Of a stretch of DNA of 64,000 bases, positions 1 through 64,000 are shown in pieces; the stretch's first letter is position 1, and each line of letters starts with the position of its first letter. Origin of the DNA: Gottfriedia acidiceleris (GTDB lineage Bacteria; Bacillota; Bacilli; Bacillales; Bacillaceae_G); the NCBI RefSeq assembly GCF_023115465.1, contig NZ_CP096034.1:2294001-2358000 (forward strand). Reading direction: 5' to 3'. Made by a program: the position numbers and the translations under genes. Under the pieces are notes generated by a model. That model saw only the letters and a list, made by a program, of their open reading frames with translations, did not search any database and was not told the origin of the DNA.

Positions 1-1
1 A

Positions 2-1378
2 TTGGGTTATCGAATTGAAAAAGATTCAATTGGTGAGATAAAAGTACCCGTAAATAAACTTTGGGGAGCTCAAACGCAGCGAAGTTTTGAGAACTTTAAA
101 ATCGGTACTGAAAAAATGCCTATTCAATTAATTTATGCTTTGGCATTAATTAAAAAGAGTGCAGCAATTACAAATAAAAAACTAGGAAAATTGGATAGCG
201 AAAAAGCAGATGCAATCATTAGTGCTGTAAATGAAATATTAAATGGTAAGCTTGACAATCACTTTCCACTTGTTGTTTGGCAAACAGGAAGTGGTACACA
301 AACAAATATGAATGTTAATGAAGTAATCGCTCACCGTGGGAATGAGTTTTTAGCAGAAAAAGGAAACAATAAAAAAATTCATCCAAATGATGATGTCAAT
401 ATGTCTCAAAGTTCCAATGATACATTTCCAACAGCAATGCATATCTCAAGTGCTCTTGCTGTTAATGAGCAATTGCTCCCTGCATTAATAAATTTAAAAA
501 TGACATTAAACGAAAAGATGAATAAATTTAAACAGATTATAAAAATTGGCCGAACACATTTACAAGATGCAACACCAATAACATTAGGTCAAGAGATAAG
601 TGGTTGGCATCGTATGCTTGAAAAAAATGAAGAAATGATCGTACAAAGTATGAAGTTTATTGCTGAATTAGCTATTGGTGGGACTGCTGTTGGTACTGGA
701 ATCAATGCGCATCCGAGTTTTGGAACGATGATGGCTGAAGAAATTAGTTCGTTAACTGGACTGAATTTTAGTTCTGCTGAAAATAAATTCCAAGCATTAA
801 CAAGTCATGATGAAATCGTTTATACACATGGTGCTTTAAAAGCATTGGCTGCAGATTTAATGAAAATAGCGAATGATGTCCGTTGGATGGCAAGTGGTCC
901 TAGAAGTGGTATAGCTGAAATAACCATACCCACAAACGAACCGGGAAGTTCAATCATGCCAGGAAAAGTAAATCCAACCCAATCTGAAGCACTGACAATG
1001 GTTGTAACACAAATTATGGGAAATGATATGACAATAGGCTTTGCCGCTAGTCAAGGAAATTTTGAACTGAATGTGTTCAAACCAGTCATTATTTACAATT
1101 TTCTGCAGTCAGTTAGACTACTTTCAGACGCAATCAGATCATTTGACGATCACTGTGCAAAAGGCATAGAAGCAAATATAGAAGTGATTGAACAAAATCT
1201 AAATCGATCACTTATGCTCGTAACCGCATTAAATCCTCATATTGGTTATGAAAAAGCAGCATCAATCGCAAAGTTAGCATTTAGCGAAAATTTGACACTT
1301 AAAGAAGCTGCATTAAAAACGGGCTATCTATCGGAAGAAGAATTCGATCGAATTGTTAGACCTGAAAATATGATTTAG
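2..1378 (+). CDS. fumC: Class II fumarate hydratase
   Basis: Catalyses reversible hydration of fumarate to L-malate in the TCA cycle, in the cytoplasm, as a homotetramer. The 458-residue product aligns by eye along its whole length with CitG/FumC. It shows the N-terminal [15 protein letters not shown] block, the [18 protein letters not shown] active-site block, [20 protein letters not shown], and the family signature [11 protein letters not shown] at about residues 315-325. The first codon is TTG at the position of the usual family start, so the protein is complete or nearly so; the promoter and RBS lie outside the window. A strong hairpin terminator follows 27 bases after the stop, so it ends its own transcript. 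Nothing odd was seen. Confidence 0.96.
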
Positions 1379-1404
1379 TCAGATTTGAATACTTTAAAGA
1401 ATCA

Positions 1405-1446
1405 AAAAAATCCTGATGGCCACTTTAGAGCCATCAGGATTTTTTT
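1405..1446 (+). terminator. Rho-independent terminator of fumC
   Basis: A perfect 16-bp stem (arms at 1405-1420 and 1430-1445, core TCCTGATGGC/GCCATCAGGA) with a 9-base loop is followed by a T run. It lies just after the fumarase stop codon. Confidence 0.9.
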
Positions 1447-1687
1447 ATCAATACTCACATACCATCGACTAATTTTCTATCAACTTTTCAATTTGTTCAC
1501 CGATTTTAGAAAAAGGGACGGAAAAAGTCAGTTTAATATTCGATTGAAACTGTTGATTAATGGCGGATGCTATAAAATAAGTATATTAATATTAAAAAAA
1601 TTATCATAAATTCACATTAAGTTCACATCAATAGATTATAATCACTTTATCCTTAAATATTATTTAAACAGAAAGAAGGCGGATTAA

Positions 1688-1813
1688 TTGAAGCCCATTA
1701 AAACAATTTCAGCAGAAGAGATGCAAAAATTTGAAGATAAACTAAAAAAACACAATTGGATTTTAATGTTAATAACAGTAATCACTATACCATTTATCGT
1801 AAGTAACTTGTAA
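1688..1813 (+). CDS. Small single-span membrane protein
   Basis: A 41-residue open frame begins at TTG, preceded by GAAAGAAGGCGG at good spacing. The product has a charged amphipathic half (KTISAEEMQKFEDKLKKHN) followed by a hydrophobic C-terminal helix (WILMLITVITIPFIV). It therefore looks like a small tail-anchored membrane peptide. No family is recognised. It stands alone, about 250 bases after the fumC terminator and 70 bases before another hairpin. Coding status rests only on the RBS and the clean soluble/hydrophobic layout. Confidence 0.5.
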   Translation: MKPIKTISAEEMQKFEDKLKKHNWILMLITVITIPFIVSNL

Positions 1814-1880
1814 AAAAAGAGAAGTACTTATACTGTTCTGTTTTCTTTTTTACATATGCCCCCAAAAGAATAGGTCAATA

Positions 1881-1912
1881 AAAAAGCCAAGAATTTTTTC
1901 TTGGCTTTTTTA
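1881..1912. terminator. Bidirectional hairpin terminator
   Basis: Arms at 1881-1892 and 1899-1910 (AAAAAGCCAAGA / TCTTGGCTTTTT) are perfectly complementary with a T tract on the + strand and an A tract upstream. It would end the transcript of the small membrane protein gene. Confidence 0.8.
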
Positions 1913-2101
1913 TTTTTATCACATTTATTTTTTAAACACAAACGCAATGTATACAACTTTGAAACAACCTATGAGTAAAAATAAAACATTTAAAAACCAA
2001 GGGTATGTATCAATTTTATAACGAATCATGAAAGCTTGAAAGAAGCATTAAATGAACAAGTAGGTACTCATATTGTAAATAAAGGCAATAAATACTAGTA
2101 G

Positions 2102-2332
2102 GCTACTAGTTGGGGTCTATGTAAAAGCGTCTCATTCTGGAACTCTCCAATGAATAAGATAAAAGACGCACTGTTTGGAGCTTCAGAGATTGCATTAGAG
2201 CTAGAGAAAGTTGCAATTCATGAACAAGAGCATGGTACTGTTGATATAGTTGAAGTAATGGATATCCACTCTGGTGCAATGAACGTAGTCCAGGGAGAAA
2301 TATTAATGAAAATTGACTTTCGATTTTCATAA
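2102..2332 (+). pseudogene. Remnant of an M20 amidase (hydantoinase/carbamoylase type)
   Basis: The open stretch encodes NSPMNKIKDALFGASEIALE, then EHGTVDIVEVMDIHSGAMNV and VQGEILMKIDFR. This is the pattern of the central part of M20 N-carbamoyl-amino-acid hydrolases and allantoate amidohydrolases (TPMxxRxDAL.GASEI, then GTV, then GAMNVIPGE and D-R). Those enzymes are about 410 residues long; only about 75 residues survive. A stop codon lies at 2099-2101 and the metal-binding N-terminal part is missing. There is no plausible RBS at the internal ATG (2150). It is a decayed fragment and not expected to be functional. Confidence 0.65.
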
Positions 2333-2377
2333 TTACAAGAAGAAAGTAGGAAAGTTCGTTTTAAATCATTAAATCGC

Positions 2378-3088
2378 TCATTCTTGATCAATTGGAGAAG
2401 CAATCTGATCATTATAGGTATCAATATAAATATTTCCATTTGCTGCCAGAACAGCATACACTACTTCCTTCGTTTGTAAATTACGCTTTTTAAGCTCTTC
2501 TTGTACCATTAATTCTGACAGATTATTTTCTTTTAAATTTTTTAAGATAATTTCCCCATCCATAATCAACTCAATAGGTAATTTACTTTCCTGTCTTGTC
2601 GGTATATTTAAATCTTGTTTTGTTACGTTTCGGTATTGAGGTTTTTGTAAAAAAGATACTTTACCATTTGTCTCAACTACTACATAAAGAACTTCTTCTA
2701 TATTAAAAATTCCTTTTTCCCTTAATTGTTGATTTAAATAGTCTAGAGAATAGCGCATTTTTCTCATATTGGCCTCTAATATTTTTCCATCTTCAATTAT
2801 GACAGTTGGATTGCCTGCAAGTAGATTTCTACCTATTCTACTTTTCAAGGAAATAAAACTAACGAGTAAAATAACTAAAACCAAAATTAAAAAAGCTAAT
2901 ACTGCATGGTGAATTTTTATATTTAAATTGAAAGCTAAATTAGCAATAATGCTTCCTATTGAAATAGCCCCAATAAAATCAAAGGTATTCATCTCAGCAA
3001 TGATTTGTTTTCCTAATAGTTTAGCACCGATGAACAAAATCAAAAATGCTAGCATTGTTCTTGTAATAATTTCAAAATGTTCAGGCAT
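2378..3088 (-). CDS. DUF421 (YetF-type) membrane protein
   Basis: This 236-residue protein has three hydrophobic helices in its first ~85 residues (IITRTMLAFLILFIGAKLLG, then FIGAISIGSIIANLAF, then a long AVLAFLILVLVILLVSFISL segment). A cytoplasmic part of the YetF/YdfS/YrbG kind follows, with the GNPTVIIEDGKI and MRYSLDYLNQQLREKGIFNIEEV blocks typical of DUF421. Its role is not established; family members are linked to spore germination or envelope functions in bacilli. The start is supported by AAAGGAG seven bases before ATG. It is transcribed alone, against the flavin operon. Confidence 0.9.
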   Translation of the reverse strand: MPEHFEIITRTMLAFLILFIGAKLLGKQIIAEMNTFDFIGAISIGSIIANLAFNLNIKIHHAVLAFLILVLVILLVSFISLKSRIGRNLLAGNPTVIIEDGKILEANMRKMRYSLDYLNQQLREKGIFNIEEVLYVVVETNGKVSFLQKPQYRNVTKQDLNIPTRQESKLPIELIMDGEIILKNLKENNLSELMVQEELKKRNLQTKEVVYAVLAANGNIYIDTYNDQIASPIDQE

Positions 3089-3599
3089 GGGCAGTTTCTC
3101 CTTTTACCATTAACCTTAATCTATTTTTAGTTATTATTATCAATAAAGTATTTATGTAATCTCATGATTAAAGAAGTTTAAATTGATAAACAAATTTGAA
3201 TTGTGTAGAAAATTAGTTTGTGCTATTTAATAGTTAAATATAATCAAGCTAATATGCTACTTATTTCAATAAATAGTATTTTTTTAGATCTTAGAATCTT
3301 ATATTTCAATTACTGCTATTTAATAAAAAAGCACATAATTTTCATTAAGTTTTCACTTTTATGGTGTAATTTTTAATAGAAACAAAAATAAATGAGTACT
3401 TTTTATAAAAAAAGCAATTTTGAATAAAAAGGAAAGAGTAATCTAAATTTTTTTGAACGTTAATTCAGCTTTTAAAAATGAAACCATCTGAAAAAAATGT
3501 ATTTATAAATATTCTAGAAATAATATGCTAAGCAATTAAAAGAATTTTAAGATTTACTCATTATAATACAAGATGGTAATAAGAATTGGAGGTATTTAA
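3089..3599. other. AT-rich divergent intergenic region
   Basis: About 510 bases separate the divergent DUF421 and FMN-binding protein genes. No open frame is convincing. A TATAAT element at 3562-3567 is a plausible -10 for the flavin operon, and GGAGG at 3588-3592 is its ribosome binding site. No clear -35 or palindromic operator was found. Confidence 0.4.
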
Positions 3600-4037
3600 A
3601 TGGGTAAAATGAGTAAAAAATGGGTCACTATCTGTTCAACTGCAATTGGAGCGATTTATGCTGCAGGCTATTTTACAACTGATATTCAAGATTCGAATGT
3701 AGCGTCGCCAAAAACTGAACAGGTTAATGTTCCTTTAAATAAAAATAAAAATAAAATTGTAAAAAAAAGGTTTTATAAAAATGGAATTTTTTATGGTATG
3801 GGTTCTAATCGACGTGGAACGATTCAAATCGCCTTAAAAATAGATGAAGATAAAATTATAGATGTAGAGATAAGTAATTATGGTATGCATTATTCTGAGA
3901 ATGACATAGTAAAATTACCAAATGAAGTAGTAAATGTTCAAAGTTCACAAGTTCGGAATGTGTCAGGAGCGACATATAGTACACAGGCCTTTAAAGATGC
4001 TGTTCAAGATGCTCTCTTAAAGGCAAGGAACATATAA
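3600..4037 (+). CDS. FMN-binding domain protein (covalent flavin carrier)
   Basis: This 145-residue protein has an N-terminal membrane anchor or signal (WVTICSTAIGAIYAAGYF), a short polar linker and one FMN-binding (NqrC/RnfG C-domain type) module. It carries the flavinylation motif SGATYST at residues 122-128; Thr125 is the expected attachment site for FMN through a phosphoester bond. The domain would face outside the cytoplasm. The stop overlaps the next start by one base (TAATG), and the next gene is the ApbE enzyme that attaches FMN to such motifs. The two are therefore very likely enzyme and substrate. It probably shuttles electrons from the RnfD-like membrane protein. RBS is GGAGG. Confidence 0.88.
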   Translation: MGKMSKKWVTICSTAIGAIYAAGYFTTDIQDSNVASPKTEQVNVPLNKNKNKIVKKRFYKNGIFYGMGSNRRGTIQIALKIDEDKIIDVEISNYGMHYSENDIVKLPNEVVNVQSSQVRNVSGATYSTQAFKDAVQDALLKARNI

Positions 4038-4942
4038 TGAAGAAAATCATAAGAAAAACGAAATTATTCATGGATACGGTTGTTGATATTAAAGTAGTCA
4101 CATCAAAATCGTTAGATGAAACGGAAATTTCAATTAATCGTGCATTTAATTTTTTTCGAGAAGTTGAAAGAGCATGTAGCCGATTTAGTTTGGAAAGTGA
4201 ATTAATGAAAGTGTGTAAACAAATTAATACTCCAGTAGCTGTTAGTCCATTATTATTTGAACCCTTAAAATTCGCGTTAGAGGTGGCTAAATGGACAAAT
4301 GGAATATTTGATCCTACGGTTGGTCAAATATTGGAAAATGCTGGTTTCAATCAACACTATTTAACAGAAGATTTCATACAAAATAATACATCTGATAAAG
4401 TTTCTTACTCTGATATTTTCTTAAATGAAGAAGATAAAACTGTACGATTAAAAAAGCCATTAGTGATTGATTTAGGTGCTGTTGCCAAAGGGTTTGCCAT
4501 TGATCTTGCTGTAAATGAATTGAGACAATTTGATGGATTCATTGTTAATGCTGGCGGGGATCTTTTTGCAGGAGGATTAGATGAATTAGGGGAAAACTGG
4601 AAAATAGGAATTCAGCACCCACTATATAAGGAAAAAATCATTCACACAATAGAAATATCTAACATGGCGGTTTGTACTTCTGGAAGTTATGAACGTAAAA
4701 GTGATTTAAACCCAGAAGTTCATCATATTATTAATCCAAAAAATAAAAAATCACCAACTGAGTTGATTAGTTGTAGCATCATCGCACCGTATACAATGAT
4801 GGCGGACGCATTTTCAACTACATGTTTTTTAATGGGTAGAAAAAAGGGACTAACTCTATTAGAAGAAGTTGATTTAGGGGGCATTTTAATTTCATCTGAT
4901 TTACAAATTTATCAAAAAGGAGTGGACAATATTGACTATTAA
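4037..4942 (+). CDS. apbE: FAD:protein FMN transferase
   Basis: ApbE transfers FMN from FAD to the Thr/Ser of extracytoplasmic SGAT-type motifs. The 301-residue product has the family blocks: MDTVVDIKV near the N-terminus, TNGIFDPTVG, DLGAVAKGFAID, NAGGDLFAGG and HHIINPKNKKSP. These form the FAD and Mg2+ site. No clear signal peptide is visible; the protein starts MKKIIRKTKLFMDTVVDI, so it may act at the cytoplasmic face or be exported by an unseen route. It is coupled to the FMN-binding protein before it and overlaps the RnfD-like gene after it by 11 bases. The operon context fixes its substrate with good confidence. Confidence 0.93.
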   Translation: MKKIIRKTKLFMDTVVDIKVVTSKSLDETEISINRAFNFFREVERACSRFSLESELMKVCKQINTPVAVSPLLFEPLKFALEVAKWTNGIFDPTVGQILENAGFNQHYLTEDFIQNNTSDKVSYSDIFLNEEDKTVRLKKPLVIDLGAVAKGFAIDLAVNELRQFDGFIVNAGGDLFAGGLDELGENWKIGIQHPLYKEKIIHTIEISNMAVCTSGSYERKSDLNPEVHHIINPKNKKSPTELISCSIIAPYTMMADAFSTTCFLMGRKKGLTLLEEVDLGGILISSDLQIYQKGVDNIDY

Positions 4943-5741
4943 ACAATGGATCAAATCACCAAAAGGTTATGTAATTCTGTCCTTAATGATTTTACTTTTA
5001 ATTGCTACAATTGATTATCAAACAAGTAGAGGCGCAATTAACTGTATGATTGCCGTTTTTGTGGGAACAATTACAGATATATTATGTGCCTTAATTTTAA
5101 AAAGGAAAAATATTAAGCCATACGGAGCGGTTATTACTGGAATTATTGTCGCAATGATTTTAAGTACAACCACTGCATGGTATGTGATTGTTATCACAAC
5201 ATTTGTTTCAATTTTATCAAAATATTTAATTGTCTTTAAAAGGAAACAAATATTTAATCCAGCAGTTTTTGGTCTATTAATGTCTATCATCCTTTTTCAT
5301 ACTGAACAAAGTTGGTGGGGCGCATTTGGAGATCTTCAAGGTTGGACAATTATATTTTTATTAATGATTGGTTATATAGTTGTCAGTCGTGTAAATAAAT
5401 TTCCAATGGTATTTTCATTTTTAGGAACATACTTCATGCTCTTAATACTGACTCAATTTTTTCATATTGGAGATGCATCGGATGCTTTTCGCAGTCCATT
5501 TATAAATGCTTCTCTTTTCTTTGCATTTTTTATGCTCACTGATCCCCCTACATCACCAGCGAAAGACAAACAACAAGTTATTTTCGGTTTTATTTGTGCA
5601 CTAGTAGGAGTAACAATTTATAGTTTATTTGGAGGATTAACCTATTTATTTACTGGCTTGATGGCCGGCAATCTATTTAATTTATTGAAATCAAAGCCTT
5701 CAATTCAAAAAGTTCAAACAAAGGAATCAATCTTTTCATAA
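4932..5741 (+). CDS. RnfD/NqrB-like membrane electron-transfer protein
   Basis: This 269-residue integral membrane protein has about eight to nine hydrophobic helices. It shows the NqrB/RnfD-family C-terminal block FFAFFMLTDPPTSPAKDKQ and an internal FNPAVFG block typical of that family. In Rnf and Nqr complexes this subunit carries flavin and passes electrons across the membrane. No own SGAT flavinylation motif was found, so the separate FMN protein may supply the carrier. The start is TTG with AAGGAG nine bases upstream, inside the end of apbE. No other Rnf/Nqr subunits are present, so this is a minimal flavin relay rather than a full ion-pumping complex. Confidence 0.82.
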   Translation: MTIKQWIKSPKGYVILSLMILLLIATIDYQTSRGAINCMIAVFVGTITDILCALILKRKNIKPYGAVITGIIVAMILSTTTAWYVIVITTFVSILSKYLIVFKRKQIFNPAVFGLLMSIILFHTEQSWWGAFGDLQGWTIIFLLMIGYIVVSRVNKFPMVFSFLGTYFMLLILTQFFHIGDASDAFRSPFINASLFFAFFMLTDPPTSPAKDKQQVIFGFICALVGVTIYSLFGGLTYLFTGLMAGNLFNLLKSKPSIQKVQTKESIFS

Positions 5742-5840
5742 TGTATCACGTATTCTATTTCTGCAGTTGTTACAACGAAGGATGGATTTAAAGTGAAAAC
5801 AGAAAAAGAAAAAATTACTGTAAAACGCTAATTTTTTTAG
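5742..5840 (+). other. Post-operon segment with a possible coding relic
   Basis: One frame before the terminator reads SAVVTTKDGFKVKTEKEKIT then VKR and stop (ends about 5832) with no start codon or RBS. It resembles the tail of a secreted or surface protein and is probably a relic. Confidence is low. Confidence 0.2.
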
Positions 5841-5875
5841 TACAAGCCAGCTTTATAAGCTAGGCTTGTTTTTTT
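5841..5875 (+). terminator. Terminator of the flavin operon
   Basis: ACAAGCCAGCTT pairs with AAGCTAGGCTTGT (one bulge) and is followed by seven T residues. It ends the FMN-binding/apbE/rnfD-like operon. Confidence 0.8.
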
Positions 5876-6099
5876 GTATTAATTTTATACGGGATACGTC
5901 TTCTTATCTAATTCCAATGTATCACTGTCTACACTTGTTTCTTGATCCTATGAAATTATTATTAATTTTAAAATGTTAGCGTTCTGTTACCAATGTGATA
6001 TTGAGTAAGAAAGCATGAAGTAATACCTTTACATAAGTACATAATTTTTTTATAGAGGACTTTCATTTAACTTGATTAATGTGAAAAAGGTGAAATTTA

Positions 6100-6267
6100 A
6101 TGATTTATTTATTACTAGTTGTTGGAACTATATTAGGGTACATTCTGCTAATTCTACCAGCATATGTATATGCAATAATCCTTTTAGTGGGTTCATTGTG
6201 TTCTTTTATTGCAATTTATATTGAATTAACTATTTTAGAGAAAAAAGTAAGAGCTGATCTATTATAA
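6100..6267 (+). CDS. Small two-span membrane protein, duplicate copy A
   Basis: This 55-residue frame begins at ATG behind AAAAAGGTG. The product is almost entirely hydrophobic: MIYLLLVVGTILGYILLILP, then YVYAIILLVGSLCSFIAIYI, ending in a charged tail (ELTILEKKVRADLL). Two membrane helices are likely. A paralogue of 54 residues at 8620-8784 differs at only a few positions, mostly conservatively, which supports true coding. No family is recognised. It sits inside the duplicated segment, upstream of a bidirectional hairpin and convergent with the FHA-regulator relic. Confidence 0.65.
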   Translation: MIYLLLVVGTILGYILLILPAYVYAIILLVGSLCSFIAIYIELTILEKKVRADLL

Positions 6268-6346
6268 ACTACATAAATAATCAAAAATAAGAATATGTTT
6301 TAGTTAATTATTATTATAACTAAAAAGGAAGTACAATTATTTGCAT

Positions 6347-6386
6347 AAAGAGTGTAGAATTCTAAAAAATTCTACACTCTTTTTCA
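6347..6386. terminator. Bidirectional terminator in repeat copy A
   Basis: AAAGAGTGTAGAATT pairs perfectly with AATTCTACACTCTTT around a 6-base loop, followed by TTTTC. The same hairpin is kept in copy B at 8829-8868. Confidence 0.85.
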
Positions 6387-6411
6387 TTAGTTTTTTATTC
6401 TATAATCTATT

Positions 6412-6500
6412 AAATATCCTCAAACATATAACCATATCGAGGGACAGAAACAATCTTTTGACCGTTCCGGCTAAACATTTTTTTTGTTGAAAGTTAGTGG
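6412..6500 (-). pseudogene. Stub of a duplicated FHA-winged-helix regulator
   Basis: The minus strand matches the 3' end of the intact regulator at 8893-9594: the codons for the final VPRYGYMFE region are nearly identical. The match then skips about 90 bases and continues with the Trp-Pro-Glu-Arg codons (TTCCGGCTAAACAT), after which similarity stops. No reading frame survives. It is the leftover of the duplication that also copied the small membrane protein gene. Confidence 0.75.
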
Positions 6501-6688
6501 GGTTTCCAAAGTTAAGAGCGAAATTCTCAAATAGCTGATAGCACGTGGAGTTTACTCGTTCAAAAATTAGATTTGTATTAAATCATAAATTTGATACAAA
6601 ATGTTTATCATTTAGAAACATTTTTTTGCTATGATTTGATAAAGGTCAATATTGACATATACATCATATTGAATTTAGAGGTGAAAAT
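6481..6688. promoter_or_regulatory. nagZ upstream region
   Basis: This AT-rich leader lies between the duplication stub and nagZ. TTGACA occurs at 6652-6657, but no good -10 fits between it and the RBS (TTTAGAGGTG before the ATG), so the true promoter is probably further upstream. No other structure was seen. Confidence 0.3.
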
Positions 6689-8332
6689 ATGAAAAACAAT
6701 ATTAAAAAATTATCAATGATTGCGATTAGTAGTTTCATATTATTATCAGGTTGTTTAGTAGTTAAGGCTCAGAAAAATGTAAGTGTTTCTAAAACTGACC
6801 CGATACTTGTTGAGCTAAATAAACTAACACTGAAAGAAAAAATCGGACAAATGATTATCGCAGGTTTCGATGGAACAACATCAAGTAATGCAGATACTCT
6901 TTTAAAAAATTATAAATTAGGCGGCGTCATACTTTTTGGAACAAATATAAAAAGTCCAAGTCAATTAGTAAATTTAACAAATGACATTAAAACATATAAT
7001 AAAAATAACAAGGTACCTTTGTTTCTCTCTGTCGATCAAGAAGGCGGTAGAGTAAATCGAATGCCTTCAACGGTTATAAATACACCCTCGGCGAGAACGA
7101 TTGGAAATAAAAATAATATGCAATACGCATATAATATAGGTAATATGATTTCAAAAGAACTATCGTCTTTTGGATTCAATACTGATTTTTCACCAGTATT
7201 CGATATACAAAGTAATCCTAAAAATACAGTAATTGGAGATCGTTCTTTTGGAACAAATTCAAGTATCGTTTCAAACATTGGTATTGGAATGATGGATGGA
7301 ATTCATAAAGGAAACACAATTCCTGTAATTAAACATTTCCCAGGGCATGGAGATACGTCAGTAGATTCTCATTTAGATCTTCCTATAGTGAATAAAGATC
7401 TATCAAGTTTAAAAAAGTTTGAGCTAGTTCCATTCAATAATGCAATTAAAAATCATGCGGATATGGTGATGGTAGCTCATATAGTAGTAAAAAAAGTAGA
7501 TTCAAAGTATCCAGCATCTATGTCAAAAGCGGTGATAACTGAACTGTTACGAAAACAATATGGCTATAATGGTGTTGTCATAACTGATGATATGTCAATG
7601 GGAGCTATAGCTAAACACTATAACTTAAGTAACGCAGCAGTAACCTCTATTAATGCAGGTAGTAATATTATTTTAATCGGACATGGAAATGAAAATGTTA
7701 AAACCATATACAATAGCATCTATACAGCCGTAAAAAATCACAAAATATCAGAAGACACAATCAATAAAAGTGTTTATAAGATTCTGGCTTTAAAACAGAA
7801 ATATAAACTTAATAATAATAAAGTTCAACCTGTCAATGTTACAAATTTAAATAAACAAATCAAGAAAGCCGTTACTTATAACAATGAAACTAGTAATAAG
7901 CAGTACTTACTTTTAAAAAATATTTCAACGAAGGGGAATGAAGGGAAAATTATCAATGCAGAATTTAATGTAATGAATTCGAATATTGACCTAGTAAGAG
8001 AAAAATGGGGAAAAGAAGACGGTAGTGTTTATGTGGCCGCTGCTAAAGGAACATATAACACGTACACAAAGAGAAACGTAGTCATTGGATATCAAAAAAG
8101 CCATTTAATATTTGAATTACGTTCTTTTGATCCTCAGTTAAAATCTTTAACGATCAATCATATAAAGAATTATTTTGGTTCACCTAGTTCAGAAGTTACT
8201 ACCTCAAATAATGAAAAAATAATAACGTATTCAATTGGATCTAATAAGCTTAAATTTGTTTTTCCTTTAAAGAATAAAATAATAGTATTGGATCATTATT
8301 CAATTTACAATCCTAATAATGTTGCTAAATAA
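6689..8332 (+). CDS. nagZ: Lipoprotein beta-N-acetylhexosaminidase (GH3) with C-terminal DUF4309
   Basis: NagZ removes N-acetylglucosamine from muropeptides in cell-wall recycling. The 547-residue product begins with a lipoprotein signal and a lipobox (LLSGC, Cys22), so it acts on the outer face of the membrane. The GH3 barrel spans about residues 40-375. It has KHFPGHGDTSVDSHLDLP at 215-232, with the Asp226-His228 acid/base dyad of NagZ enzymes, and VITDDMSMGAI at about 297-307, with Asp300 as likely nucleophile. Instead of the second GH3 domain of B. subtilis NagZ, residues ~400-547 form a DUF4309 (YjgB-like) domain (EGKIINAEFNV, WGKEDGSVYVAAAKGTY, LKFVFP). The gene is flanked by direct duplicate segments. 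Confidence 0.9.
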   Translation: MKNNIKKLSMIAISSFILLSGCLVVKAQKNVSVSKTDPILVELNKLTLKEKIGQMIIAGFDGTTSSNADTLLKNYKLGGVILFGTNIKSPSQLVNLTNDIKTYNKNNKVPLFLSVDQEGGRVNRMPSTVINTPSARTIGNKNNMQYAYNIGNMISKELSSFGFNTDFSPVFDIQSNPKNTVIGDRSFGTNSSIVSNIGIGMMDGIHKGNTIPVIKHFPGHGDTSVDSHLDLPIVNKDLSSLKKFELVPFNNAIKNHADMVMVAHIVVKKVDSKYPASMSKAVITELLRKQYGYNGVVITDDMSMGAIAKHYNLSNAAVTSINAGSNIILIGHGNENVKTIYNSIYTAVKNHKISEDTINKSVYKILALKQKYKLNNNKVQPVNVTNLNKQIKKAVTYNNETSNKQYLLLKNISTKGNEGKIINAEFNVMNSNIDLVREKWGKEDGSVYVAAAKGTYNTYTKRNVVIGYQKSHLIFELRSFDPQLKSLTINHIKNYFGSPSSEVTTSNNEKIITYSIGSNKLKFVFPLKNKIIVLDHYSIYNPNNVAK

Positions 8333-8364
8333 TATGAGTCATTAATATGAAATAACAAACTATT

Positions 8365-8395
8365 AACCTGTTCCTATAATGGAGCTGGTTTTTTA
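8365..8395 (+). terminator. Probable nagZ terminator
   Basis: An imperfect stem AACCTGTTCC/GGAGCTGGTT with loop TATAAT is followed by a T-rich run. It lies 33 bases after the nagZ stop. Confidence 0.6.
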
Positions 8396-8619
8396 TTTTA
8401 CTCGAATTGTTTTGTTTTCACTTCTATTTGATAACTAAAATAAATCATTACTTTATCGAACTATGAGTCTACAAATGTTATTAATTTTAAAATGTTAGTG
8501 TTTTGTTATCAATGTGATATTGAGTAAGAAAGCAAGAAGTAATACCTTTACATAAGTACATAATTTTTTATAGACGATTTTGATTTAATTTGATCAATGT
8601 GAAAAAAGGGTGAATTTAA

Positions 8620-8784
8620 ATGTTTTATTTATTAGTTGTAGGAACTATATTAGGGTACATTCTGTTAATTCTACCTGTATATGTATGCGCAATAATTCTT
8701 TGTGTGGGTTCATTGTGTTCTTTTATTGCTATTTATATTGAATTAACAATTTTAGAGAAAAAAGTAAGAGCTAATTTATTATAA
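8620..8784 (+). CDS. Small two-span membrane protein, duplicate copy B
   Basis: A 54-residue paralogue of the product at 6100-6267, starting MFYLLVVGTILGYILLILPV and ending EKKVRANLL, with ATG behind AAAAAGGGTG. Differences from copy A are few and conservative (Leu/Val, Ala/Val, Asp/Asn) and the frame is kept. This argues that both were selected as proteins. Two membrane helices and a charged cytoplasmic tail are expected. Function is unknown. It converges on the FHA regulator, sharing a bidirectional terminator with it. Confidence 0.65.
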   Translation: MFYLLVVGTILGYILLILPVYVCAIILCVGSLCSFIAIYIELTILEKKVRANLL

Positions 8785-8828
8785 TCTATCTAACTATTTA
8801 AACTATAAAAGAAAAATAATTATATGCT

Positions 8829-8868
8829 AAAAAGAGTGTAGAATTTTAAATATTCTACACTCTTTTTT
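8829..8868. terminator. Bidirectional terminator in repeat copy B
   Basis: AAAAAGAGTGTAGAAT pairs with ATTCTACACTCTTTTTT. It separates the convergent small membrane protein gene and the FHA regulator. Confidence 0.85.
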
Positions 8869-8892
8869 ATTCGTTTTTATATCTTTCATCTA

Positions 8893-9594
8893 TTACATAT
8901 CCTCTTGTTCAAACATATAACCATATCGAGGGACAGAAACAATTCTTTGACCGTATTTACCTAATTTCTTACGTAATCTATATAAAAGGGTATTAATTTC
9001 TTCCCGTCCTACATCAGGCTGCTCAATATCATTCGTCATTCGTTCCGGCCAAACATTTACTTTAATTTCGTTATAGCTTACTGCGCTGTTGGCTCTTTGA
9101 TATAACAACAAAAATAATTCTGTATCTTTACTAGTTAGATGGATTCTTACGCCATCAATTAAAATTTCTCTCTTAACTACATTCACTGATAAACCATTGA
9201 AATCATTTAGGTGTTTGTCTAAAACTAATGGCATATCAAGTGTGTCTCCAAGGTTCTGCTCTGATAGATTATGAAAAATAAGTACAGCAGCACCACTTGC
9301 AAGACTTATACAATCGCCATCACGAAGGAAAAAGGGTTTATTTTTTTCGATAGAAATATGATTTACTTGTGTTCCATGTTTACTCATGAGATCAACGATT
9401 GTGTAATTTTCTTCTTTATCGAAACTAATTAAAGCATGTTTTCTTGAGATATATTGACTAGTAAAAGGAATATCTGGGAAATCATTCCCCCACGTACGCC
9501 CTAGTAATGTTTCATTTAAGGAAATAGGAATTCTATTCTGGTTTGTGGCTGTTTCTCCTTGTTTTATAGAAAGATACACGTTTTGAATACTCAT
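8893..9594 (-). CDS. FHA-domain winged-helix transcriptional regulator
   Basis: This 233-residue protein has an N-terminal forkhead-associated domain. LLGRTWGNDFPDIPFTSQYI, SRKHALI and a MSKHGTQVN block at about residues 30-82 give the FHA core (GR, S-x-x-H, H/N-G). The C-terminal ~100 residues form an OmpR/Trans_reg_C winged helix (IHLTSKDTELFLLLYQRANS, then LRKKLGKYGQRIVSVPRYGY). FHA domains bind phosphothreonine peptides, so the protein may couple Ser/Thr kinase signalling to transcription; no kinase gene is nearby. The start has AAAGGAG seven bases upstream. Its last third was duplicated into the stub at 6412-6500. Confidence 0.87.
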   Translation of the reverse strand: MSIQNVYLSIKQGETATNQNRIPISLNETLLGRTWGNDFPDIPFTSQYISRKHALISFDKEENYTIVDLMSKHGTQVNHISIEKNKPFFLRDGDCISLASGAAVLIFHNLSEQNLGDTLDMPLVLDKHLNDFNGLSVNVVKREILIDGVRIHLTSKDTELFLLLYQRANSAVSYNEIKVNVWPERMTNDIEQPDVGREEINTLLYRLRKKLGKYGQRIVSVPRYGYMFEQEDM

Positions 9595-9855
9595 GAAGTT
9601 ACTCCTTTGAAAACTAATCTAGTTAAACCAAAAAAGAGTGTATCATATGAATCTAATTTGTAAAGATAATTCATTATTTATAGTATCTTCTAATGTGGAA
9701 AAAAACAGGAACTAGATTATTAACTTTTTAAAAGAGTACATCAAATTCAATACTAATTTAACACTAAATTGATCTGAATAGTAGACCATTATTCGATTTA
9801 AAATCCTAAAAATGTTAATAACTAATTAATGCGAGAATTTGTCAATAAAAATTGT
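9595..9855. other. AT-rich region upstream of the FHA regulator
   Basis: This must hold the promoter of the minus-strand FHA gene. No open frame or strong repeat was seen. Confidence 0.35.
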
Positions 9856-9895
9856 AAAGAGCTAATCGTCAAGTATTGGATTAGCTCTTTTTTTA
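9856..9895. terminator. Hairpin terminator
   Basis: AAAGAGCTAAT pairs with ATTAGCTCTTTT and is followed by a T run on the + strand. On the minus strand it sits just after the small gene ending at 9926 and could end that transcript. Confidence 0.75.
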
Positions 9896-9925
9896 GTTAA
9901 TTAAACTTTATTAATAATTTAATAA

Positions 9926-10102
9926 TTATTTCAGCTTAGGATTTTTATTTAGCATCTCAATATTTTTATTTCTTTCTCCGCCATCAGATAGGTCTTCAGC
10001 AAATTCATGGTCGGCGTTCTTACCTAACATAAGCTCAGAAGTACGTATTGTGCTGGATGGCAAATTATTATTCGCTGCGGCTTGCTCGTTCCATTTACTC
10101 AT
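9926..10102 (-). CDS. Small hydrophilic protein, unassigned
   Basis: A 58-residue product starting MSKWNEQAAANNNLPSSTIR, rich in Asn, Glu and Lys, with no hydrophobic segment. GAGGTG lies seven bases before this ATG, so this start is preferred to the one three codons upstream. The composition and the acidic middle (EFAEDLSDGGER) recall small soluble bacillus proteins, but it does not match the small acid-soluble spore protein families that I can recall. A terminator lies just downstream. No function is proposed. Confidence 0.55.
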   Translation of the reverse strand: MSKWNEQAAANNNLPSSTIRTSELMLGKNADHEFAEDLSDGGERNKNIEMLNKNPKLK

Positions 10103-10383
10103 TAATATCACCTCGTAAAATTAGTATTGGAATTTGTCCATGTATTTATTTAGAATTATGTAAAGAAATGAGTAAGTTTGAGGAGATTCAGATTTAACCA
10201 GGAGTTAGAAACATGGAAATGATTGATTTAGATGCCACTGCAGCGGAATAATGCTTATCTAATCGTTCTAATTTATACTACGTTGTACATCCATTTGTTG
10301 GAATACTTTACCAGTTGTCTCATATCGTTTAATAGAGGGACACGTAATGAATGAATTGTGTTATATGGAAGAGAGGATGCCAG

Positions 10384-10854
10384 ATGATGAAACGATTTGC
10401 AACGTATTATCCATATGAACGAAAATTATTAATCGAGGGTCTTCACAAACTCATTCAAGAGGAAACGAACAATCCACAGTCGTTTGTTGATTCAAGATTC
10501 ACGTTCGCTCATTTGGCTAAAGATATTGGAATGAAAGTGGTTCTTGTTGGGTTCGGAGTAAGTGCAGTAGCATTACTGATTCCAACGAGTAAACTTTTCC
10601 TATACCCAGTCCGCATGGTCATAGAGAATGCATACTATCATGTAATCGATTGGGTGCATTATGATGTCGGGCATCACATTCACAAGTTAATAGCAATGAA
10701 GATCAATTTAGGCCACTATATTGCTTCGATTGATGCACATCAAACAACCAGTAGTCCGCTTGAAAAAGACGGTCATTATATCCTTGATAAAATCGATGGA
10801 AAAATGAAGAATCATTTCGAAGGAGTTAAAGATTTTCTGGAACGAAATAAATGA
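10384..10854 (+). CDS. Hypothetical protein with one hydrophobic segment
   Basis: A 156-residue product starting MMKRFATYYPYERKLLIEGL. The start is preferred over an upstream ATG because AGAGGATG lies directly before it. There is one hydrophobic stretch (MKVVLVGFGVSAVALLIPTS) near residues 45-65 and a His-rich middle (VIDWVHYDVGHHIHKLIAMK). The His pairs could bind metal, but no family is recognised. A terminator follows at once, so it is transcribed alone. Confidence 0.65.
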   Translation: MMKRFATYYPYERKLLIEGLHKLIQEETNNPQSFVDSRFTFAHLAKDIGMKVVLVGFGVSAVALLIPTSKLFLYPVRMVIENAYYHVIDWVHYDVGHHIHKLIAMKINLGHYIASIDAHQTTSSPLEKDGHYILDKIDGKMKNHFEGVKDFLERNK

Positions 10855-10860
10855 AGATCT

Positions 10861-10887
10861 AACTCCTTGCCTTGTTGGGGAGTTTTT
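10861..10887 (+). terminator. Hairpin terminator
   Basis: AACTCC (10861-10866) pairs with GGAGTT within GGGGAGTTTTT (10877-10887). It lies four bases after the stop of the preceding gene. Confidence 0.65.
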
Positions 10888-11141
10888 ATGTTGGACTTTA
10901 AGTAAACGGATTTTTTGCCAAGATTTTCGAAAAGTAATACATATGCTTTGGAAATGACTGGTTCATGTTTAATAGGTGTACACATACTCAAATCTGTTTA
11001 CTCCTATTTAATTATCTAATAACAATATTGGTATTTAAGAGATAGATATTACATTTGATCTAATGGAAATTGGCGGAAACCAGGATATTCCAGGCCTTAA
11101 TCCCCCATAAAAACATAATATCGAGTGAAAGGAGTACGATA

Positions 11142-11954
11142 ATGGATCTATTCTTTGATCACCTTGTTTGGTTTTTTAAGAAACCAGAGAAAGCAATTTT
11201 CCCCTTAAGTCAAAAAGGAATTCATGTTGTGAAAGGAGGACGGCATGAATCTTGGGGTACATATAATACTCTATCTTATTTCGGCTTAAGTTATATTGAG
11301 TTTTTAGGCATTGAAAATTTATCAATAGCTGAAAAACATGAGGAAAATCGATTAATTACGCTAATCGTAAAACAGCTAGCAAAAGAAAGTCGGGAAGGTC
11401 CAGCGACAGTAGCAATCCGAACAAATCAGATTGAGGAACTTGCAATTAAACTTAAAGCAAAAGGACTTACAATATATGGACCGCTTACTGGGGAGAGAGT
11501 TCGTGCTGATGGCCAGGTAATCAGGTGGACATTATTATTCCCTGAATACCCGGAAAAAAAGGTTAAGTTACCATTTTTTATTAAATGGGAAAAATCAGAT
11601 GAAGAAAGATATTCGGAATTTGAAGACCAAGGACTGATTGGATCACATATATTAGGGCAACCAAAATTGGAAAGCATTGGTTTTGTGGTAAATAATTTGG
11701 ATGAGACATCAAAATTTTGGGAGAATTTATTTGGCCTTAATCAAGGAGAGGAGTATACTGATTCCAAAATCAATGCACGTTGTAGAATATTAAAATTAAA
11801 CGGAACTAATTTATTATTGTGTACACCAATTGGAGATGGTCCAGCTGCTAAGGTATTAAAAGAAAAAGGGGATACACCTTTTTTAGTGAACCTTACTGAT
11901 ACAAATCAAAATCACTTGTTTGAAATGTTTGATGGTTATTGGAAGTTCGAATAA
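11142..11954 (+). CDS. VOC-superfamily (glyoxalase-like) protein
   Basis: A 270-residue protein starting MDLFFDHLVWFFKKPEKAIF. The family opening DHLVW and a second, related half beginning near LESIGFVVNNLDETSKFWEN show two vicinal-oxygen-chelate modules, as in Glyoxalase_3-like (PF13468-type) proteins. These usually bind a metal and act on small organic substrates; the substrate cannot be told here. The ATG at 11142 has GAAAGGAG eight bases upstream, which rules out the longer frame from 11070. It stands alone. Confidence 0.83.
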   Translation: MDLFFDHLVWFFKKPEKAIFPLSQKGIHVVKGGRHESWGTYNTLSYFGLSYIEFLGIENLSIAEKHEENRLITLIVKQLAKESREGPATVAIRTNQIEELAIKLKAKGLTIYGPLTGERVRADGQVIRWTLLFPEYPEKKVKLPFFIKWEKSDEERYSEFEDQGLIGSHILGQPKLESIGFVVNNLDETSKFWENLFGLNQGEEYTDSKINARCRILKLNGTNLLLCTPIGDGPAAKVLKEKGDTPFLVNLTDTNQNHLFEMFDGYWKFE

Positions 11955-12119
11955 TATATCTGTTTATTTCGATAAGTTACATAAATATTTTCAATTAGAT
12001 ATAGAAATAACAAAACGATTAACATTAAGCAGTAGTAAAGAACTGCGATCATTCTTGGTGGTTTTTTTATGAACTAACTATTGATTTACTGGTTATGTTT
12101 AATAGTGTTGCAAAGAGCT

Positions 12120-12136
12120 TGTAAAAAACTTGTAAA
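12120..12136 (+). promoter_or_regulatory. WalR box upstream of the M23 hydrolase gene
   Basis: Two direct TGTAAA hexamers are separated by exactly five bases (TGTAAA-AAACT-TGTAAA). This fits the known WalR/YycF consensus TGTWAH-N5-TGTWAH. It lies just upstream of a likely sigma-A promoter (TTGTTA at 12163-12168, 16-base spacer, TATATA at 12185-12190). That is a position suited to activation of the cell-wall hydrolase gene that follows. Confidence 0.75.
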
Positions 12137-12218
12137 AAGAGTGTAGCCTAATTTGCATAAAATTGTTACATTTCTAAGTTAACATATATAAGAATATGTC
12201 AAGCTTAGGGAGATAACG

Positions 12219-13325
12219 ATGAAACGAATTATAAGTAAAATTATATTAGTAGCTGCAAGTTTATCATTTACTATACTTCCAAATGATGTACTGGCAGAGA
12301 ATATAGAAAATACAAAGATTAAGAGTATTCAAGATAAACGAGTAAAAGTTCAAGAAGAAGCACAAAAAGCAAAAAATGAGATGAATCAATTAAATGATCA
12401 GAAAAAATTGTTATTGAACTCTTTAAATACAATTAACAAATCAATTGAGAATGCAAAAATAAAGAAGAGCCAAAAAGTGGCTGAATTAATAAATGGCAAA
12501 AAAGAAATAGAAAAATTACAAGTTGAATTAGAAGGACTTCAAAAATCAGTTGGAAATAACTCATATATAGATGTTATTTTTGATGCAAAAAGCATTGGTG
12601 ATTTAGTTCAACGAATAAACGCTATTGGTAAATTTATGAATGCTGATAAAGACTTGGTTAAGGAACAAAAGAACGATATTGAAAAAGTAGAATTGAAAAA
12701 GAAAGACTTAATCTTAACTCAATTTAAGTTGAAAAATGATAAAAAAGATCTTCAAAATTTAGAACGTTCACTTGTTAATCAAGAAACTCAGATGAATGCT
12801 ATACTAAGCAAACTTAAGGATGATTTATTTGAAAAGGAACAAGATATTTTGAGTTTAGAGGAACAAGAAGAGCTATTAAAAGAACAGGAAAAAGCAATAA
12901 AAGTCGCTTCAAGTATTTCAGGTGGAAATTTTACTCGACCAGCGGAAGGGTATTTATCTTCAGGTTTTGGATACAGATCATTTGATCATGAAACACATTT
13001 TGGCGTAGATATTGTTAAAAAAGGAAGTACGCCGATTGTCTCAGTAGCAAATGGCGTTGTAATACGAGCTTACAATTCAGCTAGTTACGGTAATGTTGTT
13101 TTTATTACTCATAATATTAATGGAAAAGTATTTACATCAGTTTATGCTCATATGCAAAATTATCAAGTCTCAGCAGGTCAATCTGTTTCAAAGGGGCAAA
13201 AAATTGGAACGATGGGAAATACGGGGCATTCTTTTGGTAAGCATCTTCACTTTGAATTGCATGATGGTCAATGGAATGAGGCAAAATCAAACGCAGTAAA
13301 TCCAGCAAAGTATATTAATTTTTAA
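12219..13325 (+). CDS. Secreted coiled-coil M23 peptidoglycan hydrolase
   Basis: This 368-residue protein has a Sec signal peptide ending near VLAEN, a long coiled coil (about residues 30-230) and a C-terminal LytM/M23 zinc peptidase domain (about 245-368). The zinc motifs are HFGVD (His260, Asp264) and HLHFE (His342, His344). The layout matches coiled-coil hydrolases of the CwlO/EnvC sort that cleave peptide cross-links in peptidoglycan; B. subtilis CwlO itself ends in NlpC/P60 instead. The coiled coil suggests control by a partner such as FtsEX. A WalR box and promoter lie upstream, RBS is AGGGAG, and a strong terminator follows. Confidence 0.9.
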   Translation: MKRIISKIILVAASLSFTILPNDVLAENIENTKIKSIQDKRVKVQEEAQKAKNEMNQLNDQKKLLLNSLNTINKSIENAKIKKSQKVAELINGKKEIEKLQVELEGLQKSVGNNSYIDVIFDAKSIGDLVQRINAIGKFMNADKDLVKEQKNDIEKVELKKKDLILTQFKLKNDKKDLQNLERSLVNQETQMNAILSKLKDDLFEKEQDILSLEEQEELLKEQEKAIKVASSISGGNFTRPAEGYLSSGFGYRSFDHETHFGVDIVKKGSTPIVSVANGVVIRAYNSASYGNVVFITHNINGKVFTSVYAHMQNYQVSAGQSVSKGQKIGTMGNTGHSFGKHLHFELHDGQWNEAKSNAVNPAKYINF

Positions 13326-13339
13326 GCTTTTATATATTT

Positions 13340-13385
13340 ACAAACAAAAAACAGTCTATTTTTAGCTAGACTGTTTTTTGTTTGT
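13340..13385 (+). terminator. Terminator of the M23 hydrolase gene
   Basis: A very long stem, ACAAACAAAAAACAGTCTA with TAGACTGTTTTTTGTTTGT, and an 8-base loop. It lies 14 bases after the stop. Confidence 0.9.
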
Positions 13386-13403
13386 GGAAAGATATGTGAG
13401 TGA

Positions 13404-13598
13404 AGTTTATCGGATAAAAAAAAATGGATTCCTTTAAAGGTAAAATTAGAAAATACGACAATTGAGGAAGAAAGAGTAAATATAAAAAAGAAGGTTATCA
13501 TTCAAAGCAAGGTGGTGTATGAGGAACAACAAGAAATAGAGAATGGTTATTATTTGATCATCCTCTATTTTACTAAACAACGGTTAAGAAGAATTTAG
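13404..13598 (+). pseudogene. Unassigned coding relic
   Basis: About 65 open codons read KKKWIPLKVKLENTTIEEER, then VIIQSKVVYEEQQEIENGYY and LIILYF before a stop. No start codon or RBS precedes it, and a TGA closes the frame directly upstream, next to a run of nine A that could mark a frameshift. It looks like the tail of a lost gene; the family is not recognised. Confidence 0.3.
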
Positions 13599-13645
13599 TG
13601 TTTTTTAACAGGTTAAAAACAGCATTCTTATCTAATACAAAATCG

Positions 13646-14530
13646 TTAATAGAATTTCGATTCATATACAGATTCCCAATCCGAATCAGTGATATAGGTA
13701 ACTGATGGTGTATTCGTACAATGACTGTTACGAACGCCTTTCCCCCCGATGACAAACTTTAAATGGGTATTTGTTTTAATACATGATTGAATCCACTTTT
13801 CTATCCTAACTAAATGAGCAGAATTGGTAATTGAGATTGTAATAATAGAAAGTTTCTTATGCTGAATTAAATCAAATAAACCATCAAGAGGTGTATTCGG
13901 TCCTAAATAAATCACTTCATTTCCTTTTTTTTGTAAGAATATACTAAACATCATTAGTCCAATGTGATGATTTTCTCCCTCAGGACAAAAAGCTAAGACT
14001 TTAGGCAGTGCCTTGTTTATTGGTAAAATCCTTAAAAACTGAGCAAATCTGTTTATGATAAATTGAGAGGCAAAGTGTTCCTGAGCAACAGTCGCTTTTC
14101 CTTTTTCCCATTCATCACCAATTCGATATAGGATTTCTGCCAAAATATGATGAAAAACATATTCATAATTAAACAATGAAAAAGCTAGTTCAATTATACT
14201 GTTTGCTTCTTGTGTATCCATATTCATAAGTGATTGATACAACTTGTCTTTTATAGCTATTATATCTTCATGAGATTTGCTACTGGGTAGGGGTTCAATT
14301 GACGACTTATAGGTTGATTGGTTTAGAAGTTGGACAGCCTCACTAACTTTCATTCGATTCTTTGTTGTTTGCTCTTTTAACCATTTTAAGGTTTCTAAAT
14401 CTTTTTTGCTATACATGCGGTGTCCACCTTCTGTTCGCATTGGACTGACGACATGATATCGATTTTCCCAGGCTCTTATTGTTACAGTGGGTACGTCTAT
14501 TAATTCAGATACTTTTTTTATACTGTACAT
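13646..14530 (-). CDS. carH: CarH-type MerR/B12-binding light-responsive repressor
   Basis: This 294-residue protein joins a MerR DNA-binding domain (MYSIKKVSELIDVPTVTIRA, then WENRY and EGGHRMY) to a B12-binding domain pair. Two hallmarks of adenosylcobalamin photoreceptors are visible: the Wx9EH motif (Trp141 ... Glu151-His152) in the helical bundle that covers the adenosyl group, and ExHxxG (Glu186, His188) that supplies the cobalt ligand. CarH tetramers bind DNA in the dark and fall apart in light. Three TATACA repeats at 11-bp steps lie just upstream of its own gene, so autorepression is likely. The divergent neighbour is a DUF378 gene. The ATG at 14530 sits seven bases after GGAGGTG. 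Confidence 0.9.
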   Translation of the reverse strand: MYSIKKVSELIDVPTVTIRAWENRYHVVSPMRTEGGHRMYSKKDLETLKWLKEQTTKNRMKVSEAVQLLNQSTYKSSIEPLPSSKSHEDIIAIKDKLYQSLMNMDTQEANSIIELAFSLFNYEYVFHHILAEILYRIGDEWEKGKATVAQEHFASQFIINRFAQFLRILPINKALPKVLAFCPEGENHHIGLMMFSIFLQKKGNEVIYLGPNTPLDGLFDLIQHKKLSIITISITNSAHLVRIEKWIQSCIKTNTHLKFVIGGKGVRNSHCTNTPSVTYITDSDWESVYESKFY

Positions 14531-14551
14531 TATCAATCACCTCCCATTAGC

Positions 14552-14579
14552 TATACATATTTTATACAAAAACTATACA
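14552..14579 (+). promoter_or_regulatory. CarH-type operator: three TATACA repeats
   Basis: TATACA occurs at 14552, 14563 and 14574, exactly 11 bp apart. Known CarH operators consist of three 11-bp direct repeats of the form TnTACA, to which the DNA-binding domains of a tetramer dock. The array lies directly upstream of the RBS of the carH gene, where it would block its promoter. Confidence 0.8.
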
Positions 14580-14636
14580 TGATTCAAGGGAACTTAGATG
14601 AATAATAAATTTAAAAGTTGAGAAAGTAAAAAATGA

Positions 14637-14666
14637 TTGTCATTTTTGTATAACTTTTTGTATAAT
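14637..14666 (+). promoter_or_regulatory. Promoter of the DUF378 gene with overlapping CarH half-sites
   Basis: TTGTCA (14637-14642) and TATAAT (14661-14666) with an 18-bp spacer form a clear sigma-A promoter. TGTATA, the reverse complement of the CarH repeat unit, occurs at 14647 and 14659, inside the spacer and across the -10. A further TATACA lies at 14680. Repression of the DUF378 gene by the divergent CarH-like protein is a reasonable inference, although the spacing here is 12 bp rather than 11. Confidence 0.7.
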
Positions 14667-14709
14667 ATTTAATGTAAGTTATACAAATTTTATAAGGAGG
14701 ATAACAAAG

Positions 14710-14907
14710 ATGAAAACATTAAATCTTTTGGCTTTGGTGTTGATTATTGTGGGAGGGTTAAATTGGTTATTAGTAGGACTATTTAAATGGGATCTAGTCG
14801 GAGGCATATTTGGTGGAATGGATAGTGTTTTTGCAAGAATTGTTTATATACTCGTAGGTCTTGCAGCTATCTATAGTTTTAAGCTTCTATCTAAGGTATC
14901 TAAATAA
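14710..14907 (+). CDS. DUF378 small membrane protein
   Basis: A 65-residue two-span membrane protein with the DUF378 pattern: LALVLIIVGGLNWLLVGLF, a DLVGGIFGG turn, then RIVYILVGLAAIYSF. B. subtilis YuzA is of this family; function is unknown. RBS is AAGGAGG. Its promoter overlaps CarH-like sites, and the divergent gene encodes the CarH-type repressor, so expression in light is predicted. This would make it the apparent target of the photoreceptor in this locus. Confidence 0.88.
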   Translation: MKTLNLLALVLIIVGGLNWLLVGLFKWDLVGGIFGGMDSVFARIVYILVGLAAIYSFKLLSKVSK

Positions 14908-15982
14908 AAACTTTTAAATGAATTTTATTAGATTAAGAGTGACTTTTTTTAAGGCACTGGTTGTATTAGTCGTAACCTTTTTTTATAATATAAATTAACC
15001 TACTAGTATATATAATTAAATATCCTTTTTTATACTAAAGTGTCCCGCCATTATAAAAAATTATATTGCAGGATTACCACAATGAAAAAATCAATTCTTG
15101 AGAGTGATAGTTCAACAACAAGTAGAGGCTGATCCTTATACGATCAGCCTTTGCATTGCTATTCTGGAAAAAAAGCTATAAATGCTTTATCTGGTTTAGA
15201 AATAATATGTAACTATAAATAACTAAAATTTTAAAAGGAGTAACCTAAGTTACTCTTTTTTATTTTATGTAAAACAGAGGGGAAAATGAAATTCTTAAAA
15301 GAAAACTAACGGGTTCGATAGTTTAAAAAGAGATAATACCGAAACTTTCTTCATCAAAAAAGGGGCAGTTTGGTACTGGTGGAAGTATGTTATGTCTCAC
15401 ATTTGGTTCAAGAGAGGAGGGATTTAGGTCGAATTAAAACAAAAATACCATATGTAAACATATTTGTGTTCCTGAATGTATACACTTTCGGTTCAACTGT
15501 TCACCTACACAAATGTGCTTACTAGAGAAAAACCTATAATTTTATCTTTGTTTTGAAGTTTCATTTAATTAATAATTTTTAGGAGATAGGTAATGAATTA
15601 GAGGTTCACATTAATTAAAATGTTAGTTGTTTTAATAGTAATTTCGATCCTTTTACTTTATGAGGCATTATTTATTCAATAATAAAAGTTTTAAAATTAC
15701 CGTTAAAGTATTAAAGTTAACAATAAAGTAGATTTCAGCGGAATGGAGTTGAAAGTATACGTTTCGATTAGATGTAATAGTTTTAGGAGGCTATCTTAAT
15801 CCATAGGAGTGTTATTTCTCATAATACTTATATAGTCGATTTCTTCAAAGAGTAATAAGATCAGTTAGTTGATTTTTTTCGATTTTAAATGAAAATGATG
15901 AATGAACACCACAAAAATCGTATAGGATTAAAATCAAGACAAACAATAAAACGAGAAAAACTAAAGAGAAAAAGGTGTTTTT
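14908..15982. other. Long intergenic region with two hairpins
   Basis: No convincing gene was found over about 1.07 kb. A perfect AGGCTGATC/GATCAGCCT hairpin lies at 15126-15150, and a terminator-like AGTAAC/GTTACT stem with a T run lies at 15238-15263. At 15593 an RBS (TTAGGAGATAGG) precedes an ATG whose third codon is TAG; the frame continues as a hydrophobic peptide (MLVVLIVISILLLYEALFIQ) to about 15681. That looks like a broken small membrane protein. The promoter of the next gene should lie near the end of this stretch. Confidence 0.35.
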
Positions 15983-18250
15983 ATGAAAAAACGCTTGATG
16001 AATCAAAAAAGTTCTACATTTGTTCTAATAGTGGGCTATCTGTTATTCAGTGTTTTATGGATACTCTTGTCAGACTCATTACTCGTTGAGTATGCTAGGG
16101 AGTTTCATGCTTTCTCTATGATAAAGGGGATTGGTTATCTAACCATTAGCGCCATTTTCTTTTACAGTGTCATTTACAAAAAACAACAAATCGTCAAACA
16201 CATTGAAGAAAGATATCGCTTGTTTGTTGAGAACTCGACCGATATTATTATTGTTGTGAAAGACAACGGAACGATCGAATATGGTTCACCATCTTTTTCA
16301 ACCTTCTTAGGCTACGTACCAACAGATTATGAAGGAAGAAGTATTTTTGAGTTTATCGCCAAAGAAGAAGTAAACAATCGGAAAGAAGTGTTTGCCCACC
16401 GAAAACAATTTAAATACGCTGGAAACTTTATCGTCAAGTTTATCCACAAAAACGGCAACTACGTGATTTTAGAGAGCAAATGTTTACCGATTATCGGTGA
16501 ATCGGGTGAAGTAGAAAAATTGATGTATATCTCACAAGATATAACACTTCAGACTAAAGCCAAAGAAAAACATCGTGAAACAGAAGACCGCTATCAAAAA
16601 TTAGTTGAACTATCACCAGATACAACGATGATCTACAATGAAAAGGGGGAAATCTTGTATACGAATTCGGCTGGCTTTGAACTAGTTGGTGCAAAAAACG
16701 AAGAAGAAGTAATTGGAAAGAACATCTTCCAATTTATCTCTCAAGAGTCGATGAGTCATGCAGCCAATCGAATGGAAGCCGCAATAAAAGGGGAAACTGG
16801 AATTAGCGAATACAATATAAAACGCTTAGATGGAACAATAATTAACACAGAGGTGTTATCGTTTCCAACAACGTATCAAGGAAATAAGGCGGTTCAAGTA
16901 ATCGTGAGGGACATTACCGAACGAAAACTAACCGCAAAACAGCTAAAATTTTTAGCGTATTTTGATGTGTTAACAGGGATTGGAAATCGAAATGCACTCC
17001 AAACTAGACTAAATGAAGAAATACAAGAGTGTAAACAAACTCGTAAATCACTTGCTGTCTTGTTTTTAAATCTCGATCGGTTTAAAAATGTGAATGACAC
17101 ATTTGGCCATAGATTTGGCGATATGCTGCTAAGAGAGGTAACTGAACGATTAAAAGTAAACATAAGTAATCTATGTGAATTATTCCGTTTCGGAGGAGAT
17201 GGGTTTGTGATTTTAATAAAAAACACAGATCACTCCAAAACAAGAAGAATGGCCAAACAAATCAACGAAGTTTTTGAACAAGCATTATACATCGAAGGAC
17301 GTTCCATACATATGTCGATTAGTATTGGCATTAGTATGTACCCAGATAATGGCGAAACAGTAGAGCGGCTCATCCAAACCGCAGATGCAGCACTGTATCG
17401 TGTAAAAGAAAATTCAAAAAATGATTATTTTTTTTATTCCGACCATATCCAAGTCGAAAATGACCGGAAAATGGAACTTGAGATCAAGCTACGGAAGGCA
17501 CTAGAAAATGATGAGTTTTCCTTGGTTTATCAGCCACAAATTGATTTAAAAACAAATGACATCGTTGGATTGGAAGTGCTTCTAAGATGGCATCATCCCA
17601 CAGAGGGGTTCATTCCTCCAATTGAATTTATTCCAATTGCAGAAGAAACAGGTCTAATTAATCCAATTGGAAAATGGGTTATAGAAACAGCTTGCAATCA
17701 ATTCAAACAATGGAAGGAATCATGTTTTCCGTTAAAAAGTATAGCGGTTAACGTTTCGGGTGTTCAATTAAAAGATAAAAATTTCGTCGGAATGGTCGAA
17801 AAAATACTATTTGACACAAAACTTATCCCAGGCTATCTGGATTTAGAAATTACCGAAAGTATAATGCAAGAAGCGAACTTGGCAAGTAAGATCATGAACG
17901 AATTAAAAAAAATCGGCGTACGCTTATCAATTGATGATTTTGGAATGGGGTATTCATCATTTCGTTATTTGCGACAACTCCCGTTTGATAAATTAAAAAT
18001 TGATAAATCATTTATAGATGAAATTAATGGAGAATCAAATGATGGTGCAATTGTTACAGCCATAATCCAACTAGGAAACAAACTTGGATACGATATTGTC
18101 GCAGAAGGTGTCGAAACTAGAGCGCAAGTTGAGTTTTTACGATCAAATTTTTGTCATTATGCACAGGGCTATTATTTCAGTAAACCTTTAGCTACAAGTG
18201 ACATAGAAGAACTCATCCGAACCAGATACAATCTTACTAAAAAGAGTTAA
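15983..18250 (+). CDS. Membrane PAS-PAS-GGDEF-EAL protein, probable c-di-GMP phosphodiesterase
   Basis: This 755-residue protein has two N-terminal membrane helices (about 10-65), two PAS domains (about 75-190 and 205-315), a GGDEF domain and an EAL domain. The cyclase site reads GGDGF (residues 404-408) instead of GGDEF/GGEEF, so cyclase activity is probably lost; the domain may act as a GTP sensor. The EAL part keeps its core: EVLLRW at 531-536 (Val for Ala is tolerated), LDLEITESIM, DDFGMGYSS, KIDKSFI and EGVET. Hydrolysis of c-di-GMP to pGpG is therefore likely, tuned by PAS input. It begins a region with three more c-di-GMP-related genes and a polysaccharide synthase. Confidence 0.9.
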   Translation: MKKRLMNQKSSTFVLIVGYLLFSVLWILLSDSLLVEYAREFHAFSMIKGIGYLTISAIFFYSVIYKKQQIVKHIEERYRLFVENSTDIIIVVKDNGTIEYGSPSFSTFLGYVPTDYEGRSIFEFIAKEEVNNRKEVFAHRKQFKYAGNFIVKFIHKNGNYVILESKCLPIIGESGEVEKLMYISQDITLQTKAKEKHRETEDRYQKLVELSPDTTMIYNEKGEILYTNSAGFELVGAKNEEEVIGKNIFQFISQESMSHAANRMEAAIKGETGISEYNIKRLDGTIINTEVLSFPTTYQGNKAVQVIVRDITERKLTAKQLKFLAYFDVLTGIGNRNALQTRLNEEIQECKQTRKSLAVLFLNLDRFKNVNDTFGHRFGDMLLREVTERLKVNISNLCELFRFGGDGFVILIKNTDHSKTRRMAKQINEVFEQALYIEGRSIHMSISIGISMYPDNGETVERLIQTADAALYRVKENSKNDYFFYSDHIQVENDRKMELEIKLRKALENDEFSLVYQPQIDLKTNDIVGLEVLLRWHHPTEGFIPPIEFIPIAEETGLINPIGKWVIETACNQFKQWKESCFPLKSIAVNVSGVQLKDKNFVGMVEKILFDTKLIPGYLDLEITESIMQEANLASKIMNELKKIGVRLSIDDFGMGYSSFRYLRQLPFDKLKIDKSFIDEINGESNDGAIVTAIIQLGNKLGYDIVAEGVETRAQVEFLRSNFCHYAQGYYFSKPLATSDIEELIRTRYNLTKKS

Positions 18251-18890
18251 AACAATTGTTAGTTCCAAAAAAGCTAATACATAAAAAGAACCATCAATAC
18301 CACAAATGTCATTTCCGTCATTTTCAAAATGAATTGCTGCAATTGTTAGACTAGCATAACCTTCTTTCACCAATGTGTTGATAATTTCAAATCTATAGTG
18401 GGTAAAGAAAAGACTAGAAGCTTTACTAAATTGAAGTTGCTCACATTTACACCCTCAGTTTTTTAAAGTTGAATAATAACCGCATTGTTCTAGCAGCTTA
18501 TTTTAATATTGCTGCTTTTTTTATATCCATTAGTTCGTACCAACCTCAATCATCCAAAAGTTCAATGAGTTAGAAGACGGGATTGTCTACAATGGAAGTT
18601 TCTCCTATTTTCCAAATTGAAAGTAAGCGAAGGGAGGTGAAGAGTGAAACCTTAGTTAAAATACTGAGTTTCACGTGAAGAGTTTTTAAATTAAAGAAGT
18701 CGTTTCCTCGACATAAATTTCGCGTGGAAACATTAAACCGAAATATATCATACAAAACTTTATCAGGCGGAAATAGAATGGAGACCAATAAAGTTAATTA
18801 GATGATCGTTACATCTTGAAACTGGTGGATCCCTAAATCATAGTTACACTTGTTTTCAAAATTGGCTGTTGCCCACATATTGTATAAATG
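18251..18890. other. Intergenic region with one terminator-like hairpin
   Basis: An AGCAGC/GCTGCT stem followed by TTTTTTT lies at 18492-18523 on the + strand. A short frame at about 18592-18678 (MEVSPIFQIESKRREVKSET and so on) has no RBS and is not called. Otherwise nothing is supported. Confidence 0.35.
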
Positions 18891-18914
18891 AAAAAAACTA
18901 GGAAGTATTCCTAG
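18891..18914 (-). terminator. Terminator of the CAP-domain gene
   Basis: CTAGGAA pairs with TTCCTAG around a 3-base loop, followed on the minus strand by seven T residues. It lies just after the stop of the CAP-domain gene. Confidence 0.8.
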
Positions 18915-18920
18915 CTCTAA

Positions 18921-19724
18921 TTATTTTGATATAAATTGCTGTGTCCAGTAAGTTTGTTTTCCTTTTTTGTAACCAATTCCAATGTATGTAAATTGTCCAT
19001 TTAAAATATTTGCTCGGTGACCACTTGAATTCATCCAAGCTTTTACTACTTCTGCTGGTGTTTGTTGCCCCATCGCTATGTTTTCTGCTGCACTAGTATA
19101 CGAAATCCCAAAAGATTTCATCATATCAAATGGTGAACCGTATTTTGGACTTTGATGTGCGAAGTAGTTATTTTGATCCATATCATTACTTTTTGCATAA
19201 GCACAATCATTAAGGGCTTTAAAATCAGCTTTTAATGCTGACAACCCCAATTTAGCACGCTCTTTATTCGTTAAGTCCAATACTTCTTTTTGATAAGCAG
19301 TTAATGTACTTGGTGTGCCCTGCACTGGATTTACTGGTGGTTTGCTTGGTGCAGATACTTTAACTGGTACTTTAATCGGTGTCCCTTTTCTGATGATGTA
19401 CGTAGGTAATCTATACTTTAAACTTGGATTCACTTTTTTAATATCTGTAACTGAAACTTTGAACTTATTGGCAATTTGACTAAGTGATTGGTTTGAAGTT
19501 GGCTTATATGTGGTAAGTTTCACTGGTTTAATTGTCGAGCTCATAGACTCCAGCATTATATCGCGCTCATCAGAAATAATAGGTTCTTCAATTCTGTTTA
19601 TACCTTCTTGTTGTGTATCATTTTTTATTATTTGAAAGTATCTATAAACAAAAAATAAGTTTGTTAAAAGTAGAAACAAACTCAGCCACATCCAAGGACT
19701 TTTTTTCTTAGTGTGTTCTGACAT
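18921..19724 (-). CDS. Membrane-anchored LysM and CAP-domain protein (YkwD-like)
   Basis: This 267-residue protein has an N-terminal membrane anchor (WLSLFLLLTNLFFVYRYF), a LysM-like module at about residues 72-122 (SNQSLSQIANKFKVSVTDIK), a Pro-rich linker and a C-terminal CAP/SCP domain (about 142-267). The CAP domain shows the usual blocks LTNKERAKLGL, YFAHQSPKYGSPFDMM, AAENIAMGQQ and AWMNSSGHRANIL. Family members such as YkwD/SafA-like proteins are secreted wall proteins of uncertain activity; LysM suggests binding to peptidoglycan. AAGGAGGG precedes the ATG. It is divergent from the receiver-HEAT-glycosyltransferase operon. Confidence 0.9.
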   Translation of the reverse strand: MSEHTKKKSPWMWLSLFLLLTNLFFVYRYFQIIKNDTQQEGINRIEEPIISDERDIMLESMSSTIKPVKLTTYKPTSNQSLSQIANKFKVSVTDIKKVNPSLKYRLPTYIIRKGTPIKVPVKVSAPSKPPVNPVQGTPSTLTAYQKEVLDLTNKERAKLGLSALKADFKALNDCAYAKSNDMDQNNYFAHQSPKYGSPFDMMKSFGISYTSAAENIAMGQQTPAEVVKAWMNSSGHRANILNGQFTYIGIGYKKGKQTYWTQQFISK

Positions 19725-19938
19725 GGTTATTACCCTCCTTTTTTAATATTTTAACCACTATGTTTTTTTTTATTTGGTTTATTTGATAAAGATAGTGAAG
19801 TGTAAAATAGAAATTGATTACTATATATACAACACAATTAGGAGAAAATGGAGATTATCTTTAAAGACTTATAATCTGCCTCAAATTTTGGGAAATGGGT
19901 ATTCTACTACTAAAAACATATTTGAGGTGAGAAAATCG

Positions 19939-21162
19939 ATGAATGAAGCAGTTAAATCTTCTGTCATAGTTGTAGTAAATGACGAGTTAGCTGTCGATTG
20001 GGAAGATGACATGGTTCAAACTGTTTCGCTCCAAGTGGACCACTTATCATCACTCATTGACAGGTTAGAACACTTCAAACTAGATGTCCTTTTCCTTTTT
20101 TCTGACAATCTTCCAAGTGGGTCTCTTTCAGACTTACGGAAGTTAACCGATTTTTGCGAGGAGCGGTTTCTTTCAATAGGTTGGATTGGCTCAACTGAAA
20201 TGTGGCGTCAATTGGAAGTGGGTTACCCAGATGTATACTTTCCTGAACGTGTTGAACTTGCCGAGTTGAAGCAAGTCGTGAAGACAGTTTGTAAACGACG
20301 CAAACGAATTCTAGACCATGTTCTTGTTGATACGATAACAGGTGTAAATACTGTACGTTTTCTAAAAATGGAACTCGAAACCTTTTTATATGATTTGAGA
20401 CGTTCGTATGAAGCGTTTTCAATCGTGACGATAAAAGCTGATGACTTAACCATTGTTGATGAAAATGAGAAATATGCAATTGGTTCGAAATTAATTCAAT
20501 TTATCAAAGGAAGTGTTCGACCGACTGATTTTTTAGCGCTTCATCCGGTAAGTGGACTGGTCCTCCTTCTTCCGAAGACAGTAAAAGTGGATGCACTCAA
20601 ATTGATGAAACGGTTAGAACACTCCTTCTCTGAACAGGTTGGCTCGTTTTTTTATCGTGTCATTGAAATCGCTGATCCAACTCGTTCGGTGGAACAGTGT
20701 TTAGCCTTAATTGAAAAGGTGCCATCTTCCCGGGTGGAGGATGATCTACAAGTAACGGACATCCGGAGAATTAAGATTGCGGTGATCGATGATGACCGTT
20801 TAATTCGTGAGTTGTTGCATCATCAATTAGCTGATTTTGGTGGGGAAATGGTTGATGTAGAGGTCAAGGGTTTTGTAGATGGTGAAGCGTTTTTTGCGGA
20901 TCCTTGGCATCGTCAAAATGAACGATTTGTGATCATTATCGATCAGCTTTTGCCAAAAATGGGTGGATTGGAAATTTTACGGATAATACAAACGAAATAT
21001 GACCGAAAGAGATATAATTGCTTACTGCTTGGCCGTGAGGGACGAGAGGCTGATATTGCAATTGCAATAAGAAGTGGTGCGAATGATTACCTAGCAAAAC
21101 CATTTAGCTTAAGGGAATTGCGTAGTCGGATGAATCGGCTACTTGGCCTGATGTTACCATGA
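19939..21162 (+). CDS. Receiver/degenerate-GGDEF response-regulator-like protein
   Basis: From the ATG at 19939 (GAGGTG upstream; the longer frame from 19774 lacks an RBS) the product has 407 residues. Residues ~1-115 look like a degenerate receiver. Residues ~125-265 have a diguanylate-cyclase-like outline (DTITGVNTVRFLKMELETFL) but no GGDEF signature. Residues ~278-405 form a complete receiver domain: acidic patch Asp284-286, phosphoacceptor Asp335 (IIIDQLLPKMGG) and Lys387 in LAKPF. A kinase partner is not nearby. It overlaps the HEAT gene by four bases (ATGA), so it probably senses a signal for the glycosyltransferase operon. Confidence 0.8.
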   Translation: MNEAVKSSVIVVVNDELAVDWEDDMVQTVSLQVDHLSSLIDRLEHFKLDVLFLFSDNLPSGSLSDLRKLTDFCEERFLSIGWIGSTEMWRQLEVGYPDVYFPERVELAELKQVVKTVCKRRKRILDHVLVDTITGVNTVRFLKMELETFLYDLRRSYEAFSIVTIKADDLTIVDENEKYAIGSKLIQFIKGSVRPTDFLALHPVSGLVLLLPKTVKVDALKLMKRLEHSFSEQVGSFFYRVIEIADPTRSVEQCLALIEKVPSSRVEDDLQVTDIRRIKIAVIDDDRLIRELLHHQLADFGGEMVDVEVKGFVDGEAFFADPWHRQNERFVIIIDQLLPKMGGLEILRIIQTKYDRKRYNCLLLGREGREADIAIAIRSGANDYLAKPFSLRELRSRMNRLLGLMLP

Positions 21163-22235
21163 CAACTGTTTGGGTTGTTTTACTATTAATGGGAATCTTG
21201 ATTGTGGGTATTCTCACGATTTATGTCTATTTGGTCGTTCGAAAAGTCAACCAAAAAAATCTGTTAAAAAAGCAACAAAATTGGTTGGAACAAAATTTAA
21301 ACACGATTGAGAATTATGTGGTGAAAGGTGAATTGTCGGTTTCATTTTTTCCAAATGAAGAATATCAATTTAGTGTGATGGAAGAAATCTTTAGTCATTA
21401 TCTTGGAATAATTCAGTTTGAGAAGGATTTCGATCCGATTCGTCCAATCATCAACCGCTACTTACTTCCGCGGTACAGAAAGAAACTCGCATCAAGGAGA
21501 TGGGCGGAGCGAATGAACGCATTATATTTCATTCATCAATTTGGCATCAAATCGATGAAGAACGATTTAATTTCTCATTTAGATTCGGCAAATTGTTCTG
21601 TTGAAGAGCGTTTTGAAATTTTTCTCATTCTAGCTAGGTTTCGCGACCAGACTGTTTTCACGCTTATTAAGAGCCATAAACAAATGCCATCTTTTTTACT
21701 CACGGAATGTTTGAAACATTTTACGACTTTTCGGACAATTGATTCTTTTTTAATGGATTGGCATGAACTTGACCAAACAATTCAGTATGCATTACTGGAC
21801 GTTATTCGAGTGAAGCATTTTTTAACAGAAAAAACCCAAGCGTTGCTAGAATCTTTGATTCAATCAAGCGATTTAGAACTTCGCATTCGTTCGTATAAAA
21901 CAATAGCTTCAATCGGTTATTTATCGAAAAAAGAATTGGTGTTGAATAGAATCAAAATCATGCAGTCAACTGAAGAATGGGATAACCAGAAAAACATAAG
22001 TGAAAAACTAATGTTGACTCGTCTGATGGGTAGTATTAGGTCCCAAGATTTTTTGCCGATATTACATCAACTCATCTCAGACCGAGCTTATTCGGTTCGG
22101 TCGGAAGCTGCAAGGTCGATTCGAAAGTATAAAAATGGAGAAGAATTACTCCTTGAAATCAATAAAACACATTTAGACGCATACGCCCGTCAGATTGCAC
22201 AAGAATGGTTAGAAAGGGTAGTGTTTGATGAATAA
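21159..22235 (+). CDS. Membrane-anchored HEAT-repeat protein
   Basis: This 358-residue protein has one N-terminal membrane helix (VVLLLMGILIVGILTIYVYL) and then an all-helical cytoplasmic body that looks like HEAT repeats. The clearest is near the C-terminus (FLPILHQLISDRAYSVRSEA). HEAT proteins are scaffolds. Its position between a receiver protein and a processive glycosyltransferase, with overlaps on both sides (4 and 8 bases), suggests that it links the regulator to the synthase at the membrane. That role is an inference; no catalytic motif is visible. Confidence 0.75.
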   Translation: MTTVWVVLLLMGILIVGILTIYVYLVVRKVNQKNLLKKQQNWLEQNLNTIENYVVKGELSVSFFPNEEYQFSVMEEIFSHYLGIIQFEKDFDPIRPIINRYLLPRYRKKLASRRWAERMNALYFIHQFGIKSMKNDLISHLDSANCSVEERFEIFLILARFRDQTVFTLIKSHKQMPSFLLTECLKHFTTFRTIDSFLMDWHELDQTIQYALLDVIRVKHFLTEKTQALLESLIQSSDLELRIRSYKTIASIGYLSKKELVLNRIKIMQSTEEWDNQKNISEKLMLTRLMGSIRSQDFLPILHQLISDRAYSVRSEAARSIRKYKNGEELLLEINKTHLDAYARQIAQEWLERVVFDE

Positions 22236-23649
22236 TGCTGTACTGATATTTTTCAATCGATTGATCATTGTGTATGTATTTCTTTTATGTATAACGTATT
22301 TACTATTGTTTTTCGCTGCATTTTTTCGTTTAAAAAGGGAAATTGGACTTCACAAAATTGAACCTTATAAACGGTTAAAAGAATCAGCTTTTACAGCACC
22401 ACTTTCCATTCTCGTTCCTGTATACAATGAAGAAGTTGGTGTGATAGGCACGATTCTTTCGTTAGTGACAGGGAGTGGTCGATTAGATTACCCGCAGTTT
22501 GAGGTTATTGTCATCAATGATGGGTCCAAAGATCTAACACTTCAGAAAGTGATTGATCGATTTGAAATGAAAGTGATGAAACACAAAGTCATTCAAAAAA
22601 GAAACGGTATTTCGACAAAAAAAGTCAGAAATGTGTACCAATCAGCCATTTATCCATTTTTGTATTTGATTGATAAAGAAAATGGAGGAAAAGCAGATGC
22701 ACTGAACGCTGGCATTAACTTGTCAAACTATCCTTATTTCGCTTCAATTGATGGTGACACCATTTTGGATACTGATTCATTTCTTAAAATCATGAAACCC
22801 ATTATTGAAAATAGTGACGAAGAAATCATCGCCATTGGGGGAAATGTCCTTATCGCAAATGGAAGTCACGTATCTCATGGCAAAATAAACGAAATGCGTC
22901 TCACTAAACATCCACTTGTGATTATGCAAATTATTGAATATGTAAGAGCTTTTTTAATCGGACGAATTGGACTGAGTCAAAAAAATTTATTGCTCATTAT
23001 TTCTGGTGCCTTTGGTGTGTTTAATACATCTCGAGTGATACAAGTTGGCGGATATTTAACGAACACGATTGGAGAAGACATGGAACTTGTTGTTCGATTG
23101 CATGAAAAAAACATCGAACACAAATGGGGTGCGCGAATTGAATATGTTGCAGATCCTGTTTGTTATACAGAAGCACCTGAGTCATTTGCTGTTTTGCGTA
23201 CGCAAAGGGTCCGCTGGCATCGAGGATTATTTGAAAGCTTGTGGGCACACCGGAAAATGATATTCAATTTTAAATACGGAGCAATTGGATTTGTAGCAAT
23301 GCCCTACTTTTTATTTGTAGAATTTTTTGGACCGATTATTGAGTGTTTAGGATATTTCACACTTATATTCAATATCTTTTCGCAGGATGTCAATATTCTT
23401 TATTCGTTTTTGTTACTTGTTTTAATGATTTTTTATGGTTCTTTTCTTTCTGTTGGTGCTGTCTTGTTAGAAGAATGGCGAATTGATAAGTATCAAAGTA
23501 TTCGTGAGTTGAATCGCTTATTTTTATTTGCACTTTCAGAAGCGTTTTGGTATCGTCCGATTATTACGTATTGGCGAGTTAAAGCCACGTTTTCAATTCT
23601 GCTCGGTAAAAGTCAAGGTTGGGGCGAAATGAAACGAAAAGGGATGTAA
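22228..23649 (+). CDS. Processive family 2 membrane glycosyltransferase
   Basis: A 473-residue synthase of the IcaA/PgaC/BcsA type. It has an N-terminal membrane helix, a GT-A domain and three to four C-terminal helices forming a channel. Catalytic motifs are all present: VPVYNEE, DGD (Asp175-Asp177), GED (Asp284) and QxxRW (Gln326-Trp330, in QRVRWHRG). It should polymerise a beta-linked polysaccharide from a UDP-sugar and move it across the membrane. No c-di-GMP-binding PilZ domain is fused, so control probably runs through the neighbouring receiver and HEAT proteins. It overlaps the HEAT gene. Sugar identity cannot be told from the sequence. Confidence 0.9.
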   Translation: MNNAVLIFFNRLIIVYVFLLCITYLLLFFAAFFRLKREIGLHKIEPYKRLKESAFTAPLSILVPVYNEEVGVIGTILSLVTGSGRLDYPQFEVIVINDGSKDLTLQKVIDRFEMKVMKHKVIQKRNGISTKKVRNVYQSAIYPFLYLIDKENGGKADALNAGINLSNYPYFASIDGDTILDTDSFLKIMKPIIENSDEEIIAIGGNVLIANGSHVSHGKINEMRLTKHPLVIMQIIEYVRAFLIGRIGLSQKNLLLIISGAFGVFNTSRVIQVGGYLTNTIGEDMELVVRLHEKNIEHKWGARIEYVADPVCYTEAPESFAVLRTQRVRWHRGLFESLWAHRKMIFNFKYGAIGFVAMPYFLFVEFFGPIIECLGYFTLIFNIFSQDVNILYSFLLLVLMIFYGSFLSVGAVLLEEWRIDKYQSIRELNRLFLFALSEAFWYRPIITYWRVKATFSILLGKSQGWGEMKRKGM

Positions 23650-24108
23650 TTTCATAAACTGTCAATATTGGTTAGTTTACTAAAAAAAGAATTAAATCTT
23701 ATACTTGAGCAGACTTTTTTGCACAACGTTTTTTATATTTATCAAAGGTTTCACAACATCTAGCTAAAATAGGGCAGGCATTGGAACCGAATAGAACAGA
23801 TGAAATGATTTAATAAGCTCCACATTTACATCTAATCAGTCAATCAGTCTAATTGTACGTGTGAGATATAAAATTAAAATCTCAGTTACTCATTTAAAGA
23901 GAGTAAACAAATTTTAATGGATATATCGACGAGTTTTCTGATTCAGTTAGACTAACTACCATAACCTTTTTAAGATGATAAAGGGAATCTCTTACTCGTC
24001 AACAAAAGAAAACATTGCGACGATGGAAAACAACCAACTCTAGTAGGTTACCTCATTGAAGAGTTTTAGTGGTCACTGAGTGATTTAAATAAGAAGTTCA
24101 CAAACAAT
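23650..24108. other. Convergent intergenic region
   Basis: About 460 bases between the glycosyltransferase gene and the convergent GGDEF gene. No coding frame, repeat or second terminator is supported apart from the hairpin at its right end. Confidence 0.35.
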
Positions 24109-24139
24109 TACAAGAGCTAGGGTATCCCTAGCTCTTGTT
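24109..24139. terminator. Bidirectional terminator
   Basis: ACAAGAGCTAGGG pairs perfectly with CCCTAGCTCTTGT around a 3-base loop. On the minus strand it follows the stop of the GGDEF gene by six bases. Confidence 0.85.
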
Positions 24140-24145
24140 TAACGG

Positions 24146-25759
24146 TTAAACTTCATCTTTTGGAAGTTCATCTTCACCTACAACGCAATTACGACTTCGT
24201 TCTTTCCCTATATACATTGCTGAATCAGCTCGGTGAATGCTTTTAGATAAACCAATTGTTGGATCATATCGCGAGACACCAAACGTCATTGTAATGAGTA
24301 TGCTTTTGTGCTCTAACGAAAATTCGTGTGCTGCGATTCGTTGACGTAACGATTCTGCAACTTTTAAGCCACCTTCGTAAGGTGTATTCGGTAACACAAT
24401 TAAAAACTCTTCACCGCCCCAACGGCCAATATAATCATTTTTTCGAATGGAACTAGCGACAAGTGACGCACTTTCTTTTAACACATAATCACCCATTTCA
24501 TGGCCGTACGTATCGTTAAACGTTTTAAAACGGTCAATATCAAATAAGATAAAAGTAATTGGTTGCTTTGATATCTGTGCATGATTGATTTCAACATCAA
24601 GTGCATAGTCCAAACCACGACGATTTAAGATTCCTGTTAACGGATCGGTTGTTGTAAGGGTTTCTAACTCTTTCTCTCTTGATTCAAGTGTCCTAACTGT
24701 AGACTTCAATTGTTGTTCAGCTGTCTGCTTTTTAACAAACAGAAATGTTACAAAAACAAGCATACAAAGTACTATTAGAACTAAGAAGCATTTTATTCCA
24801 AATAATTCCACATAGTCAGATGGCGTTAAAAAGTAATAAAATGTCCAATTGGCATTTGGGATTGATTGTTTGATAAAACGTAAACCATGATGAAATTGAG
24901 GTACGTTATCTGCTTTTGAGCGAAGCGCTTGATAATCATTTGAGCGACCAAGAAATTGACTGATGTTGGTGACTCTGGATGAAGATAAGTATTTATTCTT
25001 TGAGGTCGCTATAATTTCACCTCGTTCATCACATAAAAAACTAGTATAAAGTTTATTTAACCCAGCGCTTAATTGGTGAACGGTCATATCAAGCGAAACA
25101 GATCCAATATAGTTTCCTTTGTAATCAATAGGTGCTGATACTGTAGCCATCATCCCTTTACCTGCTCGATCGACATAAGGAGTACTCCAATATGGTTTTC
25201 TTGTTTTATTTTGTTTGAAGCTCCCTAGTTTCCAATAATCATTATTTAATGACTCTTTTTTGAATGTGTACAATTTTGATGGAACAAATGGGTATAAATT
25301 ATTAAATCCACTTTCACTTGTGTAGTATAACCACGAGATGTTTGGGAATCGTTCATAGATCGATACAAAAAAAGGATTTAAATGATCTGCCAAGTTCAGT
25401 TCTCGAATTTTTAATTCGGAGGTATAAATGTGTCCATACCCAGTGATATTACCGTGAGTTTTTTCACTCGGTGTATTAATTAAGGCATCACTATGAAAGG
25501 TGTTTGTTTTTGGATTGTATTGCAAATAATCAATTTTCTTTGTGAAATCCGTTCGGGTTTTGAGTACATCATTGGAATAAATTCGTAGGAGATCAGCTAA
25601 TTCCGTGTGATTTGTTGTATAGAGAGCAATTCGTTGCGCATCTACATTAAACCAATCACGAAAACGAGCGGATTCGACTAGTACTAGATACGTAAGATAT
25701 GATAAAAAAAGAAAAGACGAGAGCACACTGGTGATGAAAACTATTTGGATTTTCTTCAT
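24146..25759 (-). CDS. Membrane Cache-like sensor diguanylate cyclase
   Basis: A 537-residue protein with two membrane helices enclosing a ~270-residue extracytoplasmic sensor of the dCache type (VDAQRIALYTTNH, then WSTPYVDRAGKGMMATVSAP). A coiled linker leads to a GGDEF domain (about 375-530). The active site is GGEEF at residues 448-452 (RWGGEEFLIVLP), so synthesis of c-di-GMP from two GTP is expected. An RxxD inhibitory site just before it is not obvious. Its ATG overlaps the stop of the EAL gene (ATGA) and has AAGGGG upstream, so the two opposing enzymes are translated together. An upstream in-frame start is rejected for this reason. Confidence 0.92.
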   Translation of the reverse strand: MKKIQIVFITSVLSSFLFLSYLTYLVLVESARFRDWFNVDAQRIALYTTNHTELADLLRIYSNDVLKTRTDFTKKIDYLQYNPKTNTFHSDALINTPSEKTHGNITGYGHIYTSELKIRELNLADHLNPFFVSIYERFPNISWLYYTSESGFNNLYPFVPSKLYTFKKESLNNDYWKLGSFKQNKTRKPYWSTPYVDRAGKGMMATVSAPIDYKGNYIGSVSLDMTVHQLSAGLNKLYTSFLCDERGEIIATSKNKYLSSSRVTNISQFLGRSNDYQALRSKADNVPQFHHGLRFIKQSIPNANWTFYYFLTPSDYVELFGIKCFLVLIVLCMLVFVTFLFVKKQTAEQQLKSTVRTLESREKELETLTTTDPLTGILNRRGLDYALDVEINHAQISKQPITFILFDIDRFKTFNDTYGHEMGDYVLKESASLVASSIRKNDYIGRWGGEEFLIVLPNTPYEGGLKVAESLRQRIAAHEFSLEHKSILITMTFGVSRYDPTIGLSKSIHRADSAMYIGKERSRNCVVGEDELPKDEV

Positions 25760-27777
25760 TTTGCCCCTTCTTTCTTTCGTTTTGCTAACCATTTTTCAAA
25801 TTCGTCTGTCGAAAGTGGTTTTGAAAAGTAATACCCTTGGATTTGAGGAGAGCCTGTGACATTTTGAAGAAAGGTATATTGCTCTTTTGTTTCGACCCCT
25901 TCAATGACAACTTCTAGATTTAACGAAAAACATAAATCAATCATCGCTCGCATAATGGCTGCATCTTTTTGCGAACGAGGTACTTCGTCGATAAACGATT
26001 TATCAATCTTAATTGTCGAAATCGGGATTTTACGCAAATAGGATAAGGAAGAAAGCCCTGTTCCAAAATCATCCAATGCGACTGATAATCCTAAGTTTCT
26101 GAAAGTTCGAACCGCACGAACCGCGCTATCTATATTTGCAATGGCACTTGTTTCGGTTATTTCAAGTTCAAGAAATCGGCGGGCATTCGGATAGTTTTTG
26201 ATGTTTCTTTGAATGACTTCACTTAGTCTTGTTAGCGGTACATAAGTTCCAGGGATATTCACCGATATTTGTTGAAAGGGAATTTCTTTTTTAACCCATT
26301 CCTCAATTTGTTGACAGGCTGTTTCGATTACGTAATCTGTTACATCAAATATTTTGTTGCTTTTCTCCATAATGGGAATAAAGATCGCTGGTGATAATAG
26401 TCCGTGAACTGGATGTTGCCATCGTAAAAGCGCTTCAACACCTGTCACTTCTTCTGTTTTCGATGACACTTTCGGTTGATAATCAAGAAATAAATTACGA
26501 TTGGCAATCCCTTCATAGATTGATTCTTCCAGGTTTAAATCCGAAGGGTTCTCATGTATAGCTGGATTGTATTCGATTATCCCAGTAGAAAAACGGGAAA
26601 GCGGATGTTCTATAGCTGCCATGCAATTTGCAAATAATTCGGTCAGTTCTGTTTTTTCGTTTCGAGAACAAAAGGAACAAATAGTTTCTATGTGATCACT
26701 TTCTTTGTCTATATGATTAAGATTGTTCGTTAAAAACTGTTTTATTTCCTCTTTTAGATTTACTGCGACTCCTTCGCCTGTTGCCAACACCACGATTCGG
26801 TTTTGCTCGACTTGGTAGATTTTTACATAGTTTGGTAGTTCCGTTTTTAAGGATTTAGCAACTTGGTACATCATTTGCTCTGTCATTCGATAATTTTTCC
26901 CTGAAATCCATTCATTTGATTGTTGAATTTGAATCAGTGCCAACGCACTTTCTACCGCAACCTGATGGATATCTATTTCGAATTGACGTTGATTCAATAA
27001 AAGGGTAATCGGATCGACATAGTGTAGTCGATGATTGATGTATCGGTCTAACAGACTAGCAAGTAGCGACACAGTTAAAATGAATATCATACTAACGGCT
27101 GTAGCGATCGATACTAATATTCTATCCATTGGATAATGGAAACTCATTGGATGATGCACATGGTTACTTGCTGTAAACGTGACACCTGCCATTGCAACAT
27201 AATGCATACTGGAAATGGCTATTCCTAGTACAACCGATGCAATCACTTTCCACCACCCATTAGCAATATAGTGAGATCGGACAGTTGAAAAACAGGACAA
27301 TGCAACGAATGATGTAGCAATTGCAATGAAGGTGGATAAAAACACAGTCCACAAGTTGGTATGTCGTTCAGCATGGACTTGAATGCCCATCATATCAATA
27401 TAGTGCATACTGGAAATCCCTAAACCCATCAGTAAACTAGCTAGAATGGTTTGTTTCAGAGATTGTTTTGGATGGTTTGCGACATAAAAAGCAAGATAGG
27501 AAGAAAAAATTGCCGGGATAGTCGAAATGGCCATGATAGCAGGAGAATGGAGCATTTGAACAGGAAGTAAAAGTGCGTTCATGCCTATAAAATGCATTGA
27601 CCAAATGCCAAGTCCCATCACAATTGCTGAAAGCACGCGCCAAACTGTCGTTGGTAAAAAACTCGTTTGTTGCACTCTTTGGTTAAGTGTTAAGGCATCG
27701 TAGGAAGACCAACAAGCTATTACAACAGATAAAATAATCAACGTAACGGAATAACTTCCTTTTAGTTCACCCGTCAT
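25756..27777 (-). CDS. MHYT-sensor EAL phosphodiesterase
   Basis: This 673-residue protein has an N-terminal MHYT domain of seven membrane helices with three motif copies (MHFIG at 61, MHYID at 124, MHYVA at 190). MHYT domains are thought to bind copper and sense oxygen, CO or NO. A degenerate GGDEF-like region (about 255-410) without the signature follows, then an EAL domain with an intact core: EALLRW at 448-453, LELEITE, DDFGTGLSS, KIDKSFI and EGVET. It should hydrolyse c-di-GMP. AGGAGG lies before the ATG. It is coupled to the GGDEF gene downstream, giving a make-and-break pair. Confidence 0.93.
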   Translation of the reverse strand: MTGELKGSYSVTLIILSVVIACWSSYDALTLNQRVQQTSFLPTTVWRVLSAIVMGLGIWSMHFIGMNALLLPVQMLHSPAIMAISTIPAIFSSYLAFYVANHPKQSLKQTILASLLMGLGISSMHYIDMMGIQVHAERHTNLWTVFLSTFIAIATSFVALSCFSTVRSHYIANGWWKVIASVVLGIAISSMHYVAMAGVTFTASNHVHHPMSFHYPMDRILVSIATAVSMIFILTVSLLASLLDRYINHRLHYVDPITLLLNQRQFEIDIHQVAVESALALIQIQQSNEWISGKNYRMTEQMMYQVAKSLKTELPNYVKIYQVEQNRIVVLATGEGVAVNLKEEIKQFLTNNLNHIDKESDHIETICSFCSRNEKTELTELFANCMAAIEHPLSRFSTGIIEYNPAIHENPSDLNLEESIYEGIANRNLFLDYQPKVSSKTEEVTGVEALLRWQHPVHGLLSPAIFIPIMEKSNKIFDVTDYVIETACQQIEEWVKKEIPFQQISVNIPGTYVPLTRLSEVIQRNIKNYPNARRFLELEITETSAIANIDSAVRAVRTFRNLGLSVALDDFGTGLSSLSYLRKIPISTIKIDKSFIDEVPRSQKDAAIMRAMIDLCFSLNLEVVIEGVETKEQYTFLQNVTGSPQIQGYYFSKPLSTDEFEKWLAKRKKEGAK

Positions 27778-28323
27778 TGGTTAACCTCCTAATAGCATTA
27801 TGGAAAACGATCGTTTTGGAGAATATTTATTGTAGGAAAACGTACCATTTTAGATAGTGTTAGTTTTGTTCTACGACTGGAATAGTATGCAAGAATAAGG
27901 AGTTTTTCGTCAAAAAAAAGAATTAAAATGTAGTAGTTATACAAATATCCTTTAATAGAGATGAACAGATTAACAAAAGCAATTTCCTTTCATCTAATCG
28001 GGATTTTTACAAATAGATATTAGTGAAGCTATACGATTTATAATTTAAAGGGAGACAGAATTGATCCTAGATATAAATCAAATTTATTGTGGATTAGGGG
28101 AGAGGTAACAGATTAATGTGCTGCAGTTATATCTATTGAACTAAAGCGCTGTCCCGAATGCTTTAAAAAGTGTGTGAGCTAGAGATGGAGAGTGGTCATA
28201 CTATGGATAAAGAAATGATTAATTTCTTTTATGAGATAAAGGAACGTGCTTTCACTATATGGGATACAAGAGCCCTCGTAGGAAGAGGGAGAAAAGTCTA
28301 ATCTTGTGGAAAGGGTGTTTAGG
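27778..28323. other. Divergent intergenic region
   Basis: About 545 bases between the divergent MHYT-EAL gene and the secreted-protein gene. A 31-codon frame at 28203-28301 has no clear RBS and is not called. No strong promoter or operator could be named. Confidence 0.3.
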
Positions 28324-29544
28324 TTGAAAAGGAATTTAAAAATTGTAAGTACTATCGCAGTTTTGGTTTTATCTAGTTTACCGTTCAGTGGACTTGTACA
28401 TGCAGATACAGAGGTTGGCACTGTTAAAAAAGGTGCAGTCATGTATACAAGTAAAGGTGAAACAAAACCATTCCGCGTTGAAAATCAAGTAGGTGCAAGT
28501 GTGCCAGCACATGTAACTGAAGACAAACCATTTTTTGTTGTGAAAGCAACGGATCCGTTTGGGTACGCTACGGTAACGTATGATGATTATGATAGCAAGG
28601 TAACAACTCAAACGACAACTCAAACTGTCTATTCAGTAAACGCAAATGTTCGAGGTTATACGGGCAAGTCATGGAAGGGTCGACATGGGTTTACTACAAA
28701 AAAAGGGATGTCGCTTAATCCAGTTGGTAACGGTTGGTACAGCGGAACACAAACGATCACAGCATACAAAAATGTGAAAGAAAAGGGCAATAAAAAGACC
28801 GTAAAATACGCAAAAAAAGTACAGGTTTACATTCCATCTAGATATGTAGAGAAAAGCAAGAAAGTGAATACCTTCAAAAAAACATTGTGGGAAAAGAAAA
28901 CAAAAACAGCGAAAATGTGGTTTAAAACGGCGGATATTGTGGGAATGACAAATGTCACTTCAAATCCTGTCACTAGGTTTGATGAGCAAACGATTATTAC
29001 GTTAATCAATGGAATGGCTGGGTATACAAATGCAGTTCAAAAAGTTGATTTTAAAGCATTTATGAACCCAGTATCTGATATGAACGGTAACGATTTATCC
29101 ATTCAATATTATGGGTCGTTGCACATGATTAATTCAGTCGGTCAACCAAATACAATCGCTAAAAAATTAGAAGATATATATGGATATAAATTTGAATTCA
29201 CATCAAAACCAGGTATTGGTCAAAGTGATACGATATACTACATGACAAAAACAAAACTGTCGGAAAATCCATTAGATAATATTCCTGAAGCAAAAGCGAT
29301 GGAAGTAGCACAAAGTGTGACCTCAACAAAGATTACCAATGTGTCCTATGAAAAAGCAGAAGATGCAAAGATATTTGGAACTGTGATCGTGATTGGAACA
29401 GGTATGAATTCCTCGTCTGATTTAGATGAAATTGACCAAGCCCTAACAAATGTCATGCGAAAAAATGTATTTGTAATAAACTTATCAGATGACGGAAACG
29501 GGAACTACATGTTAACACTACAAGTGCAAAAAACCGCCGGATGA
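28324..29544 (+). CDS. Secreted protein of unknown function
   Basis: A 406-residue product from TTG at 28324, behind AAAGGGTG; an in-frame GTG at 28306 is possible. It has a Sec signal peptide (LKIVSTIAVLVLSSLPFSGL, cleavage after VHA). The mature part is Lys/Thr-rich with beta-strand character, including a Tyr/Trp-containing stretch (GNGWYSGTQTITAYKN), and ends in an alpha/beta segment. No domain is recognised. It follows the c-di-GMP and polysaccharide genes and could be a surface or matrix protein; that link rests only on proximity. A strong terminator follows. Confidence 0.75.
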   Translation: MKRNLKIVSTIAVLVLSSLPFSGLVHADTEVGTVKKGAVMYTSKGETKPFRVENQVGASVPAHVTEDKPFFVVKATDPFGYATVTYDDYDSKVTTQTTTQTVYSVNANVRGYTGKSWKGRHGFTTKKGMSLNPVGNGWYSGTQTITAYKNVKEKGNKKTVKYAKKVQVYIPSRYVEKSKKVNTFKKTLWEKKTKTAKMWFKTADIVGMTNVTSNPVTRFDEQTIITLINGMAGYTNAVQKVDFKAFMNPVSDMNGNDLSIQYYGSLHMINSVGQPNTIAKKLEDIYGYKFEFTSKPGIGQSDTIYYMTKTKLSENPLDNIPEAKAMEVAQSVTSTKITNVSYEKAEDAKIFGTVIVIGTGMNSSSDLDEIDQALTNVMRKNVFVINLSDDGNGNYMLTLQVQKTAG

Positions 29545-29555
29545 AGTTTCCTGTT

Positions 29556-29590
29556 AAAGATTCTCTTATTTACTAAAGAGAATCTTTTTT
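29556..29590 (+). terminator. Terminator of the secreted-protein gene
   Basis: AAAGATTCTCTT pairs with AAGAGAATCTTT, followed by a T run. It lies 11 bases after the stop. Confidence 0.9.
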
Positions 29591-30630
29591 TGTTGACAGA
29601 AATACGGTAAATTTTTTGGTAAAAAACAATTTTTCAAAATGCTAAAAAAAAGAAACTCCCTAGCCGTAGAAAACAGAAGAAAGTCTATTTTTGTTTTTAA
29701 AGTTAATTAGTTAAGAAATAAATAATATAATATATTCACTTTAAATGGTAGCTCAGTTAAACGCTAGACCTGTTAGTTATCTTGAGAGAGGAGGCATAAT
29801 CGAACGATTTTTTGGTGTACTAGAAGAAAATAGCTTTCACCAATGCCTAATACAACAGATAGTAACATACATGATCCAAGACGTAAGAGTCCAGAAGAAA
29901 ATGCAGTGAAATTTAATATAAAATGAAATTCATCAATTGTTGGTAGTAGTAATGGCAAATTATAATGGTATTCCACATGAGGAACTAAATATTTGAGTCC
30001 TTAACTTGCTTTTTTTAATACAATAACACAATGAAGTAAACTAATTTGCGTCTAAAACGTTAAAATCGAGCGGTCCAATAGACTAAAGAGCTTGAAATTA
30101 AATTAAAATGTTCGGTAATTACTACAAAAATGTAAATTACGTATAATAAATGATAAAAGTAACAATTTTTTGTCGCAGAAGTAAACAGAATGGTGTCTTT
30201 GGAAAGTAGGGTGGTAAAAAAATTGCCATCCTTAATGTTTTTGTTTTTTGTTAGTTTACATAATATATAGTATACGTCTTGCATTTAACATAATCATTTT
30301 AGTTTACATAAAAACATTTTATTATTAAAAATTAATAATTAACTACAGTAATATTAGCACATATTTATTACAAGAAGAAGTGTTAACAAATTTTTAAATT
30401 TCATTCTGATTATTTAGTTGAAGGTAAAATAGAAAATCCAGCTTTTAATTTTAAGTTTTTTATGTACAAACTATTTCTTAAGAAAGAATATGCGCTCTAT
30501 TGAGTGCTTTTTTTGTTGGTTATTATTCATTTAACCAGGTCTAACATGGAATAATTAATCAATTTACGCTTAACCTAATTTTATATATTACATAAGATCT
30601 TTTTAAAAATAAGTATAAGTGGTGAATTAC
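29591..30630. other. Gene-poor AT-rich junction before the defence island
   Basis: About 1.04 kb without a supported gene. A minus-strand frame of 67 codons (29773-29976) lacks an RBS. A weak GCGCTC/GAGTGC hairpin with T7 lies at 30493-30515. Gene content changes across this gap from chromosomal genes to defence-type genes, so it may hold an old insertion boundary, but no repeats or att sites were found. Confidence 0.3.
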
Positions 30631-31698
30631 ATGAAAAGCTTACTTGGATATTTAGGGAAAAACTTTATTTCAAATAATGAAAATCTAGCAACAGAAGCAC
30701 TTAATTATATTTTAGACAATAGCTTTGCTGCTAGAAGTGCTATTACAAAGATAAATAATCATATTAATCCTAATATTGACTCGGATTTATCCTTTCAAAG
30801 CCAAGTGTATTCTAATGATAACGCTATTCCTGATATTGTTGGATTTGATACTAATAATGATTCCGTTTATATAATTGAAGCCAAGTTTTGGGCGGGTCTT
30901 ACTAGAAACCAGCCAATTACTTATTTAAATCGTTTGGATAAAAATAAACCGTCCATTTTAATTTTTTTAGTACCAAAGTTAAGAATGGAATTAGTCTGGG
31001 GAGAATTAATTCAACGTCTGAATGAAGAACAAATTCCATTTTTAGATATTAACACACAAGAAAATATATTTTTTGTAAATATTAATCATAATAAACAATT
31101 AGCAATTACTAACTGGGATTATTTGTTGAATGAGATTATTTCACAAATGACTCTCCAACAGGATGAACTTCTAAAAGGGGATGTACTACAATTATTAGGA
31201 TTATGCTCTGAGATGGACAACCAAGCATTCCTACCAATTCACGAGCATGAGATATCTCCTATGATACCTAAAAGAAATATGAATTATAGTGATATTGTTG
31301 ATGAATTATTTTCAAAAGGAATGATTAGAGGTATTTTTTCAACTGAAAACGGAAAGTTAAGATCTGGAGCTGGAGCACACCATTATAAACGCTACTTTAA
31401 ATTCGGAGAATTTTATGCAGATATTAGTTTCGATAACAGGGCTTGGTTGCATTTATATAACACACCTTTCTGGTTGAAAATTTATGGAAAGAAATGGAGC
31501 AACCCATCGGAATTAAACAAAGTTAGATTAGCTTTAAGCCCATTTCTTACCACTGCTCCTAAAAAGCTATATACAATGGATCTAGTTCCTCATATTCCTT
31601 TATTCGTAAAATATAGAGTAGAAAAATCTAATTTAGTAGATGAAATGTTAAAACAGGTAGAAGAAACCTTTAAACTACTGAAGCAAAATTATTTTTAA
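30631..31698 (+). CDS. PD-(D/E)XK-type nuclease-like protein
   Basis: A 355-residue product from ATG 30631 (GTG codons at 30619 and 30622 are alternatives). The N-terminal half carries a PD-(D/E)XK core: Asp68 in AIPDIVGF, then Glu83-Ala-Lys85 in VYIIEAKFWAGL, with the hydrophobic strands expected around them. The C-terminal half (from about residue 200) has a different, unassigned fold including a GAGAHHYKRYFKFGEFYADI stretch. It is likely a DNA endonuclease or a relic of one, perhaps in phage defence. No partner gene is adjacent. Confidence in the fold is good, in the role low. Confidence 0.7.
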   Translation: MKSLLGYLGKNFISNNENLATEALNYILDNSFAARSAITKINNHINPNIDSDLSFQSQVYSNDNAIPDIVGFDTNNDSVYIIEAKFWAGLTRNQPITYLNRLDKNKPSILIFLVPKLRMELVWGELIQRLNEEQIPFLDINTQENIFFVNINHNKQLAITNWDYLLNEIISQMTLQQDELLKGDVLQLLGLCSEMDNQAFLPIHEHEISPMIPKRNMNYSDIVDELFSKGMIRGIFSTENGKLRSGAGAHHYKRYFKFGEFYADISFDNRAWLHLYNTPFWLKIYGKKWSNPSELNKVRLALSPFLTTAPKKLYTMDLVPHIPLFVKYRVEKSNLVDEMLKQVEETFKLLKQNYF

Positions 31699-31876
31699 AC
31701 ATTTTCGATAAAAGATACCTAATGCATAGTGTGTCAATTTACCGATATTTTAAAATGATTTTATTACTTTTATAACTTTAATATTACATAAAATCAGACA
31801 TTTTCATGACATTATTTTGTAGATAAAACAAAGCTAGATACAATGATTGGACTAAAAGGAGTGGAGAGAAATTTTA

Positions 31877-32023
31877 ATGAAATTTTCAGTTGGATTATTA
31901 GATAGTTTATTTGATAAGAAGATGAAAATGGAAATACAAGATCAAGATTGTAATGTAAAATATAAGATGGTAACAGAGAAATGGTATGATTTGATTGTTG
32001 AACAAAAAAGATTAGTTATGTAG
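31877..32023 (+). CDS. Small hypothetical protein, possibly 5' part of a split gene
   Basis: A 48-residue frame, MKFSVGLLDSLFDKKMKMEI and on, with GGAGTGGAGAG upstream of the ATG. It ends in TAG 20 bases before the next frame. The next gene has no good RBS and only a TTG start. The two may once have been one reading frame broken by a stop and frameshift. No family is recognised. Confidence 0.4.
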   Translation: MKFSVGLLDSLFDKKMKMEIQDQDCNVKYKMVTEKWYDLIVEQKRLVM

Positions 32024-32042
32024 ATTCGATTAAGTTCAAATA

Positions 32043-32396
32043 TTGGATCCTGAGCTGTATGCCATAAATGTATACGATGAAAATCCTGAAAAAGCAGGAA
32101 CTTTTTTAGTTAATAAAGCAGTATTTAAAAAAAACTATATAGAAATGAAAAGTATTCAATATAGCCGACGTGAAATTTATAAAATTGATGCTCATTGTTT
32201 CGATATAGAACTTGGTTATGCAAAATCTAAATTGACAATTGGAGATAGTATTGATTTTGAAACTGTAGAAGAATATCAATCAGAAGTGAGAGAAATTTAT
32301 GCTCTAAAACTTATAAATGACACAGGTCAAAAAAACTGGATATATGTGAAAAAGGAATACTGGCTTGAATATTACAACAAACATAAAGAAAAATAA
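32043..32396 (+). CDS. Hypothetical protein
   Basis: A 117-residue product from a TTG codon, MDPELYAINVYDENPEKAGT, acidic and without membrane segments. The frame is closed by TAA just ten bases upstream and there is no convincing RBS. It may be the main part of a gene whose start lies in the small frame at 31877. A perfect 17-bp inverted repeat follows the stop. No function is proposed. Confidence 0.45.
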   Translation: MDPELYAINVYDENPEKAGTFLVNKAVFKKNYIEMKSIQYSRREIYKIDAHCFDIELGYAKSKLTIGDSIDFETVEEYQSEVREIYALKLINDTGQKNWIYVKKEYWLEYYNKHKEK

Positions 32397-32398
32397 TT

Positions 32399-32439
32399 AA
32401 CTCTTCAATCATTGACTTAAATCAATGATTGAAGAGTTG
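32399..32439. terminator. Long perfect inverted repeat
   Basis: AACTCTTCAATCATTGA (32399-32415) pairs fully with TCAATGATTGAAGAGTT around a 6-base loop. There is no T run on either side, so termination is likely but not typical. The stretch from here to 32721 shows nothing else. Confidence 0.6.
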
Positions 32440-32721
32440 ATTATTTAAATGTATTAAATTTTTCTATTGAAAACCAAGAAATAATAAGGAACGACACGTC
32501 TTGAATAACTGTAAAATGTTTTTTTTATATATACTTGAAAATTTCGAAACTGATATAAATACAATTTTCAATGAGGACTAATTCGAGTGCTTCATGTAAT
32601 AACCAAATGACAATTGTGATACAGTGTATAATTAAAGATTTATAACAGCTTATTTACAGCCTAACAATGCTCTTAATTGGGTTAAAATCGACAATTCCGT
32701 ACTGTGAGCTAAATAAGAAGT

Positions 32722-34221
32722 TTATGACATACCTAAATCAAAAGACAAAATTTCAATTCGTTGGTTAAGGTTAGAATCTTTAGATTTGAAAAAATTGTTC
32801 ATTTTAGTGTCAATAATCAATTGACTCGTAGTAATTATATCAATATAACCGTCTTCAGAAACGACAACTATTAAACAATTTATATTATTTTCTCTTTTTG
32901 TATAAAGATATCTTTGAGCTGAATTAAATCTAGCACCTCGTGCTGGATCACCTGGAGTTAAGTTGCCATCTAGAATGACTCCAAATGCATAACATATACC
33001 TTCTGGATCTATTATTACGGCTCCATCAATTTTCGAAATTTGTTTAATAATTTCGGGTTCTATTAATTCTGGATCAATTAATGTACCTGAATCTTCTAAT
33101 CTATCTGCCTCTTTTTTGACATTATCACTATCTAAGATAACAAGCATTGTTCCTTTTTTTTGCTCTTTAATAGCATCAAATAATCTAATTAAATGCTTTT
33201 TGTTAGTTTTATTTGGATTAAAAGTGGCATGTAACTTATCCTTAAAGTAGCTGGTAGAATTATTTGTACTAATTGGAAACTTTAGTTGTAAATTTTTGAA
33301 ATTAAATTTAGGTTCACCATTAATAATACAATCCCAGGAGAACCATCCAGTAAAATTTATCAATATGTGATCTTCTAATAATAGAAAATCATAAGAGTCA
33401 TGAGAGTCCATTTTTTTAAATCCAAAAGCTTCTAGAGTATTTATATCAACAACTAATACTAATTCTTTATTTGTTATTTCTAAAAGTTTTCTTATTCTTT
33501 TATGATCGTTAATTTTAACCGATTTGTTTAACTTAATAATTTCAGCGACGTTTTTCTCATTTTTTCTTAAACTTTGAAAAAGTATTGTTCCTTTACATTC
33601 CAATCCTTCATATTTAAGTGAAGATATAATATGTATATCATTAATTGTTGAACTTAAATCTTCATGGACATTTGCAGCAGCTTTTCTTCCTAATTCATCA
33701 TAGGATAATTCATGCCAATGGTTTTTCCATTGTTCACTAAAAGGTTGAGAAATTGGATAATCATTAATTTCATTATTAAAAATTAAAATAGGAATAATTA
33801 ATTTTTCTTCATCGTTAGAATCGATATGTGCACTACCGATCCAAAAAGTCTTATCATCTAAATTTTTTAATAATGTTGCATAAGATTTATTTAGAGTTGT
33901 CATTTCATTAAATCGATAAAATATGTTATCTAACGCTGCTAGTAATTTATTAGTATTATTTGACAATTTAGATAAATTAAGCGTTTTCATTGAATCTATA
34001 TAATAACTTTTTAACTTTTTAGTAAAGTCAGTGTCAGGCAAACAATAAGTATTATCTGGGTTTAATCTAAAGTTAATATCATCGTTATAATCATCTACGA
34101 TTAATTTAACTGGAATACATATTAGTAAACTCTCACATAAACAATTATAAAAATTATCACTTATATCTATTTTGTTGAATTCTTTTTTTATTTTTTCTTT
34201 AAAATTTTCATATTTATTCAT
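32722..34221 (-). CDS. DisA_N/DAC-like nucleotide cyclase-type protein with N-terminal sensor region
   Basis: A 499-residue protein. Residues ~330-470 resemble the diadenylate cyclase (DisA_N) fold: a helix with GTMLVILDSD, then KIDGAVIIDPEG with the substrate Asp399-Gly400-Ala401 (DGA) motif, and GVILDG. Where DisA has the RHR motif, this protein reads GARFNSAQR (429-437). Such DAC variants with unrelated N-terminal domains are known from computational surveys of conflict systems; whether they make c-di-AMP is unclear to me. The N-terminal ~320 residues are unassigned and hydrophilic. It is a single minus-strand gene among defence-type genes, so a signalling role in defence is an inference. 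Confidence 0.65.
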   Translation of the reverse strand: MNKYENFKEKIKKEFNKIDISDNFYNCLCESLLICIPVKLIVDDYNDDINFRLNPDNTYCLPDTDFTKKLKSYYIDSMKTLNLSKLSNNTNKLLAALDNIFYRFNEMTTLNKSYATLLKNLDDKTFWIGSAHIDSNDEEKLIIPILIFNNEINDYPISQPFSEQWKNHWHELSYDELGRKAAANVHEDLSSTINDIHIISSLKYEGLECKGTILFQSLRKNEKNVAEIIKLNKSVKINDHKRIRKLLEITNKELVLVVDINTLEAFGFKKMDSHDSYDFLLLEDHILINFTGWFSWDCIINGEPKFNFKNLQLKFPISTNNSTSYFKDKLHATFNPNKTNKKHLIRLFDAIKEQKKGTMLVILDSDNVKKEADRLEDSGTLIDPELIEPEIIKQISKIDGAVIIDPEGICYAFGVILDGNLTPGDPARGARFNSAQRYLYTKRENNINCLIVVVSEDGYIDIITTSQLIIDTKMNNFFKSKDSNLNQRIEILSFDLGMS

Positions 34222-34802
34222 GCGTTCTATTTCACTCCATAATAATTAAAATTTTGAGTCTTTATAAAATAATAAATTTTTCGTTTTAGGAAGTAGTGAC
34301 AGAAAAACATAAAATTGTATCACTATAAATGATTTGTTCATCATTTATTATCTCCATCATTCAAAAGATGATTTCCAGTTTCTGGATTTACAGCAACTCA
34401 GTTATTATAACATCTAACCATAATATGAAAATATATAAATCGATATAAAATTCTGATAAAATGACTCGATATTAGTAATTTATATTATAATAAAAATAAT
34501 TTTAGATGATATGTTACATATTTTTACTATTTAATTTGCATCTTGAAATTGTAAAACATGCCTATTCTATATAATTGCTAATATATCAAATTTAAATTAG
34601 CACAAGGAGGTTTCATTTATATTAAGATATTGCTGTTTAATGACATAAATAATATAACGTTTTTCATAACCATACCTTACTTTTATGTGGATGAAATGTG
34701 TTGAAAAATAATAAAAATACTTAAAATAATCGAAGTGATTCAAATATGCAATTAAAAACTAAATTTTAAAATAGACGAGTAAGAAAGTGAGAGTCAAAAT
34801 AC
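34222..34802. other. AT-rich divergent intergenic region
   Basis: About 580 very AT-rich bases between the DAC-like gene and the methyltransferase gene. An AGGAGG at 34606-34611 is not followed by a usable frame. Promoters for both neighbours should lie here but cannot be fixed. Confidence 0.3.
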
Positions 34803-35816
34803 ATGTATAGAGTAGTAAGTTTATTTGCTGGAATTGGTGGCATTTGTTTGGGATTTAACAGCACAATACTAAATGGTGAGCAAGCTGCTAAAGTAATTTG
34901 GGCAAATGAAATCGACAGTCATTCTTGTTTAACATACCAATTGAACTTTGGTAATAATAACTTGTGGCAAGGTGACATTAATGAGATTAATGAGAAAATT
35001 CCATTTGTTGACATATTAACAGGGGGGGTTCCTTCCGAAGTTTTTAATAGTGAAGGAAATCACAATGGATATGATCGCACGAGAAAAACATTATTTGGTG
35101 AATTCTTTCGCTTTATTAGAGATCATAAGCCGCGTGCGGTTTTACTTGAAAACGTAAAAGATCTCCTAAATCACGATAATGGTAATACTTTGAGGATTAT
35201 TAAAGAGAGTTTATACGAAGAAGGTTATATTATTGCACAGCATATTTTTAACTCATCTGAATATGGAAATGTTCCTCAAAAACGAGAACGGATTTATTTA
35301 GTGGGATTTCTTGACTTGAGAGTATTTGATGAATATATGAGAAACCCAATTCTTCCAATAGAATTAACTCGTACAATTCAGGATATTATTGAGCCTGAGG
35401 AACGCAAGGATGAATCTTTTTATTTTACAAGCAAATCACAGTATTTTGATTTGTTACGCAAAAACGTGATAAATTCGAATGAATTATACAATTTACCAAG
35501 CATTTATATGAGAGAAAATCTAAATAATTCATGTCCGAAACTAATTGAAAAAATGATTGCTGGTGGACATAATGTTCCTATAGTATTAGACCAACATGGC
35601 ATACGTAAAATAACACCAAGGGAGGCACTTTCATTACAAGGATTTCCTGAGGCATTTCTATTTCCAAAAGGTTTGGCGTTAAGCCATCTATATAGTCAAG
35701 CTAGAAACTCTGCAACAGTTCCTGTTGTACAACGTATTGCACAAAACATGGTCAACGCTTTATATTATTACGATCGAATTAACCAGTCAGTATCTGAATA
35801 TGCACATACTGAATAG
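34803..35816 (+). CDS. DNA cytosine-5 methyltransferase homologue lacking the catalytic cysteine
   Basis: This 337-residue protein has nearly all C5-methyltransferase motifs in order: motif I SLFAGIGGICLGF (AdoMet binding), ENVKDLL (motif VI), the QKRERIYLVGF block (motif VIII), the SLQGFPEAFLFP block (motif IX) and motif X ARNSATVPVVQRIAQNM. Motif IV, normally G-x-PCQPFS, reads GGVPSEVFNSEG, with Ser78 in place of the catalytic Cys (codon TCC) and Glu for Gln. Without that Cys, methyl transfer by the known mechanism should fail. The frame is otherwise intact, so a binding-only role, an unusual activity or early decay are possible. No restriction gene is beside it. Confidence 0.85.
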   Translation: MYRVVSLFAGIGGICLGFNSTILNGEQAAKVIWANEIDSHSCLTYQLNFGNNNLWQGDINEINEKIPFVDILTGGVPSEVFNSEGNHNGYDRTRKTLFGEFFRFIRDHKPRAVLLENVKDLLNHDNGNTLRIIKESLYEEGYIIAQHIFNSSEYGNVPQKRERIYLVGFLDLRVFDEYMRNPILPIELTRTIQDIIEPEERKDESFYFTSKSQYFDLLRKNVINSNELYNLPSIYMRENLNNSCPKLIEKMIAGGHNVPIVLDQHGIRKITPREALSLQGFPEAFLFPKGLALSHLYSQARNSATVPVVQRIAQNMVNALYYYDRINQSVSEYAHTE

Positions 35817-35919
35817 AGAAAACGAAGTTTCATCACATGAAACACCTAATACTGACCCATTTTTTTATTGGGATTTCCTTGATACTGAATTAGCTTTTGC
35901 TCGATAATCAGTTTGTGTT

Positions 35920-36204
35920 TCAAAAGTAATGAAATTGCTTCTTGATAATCATCGTACACAGAACATTAGTCATTACAGCTTCTAAATAATATATTAACCA
36001 ATTTCCATCGGAGTTATCCTTTATTAGATCTCTCCTTTGAGGAGACAAATTAGGCTCAGCATAAAAACTTATATGTTTTTTTATCATCTTAATTGATTCA
36101 TCATTTAATATAATTCTTGGATTTATTGCTAGATTACTTTCTAGTTCATGTGATTCAATTATAGAGGGTCCATGTGCAAATTCACTAGATTTTGTCTGAA
36201 TTTT
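35920..36204 (-). pseudogene. C-terminal remnant of a class III cyclase-like protein
   Basis: The minus strand reads IQTKSSEFAHGPSIIESHEL, then ESNLAINPRIILNDESIKMI, then a WLIYYLEAV block, ending at TGA (35920-35922). The HGPSIIESHELE...AINPRII pattern recalls the C-terminal part of bacterial adenylate/guanylate-cyclase-like proteins (FGPALIEAYELE...AIYPRII). An in-frame stop at 36205-36207 and the lack of a start or RBS show that it is broken. The family link is a pattern memory and moderate at best. Confidence 0.45.
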
Positions 36205-36309
36205 TTAGTGGATATGATAATAAAAATTAGATGTTTAAAATTTTACTCAATTTAGGTTTTATGAGTATGTGATTCGAAATAATATTTTTGATAAAGTAGG
36301 TTGAGAAGT

Positions 36310-37962
36310 ATGACAGTTGCTAGTTCAATAGAATTACTTGATGAGACGGCATTTGATGAAGGTCTTCCTCCTTCGCAGTCGTTGATGCAGCAATTTGAAA
36401 AAATGATTGTGACGACTTTATTACGTTCTTTTGCGCTAGACTTTATGATTAAAGATCAAGATGGAGGAAATGTCGATACTCCTCTTACTGCCCGAGAGTA
36501 TGGGTTGAAGGAAGAGAAAGCACAAAATCGTTACCAAAACAAAGGTGACTATAATTCAAATTCCTTTAAGGGTGCTACAAATTACAAGGATCGAAACAAA
36601 CACGCATCTTTGCAACGCGATGAAGGTCAACTTAGAGATGCCTATACGGGTCAAAAGATTTCCCGTAATGAAAAATATGATTTAGACCACACGATTGCAA
36701 CAAAGGAAATTCATGAGGATCCAGCCGTATATTTAGTAAAATTAAATGGTGTAGATTTAGCAAATTCTGAAACGAATTTAAATCATACCAATTATTCGAT
36801 TAATCGCTCCAAAAAGCAAAAAAAGATGACCGAGTTTTTAACTGACCTCGATAAAAGGCAAGCTGAATACGATAGCCGCTTGACATATTTGAAAAACCAA
36901 CCGAATCTAACGGAAAAAGAAAGAGGCGAGTTACAGAAGCTAACAAACCTTCGTAAAGCGAATACAGAAATGATGAAGGAAGCCGATGAGAAGGCTCGGA
37001 GAGAATACAACAAAACCATTACCAAAGCCTATTTAAGTGATAAAGATACATATATGAACGTAGGGAAAGATGCATTAAAGACGGGCGGAAAAATGGCAGT
37101 ACGCCAGGCGCTAGGTATTATTTTAGCTGAAGTATGGGTGATCGCTCGTCAAAAGTTTCCTATAATCATAGAAAAAATGAGGACTGAATTTTCCTTGAAA
37201 GAATTCTTCATTCAGGTAGTAGATGTATTTAGAGAAGCTTTTGAGAAGGTAAAGATGAAGTTTAAGGACCTCATTGCTAGTTTTGCGGATGGGTTATTAG
37301 CGGGACTTCTTTCATCTGTATCTACATTTATCATAAATTTCTTTACGAGTACAGCAAAACGAGTAGTGAAAATGATTCGTGATATATGGGGCAGCATTAC
37401 CCAAATCTTTAAGCTGCTAGTATTTAACCCTGATCAACTACCACCAGGAGAATTAATTCGAGCTATTTCAAAAATTATTGTATTGGCTGTTGCGGTATTA
37501 GCTGGTAATTTTGTAGCCCAAGCATTAGAGGAAATGAAAATTTCAGAACTACCTGTAATTGGTGAAGCACTAACTATTTTCTTGAGCGGGTTAACGACAG
37601 GTGTCATTAGTATTTCGCTAATATACTTCATTGACCACTCGAATGAAGTTGAAAAGCTAGTAAACTACTTAAATATATTTGCTGATCAGTTTGAGGCAAA
37701 GCGGATTCATTATCAAAAGTTCAACGATAAATTAAAACAAAAGGTTAGTGAGTTAGCTCAGTTACCTTTAGAAGAGTTAAATAAACAATTAGATCGTGTA
37801 ACAACTATGACTAGTCAAATGAATTTGGCTGCCACAGATGAACAACTGAATTCAATCGTTTCCAAAACAGCAAACGAGATGCAGCTTGCTCTACCTTATC
37901 AAGACCGAGTAGGCTTAAAGCAATTAATGAACGATGAAAGTTTGACTTTACATTTTGAATAG
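36310..37962 (+). CDS. HNH-like nuclease domain fused to membrane helices
   Basis: A 550-residue protein. Residues ~95-175 contain an HNH-like core: DAYTGQKIS, KYDLDHTIATKEIHEDP (Asp124-Leu-Asp126-His127), then ETNLNHTNYSINRSKKQ supplying the later Asn residues. A charged coiled-coil stretch follows (about 180-240). Residues ~310-445 have three hydrophobic segments (FADGLLAGLLSSVSTFIINF, KIIVLAVAVLAGNFVAQAL, and a GLTTGVISISLIYFI segment). It is likely a membrane-associated nuclease, a design seen in defence effectors. The next gene starts 11 bases on and is probably its partner. The ATG is preferred over TTG nine bases earlier. Confidence 0.7.
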   Translation: MTVASSIELLDETAFDEGLPPSQSLMQQFEKMIVTTLLRSFALDFMIKDQDGGNVDTPLTAREYGLKEEKAQNRYQNKGDYNSNSFKGATNYKDRNKHASLQRDEGQLRDAYTGQKISRNEKYDLDHTIATKEIHEDPAVYLVKLNGVDLANSETNLNHTNYSINRSKKQKKMTEFLTDLDKRQAEYDSRLTYLKNQPNLTEKERGELQKLTNLRKANTEMMKEADEKARREYNKTITKAYLSDKDTYMNVGKDALKTGGKMAVRQALGIILAEVWVIARQKFPIIIEKMRTEFSLKEFFIQVVDVFREAFEKVKMKFKDLIASFADGLLAGLLSSVSTFIINFFTSTAKRVVKMIRDIWGSITQIFKLLVFNPDQLPPGELIRAISKIIVLAVAVLAGNFVAQALEEMKISELPVIGEALTIFLSGLTTGVISISLIYFIDHSNEVEKLVNYLNIFADQFEAKRIHYQKFNDKLKQKVSELAQLPLEELNKQLDRVTTMTSQMNLAATDEQLNSIVSKTANEMQLALPYQDRVGLKQLMNDESLTLHFE

Positions 37963-37973
37963 GAGTCTCGTAT

Positions 37974-38858
37974 ATGGTGTTATTCGATAAACTAAAGAAT
38001 ATTTCAAAGGCTGTTGTAGATGAATTGGTAACGGATGTTATTATACCGTCACTCATTCATACAGGAAAGATTATGAACGAAAATGGAAAAAGTATTGCTA
38101 CAAACATTCAATCGAAGAATAAGGAAGTATTAGATCGTATATCATTGCTCGAGGATATGCAGGGACAAGGCGAAAGGTTAGAAAAGGGCATTGATCGGAA
38201 TTTGACCATGATAAAAGCAAGAAGGTATAATCTTATATTACAATTAACTAGGTTCGACGATGTATTTGAGAAAATCCATAACCGACCGTCGTACAAAATC
38301 AAATCTGGAAACTTCGAAATTCCTGTGTATGACTTATTAAATATGCCGTCTCCTGATACGGATTATGATAAATTAGATAACTTCCTAGTGGATATGTATG
38401 CCGAAGATGCAGGTATACTACAAGGACTATGCCGTACTCCCGTCTTTGCTGCAATCTTGATATTCCGTCAAAAAGCACTAGTGAATAAATTCGACAATTT
38501 ATTAGTTGAAGTCAATCAATGCATCGATAATTTAATATCATTAGTACATTACTTAATGAAAATAAATACCACATCAAGCAATCTATCAAAAGAATTAACT
38601 GAACTTGAAGTTGTTTTCAAAGAACAAGTAGATAAACTTTCAAAAATTGTGAGTGTAAAAATGGATTTTGAAGAATTTAGCGAAGAAGAAATAACTATTT
38701 TAGATACGAATATTAAACTAGTTGGAATTATTCTAAAGCTTATGAATGCTCACATTTGTGATAAAAAAGAAGTGTCTGCACAAGGATTTGCAAAGGTTAA
38801 TATCGATGAGGTATTGAAAGTAGTCAAAGAGTCTGAAAAGGTAAGGTTGGCAGTATAA
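37974..38858 (+). CDS. Helical partner protein of the HNH-membrane gene
   Basis: A 294-residue, mostly alpha-helical protein starting MVLFDKLKNISKAVVDELVT, with coiled-coil-like stretches (residues ~35-70 and ~180-225) and no clear membrane span or catalytic motif. GGAG lies eight bases before ATG and the gene is 11 bases after the HNH-membrane gene, so they form a two-gene operon. It may sense a trigger or hold the nuclease inactive. No family is recognised; this is inference from layout. Confidence 0.7.
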   Translation: MVLFDKLKNISKAVVDELVTDVIIPSLIHTGKIMNENGKSIATNIQSKNKEVLDRISLLEDMQGQGERLEKGIDRNLTMIKARRYNLILQLTRFDDVFEKIHNRPSYKIKSGNFEIPVYDLLNMPSPDTDYDKLDNFLVDMYAEDAGILQGLCRTPVFAAILIFRQKALVNKFDNLLVEVNQCIDNLISLVHYLMKINTTSSNLSKELTELEVVFKEQVDKLSKIVSVKMDFEEFSEEEITILDTNIKLVGIILKLMNAHICDKKEVSAQGFAKVNIDEVLKVVKESEKVRLAV

Positions 38859-38886
38859 ATGGTTCCTTTACTTCAAAATTAAATCA

Positions 38887-39012
38887 ATGGTATCGAGTTT
38901 AGGTGTACTCTTGGTTGCCAATGCGATTTATGGTACAAGGTCAACGATAATTGTTTATTTTGGTAAAGGGTTGGCTTGGAATTCTACTGTATATACCTTT
39001 TTTGGATTGTAG
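38887..39012 (+). pseudogene. Possible remnant of a YczE-like membrane protein
   Basis: A 41-codon frame, MVSSLGVLLVANAIYGTRST and on, without RBS. The hydrophobic LGVLLVANAIYGT pattern resembles the start of YczE/DUF6198-type membrane proteins, which are about 200 residues long. It ends at TAG. Weak evidence. Confidence 0.25.
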
Positions 39013-39098
39013 TAAGCATGGTAATCATACGAGGATCTGCATATAACTTAATTTGAAAAATGGGAAATTACAAAACCATTAATAAGAAGGCTAACTAT

Positions 39099-39136
39099 AA
39101 ACAAGCCGTTTTCTAGTTGGAAAACGGCTTGTTTTG
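39099..39136 (+). terminator. Strong hairpin terminator
   Basis: AAACAAGCCGTTTTC pairs with GAAAACGGCTTGTTT, then T. A second hairpin, AGGAACTGAT/ATCAGTTCCT, lies at 39194-39219 and could serve the minus-strand acetyltransferase gene. Confidence 0.8.
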
Positions 39137-39261
39137 TAAAAGTTTGTGAACAAATGTACTTAAGCTAAAGGAGTGCTTTAGTTGAACACAATAAGGAACT
39201 GATCAATAAATCAGTTCCTATTTTCATTTTAGAAGGAAAATAAAATTTTAGTAAGGAATAT

Positions 39262-39723
39262 TCAGTTTAAATTAAGTTCAATCATACGTTTCTCATCAAA
39301 TGAAAAACCGTATTTTGTATAAAAATTGTTTTGTCTAATTTTTTCTTCGTTATTATGGGCGACTGCATGCCCTTTAATAGTTTTAATTCCTCTAATTTTA
39401 GACCAGTTAATTATAAACTCTAAGAATAAGCTACCATAACCTTTACTAACATCTTCGTTATCCAAGATCTGAATATCATTAATGTAGGAATAAATTTCAT
39501 TAGTAAGTGATTCAGTAAAAATACTGATTGAAGATTGAAAATCTCTAAAATTATCATTTTGATAACTTGTTATGGTTAAAAATAAAAAATCATCTTTTTC
39601 AATTTTTGATAGTAATACTATTTCTGCCTTTTTGGTTGTTTTAAAGCCAACAAATTCTCTTTCTGGAACTAGACTTTTTTGATATTCGAATTTAGCTAAA
39701 AGTTTCTTTTCAATATAATTCAT
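39262..39723 (-). CDS. GNAT-family N-acetyltransferase
   Basis: A 153-residue protein with a GNAT fold pattern in its C-terminal part: INDIQILDNEDVSKGYGSLF (beta4 and the acetyl-CoA pyrophosphate loop, with GYG in a slightly degenerate Q/RxxGxG/A motif) and a typical end NNFYTKYGFSF. It would transfer an acetyl group from acetyl-CoA to an unknown small molecule or protein. It is a lone gene on the minus strand with TTGGGAGA before its ATG. Confidence 0.75.
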   Translation of the reverse strand: MNYIEKKLLAKFEYQKSLVPEREFVGFKTTKKAEIVLLSKIEKDDFLFLTITSYQNDNFRDFQSSISIFTESLTNEIYSYINDIQILDNEDVSKGYGSLFLEFIINWSKIRGIKTIKGHAVAHNNEEKIRQNNFYTKYGFSFDEKRMIELNLN

Positions 39724-39923
39724 TTGAATCTCCCAAAATTTATTTTTATTTGATGTTTGTATCGGCTCAGGGTGATTAATTTTAATTTTTTAATTTTTAT
39801 TAAAAATATTAACTAATATTACCATTTTGATTTAGTGGATCTTATTTGTGCTTATGAAAAGCAGGAGTAATAAAAGATTAATCGAAAATATATTAAAAAA
39901 TATTAAGTAAGCGAGGTGTTTTT

Positions 39924-40796
39924 TTGAATTTATTTACTTTTCGCAAGATGGAAGAAGACCATTTTACAAATATTTTAACATATATATTATCTTCGTATTC
40001 TTATAATTTACTTCCTTCTTTTTTAAATGAACTACTAAATAAGGATGCTAAGGAATTTGAATTTGAAGAGTTAGGTATTGAACTTTTCTCAAAAAAAAAT
40101 TCACGAACACCTAAAAATATTGAATACATAATTGGAATTGCACCATTCAAAAATTTTACTGAGTCAACTGAACTTGAAAATAATTTGGATTCTATTCCAG
40201 ATGCATGGATTTATGGTAAGAATTTTACATTACTTTTTGAATTTAAGATTAGAGGATCGCTAGACAATGCCCAACTTACAGCACATAAAACAAAACTTTC
40301 TCGATATACCAAAACTATTAAATTTCAGTGGGAAGATATTATTCTAGTATTAAAAAAGATTAAAAAGGAAGCCAACGAAATACAAAATTTTTTGATTGAG
40401 GAGTTTATTATTTCAAGCACTCATTTTAATTCCAAAAGAAGATCTTCTGGTATGCCAAATGAAATAATTGGCGGAATAAAGAAAACTGGTCAACTTTACT
40501 TTATTATTACTGGGAGTAAAGAAATTGGTATATACACAGTCGATGTAATATATCCAAACGGGGTAGAAGAAAGATTAAGAGAAGGATTAAAAGGAATTCA
40601 AGAGTCAAGAAGATGGATAGCAAATTATGTTATGAAGAATCACCAAAAATTATCTTTACAATCTATAAATGAACATACAGTTTTAACAGATTTTTGTATC
40701 AAACCAGGAAGAATAAAAAATTCTTGGAATCAATGGCGATTAGGTAGTTATTTAGATCAAAATGAAAACTTTACAGGAGGTAATAATCATGGGTAA
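39924..40796 (+). CDS. PD-(D/E)XK nuclease-family protein
   Basis: This 290-residue product starts at TTG behind GCGAGGTG. It begins with MNLFTFRKMEEDHFTNILTY, an opening common in stand-alone nuclease-like proteins. The core has Asp93 (SIPDAWIYGKNF) and Glu106-Phe-Lys108 (LLFEFKIRG) with a following conserved Gln/His helix (NAQLTAHKTKL). A restriction-like nuclease is the best guess. The next gene, a DUF6979 protein, overlapped its end by eight bases but is now decayed, so the pair may no longer work. Confidence 0.7.
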   Translation: MNLFTFRKMEEDHFTNILTYILSSYSYNLLPSFLNELLNKDAKEFEFEELGIELFSKKNSRTPKNIEYIIGIAPFKNFTESTELENNLDSIPDAWIYGKNFTLLFEFKIRGSLDNAQLTAHKTKLSRYTKTIKFQWEDIILVLKKIKKEANEIQNFLIEEFIISSTHFNSKRRSSGMPNEIIGGIKKTGQLYFIITGSKEIGIYTVDVIYPNGVEERLREGLKGIQESRRWIANYVMKNHQKLSLQSINEHTVLTDFCIKPGRIKNSWNQWRLGSYLDQNENFTGGNNHG

Positions 40797-41030
40797 ATAC
40801 TGATTTGCTGCTTTAAGATCAATTGAAATAATCAAAGAAAAATTACAAAATGAGCCACTTTAGGCATGGAATCAAGCAACATCTGAAATTTTTGGTAAAG
40901 GAACTTCTAGTCAAATGAAGAGTTGTCCAAAAATGCTTTTTTGGTCTTTGTGAACTAGGTGAAATAGAAGTAAACCCAGGAAACCCAAATGTGACCATCA
41001 CTCCAAATCACTCTGGAAAAACAATTTGAT
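40789..41030 (+). pseudogene. Decayed DUF6979-family gene
   Basis: From ATG at 40789 (AGGAGG upstream) the frame reads MGKY, stop, FAALRSIEIIKEKLQNEPL, stop, AWNQATSEIFGKGTSSQMKS and CPK; after a frameshift it continues as GLCELGEIEVNPGNPNVTIT. The AW..AT.EIFGKGTSSQ.K.CPK..F.GLCE pattern is that of the small DUF6979 family (about 80-90 residues). Two in-frame stops and at least one frameshift make it a pseudogene. It overlapped the nuclease gene before it. Confidence 0.65.
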
Positions 41031-41209
41031 TCGACTCTAGTTTTCTATAAAAAATACAAAATTCCCTTTAAACTATAAAATATCTGTAAGGTTACAATTT
41101 GAAAGATTTTAGAGGAAAAGAAGAATGTTCGAGAAATGATAATTCGAATAATACTTTAATGGATGAATATTTAAGTAATATTTCATTTTTTATTGAAAGG
41201 AATCTTAAA

Positions 41210-42187
41210 ATGAACAGTCCGAGCAACATTAAATTATACATAAGAGATTTATTGCTTAAGACAAATGAATTTAACCCAATCACGATATCATCAATAAAAG
41301 ATGAATTAAAACTGATATTTAATATAACGAAAAGTGATAAAAGTATACGTCGCTATATTGAGCAGCTTGACGAATTTGGACTGGATATCGATTTTAAAAA
41401 TGCCAAGCATGGTGAAAAACATTATTACTTAATTGGTCAAGTCCAAAATTTTAGCACTGCAGAATTACGGTTAATTATTGATGCAATAACGTCTTCTAAA
41501 TTCTTAACAAAAAGTGATACAACAAAAATAATTAATAGAATAAAAGAATTGGCACCGATTGCTGAAAGAAAAAAGTTAGAAAACTTATTATTTGTAGATA
41601 ATCAAGTAAAAACAAATAATAAACACGTGAAACATTGGATCGAAACAATTCATGGATGTATTTCGGAAAAATTGATTTTAAGATTTAAATATCATCGTTT
41701 TAATAGAAAAAAACAATTGGAATTTAACCATAATGGTAAGGTTTATGAAATTAAGCCTTATTCTTTAGTTTGGAATCAAAACTATTACTATTTAATTGGG
41801 AATGATAAGTATACAAATCAAATAAAGCATTTTAGGGTTGATCGAATGGATTCAGTTCAATATTCAAATGAATATTTTCAAATAGAATGGTTTGATACAG
41901 CTCTTTATTTGAGAAAAACGTTTAATATGTATAGTGGTGAAGTCCATCGTGTTAAAGCTTTATTTCACCATCATTTAATAAATGTATTAATTGATTATTT
42001 TGGTACAGAATTGTTTGTAAAACAGTTTGATGAAGAACAAATAGAGATAACATTTGATGCAGCTATGAGTGATGGATTGGTCTGTTGGTTTTTAACATGG
42101 GGTTCAGATGCAAAAGTATTAGAACCTCAATTATTGAAAGACAGATTAAAAGAAGAATCGATAAAATTTTTTAATCAATATAACTAG
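41210..42187 (+). CDS. WYL-domain transcriptional regulator
   Basis: The product has an N-terminal helix-turn-helix (SIKDELKLIFNITKSDKSIR, then RYIEQLDEFGLDI) and a C-terminal WYL domain (VYEIKPYSLVWNQNYYYLIG, then KHFRVDRMDSV). WYL proteins bind nucleotides or nucleic acid ends and often repress phage-defence genes. The open frame begins at 41099 (362 residues), but ATG 41210 has AAAGGA eight bases upstream and fits the usual family start (325 residues), so it is preferred. It precedes the SIR2-DUF1643 pair and may control it. Confidence 0.83.
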   Translation: MNSPSNIKLYIRDLLLKTNEFNPITISSIKDELKLIFNITKSDKSIRRYIEQLDEFGLDIDFKNAKHGEKHYYLIGQVQNFSTAELRLIIDAITSSKFLTKSDTTKIINRIKELAPIAERKKLENLLFVDNQVKTNNKHVKHWIETIHGCISEKLILRFKYHRFNRKKQLEFNHNGKVYEIKPYSLVWNQNYYYLIGNDKYTNQIKHFRVDRMDSVQYSNEYFQIEWFDTALYLRKTFNMYSGEVHRVKALFHHHLINVLIDYFGTELFVKQFDEEQIEITFDAAMSDGLVCWFLTWGSDAKVLEPQLLKDRLKEESIKFFNQYN

Positions 42188-42216
42188 CTAGGTATAAGTA
42201 AATACCTGGCTATTTT
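42185..42216 (+). terminator. Terminator of the WYL gene
   Basis: TAGCTAGGTAT pairs (one mismatch) with ATACCTGGCTA, followed by TTTT. It overlaps the stop codon, so the WYL gene is transcribed apart from the SIR2 gene. Confidence 0.7.
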
Positions 42217-42365
42217 GGTTTTGAATTGAATAATAAAGGTTTGTATATTCTGAACAGAATTTTAGAAGTTCAAAAAGTGTAACTCTAAAAAATATAATGA
42301 TTTTATAAGGAAACAATCTTCGCAATGTAATCGAAATTATTATCACCTAACTAGGAGTGAAAAAA

Positions 42366-43463
42366 ATGGAGAATATGGCATGGATGGAAATTATAAATAT
42401 TGGAGCTGAAGGAGGTAGTATTTGTTTATTTGGAAAAAAACTAGATACTGGTGAATGGATTTTTTCTAGAGTAGTGAATGAGATTTTTTATAATGATGAA
42501 TCAAATTCAGATACTAATCAACCGAACAAACTAGAAAATCTTGAAAAAAATAGTGTCATTGGTTGGAAGAATGCTATGAATTTATTAAATGGATACCCTT
42601 GGAAAAGGCTTTCTCCTACGTATGTACATCCAGATTTTTTAAAACTAGTTTATAAGGAATGTAAATTCAAAAAAGTTTCTTCAAGATGGAACCAGTACTT
42701 TATGAAAAATAGTCTAAATGAGGTTGAAGGGTTAGATCCTGCTTGTGAAAAACTGTTAAATTTTATTAAGCAATCTGACTACACTCTTGTATTAACTGGA
42801 GCAGGATTGTCAGTTTCTAGTGGGTTACCCGATTTTCGATCATCAAAAACAGGATTATGGAGAAATAAAAATCCTATGACATTGGCAAGTTTAAATGCTT
42901 TAGAGAATAATCGAAATGAATTTATTGAATTTTATACGGAAAGAATTAAAACTCTACAAGGTGTTTTACCCAATGTTGCACATAAAATATTATCTAAATG
43001 GGAAAAAAAATGTCTACTCAATTCCGTGATTTCGCAAAATGTGGATTCTTTACATCAAGCTGCAGGAAGTGAAAACGTAATTGAATTACATGGAACGCTT
43101 AGTAATTGTTACTGTAATCAATGTAATACCGAGTATGGCAGTCAAAAATTTCTAAATAAAGATTATGAATGCAGCTGCGGTGGGTTTATTCGTCCATCAG
43201 TAGTTTTATTCGGTGAAGACTTACCTTTTAAAGCGATAGAAAATGCTATTAAAGAGACCTCCAGAGCTAAACTATTTATAGTTTTAGGATCTTCTTTATC
43301 GGTTGCTCCTGCAAATTACTTTCCTAAGGAAGCAAAGAAAAATGGTGCAAGATTAGTAATTATTAACAAAGAACCGACTGAGCTGGATAATATTGCGGAT
43401 CTTGTGATTCAACGACCAATTTCAGAAGTGTTAATAAAAATTGACTCAGCTTTACAACCATGA
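42366..43463 (+). CDS. SIR2 deacylase/NADase-like protein with unassigned N-terminal domain
   Basis: This 365-residue protein has two parts. Residues ~1-115 form an extra domain (MAWMEIINIGAEGGSICLFG, then YPWKRLSPTYVHPDFLKLV) that I cannot assign. Residues ~125-365 are a full SIR2 domain: GAGLSVSSGLPDFR from 145, ISQNVDSLH, catalytic His242 in ELHGTLSNC, a zinc ribbon with Cys250/253 and Cys269/271, and VLGSSLSVAPA. A zinc-ribbon SIR2 is closer to protein deacylases than to the NADase type in Thoeris or DSR. Consumption of NAD+ is certain; the target is not. AGGAG precedes ATG by eight bases. DUF1643 follows after 34 bases. Confidence 0.85.
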   Translation: MENMAWMEIINIGAEGGSICLFGKKLDTGEWIFSRVVNEIFYNDESNSDTNQPNKLENLEKNSVIGWKNAMNLLNGYPWKRLSPTYVHPDFLKLVYKECKFKKVSSRWNQYFMKNSLNEVEGLDPACEKLLNFIKQSDYTLVLTGAGLSVSSGLPDFRSSKTGLWRNKNPMTLASLNALENNRNEFIEFYTERIKTLQGVLPNVAHKILSKWEKKCLLNSVISQNVDSLHQAAGSENVIELHGTLSNCYCNQCNTEYGSQKFLNKDYECSCGGFIRPSVVLFGEDLPFKAIENAIKETSRAKLFIVLGSSLSVAPANYFPKEAKKNGARLVIINKEPTELDNIADLVIQRPISEVLIKIDSALQP

Positions 43464-43497
43464 TCAGTAAAAACTCAAATGAAAAGTGAGGATTATT

Positions 43498-44109
43498 ATG
43501 AGTAATAGACAGTTTCCAACGTTTGTAGATTTACCAAAAGTGACTATTATTGAAGATAGAGAAAATAATTTCAGATACAAAATAAGCATACCATTTCAAT
43601 TCGCAGTCCCTAGGAAATCCAAAAAAGCATTAGTAATTATGAAAAACCCTAGTAAAGCTAGAATTGATCATATTATGAAGATTTATCACTCAGATACAAC
43701 TGCAGATAGAGTACTTAATTATTTATATAGAAAAAGTTTTACTGAAGTAATAATAGTTAATTTATTTGCAACATATGAAACTTATGCAGAAAATCTAAAT
43801 AAGTTAGTAAACGAACCTAATAAATTGATTGGAATACAAAATGATACTATAATACAAGATTGCATTAAAGAACTAGAAGAAAATGATATAATTTTAGTTG
43901 CTTGGGGTGGCTACCCAAAGGACTCATCAAAAGAAATGAAAATTATTTATCATGAGAGAATCAATAAAGTCGAGTCTCTAATAAATAAGAAAAATGTAAA
44001 ATATGTAGATAGATTGGTAAAAAATAAGAAGTTTCCTCTACATGGATTGCAATGGGCATATGACCAAGAACTTTACGATTATTTAATCCAGAAAAATTCA
44101 ATAAAATAA
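43498..44109 (+). CDS. DUF1643 family protein
   Basis: A 203-residue product (MSNRQFPTFVDLPKVTIIED) with the DUF1643 pattern: LVIMKNPSKA, then a DTTADRVLNYL block, VNLFATY, NDTIIQD, LVAWGG and a final FPLHGLQWAYD. DUF1643 has no known function and is often found in phages and islands. The gene follows the SIR2 gene in the same direction with its own GTGAGGA RBS, so they probably share a transcript. The conserved Asn, Asp and His residues suggest an enzyme. Confidence 0.8.
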   Translation: MSNRQFPTFVDLPKVTIIEDRENNFRYKISIPFQFAVPRKSKKALVIMKNPSKARIDHIMKIYHSDTTADRVLNYLYRKSFTEVIIVNLFATYETYAENLNKLVNEPNKLIGIQNDTIIQDCIKELEENDIILVAWGGYPKDSSKEMKIIYHERINKVESLINKKNVKYVDRLVKNKKFPLHGLQWAYDQELYDYLIQKNSIK

Positions 44110-44655
44110 ATTTTTACACTTAAGTATAATAAGTAAAATTATAAAAATAGGAATAAATAAAAGCCGCAAATATAATTCCACAATAAAATCAGCATAGTAT
44201 ATACACAGAAATGAACTTCTTTAGTTAAGCGTAATCAATTTTAGTGGATGATTACGCTTTTTAATATTTATGTGATCTTTAATCTTAAGTTTCTCTTTGA
44301 ACACAATTTTTAACTAATTAAACATCTTGTATATAATTTTTGTACCATAGAATGTAAAAAACTTATAAATATCCGCTGCAACTGTTTTGCCTTTAAAGGC
44401 AAAATGGAATAGGATGAAATGATTTCTAGAACGGGTTATGGACAATTAAATCATATATCATATACAAGCTATTAACACGCATATTAAATCTCTCCCTTTC
44501 GAAAAAAACTTACTTAATGTTGAGGTCAAAATTACACTGTGAATATGATTCCCTTGTTTTACATTATTTTTATTCCCTGTTTAAGATATAAGTTGTATCA
44601 TAATTAAATAGAAGATTATTCTAAATTATCCATAAATAGTAAAGGTAGGTAATTC
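44110..44655. other. Intergenic region with terminator and palindrome
   Basis: A good terminator, AAGCGTAATCA/TGATTACGCTTTTT, lies at 44226-44262 and ends the SIR2-DUF1643 transcript. A perfect 20-bp palindrome with core TTTTGCC-TTTAAA-GGCAAAA lies at 44385-44404 and may be an operator or cryptic terminator before the Lamassu-type operon. No gene is seen. Confidence 0.55.
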
Positions 44656-46143
44656 ATGGAATGGCTAATAGATGAGTATATACAATATGTAGAAGGAGAA
44701 ACGGAAGATTCACGAAATGCAGATCGCTCTGTAGAAGGATATCTTTATCAGTTTGAGTTAACTTTACTGCATATTTTAAAAGATAAAGATAAGGCTATTA
44801 AGCCACTATATAAAATAGAAAAAATTGAGGACTATACGACGTTTACCGAACGTGATGGTAAGATATATATAGAAGTAGCACAAATTAAAAACCACACTTC
44901 TAAAGTGTCCAAATCAACTTATTATAAAGCAATTTTATGGATGTATTATGGTTTCTTAAAACATAAATCGCTGAATAAACAAAATATTGAGTATAAAGCA
45001 GTTTTATACCATTCAGATGAGAAAACAACTACTTTTAAAATAGAAGACGTATTAACAGATGCAATGAATAATAAGAGTGGCATGAAGTTAGATGCTTATA
45101 AAAAAGTGGTGGATCTCTGCAAAGAATCAGATGACATGAAAAATGAGTTTTCTAAGATTGATGAGTTTTCTAAGATTACTAGATTTTCTAAATCTAAGAA
45201 TCGGGTGGACCTTGTGTCCGAAATAGAAGAAGAATTATTTATACTTTATAGTCATAGGAAAAAAGAATACGAAAATAAAAAACTTCTTTACGCCTTTGCA
45301 ATTAGTAAAATTATTGATCACAGTCTTGGTGTTAAAGCACCTGTTTCGTTTGAAATATTTGACAATTATATGTGTTCTGAACAACCAACAGTTAATGAAG
45401 CCTTTTTTATAAAGAGAATTGAGCAAAAAATATTAGAACTTATTGATAAACAAATAGAGATGTTGGATGTGGCTAAAAATCCGCCAATTGATAGTTATGG
45501 AATCCCAACTATAACTACAAAAACTCACAAAGATTATAAAATGATATACAAATTAATTTTTAGCTTCATTAGTGAAAAGATACAGAATCCTGTTTATCGA
45601 AAATCATTTTTAAATACAGTGACCACTGGAAACATGCAGCCATTTCTTTCTAGTACTGAAAAAGAATATCAAATATTCTTAGAGAACGGTGAATACATAA
45701 GATCATTTATTGCTTGTCTTGCAAAAATTATTTATCAATATCAAAAGATCAATGCAAAAAAAGTTAAACTAATTCATTTAAACAAATGGTTTGAGATTAA
45801 TGAATTTGTTTGGATTTTTAGACATCCTAGTGAAAAACGAGATAGTGGCTATTTAATAGGTGAATTTAACCAGAAAGGGTACGAGTACATGCTTATAAAT
45901 AGTGTAATTCAAAGATTAGAAAATGTTCAAACAAAACCAAACGTTTGGTATTGGAAATCTCCTAATCAGATAATAGCCTCAGATATGAAATTTTATAAAC
46001 ATGATACTTCAAAGGTAGATCCTAAACATTCACCAGGGAATGAATACTTTTATATACAATGTTTAGGGTGCTTGGAAGTTGATATGTTTGAGTCAATAGA
46101 TAAGGTAGAAAATATCTTTAATTTTGGATGTGTGAAAGGATAA
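44656..46143 (+). CDS. lmuA: Lamassu-type effector with Cap4-like nuclease domain (LmuA)
   Basis: A 495-residue protein. The N-terminal ~120 residues match the dsDNA nuclease (DUF4297/Cap4, PD-(D/E)XK) pattern: SVEGYLYQFELTLLHIL, acidic residues around YKIEKIEDYTTF, and the catalytic QxK in IEVAQIKNHTSK (Gln76, Lys78). The rest is an unassigned helical region. In Lamassu systems LmuA is the effector that is freed on phage sensing and cuts DNA, causing abortive infection. The following two genes are a small middle component and an SMC-like ATPase, which completes the known set. AAAGGTAGG precedes the ATG. Confidence 0.82.
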   Translation: MEWLIDEYIQYVEGETEDSRNADRSVEGYLYQFELTLLHILKDKDKAIKPLYKIEKIEDYTTFTERDGKIYIEVAQIKNHTSKVSKSTYYKAILWMYYGFLKHKSLNKQNIEYKAVLYHSDEKTTTFKIEDVLTDAMNNKSGMKLDAYKKVVDLCKESDDMKNEFSKIDEFSKITRFSKSKNRVDLVSEIEEELFILYSHRKKEYENKKLLYAFAISKIIDHSLGVKAPVSFEIFDNYMCSEQPTVNEAFFIKRIEQKILELIDKQIEMLDVAKNPPIDSYGIPTITTKTHKDYKMIYKLIFSFISEKIQNPVYRKSFLNTVTTGNMQPFLSSTEKEYQIFLENGEYIRSFIACLAKIIYQYQKINAKKVKLIHLNKWFEINEFVWIFRHPSEKRDSGYLIGEFNQKGYEYMLINSVIQRLENVQTKPNVWYWKSPNQIIASDMKFYKHDTSKVDPKHSPGNEYFYIQCLGCLEVDMFESIDKVENIFNFGCVKG

Positions 46144-46156
46144 GGTTAATACATAT

Positions 46157-46783
46157 ATGTTAAAACGAGTTTTAAAACTTCTAATGGAAAATGGTTTTGA
46201 AAAAAGGAAAACTATAAGTCAAATAAGAAAACTTGGTTACTTATCTAGAACACAAGAACTATTACAGTTACTAAGCTTTAAGCATATATATATCAATAGT
46301 AAAGAGACAGAAATGTATGTCATTTGTGAAAGTAAAAAAATATTTATAGAAGAACAAATTAAAGAATTTGAAAGAGAGATTGCTAGTTTCGTTATTATGT
46401 TAGGGAACAAACCTCTAGCATATAATATTAATCTTGTTTTATTATGTCCATTAAATTTAAAGAAAAATCACTTATCTGAGAATAACCATATAAGTAAGCT
46501 TATTGATATTGAAAGGGATAAATATAATTGTAGGAAATTTTTTTTAGATACAGCAAATCGGAATTTTGAGGAAGAATTGGACATTATCCCATCTTTAGCA
46601 CTAAAAATAGAGGTAGATTCATCAAACTTAAGTTACGAACAGACAATTCAAAAAATACAAGAGGACATGCATCCTGAATTGTTTAAAGAATTGATAAAGA
46701 ATGAGGACACTCCTGATTTACAACAGGTATTACAGGTTTTAGAAAATACAATATCAAATATCAAGGATGATAAGAATGAATAG
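46157..46783 (+). CDS. lmuC: Lamassu/ABC-3C middle component (LmuC)
   Basis: A 208-residue mostly soluble protein beginning MLKRVLKLLMENGFEKRKTI. An N-terminal ~110 residues of mixed fold (INLVLLCPLNLKKNH, then IERDKYNCRKFF) look like the middle component family of ABC-three-component systems. It starts 13 bases after LmuA and overlaps the SMC gene by eight bases. In Lamassu the small subunit bridges the SMC dimer and the nuclease. The assignment leans on operon position more than on motifs. Confidence 0.72.
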   Translation: MLKRVLKLLMENGFEKRKTISQIRKLGYLSRTQELLQLLSFKHIYINSKETEMYVICESKKIFIEEQIKEFEREIASFVIMLGNKPLAYNINLVLLCPLNLKKNHLSENNHISKLIDIERDKYNCRKFFLDTANRNFEEELDIIPSLALKIEVDSSNLSYEQTIQKIQEDMHPELFKELIKNEDTPDLQQVLQVLENTISNIKDDKNE

Positions 46784-49415
46784 ATTCCTAATAGATAAAG
46801 TTAAAATTCAAAATTTCAGAGGATATGTAGAACAAGAATTTGATTTCAGAGCAGGTGGTCAAAGTAAGCAAGGAATCATTATATTAGGCGGATCTAATGG
46901 ATACGGAAAGACAACTTTAATAGATTCTATAGAATGGTGCTTTACAGGAACAATTAAAAGATTAAGAAAAAATTTTATACAGCGTAATGAAAATACTTTA
47001 GAAATGCAACGAGGATTGCTAAGAAATACAAAGGTCGCTAAGAATGCAGAAATTTTTGTTATTGTAGAAGGAACATTCAATAAAAAACCTTTCACTTTAA
47101 AGCGAACTTTTAATCAAATGGAAGAAGGTAAAGGATTATCACCTCAAAATACTTCTTTTGAGATTGTTTATGATGGAGTAAGTATTCAAGGTAAGAATAT
47201 TGATGATTTATTAAAAATACCTCTATCAAACAGATTTTATGATCGATACCATTGTTCATATGAAAAAAATATATATATTTATGAAAAAAATAGGCATGAT
47301 TTATATAAAATGTTTTCCTCTTTTTTTGGTGGATTAGAGGAAGTAGAGGCAATTATTAATAATTTGGATGGGTATAAATATGGAGAAGGTAAGAAAAGAA
47401 TTCAGTACTTTGGATTAATTAATGAATTATCATCTCAAGTTAAGAATTTGACTATAGAAAATGAGAATTTGCAGTTAAAGTACAAGGAGGCACAAAGAGA
47501 GTCTAAGGAAACTAGTAAAAAAAAGCATATTAATAATCGTTTTATAGAACTGTTCTATAATCCAGTTAGGATATTTGAAGGAGAAATGAAGACAGAAGAA
47601 ATTCGGGAGCATTTTGAAGATCTTGAACAAATGTATAATACAACTAAGAGTCATTTGGATAAGTTTGAAAAAATTAACGATGTATTAATATATAGTTCAA
47701 TTCAAAAACAATGTGAATTATTTTATGAATACCTAAATAAGAGTGTTAAGTTGGAAGAGTTTAAAAAGTATGTACTTATTCCGTTTCAAAAAAATAAAGA
47801 AAATATAGTATTAGCACAAAAATATTATGTCCAACATGGAAATGTTAACGAGAACATAAGAAGAATAAATGAATTTATTGACCGTTCTCATAATATAGGT
47901 GCTTCAAACTCCAGCCAAATGTTTTACTTTACAGAATTTGAAGAAAAAATATTCAAAGGTAAAATATTACCACATAGCTCATTGCTTAAAAAATTTACAG
48001 AAAAGCAAAATGATATTAATAAACAACTCGATCATTATCGGGATACTAGAAGTCCAATAACTAAGTCACTAATAGCTATTGTTGACAATTTAAATGGATA
48101 TGATAAATTACGATATAAGTATGCCTGTCCGCTTTGTGGAAGTAGAGAAAAATTTCATCAACATTCAACTGATTTAGGTGCACAGGCTAGAAAACTTCTT
48201 GGTCAACTTGATGAAGAAAGAGCATCGTTACAAAATGAATATAATTTACTTCAAGAGAAAATCATACTGAATATAAATGAGTATAAAAATTCATTAATGG
48301 GGGAGAGTTACAAGAAATTAGATGAGTTAAAACAATTAATACGATATTTTGATACGATTGATGATTTAAAATTAGTCTGTGATCGTTTTAATTTTAACAT
48401 TTATACGGTTAATGAAATGGACTTAATTGATTACGTTGAGCAAATTGAAAATGAATTAGGCAATATTAGTATTAACGAAGATATTGAATATGGAATCATT
48501 CAACGTCTAACAACTCAAACCAACGTTATAAAAGGTGTGCCTAGCCTAATTAAAAAAGAAAATTTTATGGACAAAGAGGAGTATTTTATATTAAGTAATG
48601 AACAAAAAAAAGAGAGTATTAATTCATTAATTAAATTTTATAATAAGCAACTAGAAAAAATGAAAGAAATTAAATTAGTACAAGATCTTGAAAAAATAGA
48701 TCCTCAAAGTGTTTCCATCCGAATTGATATATTTAATGAATTTAAGAATGAATTAGAAACTAAGCAGAAATTTACACAAGCAGGTATATTACTAAATACA
48801 ATAAAAAAAGATTTAGAGGAAAATGAGAAAAATCTTTTTGATAAGATAGTAAAGCTAGATCAATTAAAAAAGATTAGAGCAAATATTATATCTGTCAAAA
48901 ATGAATATGACAGAAAAGTTGCTGAGCAAATAAATATTCCTTTAAAAAAGGTATATAGGAAGCTAAATCGGCACACTAATATAGAAGTAATAAACCTGAA
49001 CAAAGCTGGGAAAAGAACACAAAAAGTTAATTTAAGTGCGAAGGTTAGTGACAAAAAATTACATATTTCTAATATTCTAAGTGCAGGTCAATTATCGATA
49101 GTGTCGTTATCCATATTTCTAACCATTGCTTTAGGACAAAAAGAAGAGCCATTTAAATGCTATTTCATGGATGATCCTATCCAGACAATGGACGATGTAA
49201 ATATTCTATCTCTTGTAGATCTCCTTCGCGTAGAGTTATCCCAAGATATAAATGACTCTAATCATTTTATGGATCAATTATTTATTACTACATGTAATGT
49301 GGATTTTGAAAAATTATTAAGCCATAAAATGAGAAGTTTTGATGTTAATGTAACACATTTTCATTTCACGAGTTACGGTGAGTACAAACAAATAAAAGAG
49401 TTGCACGAAATATAA
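46776..49415 (+). CDS. lmuB: SMC/Rad50-like ATPase of a Lamassu-type system (LmuB)
   Basis: An 879-residue ABC ATPase. Walker A is GGSNGYGKTT at residues 38-47 after an FRGY block; long coiled coils run about 170-400 and 480-720. A zinc hook CPLC sits in the middle (Cys451, Cys454); the ABC signature LSAGQ is at 768-772 and Walker B YFMDDP at 797-802. This is the sensor of Lamassu: it binds foreign or broken DNA ends and releases the nuclease. The ATG at 46776 has AAGGATG upstream; an earlier in-frame ATG (46767) is possible. A terminator overlaps the stop, closing the three-gene operon. Confidence 0.9.
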   Translation: MNRFLIDKVKIQNFRGYVEQEFDFRAGGQSKQGIIILGGSNGYGKTTLIDSIEWCFTGTIKRLRKNFIQRNENTLEMQRGLLRNTKVAKNAEIFVIVEGTFNKKPFTLKRTFNQMEEGKGLSPQNTSFEIVYDGVSIQGKNIDDLLKIPLSNRFYDRYHCSYEKNIYIYEKNRHDLYKMFSSFFGGLEEVEAIINNLDGYKYGEGKKRIQYFGLINELSSQVKNLTIENENLQLKYKEAQRESKETSKKKHINNRFIELFYNPVRIFEGEMKTEEIREHFEDLEQMYNTTKSHLDKFEKINDVLIYSSIQKQCELFYEYLNKSVKLEEFKKYVLIPFQKNKENIVLAQKYYVQHGNVNENIRRINEFIDRSHNIGASNSSQMFYFTEFEEKIFKGKILPHSSLLKKFTEKQNDINKQLDHYRDTRSPITKSLIAIVDNLNGYDKLRYKYACPLCGSREKFHQHSTDLGAQARKLLGQLDEERASLQNEYNLLQEKIILNINEYKNSLMGESYKKLDELKQLIRYFDTIDDLKLVCDRFNFNIYTVNEMDLIDYVEQIENELGNISINEDIEYGIIQRLTTQTNVIKGVPSLIKKENFMDKEEYFILSNEQKKESINSLIKFYNKQLEKMKEIKLVQDLEKIDPQSVSIRIDIFNEFKNELETKQKFTQAGILLNTIKKDLEENEKNLFDKIVKLDQLKKIRANIISVKNEYDRKVAEQINIPLKKVYRKLNRHTNIEVINLNKAGKRTQKVNLSAKVSDKKLHISNILSAGQLSIVSLSIFLTIALGQKEEPFKCYFMDDPIQTMDDVNILSLVDLLRVELSQDINDSNHFMDQLFITTCNVDFEKLLSHKMRSFDVNVTHFHFTSYGEYKQIKELHEI

Positions 49416-49433
49416 AATTCGTGCAACTCTTTT
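49394..49433. terminator. Bidirectional terminator of the Lamassu-type operon
   Basis: AAAAGAGTTGCACGAA pairs with TTCGTGCAACTCTTTT, overlapping the last codons of the SMC gene. It also serves the convergent small minus-strand genes. Confidence 0.88.
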
Positions 49434-49434
49434 A

Positions 49435-49575
49435 TTAATTAGTTAATTTGGCTCTCTTAAATTCTAAAGAAGCAACACAAATCGCTTCTTGCATAGTTTC
49501 ACCTTTAAAAAAGATTAGGTCTTCTTCGTATCTATAAAAGGCACACATATAATACTTTCCTTTTTTCTTTATCAC
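49435..49575 (-). CDS. Very small hypothetical protein
   Basis: A 46-residue frame from GTG (MIKKKGKYYMCAFYRYEEDL and on) that overlaps the stop of the preceding minus-strand gene as GTGA, with AAAGGA just upstream. This translational coupling supports it. The product is hydrophilic with one Cys. No family is recognised. It ends next to the terminator of the SMC gene. Confidence 0.5.
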   Translation of the reverse strand: MIKKKGKYYMCAFYRYEEDLIFFKGETMQEAICVASLEFKRAKLTN

Positions 49576-49787
49576 TCCTTTATACCTTGCTCAGACAGTT
49601 TGCCTATAATTTCAAAGGTAAGATCGATGAGCGTTGTATAGTGGCAAAAGCCCATTTTATAGTGTTTTTTATACCATGTGTAAAATTCAATTCTACTACC
49701 ATGTAGTAAAGAATAGAAATCTAATACTTCTTTGGCAATCAATTCATCTTTTTCTTCATTCGTCATTTGTTTCCAGATATTGGTCAT
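49572..49787 (-). CDS. Small hypothetical protein
   Basis: A 71-residue helical product starting MTNIWKQMTNEEKDELIAKE, with aromatic-rich middle (EFYTWYKKHYKMGFCHY). GAGGTG lies upstream of the ATG; a longer GTG start at 49805 is less likely because it overlaps that RBS. It is coupled to the 46-residue gene after it. Such small helical proteins in islands may be regulators or antitoxins, but nothing specific can be said. Confidence 0.5.
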   Translation of the reverse strand: MTNIWKQMTNEEKDELIAKEVLDFYSLLHGSRIEFYTWYKKHYKMGFCHYTTLIDLTFEIIGKLSEQGIKE

Positions 49788-49805
49788 TTTATTTTTGCAC
49801 CTCAC

Positions 49806-50332
49806 TAAAATTATAGTTGAATGTTATTAAAATATAGCGAAGCAATGCATGTCGCCTCCTCGAATTTTTTAGCCTTAACAGGAATTACTTTTTCATTTTT
49901 TGAACTCTGAAAGTGACAAAAGAATTTAGATTTAGTTTTACAAAAAATCAAATTTCCTTTTATATTTTTATGATGATAAAATTTATATACTCAACAGTTT
50001 TACTGATTTTAAGAGGAGATAAGCAACGATTAAGAGGTTTTGATTAATAATAATAAAGACTAACCTGATAACAATATTACTATTGGCTATGTCATTATTT
50101 ATTAATGTTGTATAAGAAAATTTTTCTTCTTAAAATTTCTTATATCTCATGATTTGTGTTTTTAATTATCCTATATTCAATTATTTTGTAAATATTAATC
50201 TTACTTATCATAATTTTTTATGCTTGGGGTGTATAGTTAAAGTGAATAGAATTCTTCTTTTCCTTATTTAGTGCATCATATTCACTGGCTCATTGAATTT
50301 TAAAACTAAGTATTAGAAATGAGGAAAAAAAT
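49806..50332. other. AT-rich divergent intergenic region
   Basis: About 530 bases, very AT-rich, between divergent small genes. No RNA gene, repeat or clear promoter pair was identified. Confidence 0.3.
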
Positions 50333-50584
50333 ATGAGTACTGAAAAAAAAATTAAAGTAAGACTTGTAGTTGAAATTGATGTTTTATTAGATGTGACAAC
50401 TAAAATGAAAATTGAACAGGAATATGGCAAAGAAATGAGTGATCTTGAAGCGGCGGAATTCCTAGCGTATGCATACTTAAATCCTAAAATATATTCCTTG
50501 AATGAAGAGGAAGTATCTGGTGAATGGGATAATGTATGTGATTTCAATGGGAAACTAGGTCGTGTTTCATTAGAAACGGATTAA
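50333..50584 (+). CDS. Small acidic protein beside the NdpA-like pair
   Basis: An 83-residue acidic protein, MSTEKKIKVRLVVEIDVLLD and on, with GAGGAAAA before ATG. It has a beta strand start and helix-rich remainder (EQEYGKEMSDLEAAEFLAYA). An acidic small protein next to a DNA-binding-type protein could act as an inhibitor or DNA mimic, but this is speculation. It lies 96 bases upstream of the NdpA-like gene in the same direction, with no terminator between. Confidence 0.55.
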   Translation: MSTEKKIKVRLVVEIDVLLDVTTKMKIEQEYGKEMSDLEAAEFLAYAYLNPKIYSLNEEEVSGEWDNVCDFNGKLGRVSLETD

Positions 50585-50680
50585 AACCAATGCTACAAAC
50601 TTCCCTTTTTTTATGTTCAACTATTTGGAATATTATGCTAAAATTTAAATAGTTTCTCATGTAGAAAGGGAGAGTTTGGC

Positions 50681-51739
50681 TTGGATAAAATTGTGATAAA
50701 ACAGATTATTGCTCATTACATGGATTTAAATCTGGATGGACCAACATGTTTAGAAAATGCAATGGATTTACAACAAAAAGATTTTCAAGAAGTTACTAAA
50801 TTTTTTATTAATCACATTAACCAGGCAATAATTACTCCTCAATTGAAAACATGTGTATTTAAGGACCAAAACGGAGACGTTTATAAGAATTGTCTCAATT
50901 TTGTTAGTAATTTGTTAGACAGCGGTTTGTTTGTAGAAATTACAATACACATGACCAGAAGACTTTTTCAGTTTATGAAAAGCTCCAGCAGTACAAGTTC
51001 AGGTACATTAATTTTCTTACACTATCATAATTTAGATACGAATAAGGATTATTTAGGAATACTAAAAATGGATCCAAATGAAGGAATTGAGTTAGAGCCT
51101 GAAAGTATCAGCTTTAAAATTCGAAAACATATGTTACCTAATATACGAGAAAAATTACATAAATCTGCGTTTATTAAGCTTGATGAAAAATTGATTCAAG
51201 AAGAGTCACATCTTTATGTCTTAGACAAGCAACAAAAAGCTGATGGTATATCAAAATTCTTTTTAGATAGTTTTCTAAATGCAAAAGAGTTGAAAAATGA
51301 TCGGAGCTCTACAAAACTATTCACTAATACTTTATTTGAAGTTATAAAAGAAGAGAACATACCGAGTCCTGTCTCCTTTATGAAAAAAGTAGATGAGGCA
51401 CTGGTTAATGGAAAACATATAAAAATTGATACCATGCTTGAAGATCTTTTGCATGAGCACATAACAGGTGAAGAAGACCGCGCTTGCGTAATAGAACGTG
51501 TAAAGACGCAATTAAAGAAAAAGGACGAAGATACTTCGTTTGAATTTGTTGTGGATAAAGAGCAAGAAACAGTTGCATTCATCCAAAATAAAGATAAGAG
51601 TTTGCAAATAAGATTTAAAATGTCTGCACTTAACAAAGATATTTTTTGCAGTGAGGAAGAAGATGAAGACGGAAAGGAATTTGTTATAGTAAAAGTTAGA
51701 AAAGAGCAGGTTGTTAGTAATATCCAATTTAAGAAATGA
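50681..51739 (+). CDS. NdpA/YejK-like nucleoid-associated protein
   Basis: A 352-residue product from TTG behind AAAGGGAGAG. It has the NdpA (PF04245, YejK) outline: a weak N-terminal block, SGTLIFLHYHNLDTNKDYLG with ILKMD, then KHMLPNIREKLHKSAFIKLD, and a ~120-residue C-terminal half. NdpA-type proteins associate with the nucleoid; their activity is not established. In Gram-positive islands they occur as accessory genes. The next gene begins 11 bases later and encodes a membrane protein, so the two likely form a unit: DNA-linked sensor plus membrane partner. That is an inference. Confidence 0.7.
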   Translation: MDKIVIKQIIAHYMDLNLDGPTCLENAMDLQQKDFQEVTKFFINHINQAIITPQLKTCVFKDQNGDVYKNCLNFVSNLLDSGLFVEITIHMTRRLFQFMKSSSSTSSGTLIFLHYHNLDTNKDYLGILKMDPNEGIELEPESISFKIRKHMLPNIREKLHKSAFIKLDEKLIQEESHLYVLDKQQKADGISKFFLDSFLNAKELKNDRSSTKLFTNTLFEVIKEENIPSPVSFMKKVDEALVNGKHIKIDTMLEDLLHEHITGEEDRACVIERVKTQLKKKDEDTSFEFVVDKEQETVAFIQNKDKSLQIRFKMSALNKDIFCSEEEDEDGKEFVIVKVRKEQVVSNIQFKK

Positions 51740-51750
51740 TGGGATAAAAC

Positions 51751-53259
51751 ATGAGAAATTTCATAAAATTCTTTTTGCAATTATTAGAAGATCTTAAAAG
51801 TGAGCATACTTTACAAGATTGGGAAGAGAATTATACAAATGTTAAGTTTACTCTAAACAGTAATTATGGCTATTTTAAAAATTTATTTTCTAAAGCACCA
51901 TATGATGAAGAATTAACGAAAGACAGAATTAGTTTTACTTTTCTTGTAAATGATCAAGACCCAATTAACAACAATGAATTTCATGAATGGAACTTTTTTA
52001 CCGAAGAACAAAATACTAAACTTACTATAGCTCTTAATAAAGAAGAGTGTTTTGGGCTAGAAAAAAATGAAATTTTATTCTTTTCTAAGAAGTCTTTTAT
52101 TAAACACTTTAATATCGATCGCAAGGATACAGCCTCGTTTTTAAAACAGATAAATCATGAAAAATTTGTACATATATATCTTCCAATTGAAAAAAGCTTT
52201 GAAAATAATTTTTTAAAGATATTGCCAATACAAAAGTATCCTAGTTCGCCTGTTATTGTGCTTGAACCAGATACTTATGAAATTATAAAACTTGTACAAA
52301 AAAAGAGAGAAGAATATACAAGAGTAGAAGCATTTTATCCATTACCAACATTTTTTAGTATTGAGATTATTGACAAAGAGATTCAGAACATGTTTAATCG
52401 TAATTTGTTTTTTTTATGCTTAATTCATATCACAAACAAGCATAGTAATGATATATTCTTAATACGTGGTCAAAAAAATATTGAGCTAACATACAGTGTT
52501 GGTTTTACACCTCAATATGCAAAAATACTACACAACATATATGAATCTATTTATAAATTGGAAAAATTCGTACAAGATAAGCTGGAGATTGTACGAAATA
52601 TTTTTTCTATATATTGCCAAAGCGAGGATAATGTTCAAAGTTTAGATGAACAATTAGTAAAGGTTGAAGAAACGGTAAATCAGTATTTTAATGCTTATAT
52701 TTCGGATGAAGTAAAAAGTTTCTTAAAGGAAACAAAAGAAGCTATTGATGTTGCCCATAAACATGCCACAGTAGCTCGTGAAGCTGCTGATAAAATTATA
52801 AATAACATTAATACCTCTATTATCGCAATGATTACAGCAGCTGTTGCTGCGGTCGTTACGATGTCAAAAGGAGAGTATTGGTTTTTAATTTTAGCTTTAG
52901 GTGTGCACCTTGTATATTTTTATGTTTCTTACAAATATAATGCTGTATTTACAAGACAAAAGAAAAACGATATTTTGAGTTTATATGAAATTACAAACGA
53001 ACAATTTCCTGTTGTTTCTAAAAAAAAGAGAGAAGAAATTAAAGTGAAATTTCTTGATCCAGCAATTCAAAATATTGAAGTTAATTTGCTAAGTTATAAA
53101 AAATTAACTATTTATTTAGTTATTTTTACTTCTATTTTATTAATAGTCCTTTTATTTTTCGGAAATTTCGCTTCATCCAACGAAGAAAAGAAACAACAGA
53201 ATATAGTGAAGTTATATGCCAATGAATTTGGGGATATTAAAAATCATGTAAATAGATAA
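51751..53259 (+). CDS. Membrane-anchored partner of the NdpA-like protein
   Basis: A 502-residue protein. Residues ~1-330 are soluble with no recognised domain. A helical stretch (SDEVKSFLKETKEAIDVAHK) leads to hydrophobic segments at about 355-372 (TSIIAMITAAVAAVVTMS), 377-395 (WFLILALGVHLVYFYVSYKY) and 450-470 (LTIYLVIFTSILLIVLLFFG). This C-terminal helix bundle is a design used by membrane-disrupting effectors in abortive infection. It is expressed with the NdpA-like gene 11 bases upstream. No catalytic motif is seen; family unknown. Confidence 0.7.
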   Translation: MRNFIKFFLQLLEDLKSEHTLQDWEENYTNVKFTLNSNYGYFKNLFSKAPYDEELTKDRISFTFLVNDQDPINNNEFHEWNFFTEEQNTKLTIALNKEECFGLEKNEILFFSKKSFIKHFNIDRKDTASFLKQINHEKFVHIYLPIEKSFENNFLKILPIQKYPSSPVIVLEPDTYEIIKLVQKKREEYTRVEAFYPLPTFFSIEIIDKEIQNMFNRNLFFLCLIHITNKHSNDIFLIRGQKNIELTYSVGFTPQYAKILHNIYESIYKLEKFVQDKLEIVRNIFSIYCQSEDNVQSLDEQLVKVEETVNQYFNAYISDEVKSFLKETKEAIDVAHKHATVAREAADKIINNINTSIIAMITAAVAAVVTMSKGEYWFLILALGVHLVYFYVSYKYNAVFTRQKKNDILSLYEITNEQFPVVSKKKREEIKVKFLDPAIQNIEVNLLSYKKLTIYLVIFTSILLIVLLFFGNFASSNEEKKQQNIVKLYANEFGDIKNHVNR

Positions 53260-53363
53260 ACAAGGCTTTGATAACTTTCATCATTGGTGAGCTACTAATA
53301 ATATGCTGATTAAAAAAGTCGATTTCTAAACACAGAAGTCGATTTTTTGATCTTTCATTGCAA

Positions 53364-53399
53364 AAAGTATCATAACTTAACAGTTATGATACTTTTATT
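53364..53399 (+). terminator. Terminator after the NdpA-like/membrane pair
   Basis: AAAAGTATCATAACT pairs fully with AGTTATGATACTTTT around a 4-base loop, then T-rich sequence. Confidence 0.85.
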
Positions 53400-53497
53400 T
53401 TTATACATAAAGGACAATTACAATTGTAGTAGAATAAAGGGATTGAAAGTGTCACTACTTGGTGTCATAATTAATTGCTTAAATTGGGGGGATATTT

Positions 53498-54052
53498 ATG
53501 AAAATTGGGTATGCTCGTGTGTCAACTTTAGCACAAGATTTGAAAGTGCAGATTCAAGCTCTAGAAAATGAAAAGTGTGATGAAATTTACAAAGAGAAGT
53601 TCACAGGAACGAAAAAAGATCGACCTGTTTTCCAGGAAGTATTAGGAAAATTACAAAACGGCAATACACTAGTGGTAACAAAACTGGATCGTTTGGCTCG
53701 TAATACAAAAGAAGGAATTGAAGTAATTGAGGAGTTATTTGAACGTGGTGTGAAAGTTCACGTATTGAATGTTGGTTTATTAGAAAACACAACAATGGGT
53801 CGTTTTTTCTTAACAACTATGCTTGCTGTCGCCGAGATGGAACGCAGTTTAATAATCGAGAGAACCAGCGAAGGAAAGGCATTAGCCCGAAAAAAAGAAG
53901 GTTTTAGCGAGGGTGCACCCAAAAAATATAGTAAAGCTGCCATTCTTCATGCCCTTGATTTACTTGAAACTCATTCATATGATCAAGTAAAAGAAAGAAC
54001 TGGCATTAGTAAAAGTACTTTAATCCGTGCCAAGAAAAAATACCAGAGGTAA
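53498..54052 (+). CDS. Serine recombinase of the resolvase/invertase family
   Basis: A 184-residue small serine recombinase. [15 protein letters not shown] places the catalytic Ser at position 9, and the core continues with [15 protein letters not shown] (Arg residues of the active site), the [13 protein letters not shown]-like turn and an [16 protein letters not shown]-helix. A C-terminal helix-turn-helix ([20 protein letters not shown]) binds the site. It would resolve cointegrates or invert DNA of a mobile element. GGGGGATATTT precedes ATG. No paired inverted repeats or invertible segment was found beside it; it may belong to the plasmid-like functions that follow. Confidence 0.93.
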
Positions 54053-54244
54053 AAAAATTATCACTTATATAGTATTACAAAACTATCGTCTAAAAAGAAA
54101 TTTAAGTTCGGTAAGTTAAGTTTTTCTGGAAATTTTTTTCAAATTATAGTCATTTTTTCACAAACTAGAAATAAAATAATAGTAAGAAATAATTTAATGA
54201 AAAACGATTGGTTCAAACAAATGAATAATAAGTAATATGATTGG

Positions 54245-54344
54245 ACTTAAGCCAATCTCCTTAAGAGGTGAACTTGGCTTAAGTGCCATGGGTCTGTTCC
54301 CCTTTTAAGGAGGCTGGCTTTTTCACACTGTGAAAAAAATCTAA
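54245..54344 (+). ncRNA. Possible structured leader before an unknown gene
   Basis: Perfect arms ACTTAAGCCAA (54245-54255) and TTGGCTTAAGT (54274-54284) enclose an 18-base loop that contains another CTTAAG. Further short complementary pieces follow: GCCA/TGGC near 54285-54318 and TTTTTCACA/TGTGAAAAA at 54320-54338. The gene with ATG at 54370 follows after 26 bases. It could be a cis-acting RNA element or an attenuator. No known riboswitch class matches by eye. Confidence 0.35.
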
Positions 54345-54369
54345 GTCGTCTCAGATGGAGGAATGTCCC

Positions 54370-54903
54370 ATGGAAATTAATAACCATGAGGAAAATTGGG
54401 AAAATCGAAAAAACGCTGCAGAGATCGTGTTTGAAAGAGAGGTAAAAAAAGGATTGTTCTCGGATCTTTTCCCACAAAAAACGGTACGACGCGTGGAGAC
54501 ACACATTCTGGTTAAAAAAACTCTCGATGAGGTTGCAAAGGTCGATGAAATCCTCGAAGTTGATCAGGAACTATTGTTCCTACAAAGACGTGTCCTTAAA
54601 ATCAAAGGTGATCAAAAACCCGAATTGACATTCCGAGATAAACCAGGAACTAGTGAATGGAACTGTTTGTCAACAATGAACAATTACCTGATTCTCGTCC
54701 AAAATGAAAATGGTAACATTATTGCACGAGCTTTCTTAAAGGATCCAAAAGATCTAAAGGAACACGTGTTGAACGAGAAGGTGCCCAATGTCGGATGGGG
54801 GAGAACGACGAATCGACTGGATGGAACACCATACTTTTACTTTAAGTTTGACTATCTTTTAGAATTAGCCGAGCAAGGTATTATCAAATTTCGAATATTT
54901 TAA
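54370..54903 (+). CDS. Hypothetical protein
   Basis: A 177-residue product starting MEINNHEENWENRKNAAEIV; GGAGG lies seven bases before this ATG, so an in-frame ATG 15 bases earlier is not used. The codon and base usage look less AT-rich than the neighbours (for example GGATGGGGGAGAACGACG near the end). The N-terminal part is charged and helical (KKTLDEVAKVDEILEVDQEL); the C-terminal part is mixed. No family is recognised. It may be of separate origin from the surrounding AT-rich genes. A leader with stem-loops precedes and a terminator follows. Confidence 0.65.
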   Translation: MEINNHEENWENRKNAAEIVFEREVKKGLFSDLFPQKTVRRVETHILVKKTLDEVAKVDEILEVDQELLFLQRRVLKIKGDQKPELTFRDKPGTSEWNCLSTMNNYLILVQNENGNIIARAFLKDPKDLKEHVLNEKVPNVGWGRTTNRLDGTPYFYFKFDYLLELAEQGIIKFRIF

Positions 54904-54910
54904 ACCATTG

Positions 54911-54942
54911 AAAAAATCCCGAGATTATCTCGGGATTTTTTT
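54911..54942 (+). terminator. Hairpin terminator
   Basis: AAAAAATCCCGAGA pairs with TCTCGGGATTTTTT around a 3-base loop, eight bases after the stop. Confidence 0.92.
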
Positions 54943-54979
54943 CATTGAATTAAAATTTTTTATACGGAAATTTTAAAGG

Positions 54980-55360
54980 CTAATATAAAAAATTTTGAAG
55001 AATAAATTGTTTAGTGGAAGGATTCATATTATTGTTTTTATCAGGAACTTGTTCTAATGATTGTATCAGATCATTGTTCAAGTTTTTTTCCCGATGTGAA
55101 AGTAAGGTAATAATCATTGAAATATTTTCTGCATTATTAATCCATTTCTTTTGTTCAATCGAAAGTGTATTTGGAATTTGAATTCTGATTTCATTTTTAT
55201 TGTACATTTCCTGTTTTAACCCATTAATCATTACTGATAATAGGAAGGAAGAAAAATTTCTTCCTTCCGTTTCCTTCTTCTCAGCTAATAGATTTATAAT
55301 TTCAGAAGGAGTTGATTGTGAAAGTCTAAAGCTAATTGAGTCACCTTTTCTAATAGTCAT
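54980..55360 (-). CDS. Small ParR-like partner of the ParM-like gene
   Basis: A 126-residue basic/polar protein starting MTIRKGDSISFRLSQSTPSE. The opening strand and helices (SISFRLSQSTPSEIINLLAE) fit a ribbon-helix-helix DNA-binding start, as in ParR/StbB adaptor proteins that bind centromere repeats. Its ATG overlaps the stop of the ParM-like gene by four bases, and such coupling is usual in parMR operons. The assignment rests on position and the RHH-like start. Confidence 0.6.
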   Translation of the reverse strand: MTIRKGDSISFRLSQSTPSEIINLLAEKKETEGRNFSSFLLSVMINGLKQEMYNKNEIRIQIPNTLSIEQKKWINNAENISMIITLLSHREKNLNNDLIQSLEQVPDKNNNMNPSTKQFILQNFLY

Positions 55361-56460
55361 TTAATTTCTCCGTGCCTTAACTTTTCATATTCTTGGAGGA
55401 TACTAAAATACGACATTACAAGAGCCCAAATACTTTCACGTGGTTCCAGAAATGATATAGGTAAATCCATTTCTTGTTTGTTCAATACTTCTTTAATGTA
55501 CCCATTGATAATACTAGCACCGCCACCAACGAAGTAAACTTCATCCATCGACGGTACATCATGCCATATTTCTTTTAGTATCTCGACTTGTTTTGAAGCG
55601 ATTTTCATAAATGGAAACTCACATAATTTGTTGATAGATACTTGAGTACCCAAAACTTTAATCATACCATTCTGATGAATTAAAATATTTGTTAATTCAT
55701 CTCTTGAAGTAATTTTATAATTGTATTTCATTTTAATTTCTTTAATAATTTCGTCAAGAAAAGGACTAATACCAATATCATATCCTCTCGACTCAAGGTT
55801 ATTAACTTGATTCTTTTCAATTACAGCAATATCTGTAGTTAGCCCACCAATATCAAAAATACCGATAGCTTTATTTCCAAGTGAAGAATTGTTCATGGAT
55901 AAATGAATATAGCTAGCTAACCCTTCAAGGTTTACAAAAACTTTCTCAAGTTTAATACAAACCTTGATTCCTTCTAAAAATGGAGTCTGTAAAAACGTTA
56001 CTTCGTGCAGGTTATTTTCTAGTTTATTGATTAATTCTTGTTTGTTTTTTAATTCGTTCATTGGTACTCCAGTTGACAAAAGATACGATACGTTAACCAC
56101 ATTTGAATTACTATTATTCTTAAATGATTCTGCTGCATTAATTGCTAAAGCAGTAAGAAGTAAAATAATACTTTGATCATTTTGAGTTTTTCTAGTATTT
56201 GACGACATCGAATTTGAAAACTCGTTTTTAGCTGCTAGGTTACCAATTGAAAAAATTCCTTCACGAATTTGTAAAGCATTTGATTTAACTTGAACGTGGA
56301 TTCCATTCAAAGTACTTTTTTCAAATTCTTTGATATTACGATTTTCTAGTTCCTCACAAATAACATTTGGGATTTGCAAACAATTTTCAATTGAATTAAA
56401 AATCCCTTTTACGAGTGCATTTCCAATATCGATTGCTGCTAATTCATAATTATTTACCAT
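55357..56460 (-). CDS. ParM-like plasmid segregation actin
   Basis: A 367-residue actin-fold ATPase. The phosphate-1 loop is LAAIDIGNALVKG near the N-terminus, phosphate-2 is GIFDIGGLTTDIAVIE, and the adenosine loop is VYFVGGGASII, in correct order. This matches the ParM/StbA/Alp type rather than MreB or DnaK. Such filaments push plasmid copies apart through a small adaptor. The start at ATG 56460 has AAGGGGGA upstream; the longer frame is not supported. The next gene is a small RHH-like protein. Finding it here suggests an integrated plasmid or a plasmid-like element. Confidence 0.85.
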   Translation of the reverse strand: MVNNYELAAIDIGNALVKGIFNSIENCLQIPNVICEELENRNIKEFEKSTLNGIHVQVKSNALQIREGIFSIGNLAAKNEFSNSMSSNTRKTQNDQSIILLLTALAINAAESFKNNSNSNVVNVSYLLSTGVPMNELKNKQELINKLENNLHEVTFLQTPFLEGIKVCIKLEKVFVNLEGLASYIHLSMNNSSLGNKAIGIFDIGGLTTDIAVIEKNQVNNLESRGYDIGISPFLDEIIKEIKMKYNYKITSRDELTNILIHQNGMIKVLGTQVSINKLCEFPFMKIASKQVEILKEIWHDVPSMDEVYFVGGGASIINGYIKEVLNKQEMDLPISFLEPRESIWALVMSYFSILQEYEKLRHGEIK

Positions 56461-56940
56461 TTGTAATTCCCCCTTAAAAGTAAAATGAATACAGTTGCAC
56501 ACATGCATACTTTCGTATACATCCAGTTATTTACCCCAAAAATATGTAATTCCTTTTTTGTTTTATTTTTTTTGTTTATAATTCATTTTTCACCAAGTAC
56601 ATTCTTATTTTGCTAATTAACTAAATCAATCAATAATCGACGATAAATAGCAAAATATCAATAAATCATAAATAGTTTATTAGCTATTAATGAAAGTTAG
56701 CTGCTTATCAAACTAATTGTGTAGAGAATTTATTTTAAAAAATTACTTATAACCATTCATAAGAAGAATGGTAAATCCAACAGTATCAATAATTTAATTA
56801 AATTAAAGTGAATGCGTAAAATGCTTCGTTAAAAAATAAAAAAAATGAAATGAAAAAAAATATTTTATTAGTTGCAGGATTCTATTTTTTTCATTTCAAT
56901 ACACCTCTTGAAGATTTATCAATCGAAGGGAGGTGTAAAA
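56461..56940. other. Divergent AT-rich region between ParM-like and Rep-like genes
   Basis: About 480 bases at very high A+T. Short loosely repeated words (ATCAATAA, CGATAAATAG, CATAAATAG, near 56630-56690) are the only candidate centromere-like repeats, and they are too weak to call. AAAAAATGAAATGAAA at about 56840 recurs near 58717-58732 upstream of another gene. An origin or parC could lie here but is not shown. Confidence 0.3.
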
Positions 56941-57882
56941 ATGATTACAAAAATTGATGGAATTACAATGAAGTACGTTGCAAATACAAATGAAGTAAAG
57001 GACTTATTATCAGCTTTGCAATACAGGTTTAGGTTGAATGGAGTTTGTATTCATGAATTATCAAAAATTGGTACTTTTTGTGAGTTTTATAAAGTTTCAA
57101 TTAATGGAAATGCAAAATTGGGGAGATTTTTTATTTATCGCGGTTTTGAAAAAAATAAAAAAACTTTCAATCAGCTTTATATGAAATTTAACCATTCAAA
57201 AATTGGTGGAACCATAAAAGAAATAATTATTTTTATAAATAATTATTTTAAAAACTCAGGAATGGTTCATGTAGTGGACTTAGCTCATGATACTACAATT
57301 CCAAAAGAAAATTTGTTTGTACAATCCTCAAAAAAAAAGATCCGCAATTATTTAGGAACCGAATATCATGGACAACGCAGCGATCATGGAAGCATAAAAA
57401 TGTATGATAAAAAATTAGAATTAGATGAGATGATAAATAAAAAAGTTATCCATTCACATCTAACTCGATTAGAAGTTACAATAAAGGGTCAATTATTAAC
57501 AATTGACACTGATTTGCATGTTTTTAATAACCCATTTAACAAAATCAACTTATATAATCTAGTTAGGTTGAAGGAGAATAATCATGAAATTTGTAACTTT
57601 TTAAGAAAACCAGACAAATTACTTTCAAAGAAAAATCGGGAAAAGAAAAAGTACATATTAAAAAAAACAGGAGTAGCTCTTCCATTTACAATGTACGTAT
57701 TAAAAATACAACTTCTGTTCATTTTCGGATATTTCAAAGAATGTTTTTTACTGTTCAAATCGAAAATAAATCGTCACAATTTCTTATTCGATTTCTTTTC
57801 AATTACACAAACCGATTATTCAATTAATGATTTTTCAGTTCTTTTTTCAAATAATCAAAACAACTTTCCATTAATTGAATGA
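56941..57882 (+). CDS. Rep_trans-like replication initiation protein
   Basis: A 313-residue basic protein from ATG with GGGAGGTG upstream. The middle block YHGQRSDHGSIKMYDKKLEL followed by THLTRLEVTIKG-like sequence (HSHLTRLEVTIKG) matches the Rep_trans pattern of rolling-circle plasmid initiators (Y-G-S-R-S-D-x-x-I-R-I-Y-D-K-x-x-E, then R-x-E). The protein would nick an origin and start replication. It is divergent from the ParM-like gene, which supports a plasmid origin for this segment. No double-strand origin could be located by eye. Confidence 0.65.
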   Translation: MITKIDGITMKYVANTNEVKDLLSALQYRFRLNGVCIHELSKIGTFCEFYKVSINGNAKLGRFFIYRGFEKNKKTFNQLYMKFNHSKIGGTIKEIIIFINNYFKNSGMVHVVDLAHDTTIPKENLFVQSSKKKIRNYLGTEYHGQRSDHGSIKMYDKKLELDEMINKKVIHSHLTRLEVTIKGQLLTIDTDLHVFNNPFNKINLYNLVRLKENNHEICNFLRKPDKLLSKKNREKKKYILKKTGVALPFTMYVLKIQLLFIFGYFKECFLLFKSKINRHNFLFDFFSITQTDYSINDFSVLFSNNQNNFPLIE

Positions 57883-57989
57883 AATTGAAAAATTCATGCC
57901 ATTGTATAATTTTTTGTTATTGTTTTGGCATGTAATAAAAATTTAAAGTGCATCTGAACATTTTTTCGTCATTTACACGAATCTAGTTT

Positions 57990-58560
57990 GATTCCATATT
58001 CATCTAGAGTTACTATTATGCTTCAAAAAGTTCATTCTGAAAACCAGCCAAAATGGTTATCAGAATCTGAAAAAACGATTATTAAACTACTTGAGCACTC
58101 AAAGTAAATTCGAATGTAATCCGTGGAAATAGTGGCGTTATTTGGCAATAATTTGTACAATGTTCCACTCAATATAATGGCTAAGTGAACTACTTACACT
58201 TGAAATTGATGACTTTAATTCAAGTTATGTTTAAGTTCGAAATGGCAAATACGGAAAATCAAGAAGAATTGAAGTGAAAATCTTGGTAAAGTAATGAATC
58301 AATGGTTATTATTTCGTGAGAAAGGAAATTCAAATAAAACTTTTACCTTTCAAGTTGGAAATGATGCTCTTACACCATCTGGCTTAGCAAATCTTTTTAG
58401 AACACTTTCAAAAATACTGGATTAACTGATTTGACGGCGCATTCGTTACGACACACATTTTCGGTCATGATTTGATTGAACAGGGTTTTAGTATGCATAT
58501 CTGTGCTGATTTAATAGGCATTCGGAGATTAACACAACCCGTCTTTACTTAAGTTCAAAA
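57990..58560 (+). pseudogene. Decayed tyrosine recombinase
   Basis: Pieces of a phage-type integrase appear in shifting frames: QPKWLSESEKTIIKLLEHSK (about 58040-58107), VRNGKYGKSRRIEVK, then LTDLTAHSLRHTFS (about 58425-58470, the H-x-L-R-H motif) and DLIEQGFSMHICADLIGIRR after a frameshift. Several stop codons interrupt it. The Tyr-containing end is replaced by TQPVFT and a stop. It is a dead paralogue or predecessor of the intact recombinase at 59658. Confidence 0.7.
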
Positions 58561-58792
58561 AGTAGGAATGAAAGGTATTGTAGACTTGGACTGGTCAATT
58601 TGGAGATTTATAAAATAAAGTATTTTGATGCTTGCCACTCTTTGAAAGAGTGGGGGATTAGACTGGAATTTTCGTAATATTTATTTTTCTATAATGGATG
58701 TTAAATAACTTAAAAAAATGAAATGAAACAAAAACTACATTGTACAATAGAGTTTTGTTATAATTATCCTAAAAGGAGGCTTTTGGAAAATT

Positions 58793-59317
58793 ATGAAATA
58801 TTATACAACAAATGATGAAATGATCTTAGATTTTCTTAATGAAGCGTATTCTGCAAGGATTGATGAACCTTGTATCGATGTACCAATTTTTGAATTAGCA
58901 GATTTAGTCGCAAGATCAATTCCAAAAGACGTAACAATTAATGTAAAAAAAGAGCTAGATAATTTATCAGATACTGATTTTGAAATTGAACGTTCAGATG
59001 AAGATTTTGTAACTATTCGAATTAAACAGTGGATGCCTCAGCAATTTTATGGTGGCTTATTTAACTTACCATATTACAGCGAAGCGAAAAAAGAAGTAAT
59101 TGAAGAATCAAAAGAATTAACGCTTGAGGAATATGAAGAAACTGATAATAATTATTTCATTTTAACGTACACTTTTTGCCAAAACTCTGATTTAACAATT
59201 TCAGAGATTCAAAGAATAGTTGAGAATGTATTTGATGAAGTTGAAAACATGATTTTTTCAAAATTAATTTTACTTGCACAAGAACAACAAAAAGAAATAT
59301 TTTTTAAAAATAAGTAG
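58793..59317 (+). CDS. Hypothetical acidic protein
   Basis: A 174-residue acidic protein starting MKYYTTNDEMILDFLNEAYS, with AAAAGGAGG before ATG. No membrane segment or recognised motif; helices dominate. The upstream AAAATGAAATGAAA sequence resembles that before the Rep-like gene, so they might share a regulator. It is transcribed alone, with a hairpin overlapping its stop. No function is proposed. Confidence 0.65.
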   Translation: MKYYTTNDEMILDFLNEAYSARIDEPCIDVPIFELADLVARSIPKDVTINVKKELDNLSDTDFEIERSDEDFVTIRIKQWMPQQFYGGLFNLPYYSEAKKEVIEESKELTLEEYEETDNNYFILTYTFCQNSDLTISEIQRIVENVFDEVENMIFSKLILLAQEQQKEIFFKNK

Positions 59318-59341
59318 GAAGATCCTTATGGGGTCTTCCTT
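59314..59341 (+). terminator. Hairpin terminator
   Basis: AGGAAGATCC pairs with GGGTCTTCCT (one bulge) right at the stop codon of the preceding gene. Confidence 0.65.
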
Positions 59342-59657
59342 ATTTAGTTTGAGCATGTTTAACAGGAATTGTAACAATTTTGGTTCAATATAAGTAATTT
59401 CAGTTAAGTGCTTACTCATTAAATTTAGAAAATTTTGGTAAAATCTTTAGCTAAACACAGGTTTATTCTGAAATAAAAAAAATATTTATAAAAAATATTT
59501 TTTCGTTAAAAACTCAGCAACACCAGGCGTTTCATTCAGTTATATAAAATTTATTTTTAAATTTTTATACTCGACCCCTTGCACCTAATTTCTAAATTCA
59601 GTAGCTTGAAGTTAGAAATTAGAAAAATTCAGATTAATTTCAAGGGGGAAATTAGAC
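59342..59657. other. Upstream region of the tyrosine recombinase
   Basis: About 315 bases. AGTAGCTTGAAGTTAGAAATTAGAA lies partly inside an imperfect inverted repeat with TTTCTAAATT just before it (about 59589-59625), which may be an attachment-related or regulatory site. No att duplication was found in the window. Confidence 0.3.
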
Positions 59658-60791
59658 ATGTCATATCAGTCAATCAATTCAAAATCTACAGTAGAAGAGT
59701 ATTTACAAGTTTTTCTTGAATTTAGAAAAAATGCTTATTCAAAAAACACGACAAAAAGCTACAATGCAGATGTTTTAAACTTCATCAAGTATACACAAGA
59801 TCAAGGAATTGAAACAGTGACAGTAAGTGAATTTGAAAATGTTGAAATTGTTCACGGTTGGATTGAGCATCAAATTAATAAAAATGATGCATATTCAACA
59901 GTCCAACGGCGAAAACAATCATTGTCTACATTTGTTGGGGTATTAAAGTCACGTGGTATTTTAAAAAGCAACGAGTTTGTTATTTACAAACTGAAGAAGC
60001 AATTAAGTGGACAGCATTCTCGTACATTATCTATTGGTGAAATGACTGAATTATATAATGGAATGAATCGACTGAGTGAACAAAAAGGTGAGCATTGTGA
60101 AATCACATTGAAAATGTTGTTGTTCACGGGTTTGCGAAATGAAAGCTTGGGTTATATAAAAGTAAAACACATTGATTTTGAAAAAGGCTATTTAAAATTC
60201 TGTCCCACTGAAATCAATTACAAAAATAGAATAAGAAACATTCCACTACCAAAATTGTTTTTAGTCAAACTTGAAAGCTACATAAAAAAATCAGGTTTAT
60301 GCAAAGAAGATTTTATTTGTACAGGAATGAATTCTATGCGAATAAAAAATAAAATGTTGAACTTTCTTACTAATGAACTAGGAGAGATTGTAGGATGGAG
60401 AAATGAAGGGGCATGGAATGATGATAAACACTTCACTCCACATGGATTCCGTACTTCGGTTGCAACTTTTTTTAGTGAGCAAAACATACCGAAAAATCAT
60501 ATCCAATTCTGGTTGGGTCATATAAAAGATGAAAGTAACACAGACTCTTATTTACGAGCTTGTAATGCATCTTATCGTGCTATAAAGAAAGCTATTAATA
60601 CACTAGAGAATATTTTAGAAAATGTCGAATCAGATGAATCATGTCCAATCCATGATGATATTTATCCAAATGAATCTTCAACAGTTTCTTCAACTTCAAC
60701 AATACAACTAAAGAGTTTTCTTAGTGGGTATGGTTATCTAACCCAAGAACAAGAAGAAGCATTTCTTTATTATTTAACGAACACGAACTAA
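59658..60791 (+). CDS. Tyrosine recombinase/integrase
   Basis: A 377-residue site-specific recombinase. The N-terminal core-binding domain runs about 10-105 (TVEEYLQVFLEFRKNAYSKN). The catalytic domain has Arg160 (FTGLRNESL), His262-x-x-Arg265 (TPHGFRTSVATFF), His288 (WLGHIKD) and the nucleophile Tyr298 (DSYLRA), all in the right order. A ~60-residue Ser/Thr-rich C-terminal tail is unusual. It likely integrates or excises the surrounding element, or resolves its dimers. AAGGGGGAA precedes ATG. The next gene, a DUF6075 protein, follows 13 bases after the stop. Confidence 0.93.
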   Translation: MSYQSINSKSTVEEYLQVFLEFRKNAYSKNTTKSYNADVLNFIKYTQDQGIETVTVSEFENVEIVHGWIEHQINKNDAYSTVQRRKQSLSTFVGVLKSRGILKSNEFVIYKLKKQLSGQHSRTLSIGEMTELYNGMNRLSEQKGEHCEITLKMLLFTGLRNESLGYIKVKHIDFEKGYLKFCPTEINYKNRIRNIPLPKLFLVKLESYIKKSGLCKEDFICTGMNSMRIKNKMLNFLTNELGEIVGWRNEGAWNDDKHFTPHGFRTSVATFFSEQNIPKNHIQFWLGHIKDESNTDSYLRACNASYRAIKKAINTLENILENVESDESCPIHDDIYPNESSTVSSTSTIQLKSFLSGYGYLTQEQEEAFLYYLTNTN

Positions 60792-60804
60792 AGGAGTGAG
60801 ACAA

Positions 60805-61185
60805 GTGTATTTTGTCAATGAACAGCATAAAATAAATTTTAAAACATTATTGCAGCGGTTCAAAAATAATAAATCAGAATATATTTGCGCTTCATACATT
60901 GCAGCAGTACCAGAAATCTTCCAGTTAATCGATTTCAGTGAAGAGTTAAGTGGTCCATTTCATTGGTATTTCGATAACAGTTTAAAAACAAAACTGATTT
61001 TAGGAAATTTAAGTAAAGAGTTACTACAATTAGTGGAATTAGGTTTGCATTTTTGGACTGCACAGAAATTCAGTTTACAAAACGCTCTATTTACTTGGAG
61101 AAATAACAAATATTTGCGTGATGTATTATATCAAGTGTGTGAGCTGAAATGTTATTGCAAGAATGATATATTTACTATTACATAA
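60805..61185 (+). CDS. DUF6075-like protein
   Basis: A 126-residue product from GTG, eight bases after AAGGAG. The opening YFVNEQHKINFKTLLQRF, the middle GPFHWYFDNS and the end VELGLHFWTAQKFSLQNALF resemble the DUF6075 pattern of phage- and plasmid-borne proteins in firmicutes. Function unknown. It is co-directional with the recombinase and probably co-transcribed. A hairpin shared with the convergent next gene follows. Confidence 0.65.
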   Translation: MYFVNEQHKINFKTLLQRFKNNKSEYICASYIAAVPEIFQLIDFSEELSGPFHWYFDNSLKTKLILGNLSKELLQLVELGLHFWTAQKFSLQNALFTWRNNKYLRDVLYQVCELKCYCKNDIFTIT

Positions 61186-61200
61186 CATCCATAAACCAAC

Positions 61201-61255
61201 AAATAAAGAGCTGATCCCTTTCAATGTTTGAATAAGGGATTTGCTCTTTATATTT
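61201..61255. terminator. Bidirectional terminator
   Basis: AAAGAGC and ATCCCTT pair with AAGGGAT and GCTCTTT in a two-part stem. It separates the convergent DUF6075-like gene and the minus-strand gene ending at 61254. Confidence 0.75.
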
Positions 61256-61868
61256 ATTTTTTCAGAGATGCATTCCAAATATTAACTAATAAAAGCGCCT
61301 CATATTTTAAAGGAATATTTTCATATAATACCTCATTATCTATAGGATAAAATCGACTAGTATTGAGATTAAATAAACCTATTATTGTATCAGGACTAGT
61401 TTTCTCATTTACAATAGAATTGTTAAGTAAAGTTAGTGAAGGGATTATATTACGTTTATTAATTGTCGAACTATCTTCATTGTAAAAAGTTCTTATTAAA
61501 TAGTTTTTACCATTAATTATTAAACCAAGATCGGGAGTTGCTGAAACAATTAATTCGTTATTATAACACCATGTAAATGTAGGTGGCTCAATCCATTGCA
61601 CGTTTTTCCCTTTTAGCATTTTTTGAAATGAGTTTACTGCATTAAAATATGTGTTATATTTTTTAGGATTTATATTTGATAAAAGGTTATTAAATACAGT
61701 TTTGTCTTGTTTCAAACAATATTCCTTAACTGCTTCTCTGAAGTCCTTCCAATAATAAAAACTGTGTTCATGTTGATTTTTTATTTGATCAACTTTTTTT
61801 ATTTTAGATACCATTGATTGTTTTGTAGTAAAATCAATGAATTGAGACAGTGATATATTAATAGCCAT
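61254..61868 (-). CDS. Hypothetical protein
   Basis: A 204-residue soluble protein starting MAINISLSQFIDFTTKQSMV. The ATG at 61868 has AGGGGGTG upstream; the longer frame is not used. One recognisable feature is a beta-rich middle (ELIVSATPDLGLIINGKNYL). The pattern, a short N-terminal helix set and a PDLG...NGKNYLIR strand pair, is slightly like a nuclease fold (D...x-K) but key residues are missing. No function is proposed. Confidence 0.6.
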   Translation of the reverse strand: MAINISLSQFIDFTTKQSMVSKIKKVDQIKNQHEHSFYYWKDFREAVKEYCLKQDKTVFNNLLSNINPKKYNTYFNAVNSFQKMLKGKNVQWIEPPTFTWCYNNELIVSATPDLGLIINGKNYLIRTFYNEDSSTINKRNIIPSLTLLNNSIVNEKTSPDTIIGLFNLNTSRFYPIDNEVLYENIPLKYEALLLVNIWNASLKK

Positions 61869-62000
61869 TGAAACACCCCCTAAATGTAAAATTTTATATA
61901 TAATAGTAGAATAAATGAATCTTTGATCGATTTTCATGATTTTTTACTTATTTATTCATTATTTATTACTTTCAATAAGGTAGTTAATTTATAGAAAAAT

Positions 62001-62042
62001 AAGAACTGTGGGGTAATACAGATAATTACCCCACAGTTCTTA
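62001..62042 (-). terminator. Terminator of the following minus-strand gene
   Basis: AAGAACTGTGGGGTAAT pairs fully with ATTACCCCACAGTTCTT. On the minus strand it lies right after the stop at 62044. Confidence 0.85.
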
Positions 62043-62043
62043 T

Positions 62044-62394
62044 TTAACTTTCTAATCCAATTTGAACACCATTAAATAATTGTTGTAAATCTATTAGTTG
62101 ATTTGTCATATCATTTGAAATTACAGGGGCACTACCATCATTATGACGAATTATTTTGTTGTTTAATAATTCATTTCGTATTTCATCAAGGTATTTTTGT
62201 GCGCGTTCTTTATCGATCCTTCCTAATGATACCCATTCATAATAACTGTTTGTATTACCTTTTTCTTTTCGTTTCATTTGAGTTAATTCACTCTTATGTT
62301 TTTCCCAGATGTATAAGTAGGGTAATTTGTCTTTACCTGCACAATATTTTAAAGTATATCCTTTTTGTCTCTTTTTTCCTCTTAAGCCCATCAT
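62044..62394 (-). CDS. Hypothetical basic protein
   Basis: A 116-residue basic protein, MMGLRGKKRQKGYTLKYCAG and on, with AGGAGG before ATG. The Lys/Arg-rich start and the middle (YEWVSLGRIDKERAQKYLDE) suggest nucleic-acid binding. It is likely a small accessory protein of the mobile element. No family is recognised. Confidence 0.55.
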   Translation of the reverse strand: MMGLRGKKRQKGYTLKYCAGKDKLPYLYIWEKHKSELTQMKRKEKGNTNSYYEWVSLGRIDKERAQKYLDEIRNELLNNKIIRHNDGSAPVISNDMTNQLIDLQQLFNGVQIGLES

Positions 62395-62511
62395 ACAACC
62401 TCCTAAAGGTTTGAGTTTAAATTCGGCGTTATAAGCTTTAAGTAAATTTTGTTGTTTTATTGAAATTCCTGCATATTTTTGGAATCATTTTTCAGTTAAT
62501 TTCGATATAAA

Positions 62512-62540
62512 TTGTTTACTAATATAGCATATGCTATAGT
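62512..62540 (+). promoter_or_regulatory. Promoter with palindromic operator of the XRE regulator
   Basis: TTGTTT (62512-62517), a 17-bp spacer and TATAGT (62535-62540) form a sigma-A promoter. A perfect 16-bp palindrome, TATAGCATATGCTATA (62523-62538), fills the spacer and overlaps the -10. This is the expected place for an autorepressor to bind. Confidence 0.75.
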
Positions 62541-62562
62541 TTTTACTATAAGAGGTGATTAA

Positions 62563-62778
62563 ATGGAACTTTCTGAAACAATCAGGAGAATAAGAGAAGA
62601 ATTAGGCATAACTCAAGAAAATCTTGCACATTCTGTATATGTTAGTTTTTCAACAGTTAATAGATGGGAAAATAAAAAATCAGCTCCAAACAGAGTAACT
62701 ATAGCAATGTTAGTAGATTTTTGTGAAAAACAAGGTGTTAGTAATAAACTTATTGAAGAACTTCGTAAGTGCAAATAA
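62563..62778 (+). CDS. XRE-family helix-turn-helix regulator
   Basis: A 71-residue HTH_3 protein: LSETIRRIREELGITQENLA, then VSFSTVNRWENKKSAPNRVT. AGAGGTGATT precedes ATG. The palindrome across its own promoter suggests autorepression, like controller (C) proteins that delay restriction until the methylase is present. hsdM starts 21 bases after its stop in the same direction, so it probably controls the type I restriction-modification operon. Confidence 0.88.
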   Translation: MELSETIRRIREELGITQENLAHSVYVSFSTVNRWENKKSAPNRVTIAMLVDFCEKQGVSNKLIEELRKCK

Positions 62779-62799
62779 AACAATTTAGGAGAACTACTT

Positions 62800-64000
62800 A
62801 TGGCAATTAAAAAAAGTGAATTATACAGCTCATTATGGAAAAGCTGTGATGAATTAAGAGGTGGTATGGATGCCTCACAATATAAAGATTATATTTTAAC
62901 AATGTTATTCGTAAAATATGTTTCGGATAAAGCTAAAAAAGATGATGACTCTTTAATTTATGTTCCTAATGGTGGATCATTTGATGACATGATTGAAGTA
63001 AAAGGTGATAAAGAAATAGGCGATAAAATGAATAAAATTATAGCCAAACTAGCAGAAGAAAATGAATTAAAAGGTGTAATAGATGTAGCTGATTTTAACG
63101 ATAGTGATAAACTTGGAAAAGGAAAAGATATGATCGATAAATTGACAAATCTTATTTCTATTTTTCAAGACGAAAAAATGGACTTTAGTAAAAATAAAGC
63201 TGCGGGCGATGACATTTTAGGGGACGCTTACGAATATTTAATGAGAAACTTTGCAACTGAATCTGGTAAAAGTAAAGGTCAATTTTACACACCAGCAGAA
63301 GTTTCACGTGTACTTGCGAAAGTTATTGGTATCGGAGAAACTACTAAACAAGCCATTACGGTTTATGATCCAACTTGCGGCAGCGGTTCTCTATTAATTA
63401 AAGCTGCTGATGAAGCAAAATCAAACGTAACAATATATGGACAAGAAATGGATAATGCTACTGCAGCTTTGGCAAAAATGAATATGATTATGCATAGCAA
63501 GGAAACGGCTGAGATATGGCAAGATAACACATTATCTGCACCTTATTTTAAAAATGAAAATAACCAAGAATTATTAAAAACATTCGATTTTATTGTAGCC
63601 AATCCTCCATTTTCAACTAAAGCTTGGAGTAATGGGATAAATCCTGAAAATGATATGTATGAGCGTTTTAAAGGATTTGGTATTCCACCTGCGAAGAATG
63701 GGGATTTTGCATTTTTGCTTCATATTAATAAATCACTTAAATCATTTGGTAAGGCAGCAGTTATTTTACCACATGGTGTTTTATTTAGAGGAAATGCAGA
63801 AGCTATTATTAGAGAAAATATTATTAAAAAAGGAATTATTAAAGGAATTATTGGTTTACCTGCCAATTTGTTTTATGGTACTGGAATCCCTGCTTGCATT
63901 ATTGTTCTAGATAAAGAAAATGCAGAAACTCGTAAAGGTATATTTATGGTAGACGCTAGTAAAGGATTCGTAAAAGATGGGAATAAAAATAGGTTGCGCG
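62800..64000 (+). CDS. hsdM: Type I restriction-modification system methylase subunit, partial
   Basis: The frame is open from ATG 62800 (TTAGGAGAAC upstream) to the window end, 400 codons, cut at the 3' side; HsdM proteins are usually 490-530 residues. N-terminal HsdM_N domain (LYSSLWKSCDELRGGMDASQ), then GQFYTPAEVSRVLAKV, AdoMet motif I DPTCGSGSL and the adenine N6 motif IV NPPF in FIVANPPFSTKAW. It methylates adenine in the host recognition site with HsdS and supports HsdR. hsdS and hsdR should lie beyond the edge. Confidence 0.95.
   Translation, partial: MAIKKSELYSSLWKSCDELRGGMDASQYKDYILTMLFVKYVSDKAKKDDDSLIYVPNGGSFDDMIEVKGDKEIGDKMNKIIAKLAEENELKGVIDVADFNDSDKLGKGKDMIDKLTNLISIFQDEKMDFSKNKAAGDDILGDAYEYLMRNFATESGKSKGQFYTPAEVSRVLAKVIGIGETTKQAITVYDPTCGSGSLLIKAADEAKSNVTIYGQEMDNATAALAKMNMIMHSKETAEIWQDNTLSAPYFKNENNQELLKTFDFIVANPPFSTKAWSNGINPENDMYERFKGFGIPPAKNGDFAFLLHINKSLKSFGKAAVILPHGVLFRGNAEAIIRENIIKKGIIKGIIGLPANLFYGTGIPACIIVLDKENAETRKGIFMVDASKGFVKDGNKNRLR

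Follow-up and report, generated by a model that had tools for sequence, protein, structure and literature searches.

In the window, the 64,000-nucleotide stretch of DNA that we analysed, a gene encoding a CarH-type regulator and a gene encoding a small DUF378 protein are transcribed divergently, with six predicted CarH half-sites at the locus. The features are as follows.

13398..15506, no strand: segment carrying carH and DUF378, probable acquired cassette (blastn; ends approximate)
13646..14530, minus: carH-type gene, 294 aa, with MerR HTH, B12-binding_2 and B12-binding domains
14536..14545, minus: probable ribosome-binding site of carH (GGGAGGTGAT), read from the sequence
14552..14557, minus: predicted CarH half-site 3, 11 bp on from half-site 2; 5/5 to nAnnTnnACAn
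14563..14568, minus: predicted CarH half-site 2, 11 bp on from half-site 1; 4/5 to nAnnTnnACAn
14574..14579, minus: predicted CarH half-site 1 (TGTATA); 5/5 to nAnnTnnACAn
14559..14587, minus: candidate carH promoter TTGAAT-17-TAAAAT, overlapping the operator (consensus scan 9/12, match only)
14637..14666, plus: probable DUF378 promoter TTGTCA-18-TATAAT (consensus scan 11/12, match only)
14647..14652, plus: predicted CarH half-site in the DUF378 promoter spacer; 5/5
14659..14664, plus: predicted CarH half-site overlapping the -10 element, 12 bp on; 4/5
14680..14685, minus: inverted predicted CarH half-site between the -10 element and the ribosome-binding site; 5/5
14694..14700, plus: probable ribosome-binding site of DUF378 (AAGGAGG), read from the sequence
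14710..14907, plus: DUF378 (PF04070) protein, 65 aa, divergent from carH (Pfam 1.4e-23)

The CarH-type protein matches MerR_1 (8.8e-14), B12-binding_2 (7e-12) and B12-binding (1.6e-11) in Pfam, and its start is likely the ATG at 14530, preceded by GGGAGGTGAT, rather than the TTG at 14536. Two motifs define CarH homologues, Wx9EH and ExHx2G-x41-SxV/T-x22-27-GG (PMC8156234, in excerpt). The first-pass annotation had described a MerR-B12 protein with Wx9EH and ExHxxG motifs, and we located the reading frame and both motifs as claimed: Wx9EH is WEKGKATVAQEH at residues 141-152 (W141-H152), ExHxxG is ENHHIG at residues 186-191, and the longer motif fits with spacings x41 and x26 in its SxT form. 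The photoreceptor signature GxxW, EH, GxxH and GxxxP (PMC11796333, in excerpt) is complete, as GDEW, EH, GENH and GPNTP. In a PDB sequence search, LitR/CarH of Thermus thermophilus (3whp/5c8d) gave the best matches, and 5c8f, 5c8d and 5c8e were the top structural matches of an AlphaFold (AF2) model built from 20 of the 31 CarH loci (mean pLDDT 86), with a whole-chain TM of ~0.55 because the domains are differently placed. The best family match was the NCBIfam CarH equivalog NF052513, at 144 bits against a cut-off of 400, below which two carH orthologues that we scanned likewise fell; we take this threshold to be narrower than the review's motif-based definition. At the level of sequence, it is confirmed that 14530-13646 (minus strand) encodes a CarH-type MerR-B12 repressor, which would bind B12; an adenosyltransferase (PF01923) is present in all 22 genomes examined.

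Before carH, direct repeats of nAnnTnnACAn lie over the candidate promoter in three units at exact 11-bp steps, just as had been noted in the first pass. TGTATA half-sites had also been placed across the DUF378 promoter; these were recovered at 14647, 14659 and, inverted, 14680-85, with a direct step of 12 bp and not 11 bp. All six half-sites at the locus resemble the published nAnnTnnACAn pattern, four at 5/5 and two at 4/5. The step between the direct half-sites before DUF378 is 11 bp in L001, L002 and the g64 loci, and the region between the -10 element and the ribosome-binding site contains two inverted half-sites in many relatives and one in the window, where the second is altered. The predicted operator of the window DUF378 gene is weaker than those of its relatives in having a 12-bp step and one inverted unit, and because the operator model described below also reports no direct DUF378 pair in the window at E<=1, repression may be weaker than in the relatives. 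The pattern TGTATAN{5,6}TGTATA matched three times in the window, always at the carH-DUF378 locus, where 100 shuffles gave 0.05 matches on average. Single TGTATA words are only mildly over-represented (74, compared with 53 on average in 100 shuffles, one of which attained this count); the significance of the sites lies in their spacing, not in single-word frequency. The promoter consensus as such showed no excess in the window (5 matches against 4.4 by chance).

The DUF378 protein scores 82.9 bits against the PF04070 gathering score of 25. By hydropathy and an AF2 model of low confidence, with helices at residues 2-25 and 40-64 and a mean pLDDT of 69, it is probably a two-helix membrane hairpin. 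A small two-helix membrane protein is common to carH-linked DUF378 and to other members of the family, including YuzA of B. subtilis, whereas the linked type differs in its distinct sequence (NWLLVGLFxWDLVGG) and its operator.

Conservation of the carH-DUF378 pair and of the operator spacing

We collected 31 carH loci, three from named genomes (carH identity 76, 76 and 74%) and 28 from the 397 genomes of the order searched at E<=1e-60, the own genome included. An intact divergent DUF378 gene adjoins carH at 12 of these loci (the window, L001 of Neobacillus niacini, L002 of Bacillus sp. FJAT-29814, L036-L041, L043, L044 and L051), all 12 above the PF04070 cut-off and seven of them from one genus; decayed remnants lie beside carH at two loci (L042 and L049), and no DUF378 was seen beside it at 17. 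Of the two genes, linked DUF378 is the better conserved, with pN/pS against the window copy of 0.08-0.21 for DUF378 and 0.23-0.45 for carH (six comparisons each), and 39 of 65 columns are invariant among the 12 linked copies. Some DUF378 gene occurs in 29 of the 30 genomes searched. Beyond the order, 48 of 398 genomes of the class matched carH at E<=1e-70, and loci were obtained for 30, three of them already counted. Among the other 27, no DUF378 was seen in 24, one of which (L214, G531) appears to repeat the Ammoniphilus genome, and the carH reading frame was not located in three. We found no report of the carH-DUF378 pair in the collection of open-access papers searched, a scope outside which most subscription papers lie.

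Two neighbourhoods deserve a separate remark. The sub-threshold remnants at L042:2639-2722 and L049:1176-1256 (PF04070 E 3.5e-4 and 8.1e-4) lie beside an intact carH with its operator kept, and both genomes contain a crtM-like gene. At L003:4721-5734, in Ammoniphilus resinae, no DUF378 was found, and a divergent operator pair precedes, as judged by eye, a signalling gene with PAS and methyl-accepting-like parts.

In a tree of the 31 carH loci and six of 18 paralogue loci, the DUF378-linked carH genes do not form one group; the label changes three times, a number that one of 500 shuffles did not exceed. Several forks are weakly supported and long branches are flagged, so that the tree gives no firm order of DUF378 gain and loss.

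The operator spacing was counted in the 330 bp upstream of 22 carH loci (the window, L001-L003 and L036-L053), with the nine more distant loci (L054-L062) set apart. Of 43 same-strand TGTATA pairs lying no more than 40 bp apart, 38 are spaced by exactly 11 bp, and the rest of those 22 loci contains no such pair over 104,658 positions (1,100 of them spacer N). Among the nine distant loci, an exact 11-bp TGTATA pair lies upstream of carH only at L061, and L056 has a TGTACA/TGTATA pair. With limited degeneracy allowed in the second to fourth half-sites, an arrangement in which two units face two inverted ones (→→ ←←) was found in the DUF378 promoter at seven of the 12 intact loci (L036, L037, L038, L040, L041, L043 and L044) and also at four loci with a decayed or missing DUF378 (L042, L047, L049 and L050); in the window, L001, L002, L039 and L051 a half-site or the spacing is altered. 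As a comparison, 30 DUF378 loci were fetched, of which two were not parsed, one was carH-linked and 27 were unlinked, and none of the 27 has an operator pair within 400 bp. These include two that resemble the linked type (L089 of G373 and L090 of G183), in genomes whose carH is not linked to DUF378. The search for carH-DUF378 adjacency with 11-bp repeats that the first pass had proposed therefore has a positive outcome, in several genera.

Might the repeats be plain A+T-rich promoter sequence and no operators at all? They do coincide in part with -10 elements, and TGTATA as a single word is frequent. Nevertheless, the exact 11-bp step of 38 of 43 pairs, with none elsewhere in those loci, the lack of any pair at the 27 unlinked DUF378 loci and the enrichment of operator pairs in the carH genomes as a set make this explanation very improbable. 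Chance as the origin of the TGTATA repeats was rejected on the spacing statistics, the control patterns and the bare unlinked DUF378 loci.

Other operator targets and the relation to carotenoid genes

We looked for the exact pair TGTATAN5TGTATA in 30 genomes, using the reversed pattern as a control, and summed the totals by hand. The pair occurred 105 times against 15 for the control in the 22 genomes with a window-type carH, and 15 times against 10 in seven family genomes without one; for lack of a carH match at E<=1e-60, G020 (3 against 0) was kept out of both sums. The own genome alone is barely enriched (4 against 2). We also built a 25-position operator model from 37 carH-locus sites and ran it on 17 genomes; it matches the window locus by construction, since the window sites are among its input. 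In the own genome, where 150 of 5,483 first-look candidates were scored, the carH-DUF378 locus gave E values of 0.0024 and 0.27, the two other matches were at chance level (E 0.6-0.7), and no other operator rose above chance. No SQS_PSY match was found in this genome, nor the crt genes with CarH sites that mark a regulator of carotenogenesis. The first-pass annotation had regarded DUF378 as the only visible target; by the operator model and the SQS_PSY search this holds for the own genome, but not for other carH genomes, where this operator is also found in front of carotenoid, DUF4397 and other genes.

These further targets were seen in 40 regions that we chose around operator sites, some at weaker own-genome sites. 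First, operator pairs precede crtI-type desaturases (NCBIfam crtI_fam) in six genomes, G020 included (L127, L128, L129, L137, L150 and L157). Second, they precede DUF4397 genes (PF14344) in seven genomes (L132, L134, L135, L136, L141, L153 and L158). Third, they lie beside Spx/MgsR-like genes in five genomes (L122-L124, L139 and L154; in the family scan, L122 only), and at L122-L124 another regulator gene faces the same operator sites. Control of the Spx/MgsR-like genes by CarH would place an RNA-polymerase-binding stress regulator under light.

Some details of these regions were noted in passing. The DUF4397 protein is secreted, and a sortase gene adjoins it at L134, with similar small genes elsewhere (by eye). 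The Spx/MgsR-like neighbourhoods lie at L122:2240-2663, L139:2704-3291 and L154:1876-2475; at L122 the target could equally well be a divergent ArsR-like gene. In the Ammoniphilus genome that holds L003, an operator-like pair that may be due to chance (L148:1940-3602, model E 0.11) sits between superoxide dismutase-like and short-chain dehydrogenase-like genes (by eye).

The breadth of these targets raises the question of whether the real task of CarH is a wider regulon of carotenoid, DUF4397 and Spx/MgsR-like genes in which DUF378 is a minor passenger. The operator pairs in six, seven and five genomes, respectively, speak for such a regulon, as does the survival of carH where DUF378 has decayed. 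Against it, in four of the 17 genomes run (the own genome, G400, G401 and G051) the top-scoring model sites are all those of the carH-DUF378 locus, and none of these four has an SQS_PSY match; the own genome has a DUF4397 protein with no model match near it; and linked DUF378 is the more conserved of the two genes. We therefore consider the passenger role unlikely. As a general statement, on the other hand, DUF378 as the sole purpose of CarH was rejected, because 19 of 31 loci have no intact copy and other targets exist elsewhere.

The presence of linked DUF378 was then compared with that of carotenoid genes in the 22 closest of the 31 carH genomes. A strong crtM-like SQS_PSY match (over 150 bits) was found in none of the 12 genomes with an intact linked DUF378 and in seven of the 10 without (Fisher p 0.0007), or in 1/12 and 8/10 with weak matches included (p 0.0015), in a comparison whose genomes are not independent, since seven of the twelve share one genus. 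The counts are given both ways because the weak matches, in G340 and G402, have no crtI-type neighbour in the ~3.6 kb seen. In G254, which belongs to that genus, DUF378 is decayed, a crtM-like gene is present and a CarH-type operator stands in front of a crtI-type gene. Among the ten genomes, however, G208, G373 and G402 (weak match only) have neither, so that the exchange of DUF378 and carotenoid genes is a tendency, not a rule.

These observations also bear on the possibility that CarH senses the availability of AdoCbl, such that DUF378 would be released at B12 scarcity for a B12-related membrane task. AdoCbl is needed for repression whether CarH senses AdoCbl or light, the CarH proteins of T. 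thermophilus and B. megaterium are poor binders in their apo form (PMC8156234, in excerpt), and no feature of the window indicates light as such. However, the residues of the photoreceptor signature are retained, relatives have the same operator before crtI-type genes, the usual light output, and a Pfam scan of nine window proteins around the locus found none that is B12-related except CarH. We regard a role in sensing AdoCbl as improbable.

A predicted mobile light-response module

How might the pair have reached this genome? In two congeners (L248 and L249), ~163 bp replaces the 2.1 kb between the sequence left of 13397 and that right of 15507, with a short right-hand flank match (92 columns, 82%); six other congeneric loci match the left flank only, ending at 13325-13455. 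In G+C content the segment does not stand out (0.305 against 0.307). The window-type carH occurs in one of 19 family genomes, the own, and in none of the other 18. To judge from these comparisons, acquisition of the segment would fit best, and loss in the relatives is a second, less favoured possibility. On plasmids, only distant relatives of carH were found, in Thermus (32 records) and Caballeronia (one).

A CarH-like match exists in 18 of the 19 family genomes, but outside the window locus it represents a paralogue of 29-34% identity, which in the own genome is without the Trp and Pro of the photoreceptor signature. This second MerR-B12 protein (G000:C1:1854129-1854788; L016, L035), of 312-315 aa and adjoining a MecA-like gene (by eye), occurs in all 13 genomes of the genus. 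Cys stands for the Trp of Wx9EH at eight of 13 loci, Trp is kept at two, and there is no GxxxP; the protein may be a CarH paralogue that is blind to light or takes another ligand.

With the window CarH, T. thermophilus CarH/LitR (5c8d/5c8e/5c8f) shares domain order, Wx9EH, B12 motifs, model fold and three tandem 11-bp units, which in the window lie before carH. The two proteins are ~29% identical, and the T. thermophilus targets are carotenoid genes, whereas the visible target in the window is DUF378. The operator of Bacillus megaterium CarH is likewise located at crt genes, in contrast to the window genome, in which no SQS_PSY gene was found. Inverted CarH arrangements may not be wholly new, because Myxococcus xanthus is known to have palindromic CarA sites. 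B. megaterium CarH (LitR), also a Gram-positive CarH with an operator of 11-bp units, has four tandem direct repeats (PMC8156234, in excerpt); the two units facing two inverted ones in the DUF378 operator of the window's relatives differ from the tandem repeats described in that excerpt.

That a B12-photoreceptor module appears to control DUF378, the central proposal of the first-pass annotation, is supported by the motifs, the operator sites and the conserved pairing. Judging from the motifs, the predicted fold and the operator-like sites, we consider it likely that carH-DUF378 is a self-contained CarH light switch with DUF378 as its light-induced output; we infer DNA binding, B12 binding, a light response and control by repression. 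By homology with known CarH proteins, repression would come from the AdoCbl form in the dark and be lifted by light (PMC8156234, in excerpt). In the dark, AdoCbl-loaded CarH would bind the 11-bp half-sites at the carH and DUF378 promoters and block both; in the light, the Co-C bond would be broken, the CarH oligomer would dissociate and transcription of both genes would follow. The small membrane protein would then be a light-induced output replacing the carotenoid genes of relatives, and this exchange suggests a photoprotective role for DUF378. More tentatively, and with some doubt, we speculate that the two genes might form a horizontally moving cassette, that DUF378 and carotenoids might interchange as photoprotective outputs, and that the →→ ←← arrangement might represent a further grip of the CarH oligomer on DNA.

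Our best reading is that carH-DUF378 is a small, probably mobile light-response module whose output is DUF378 instead of carotenoids. As such, it would be a compact natural two-gene light switch of ~1.3 kb, would link an uncharacterised membrane family to a light sensor whose working is well understood, and suggests that CarH photoreceptors may serve non-pigment light responses in genomes in which no crtM-like gene is found.
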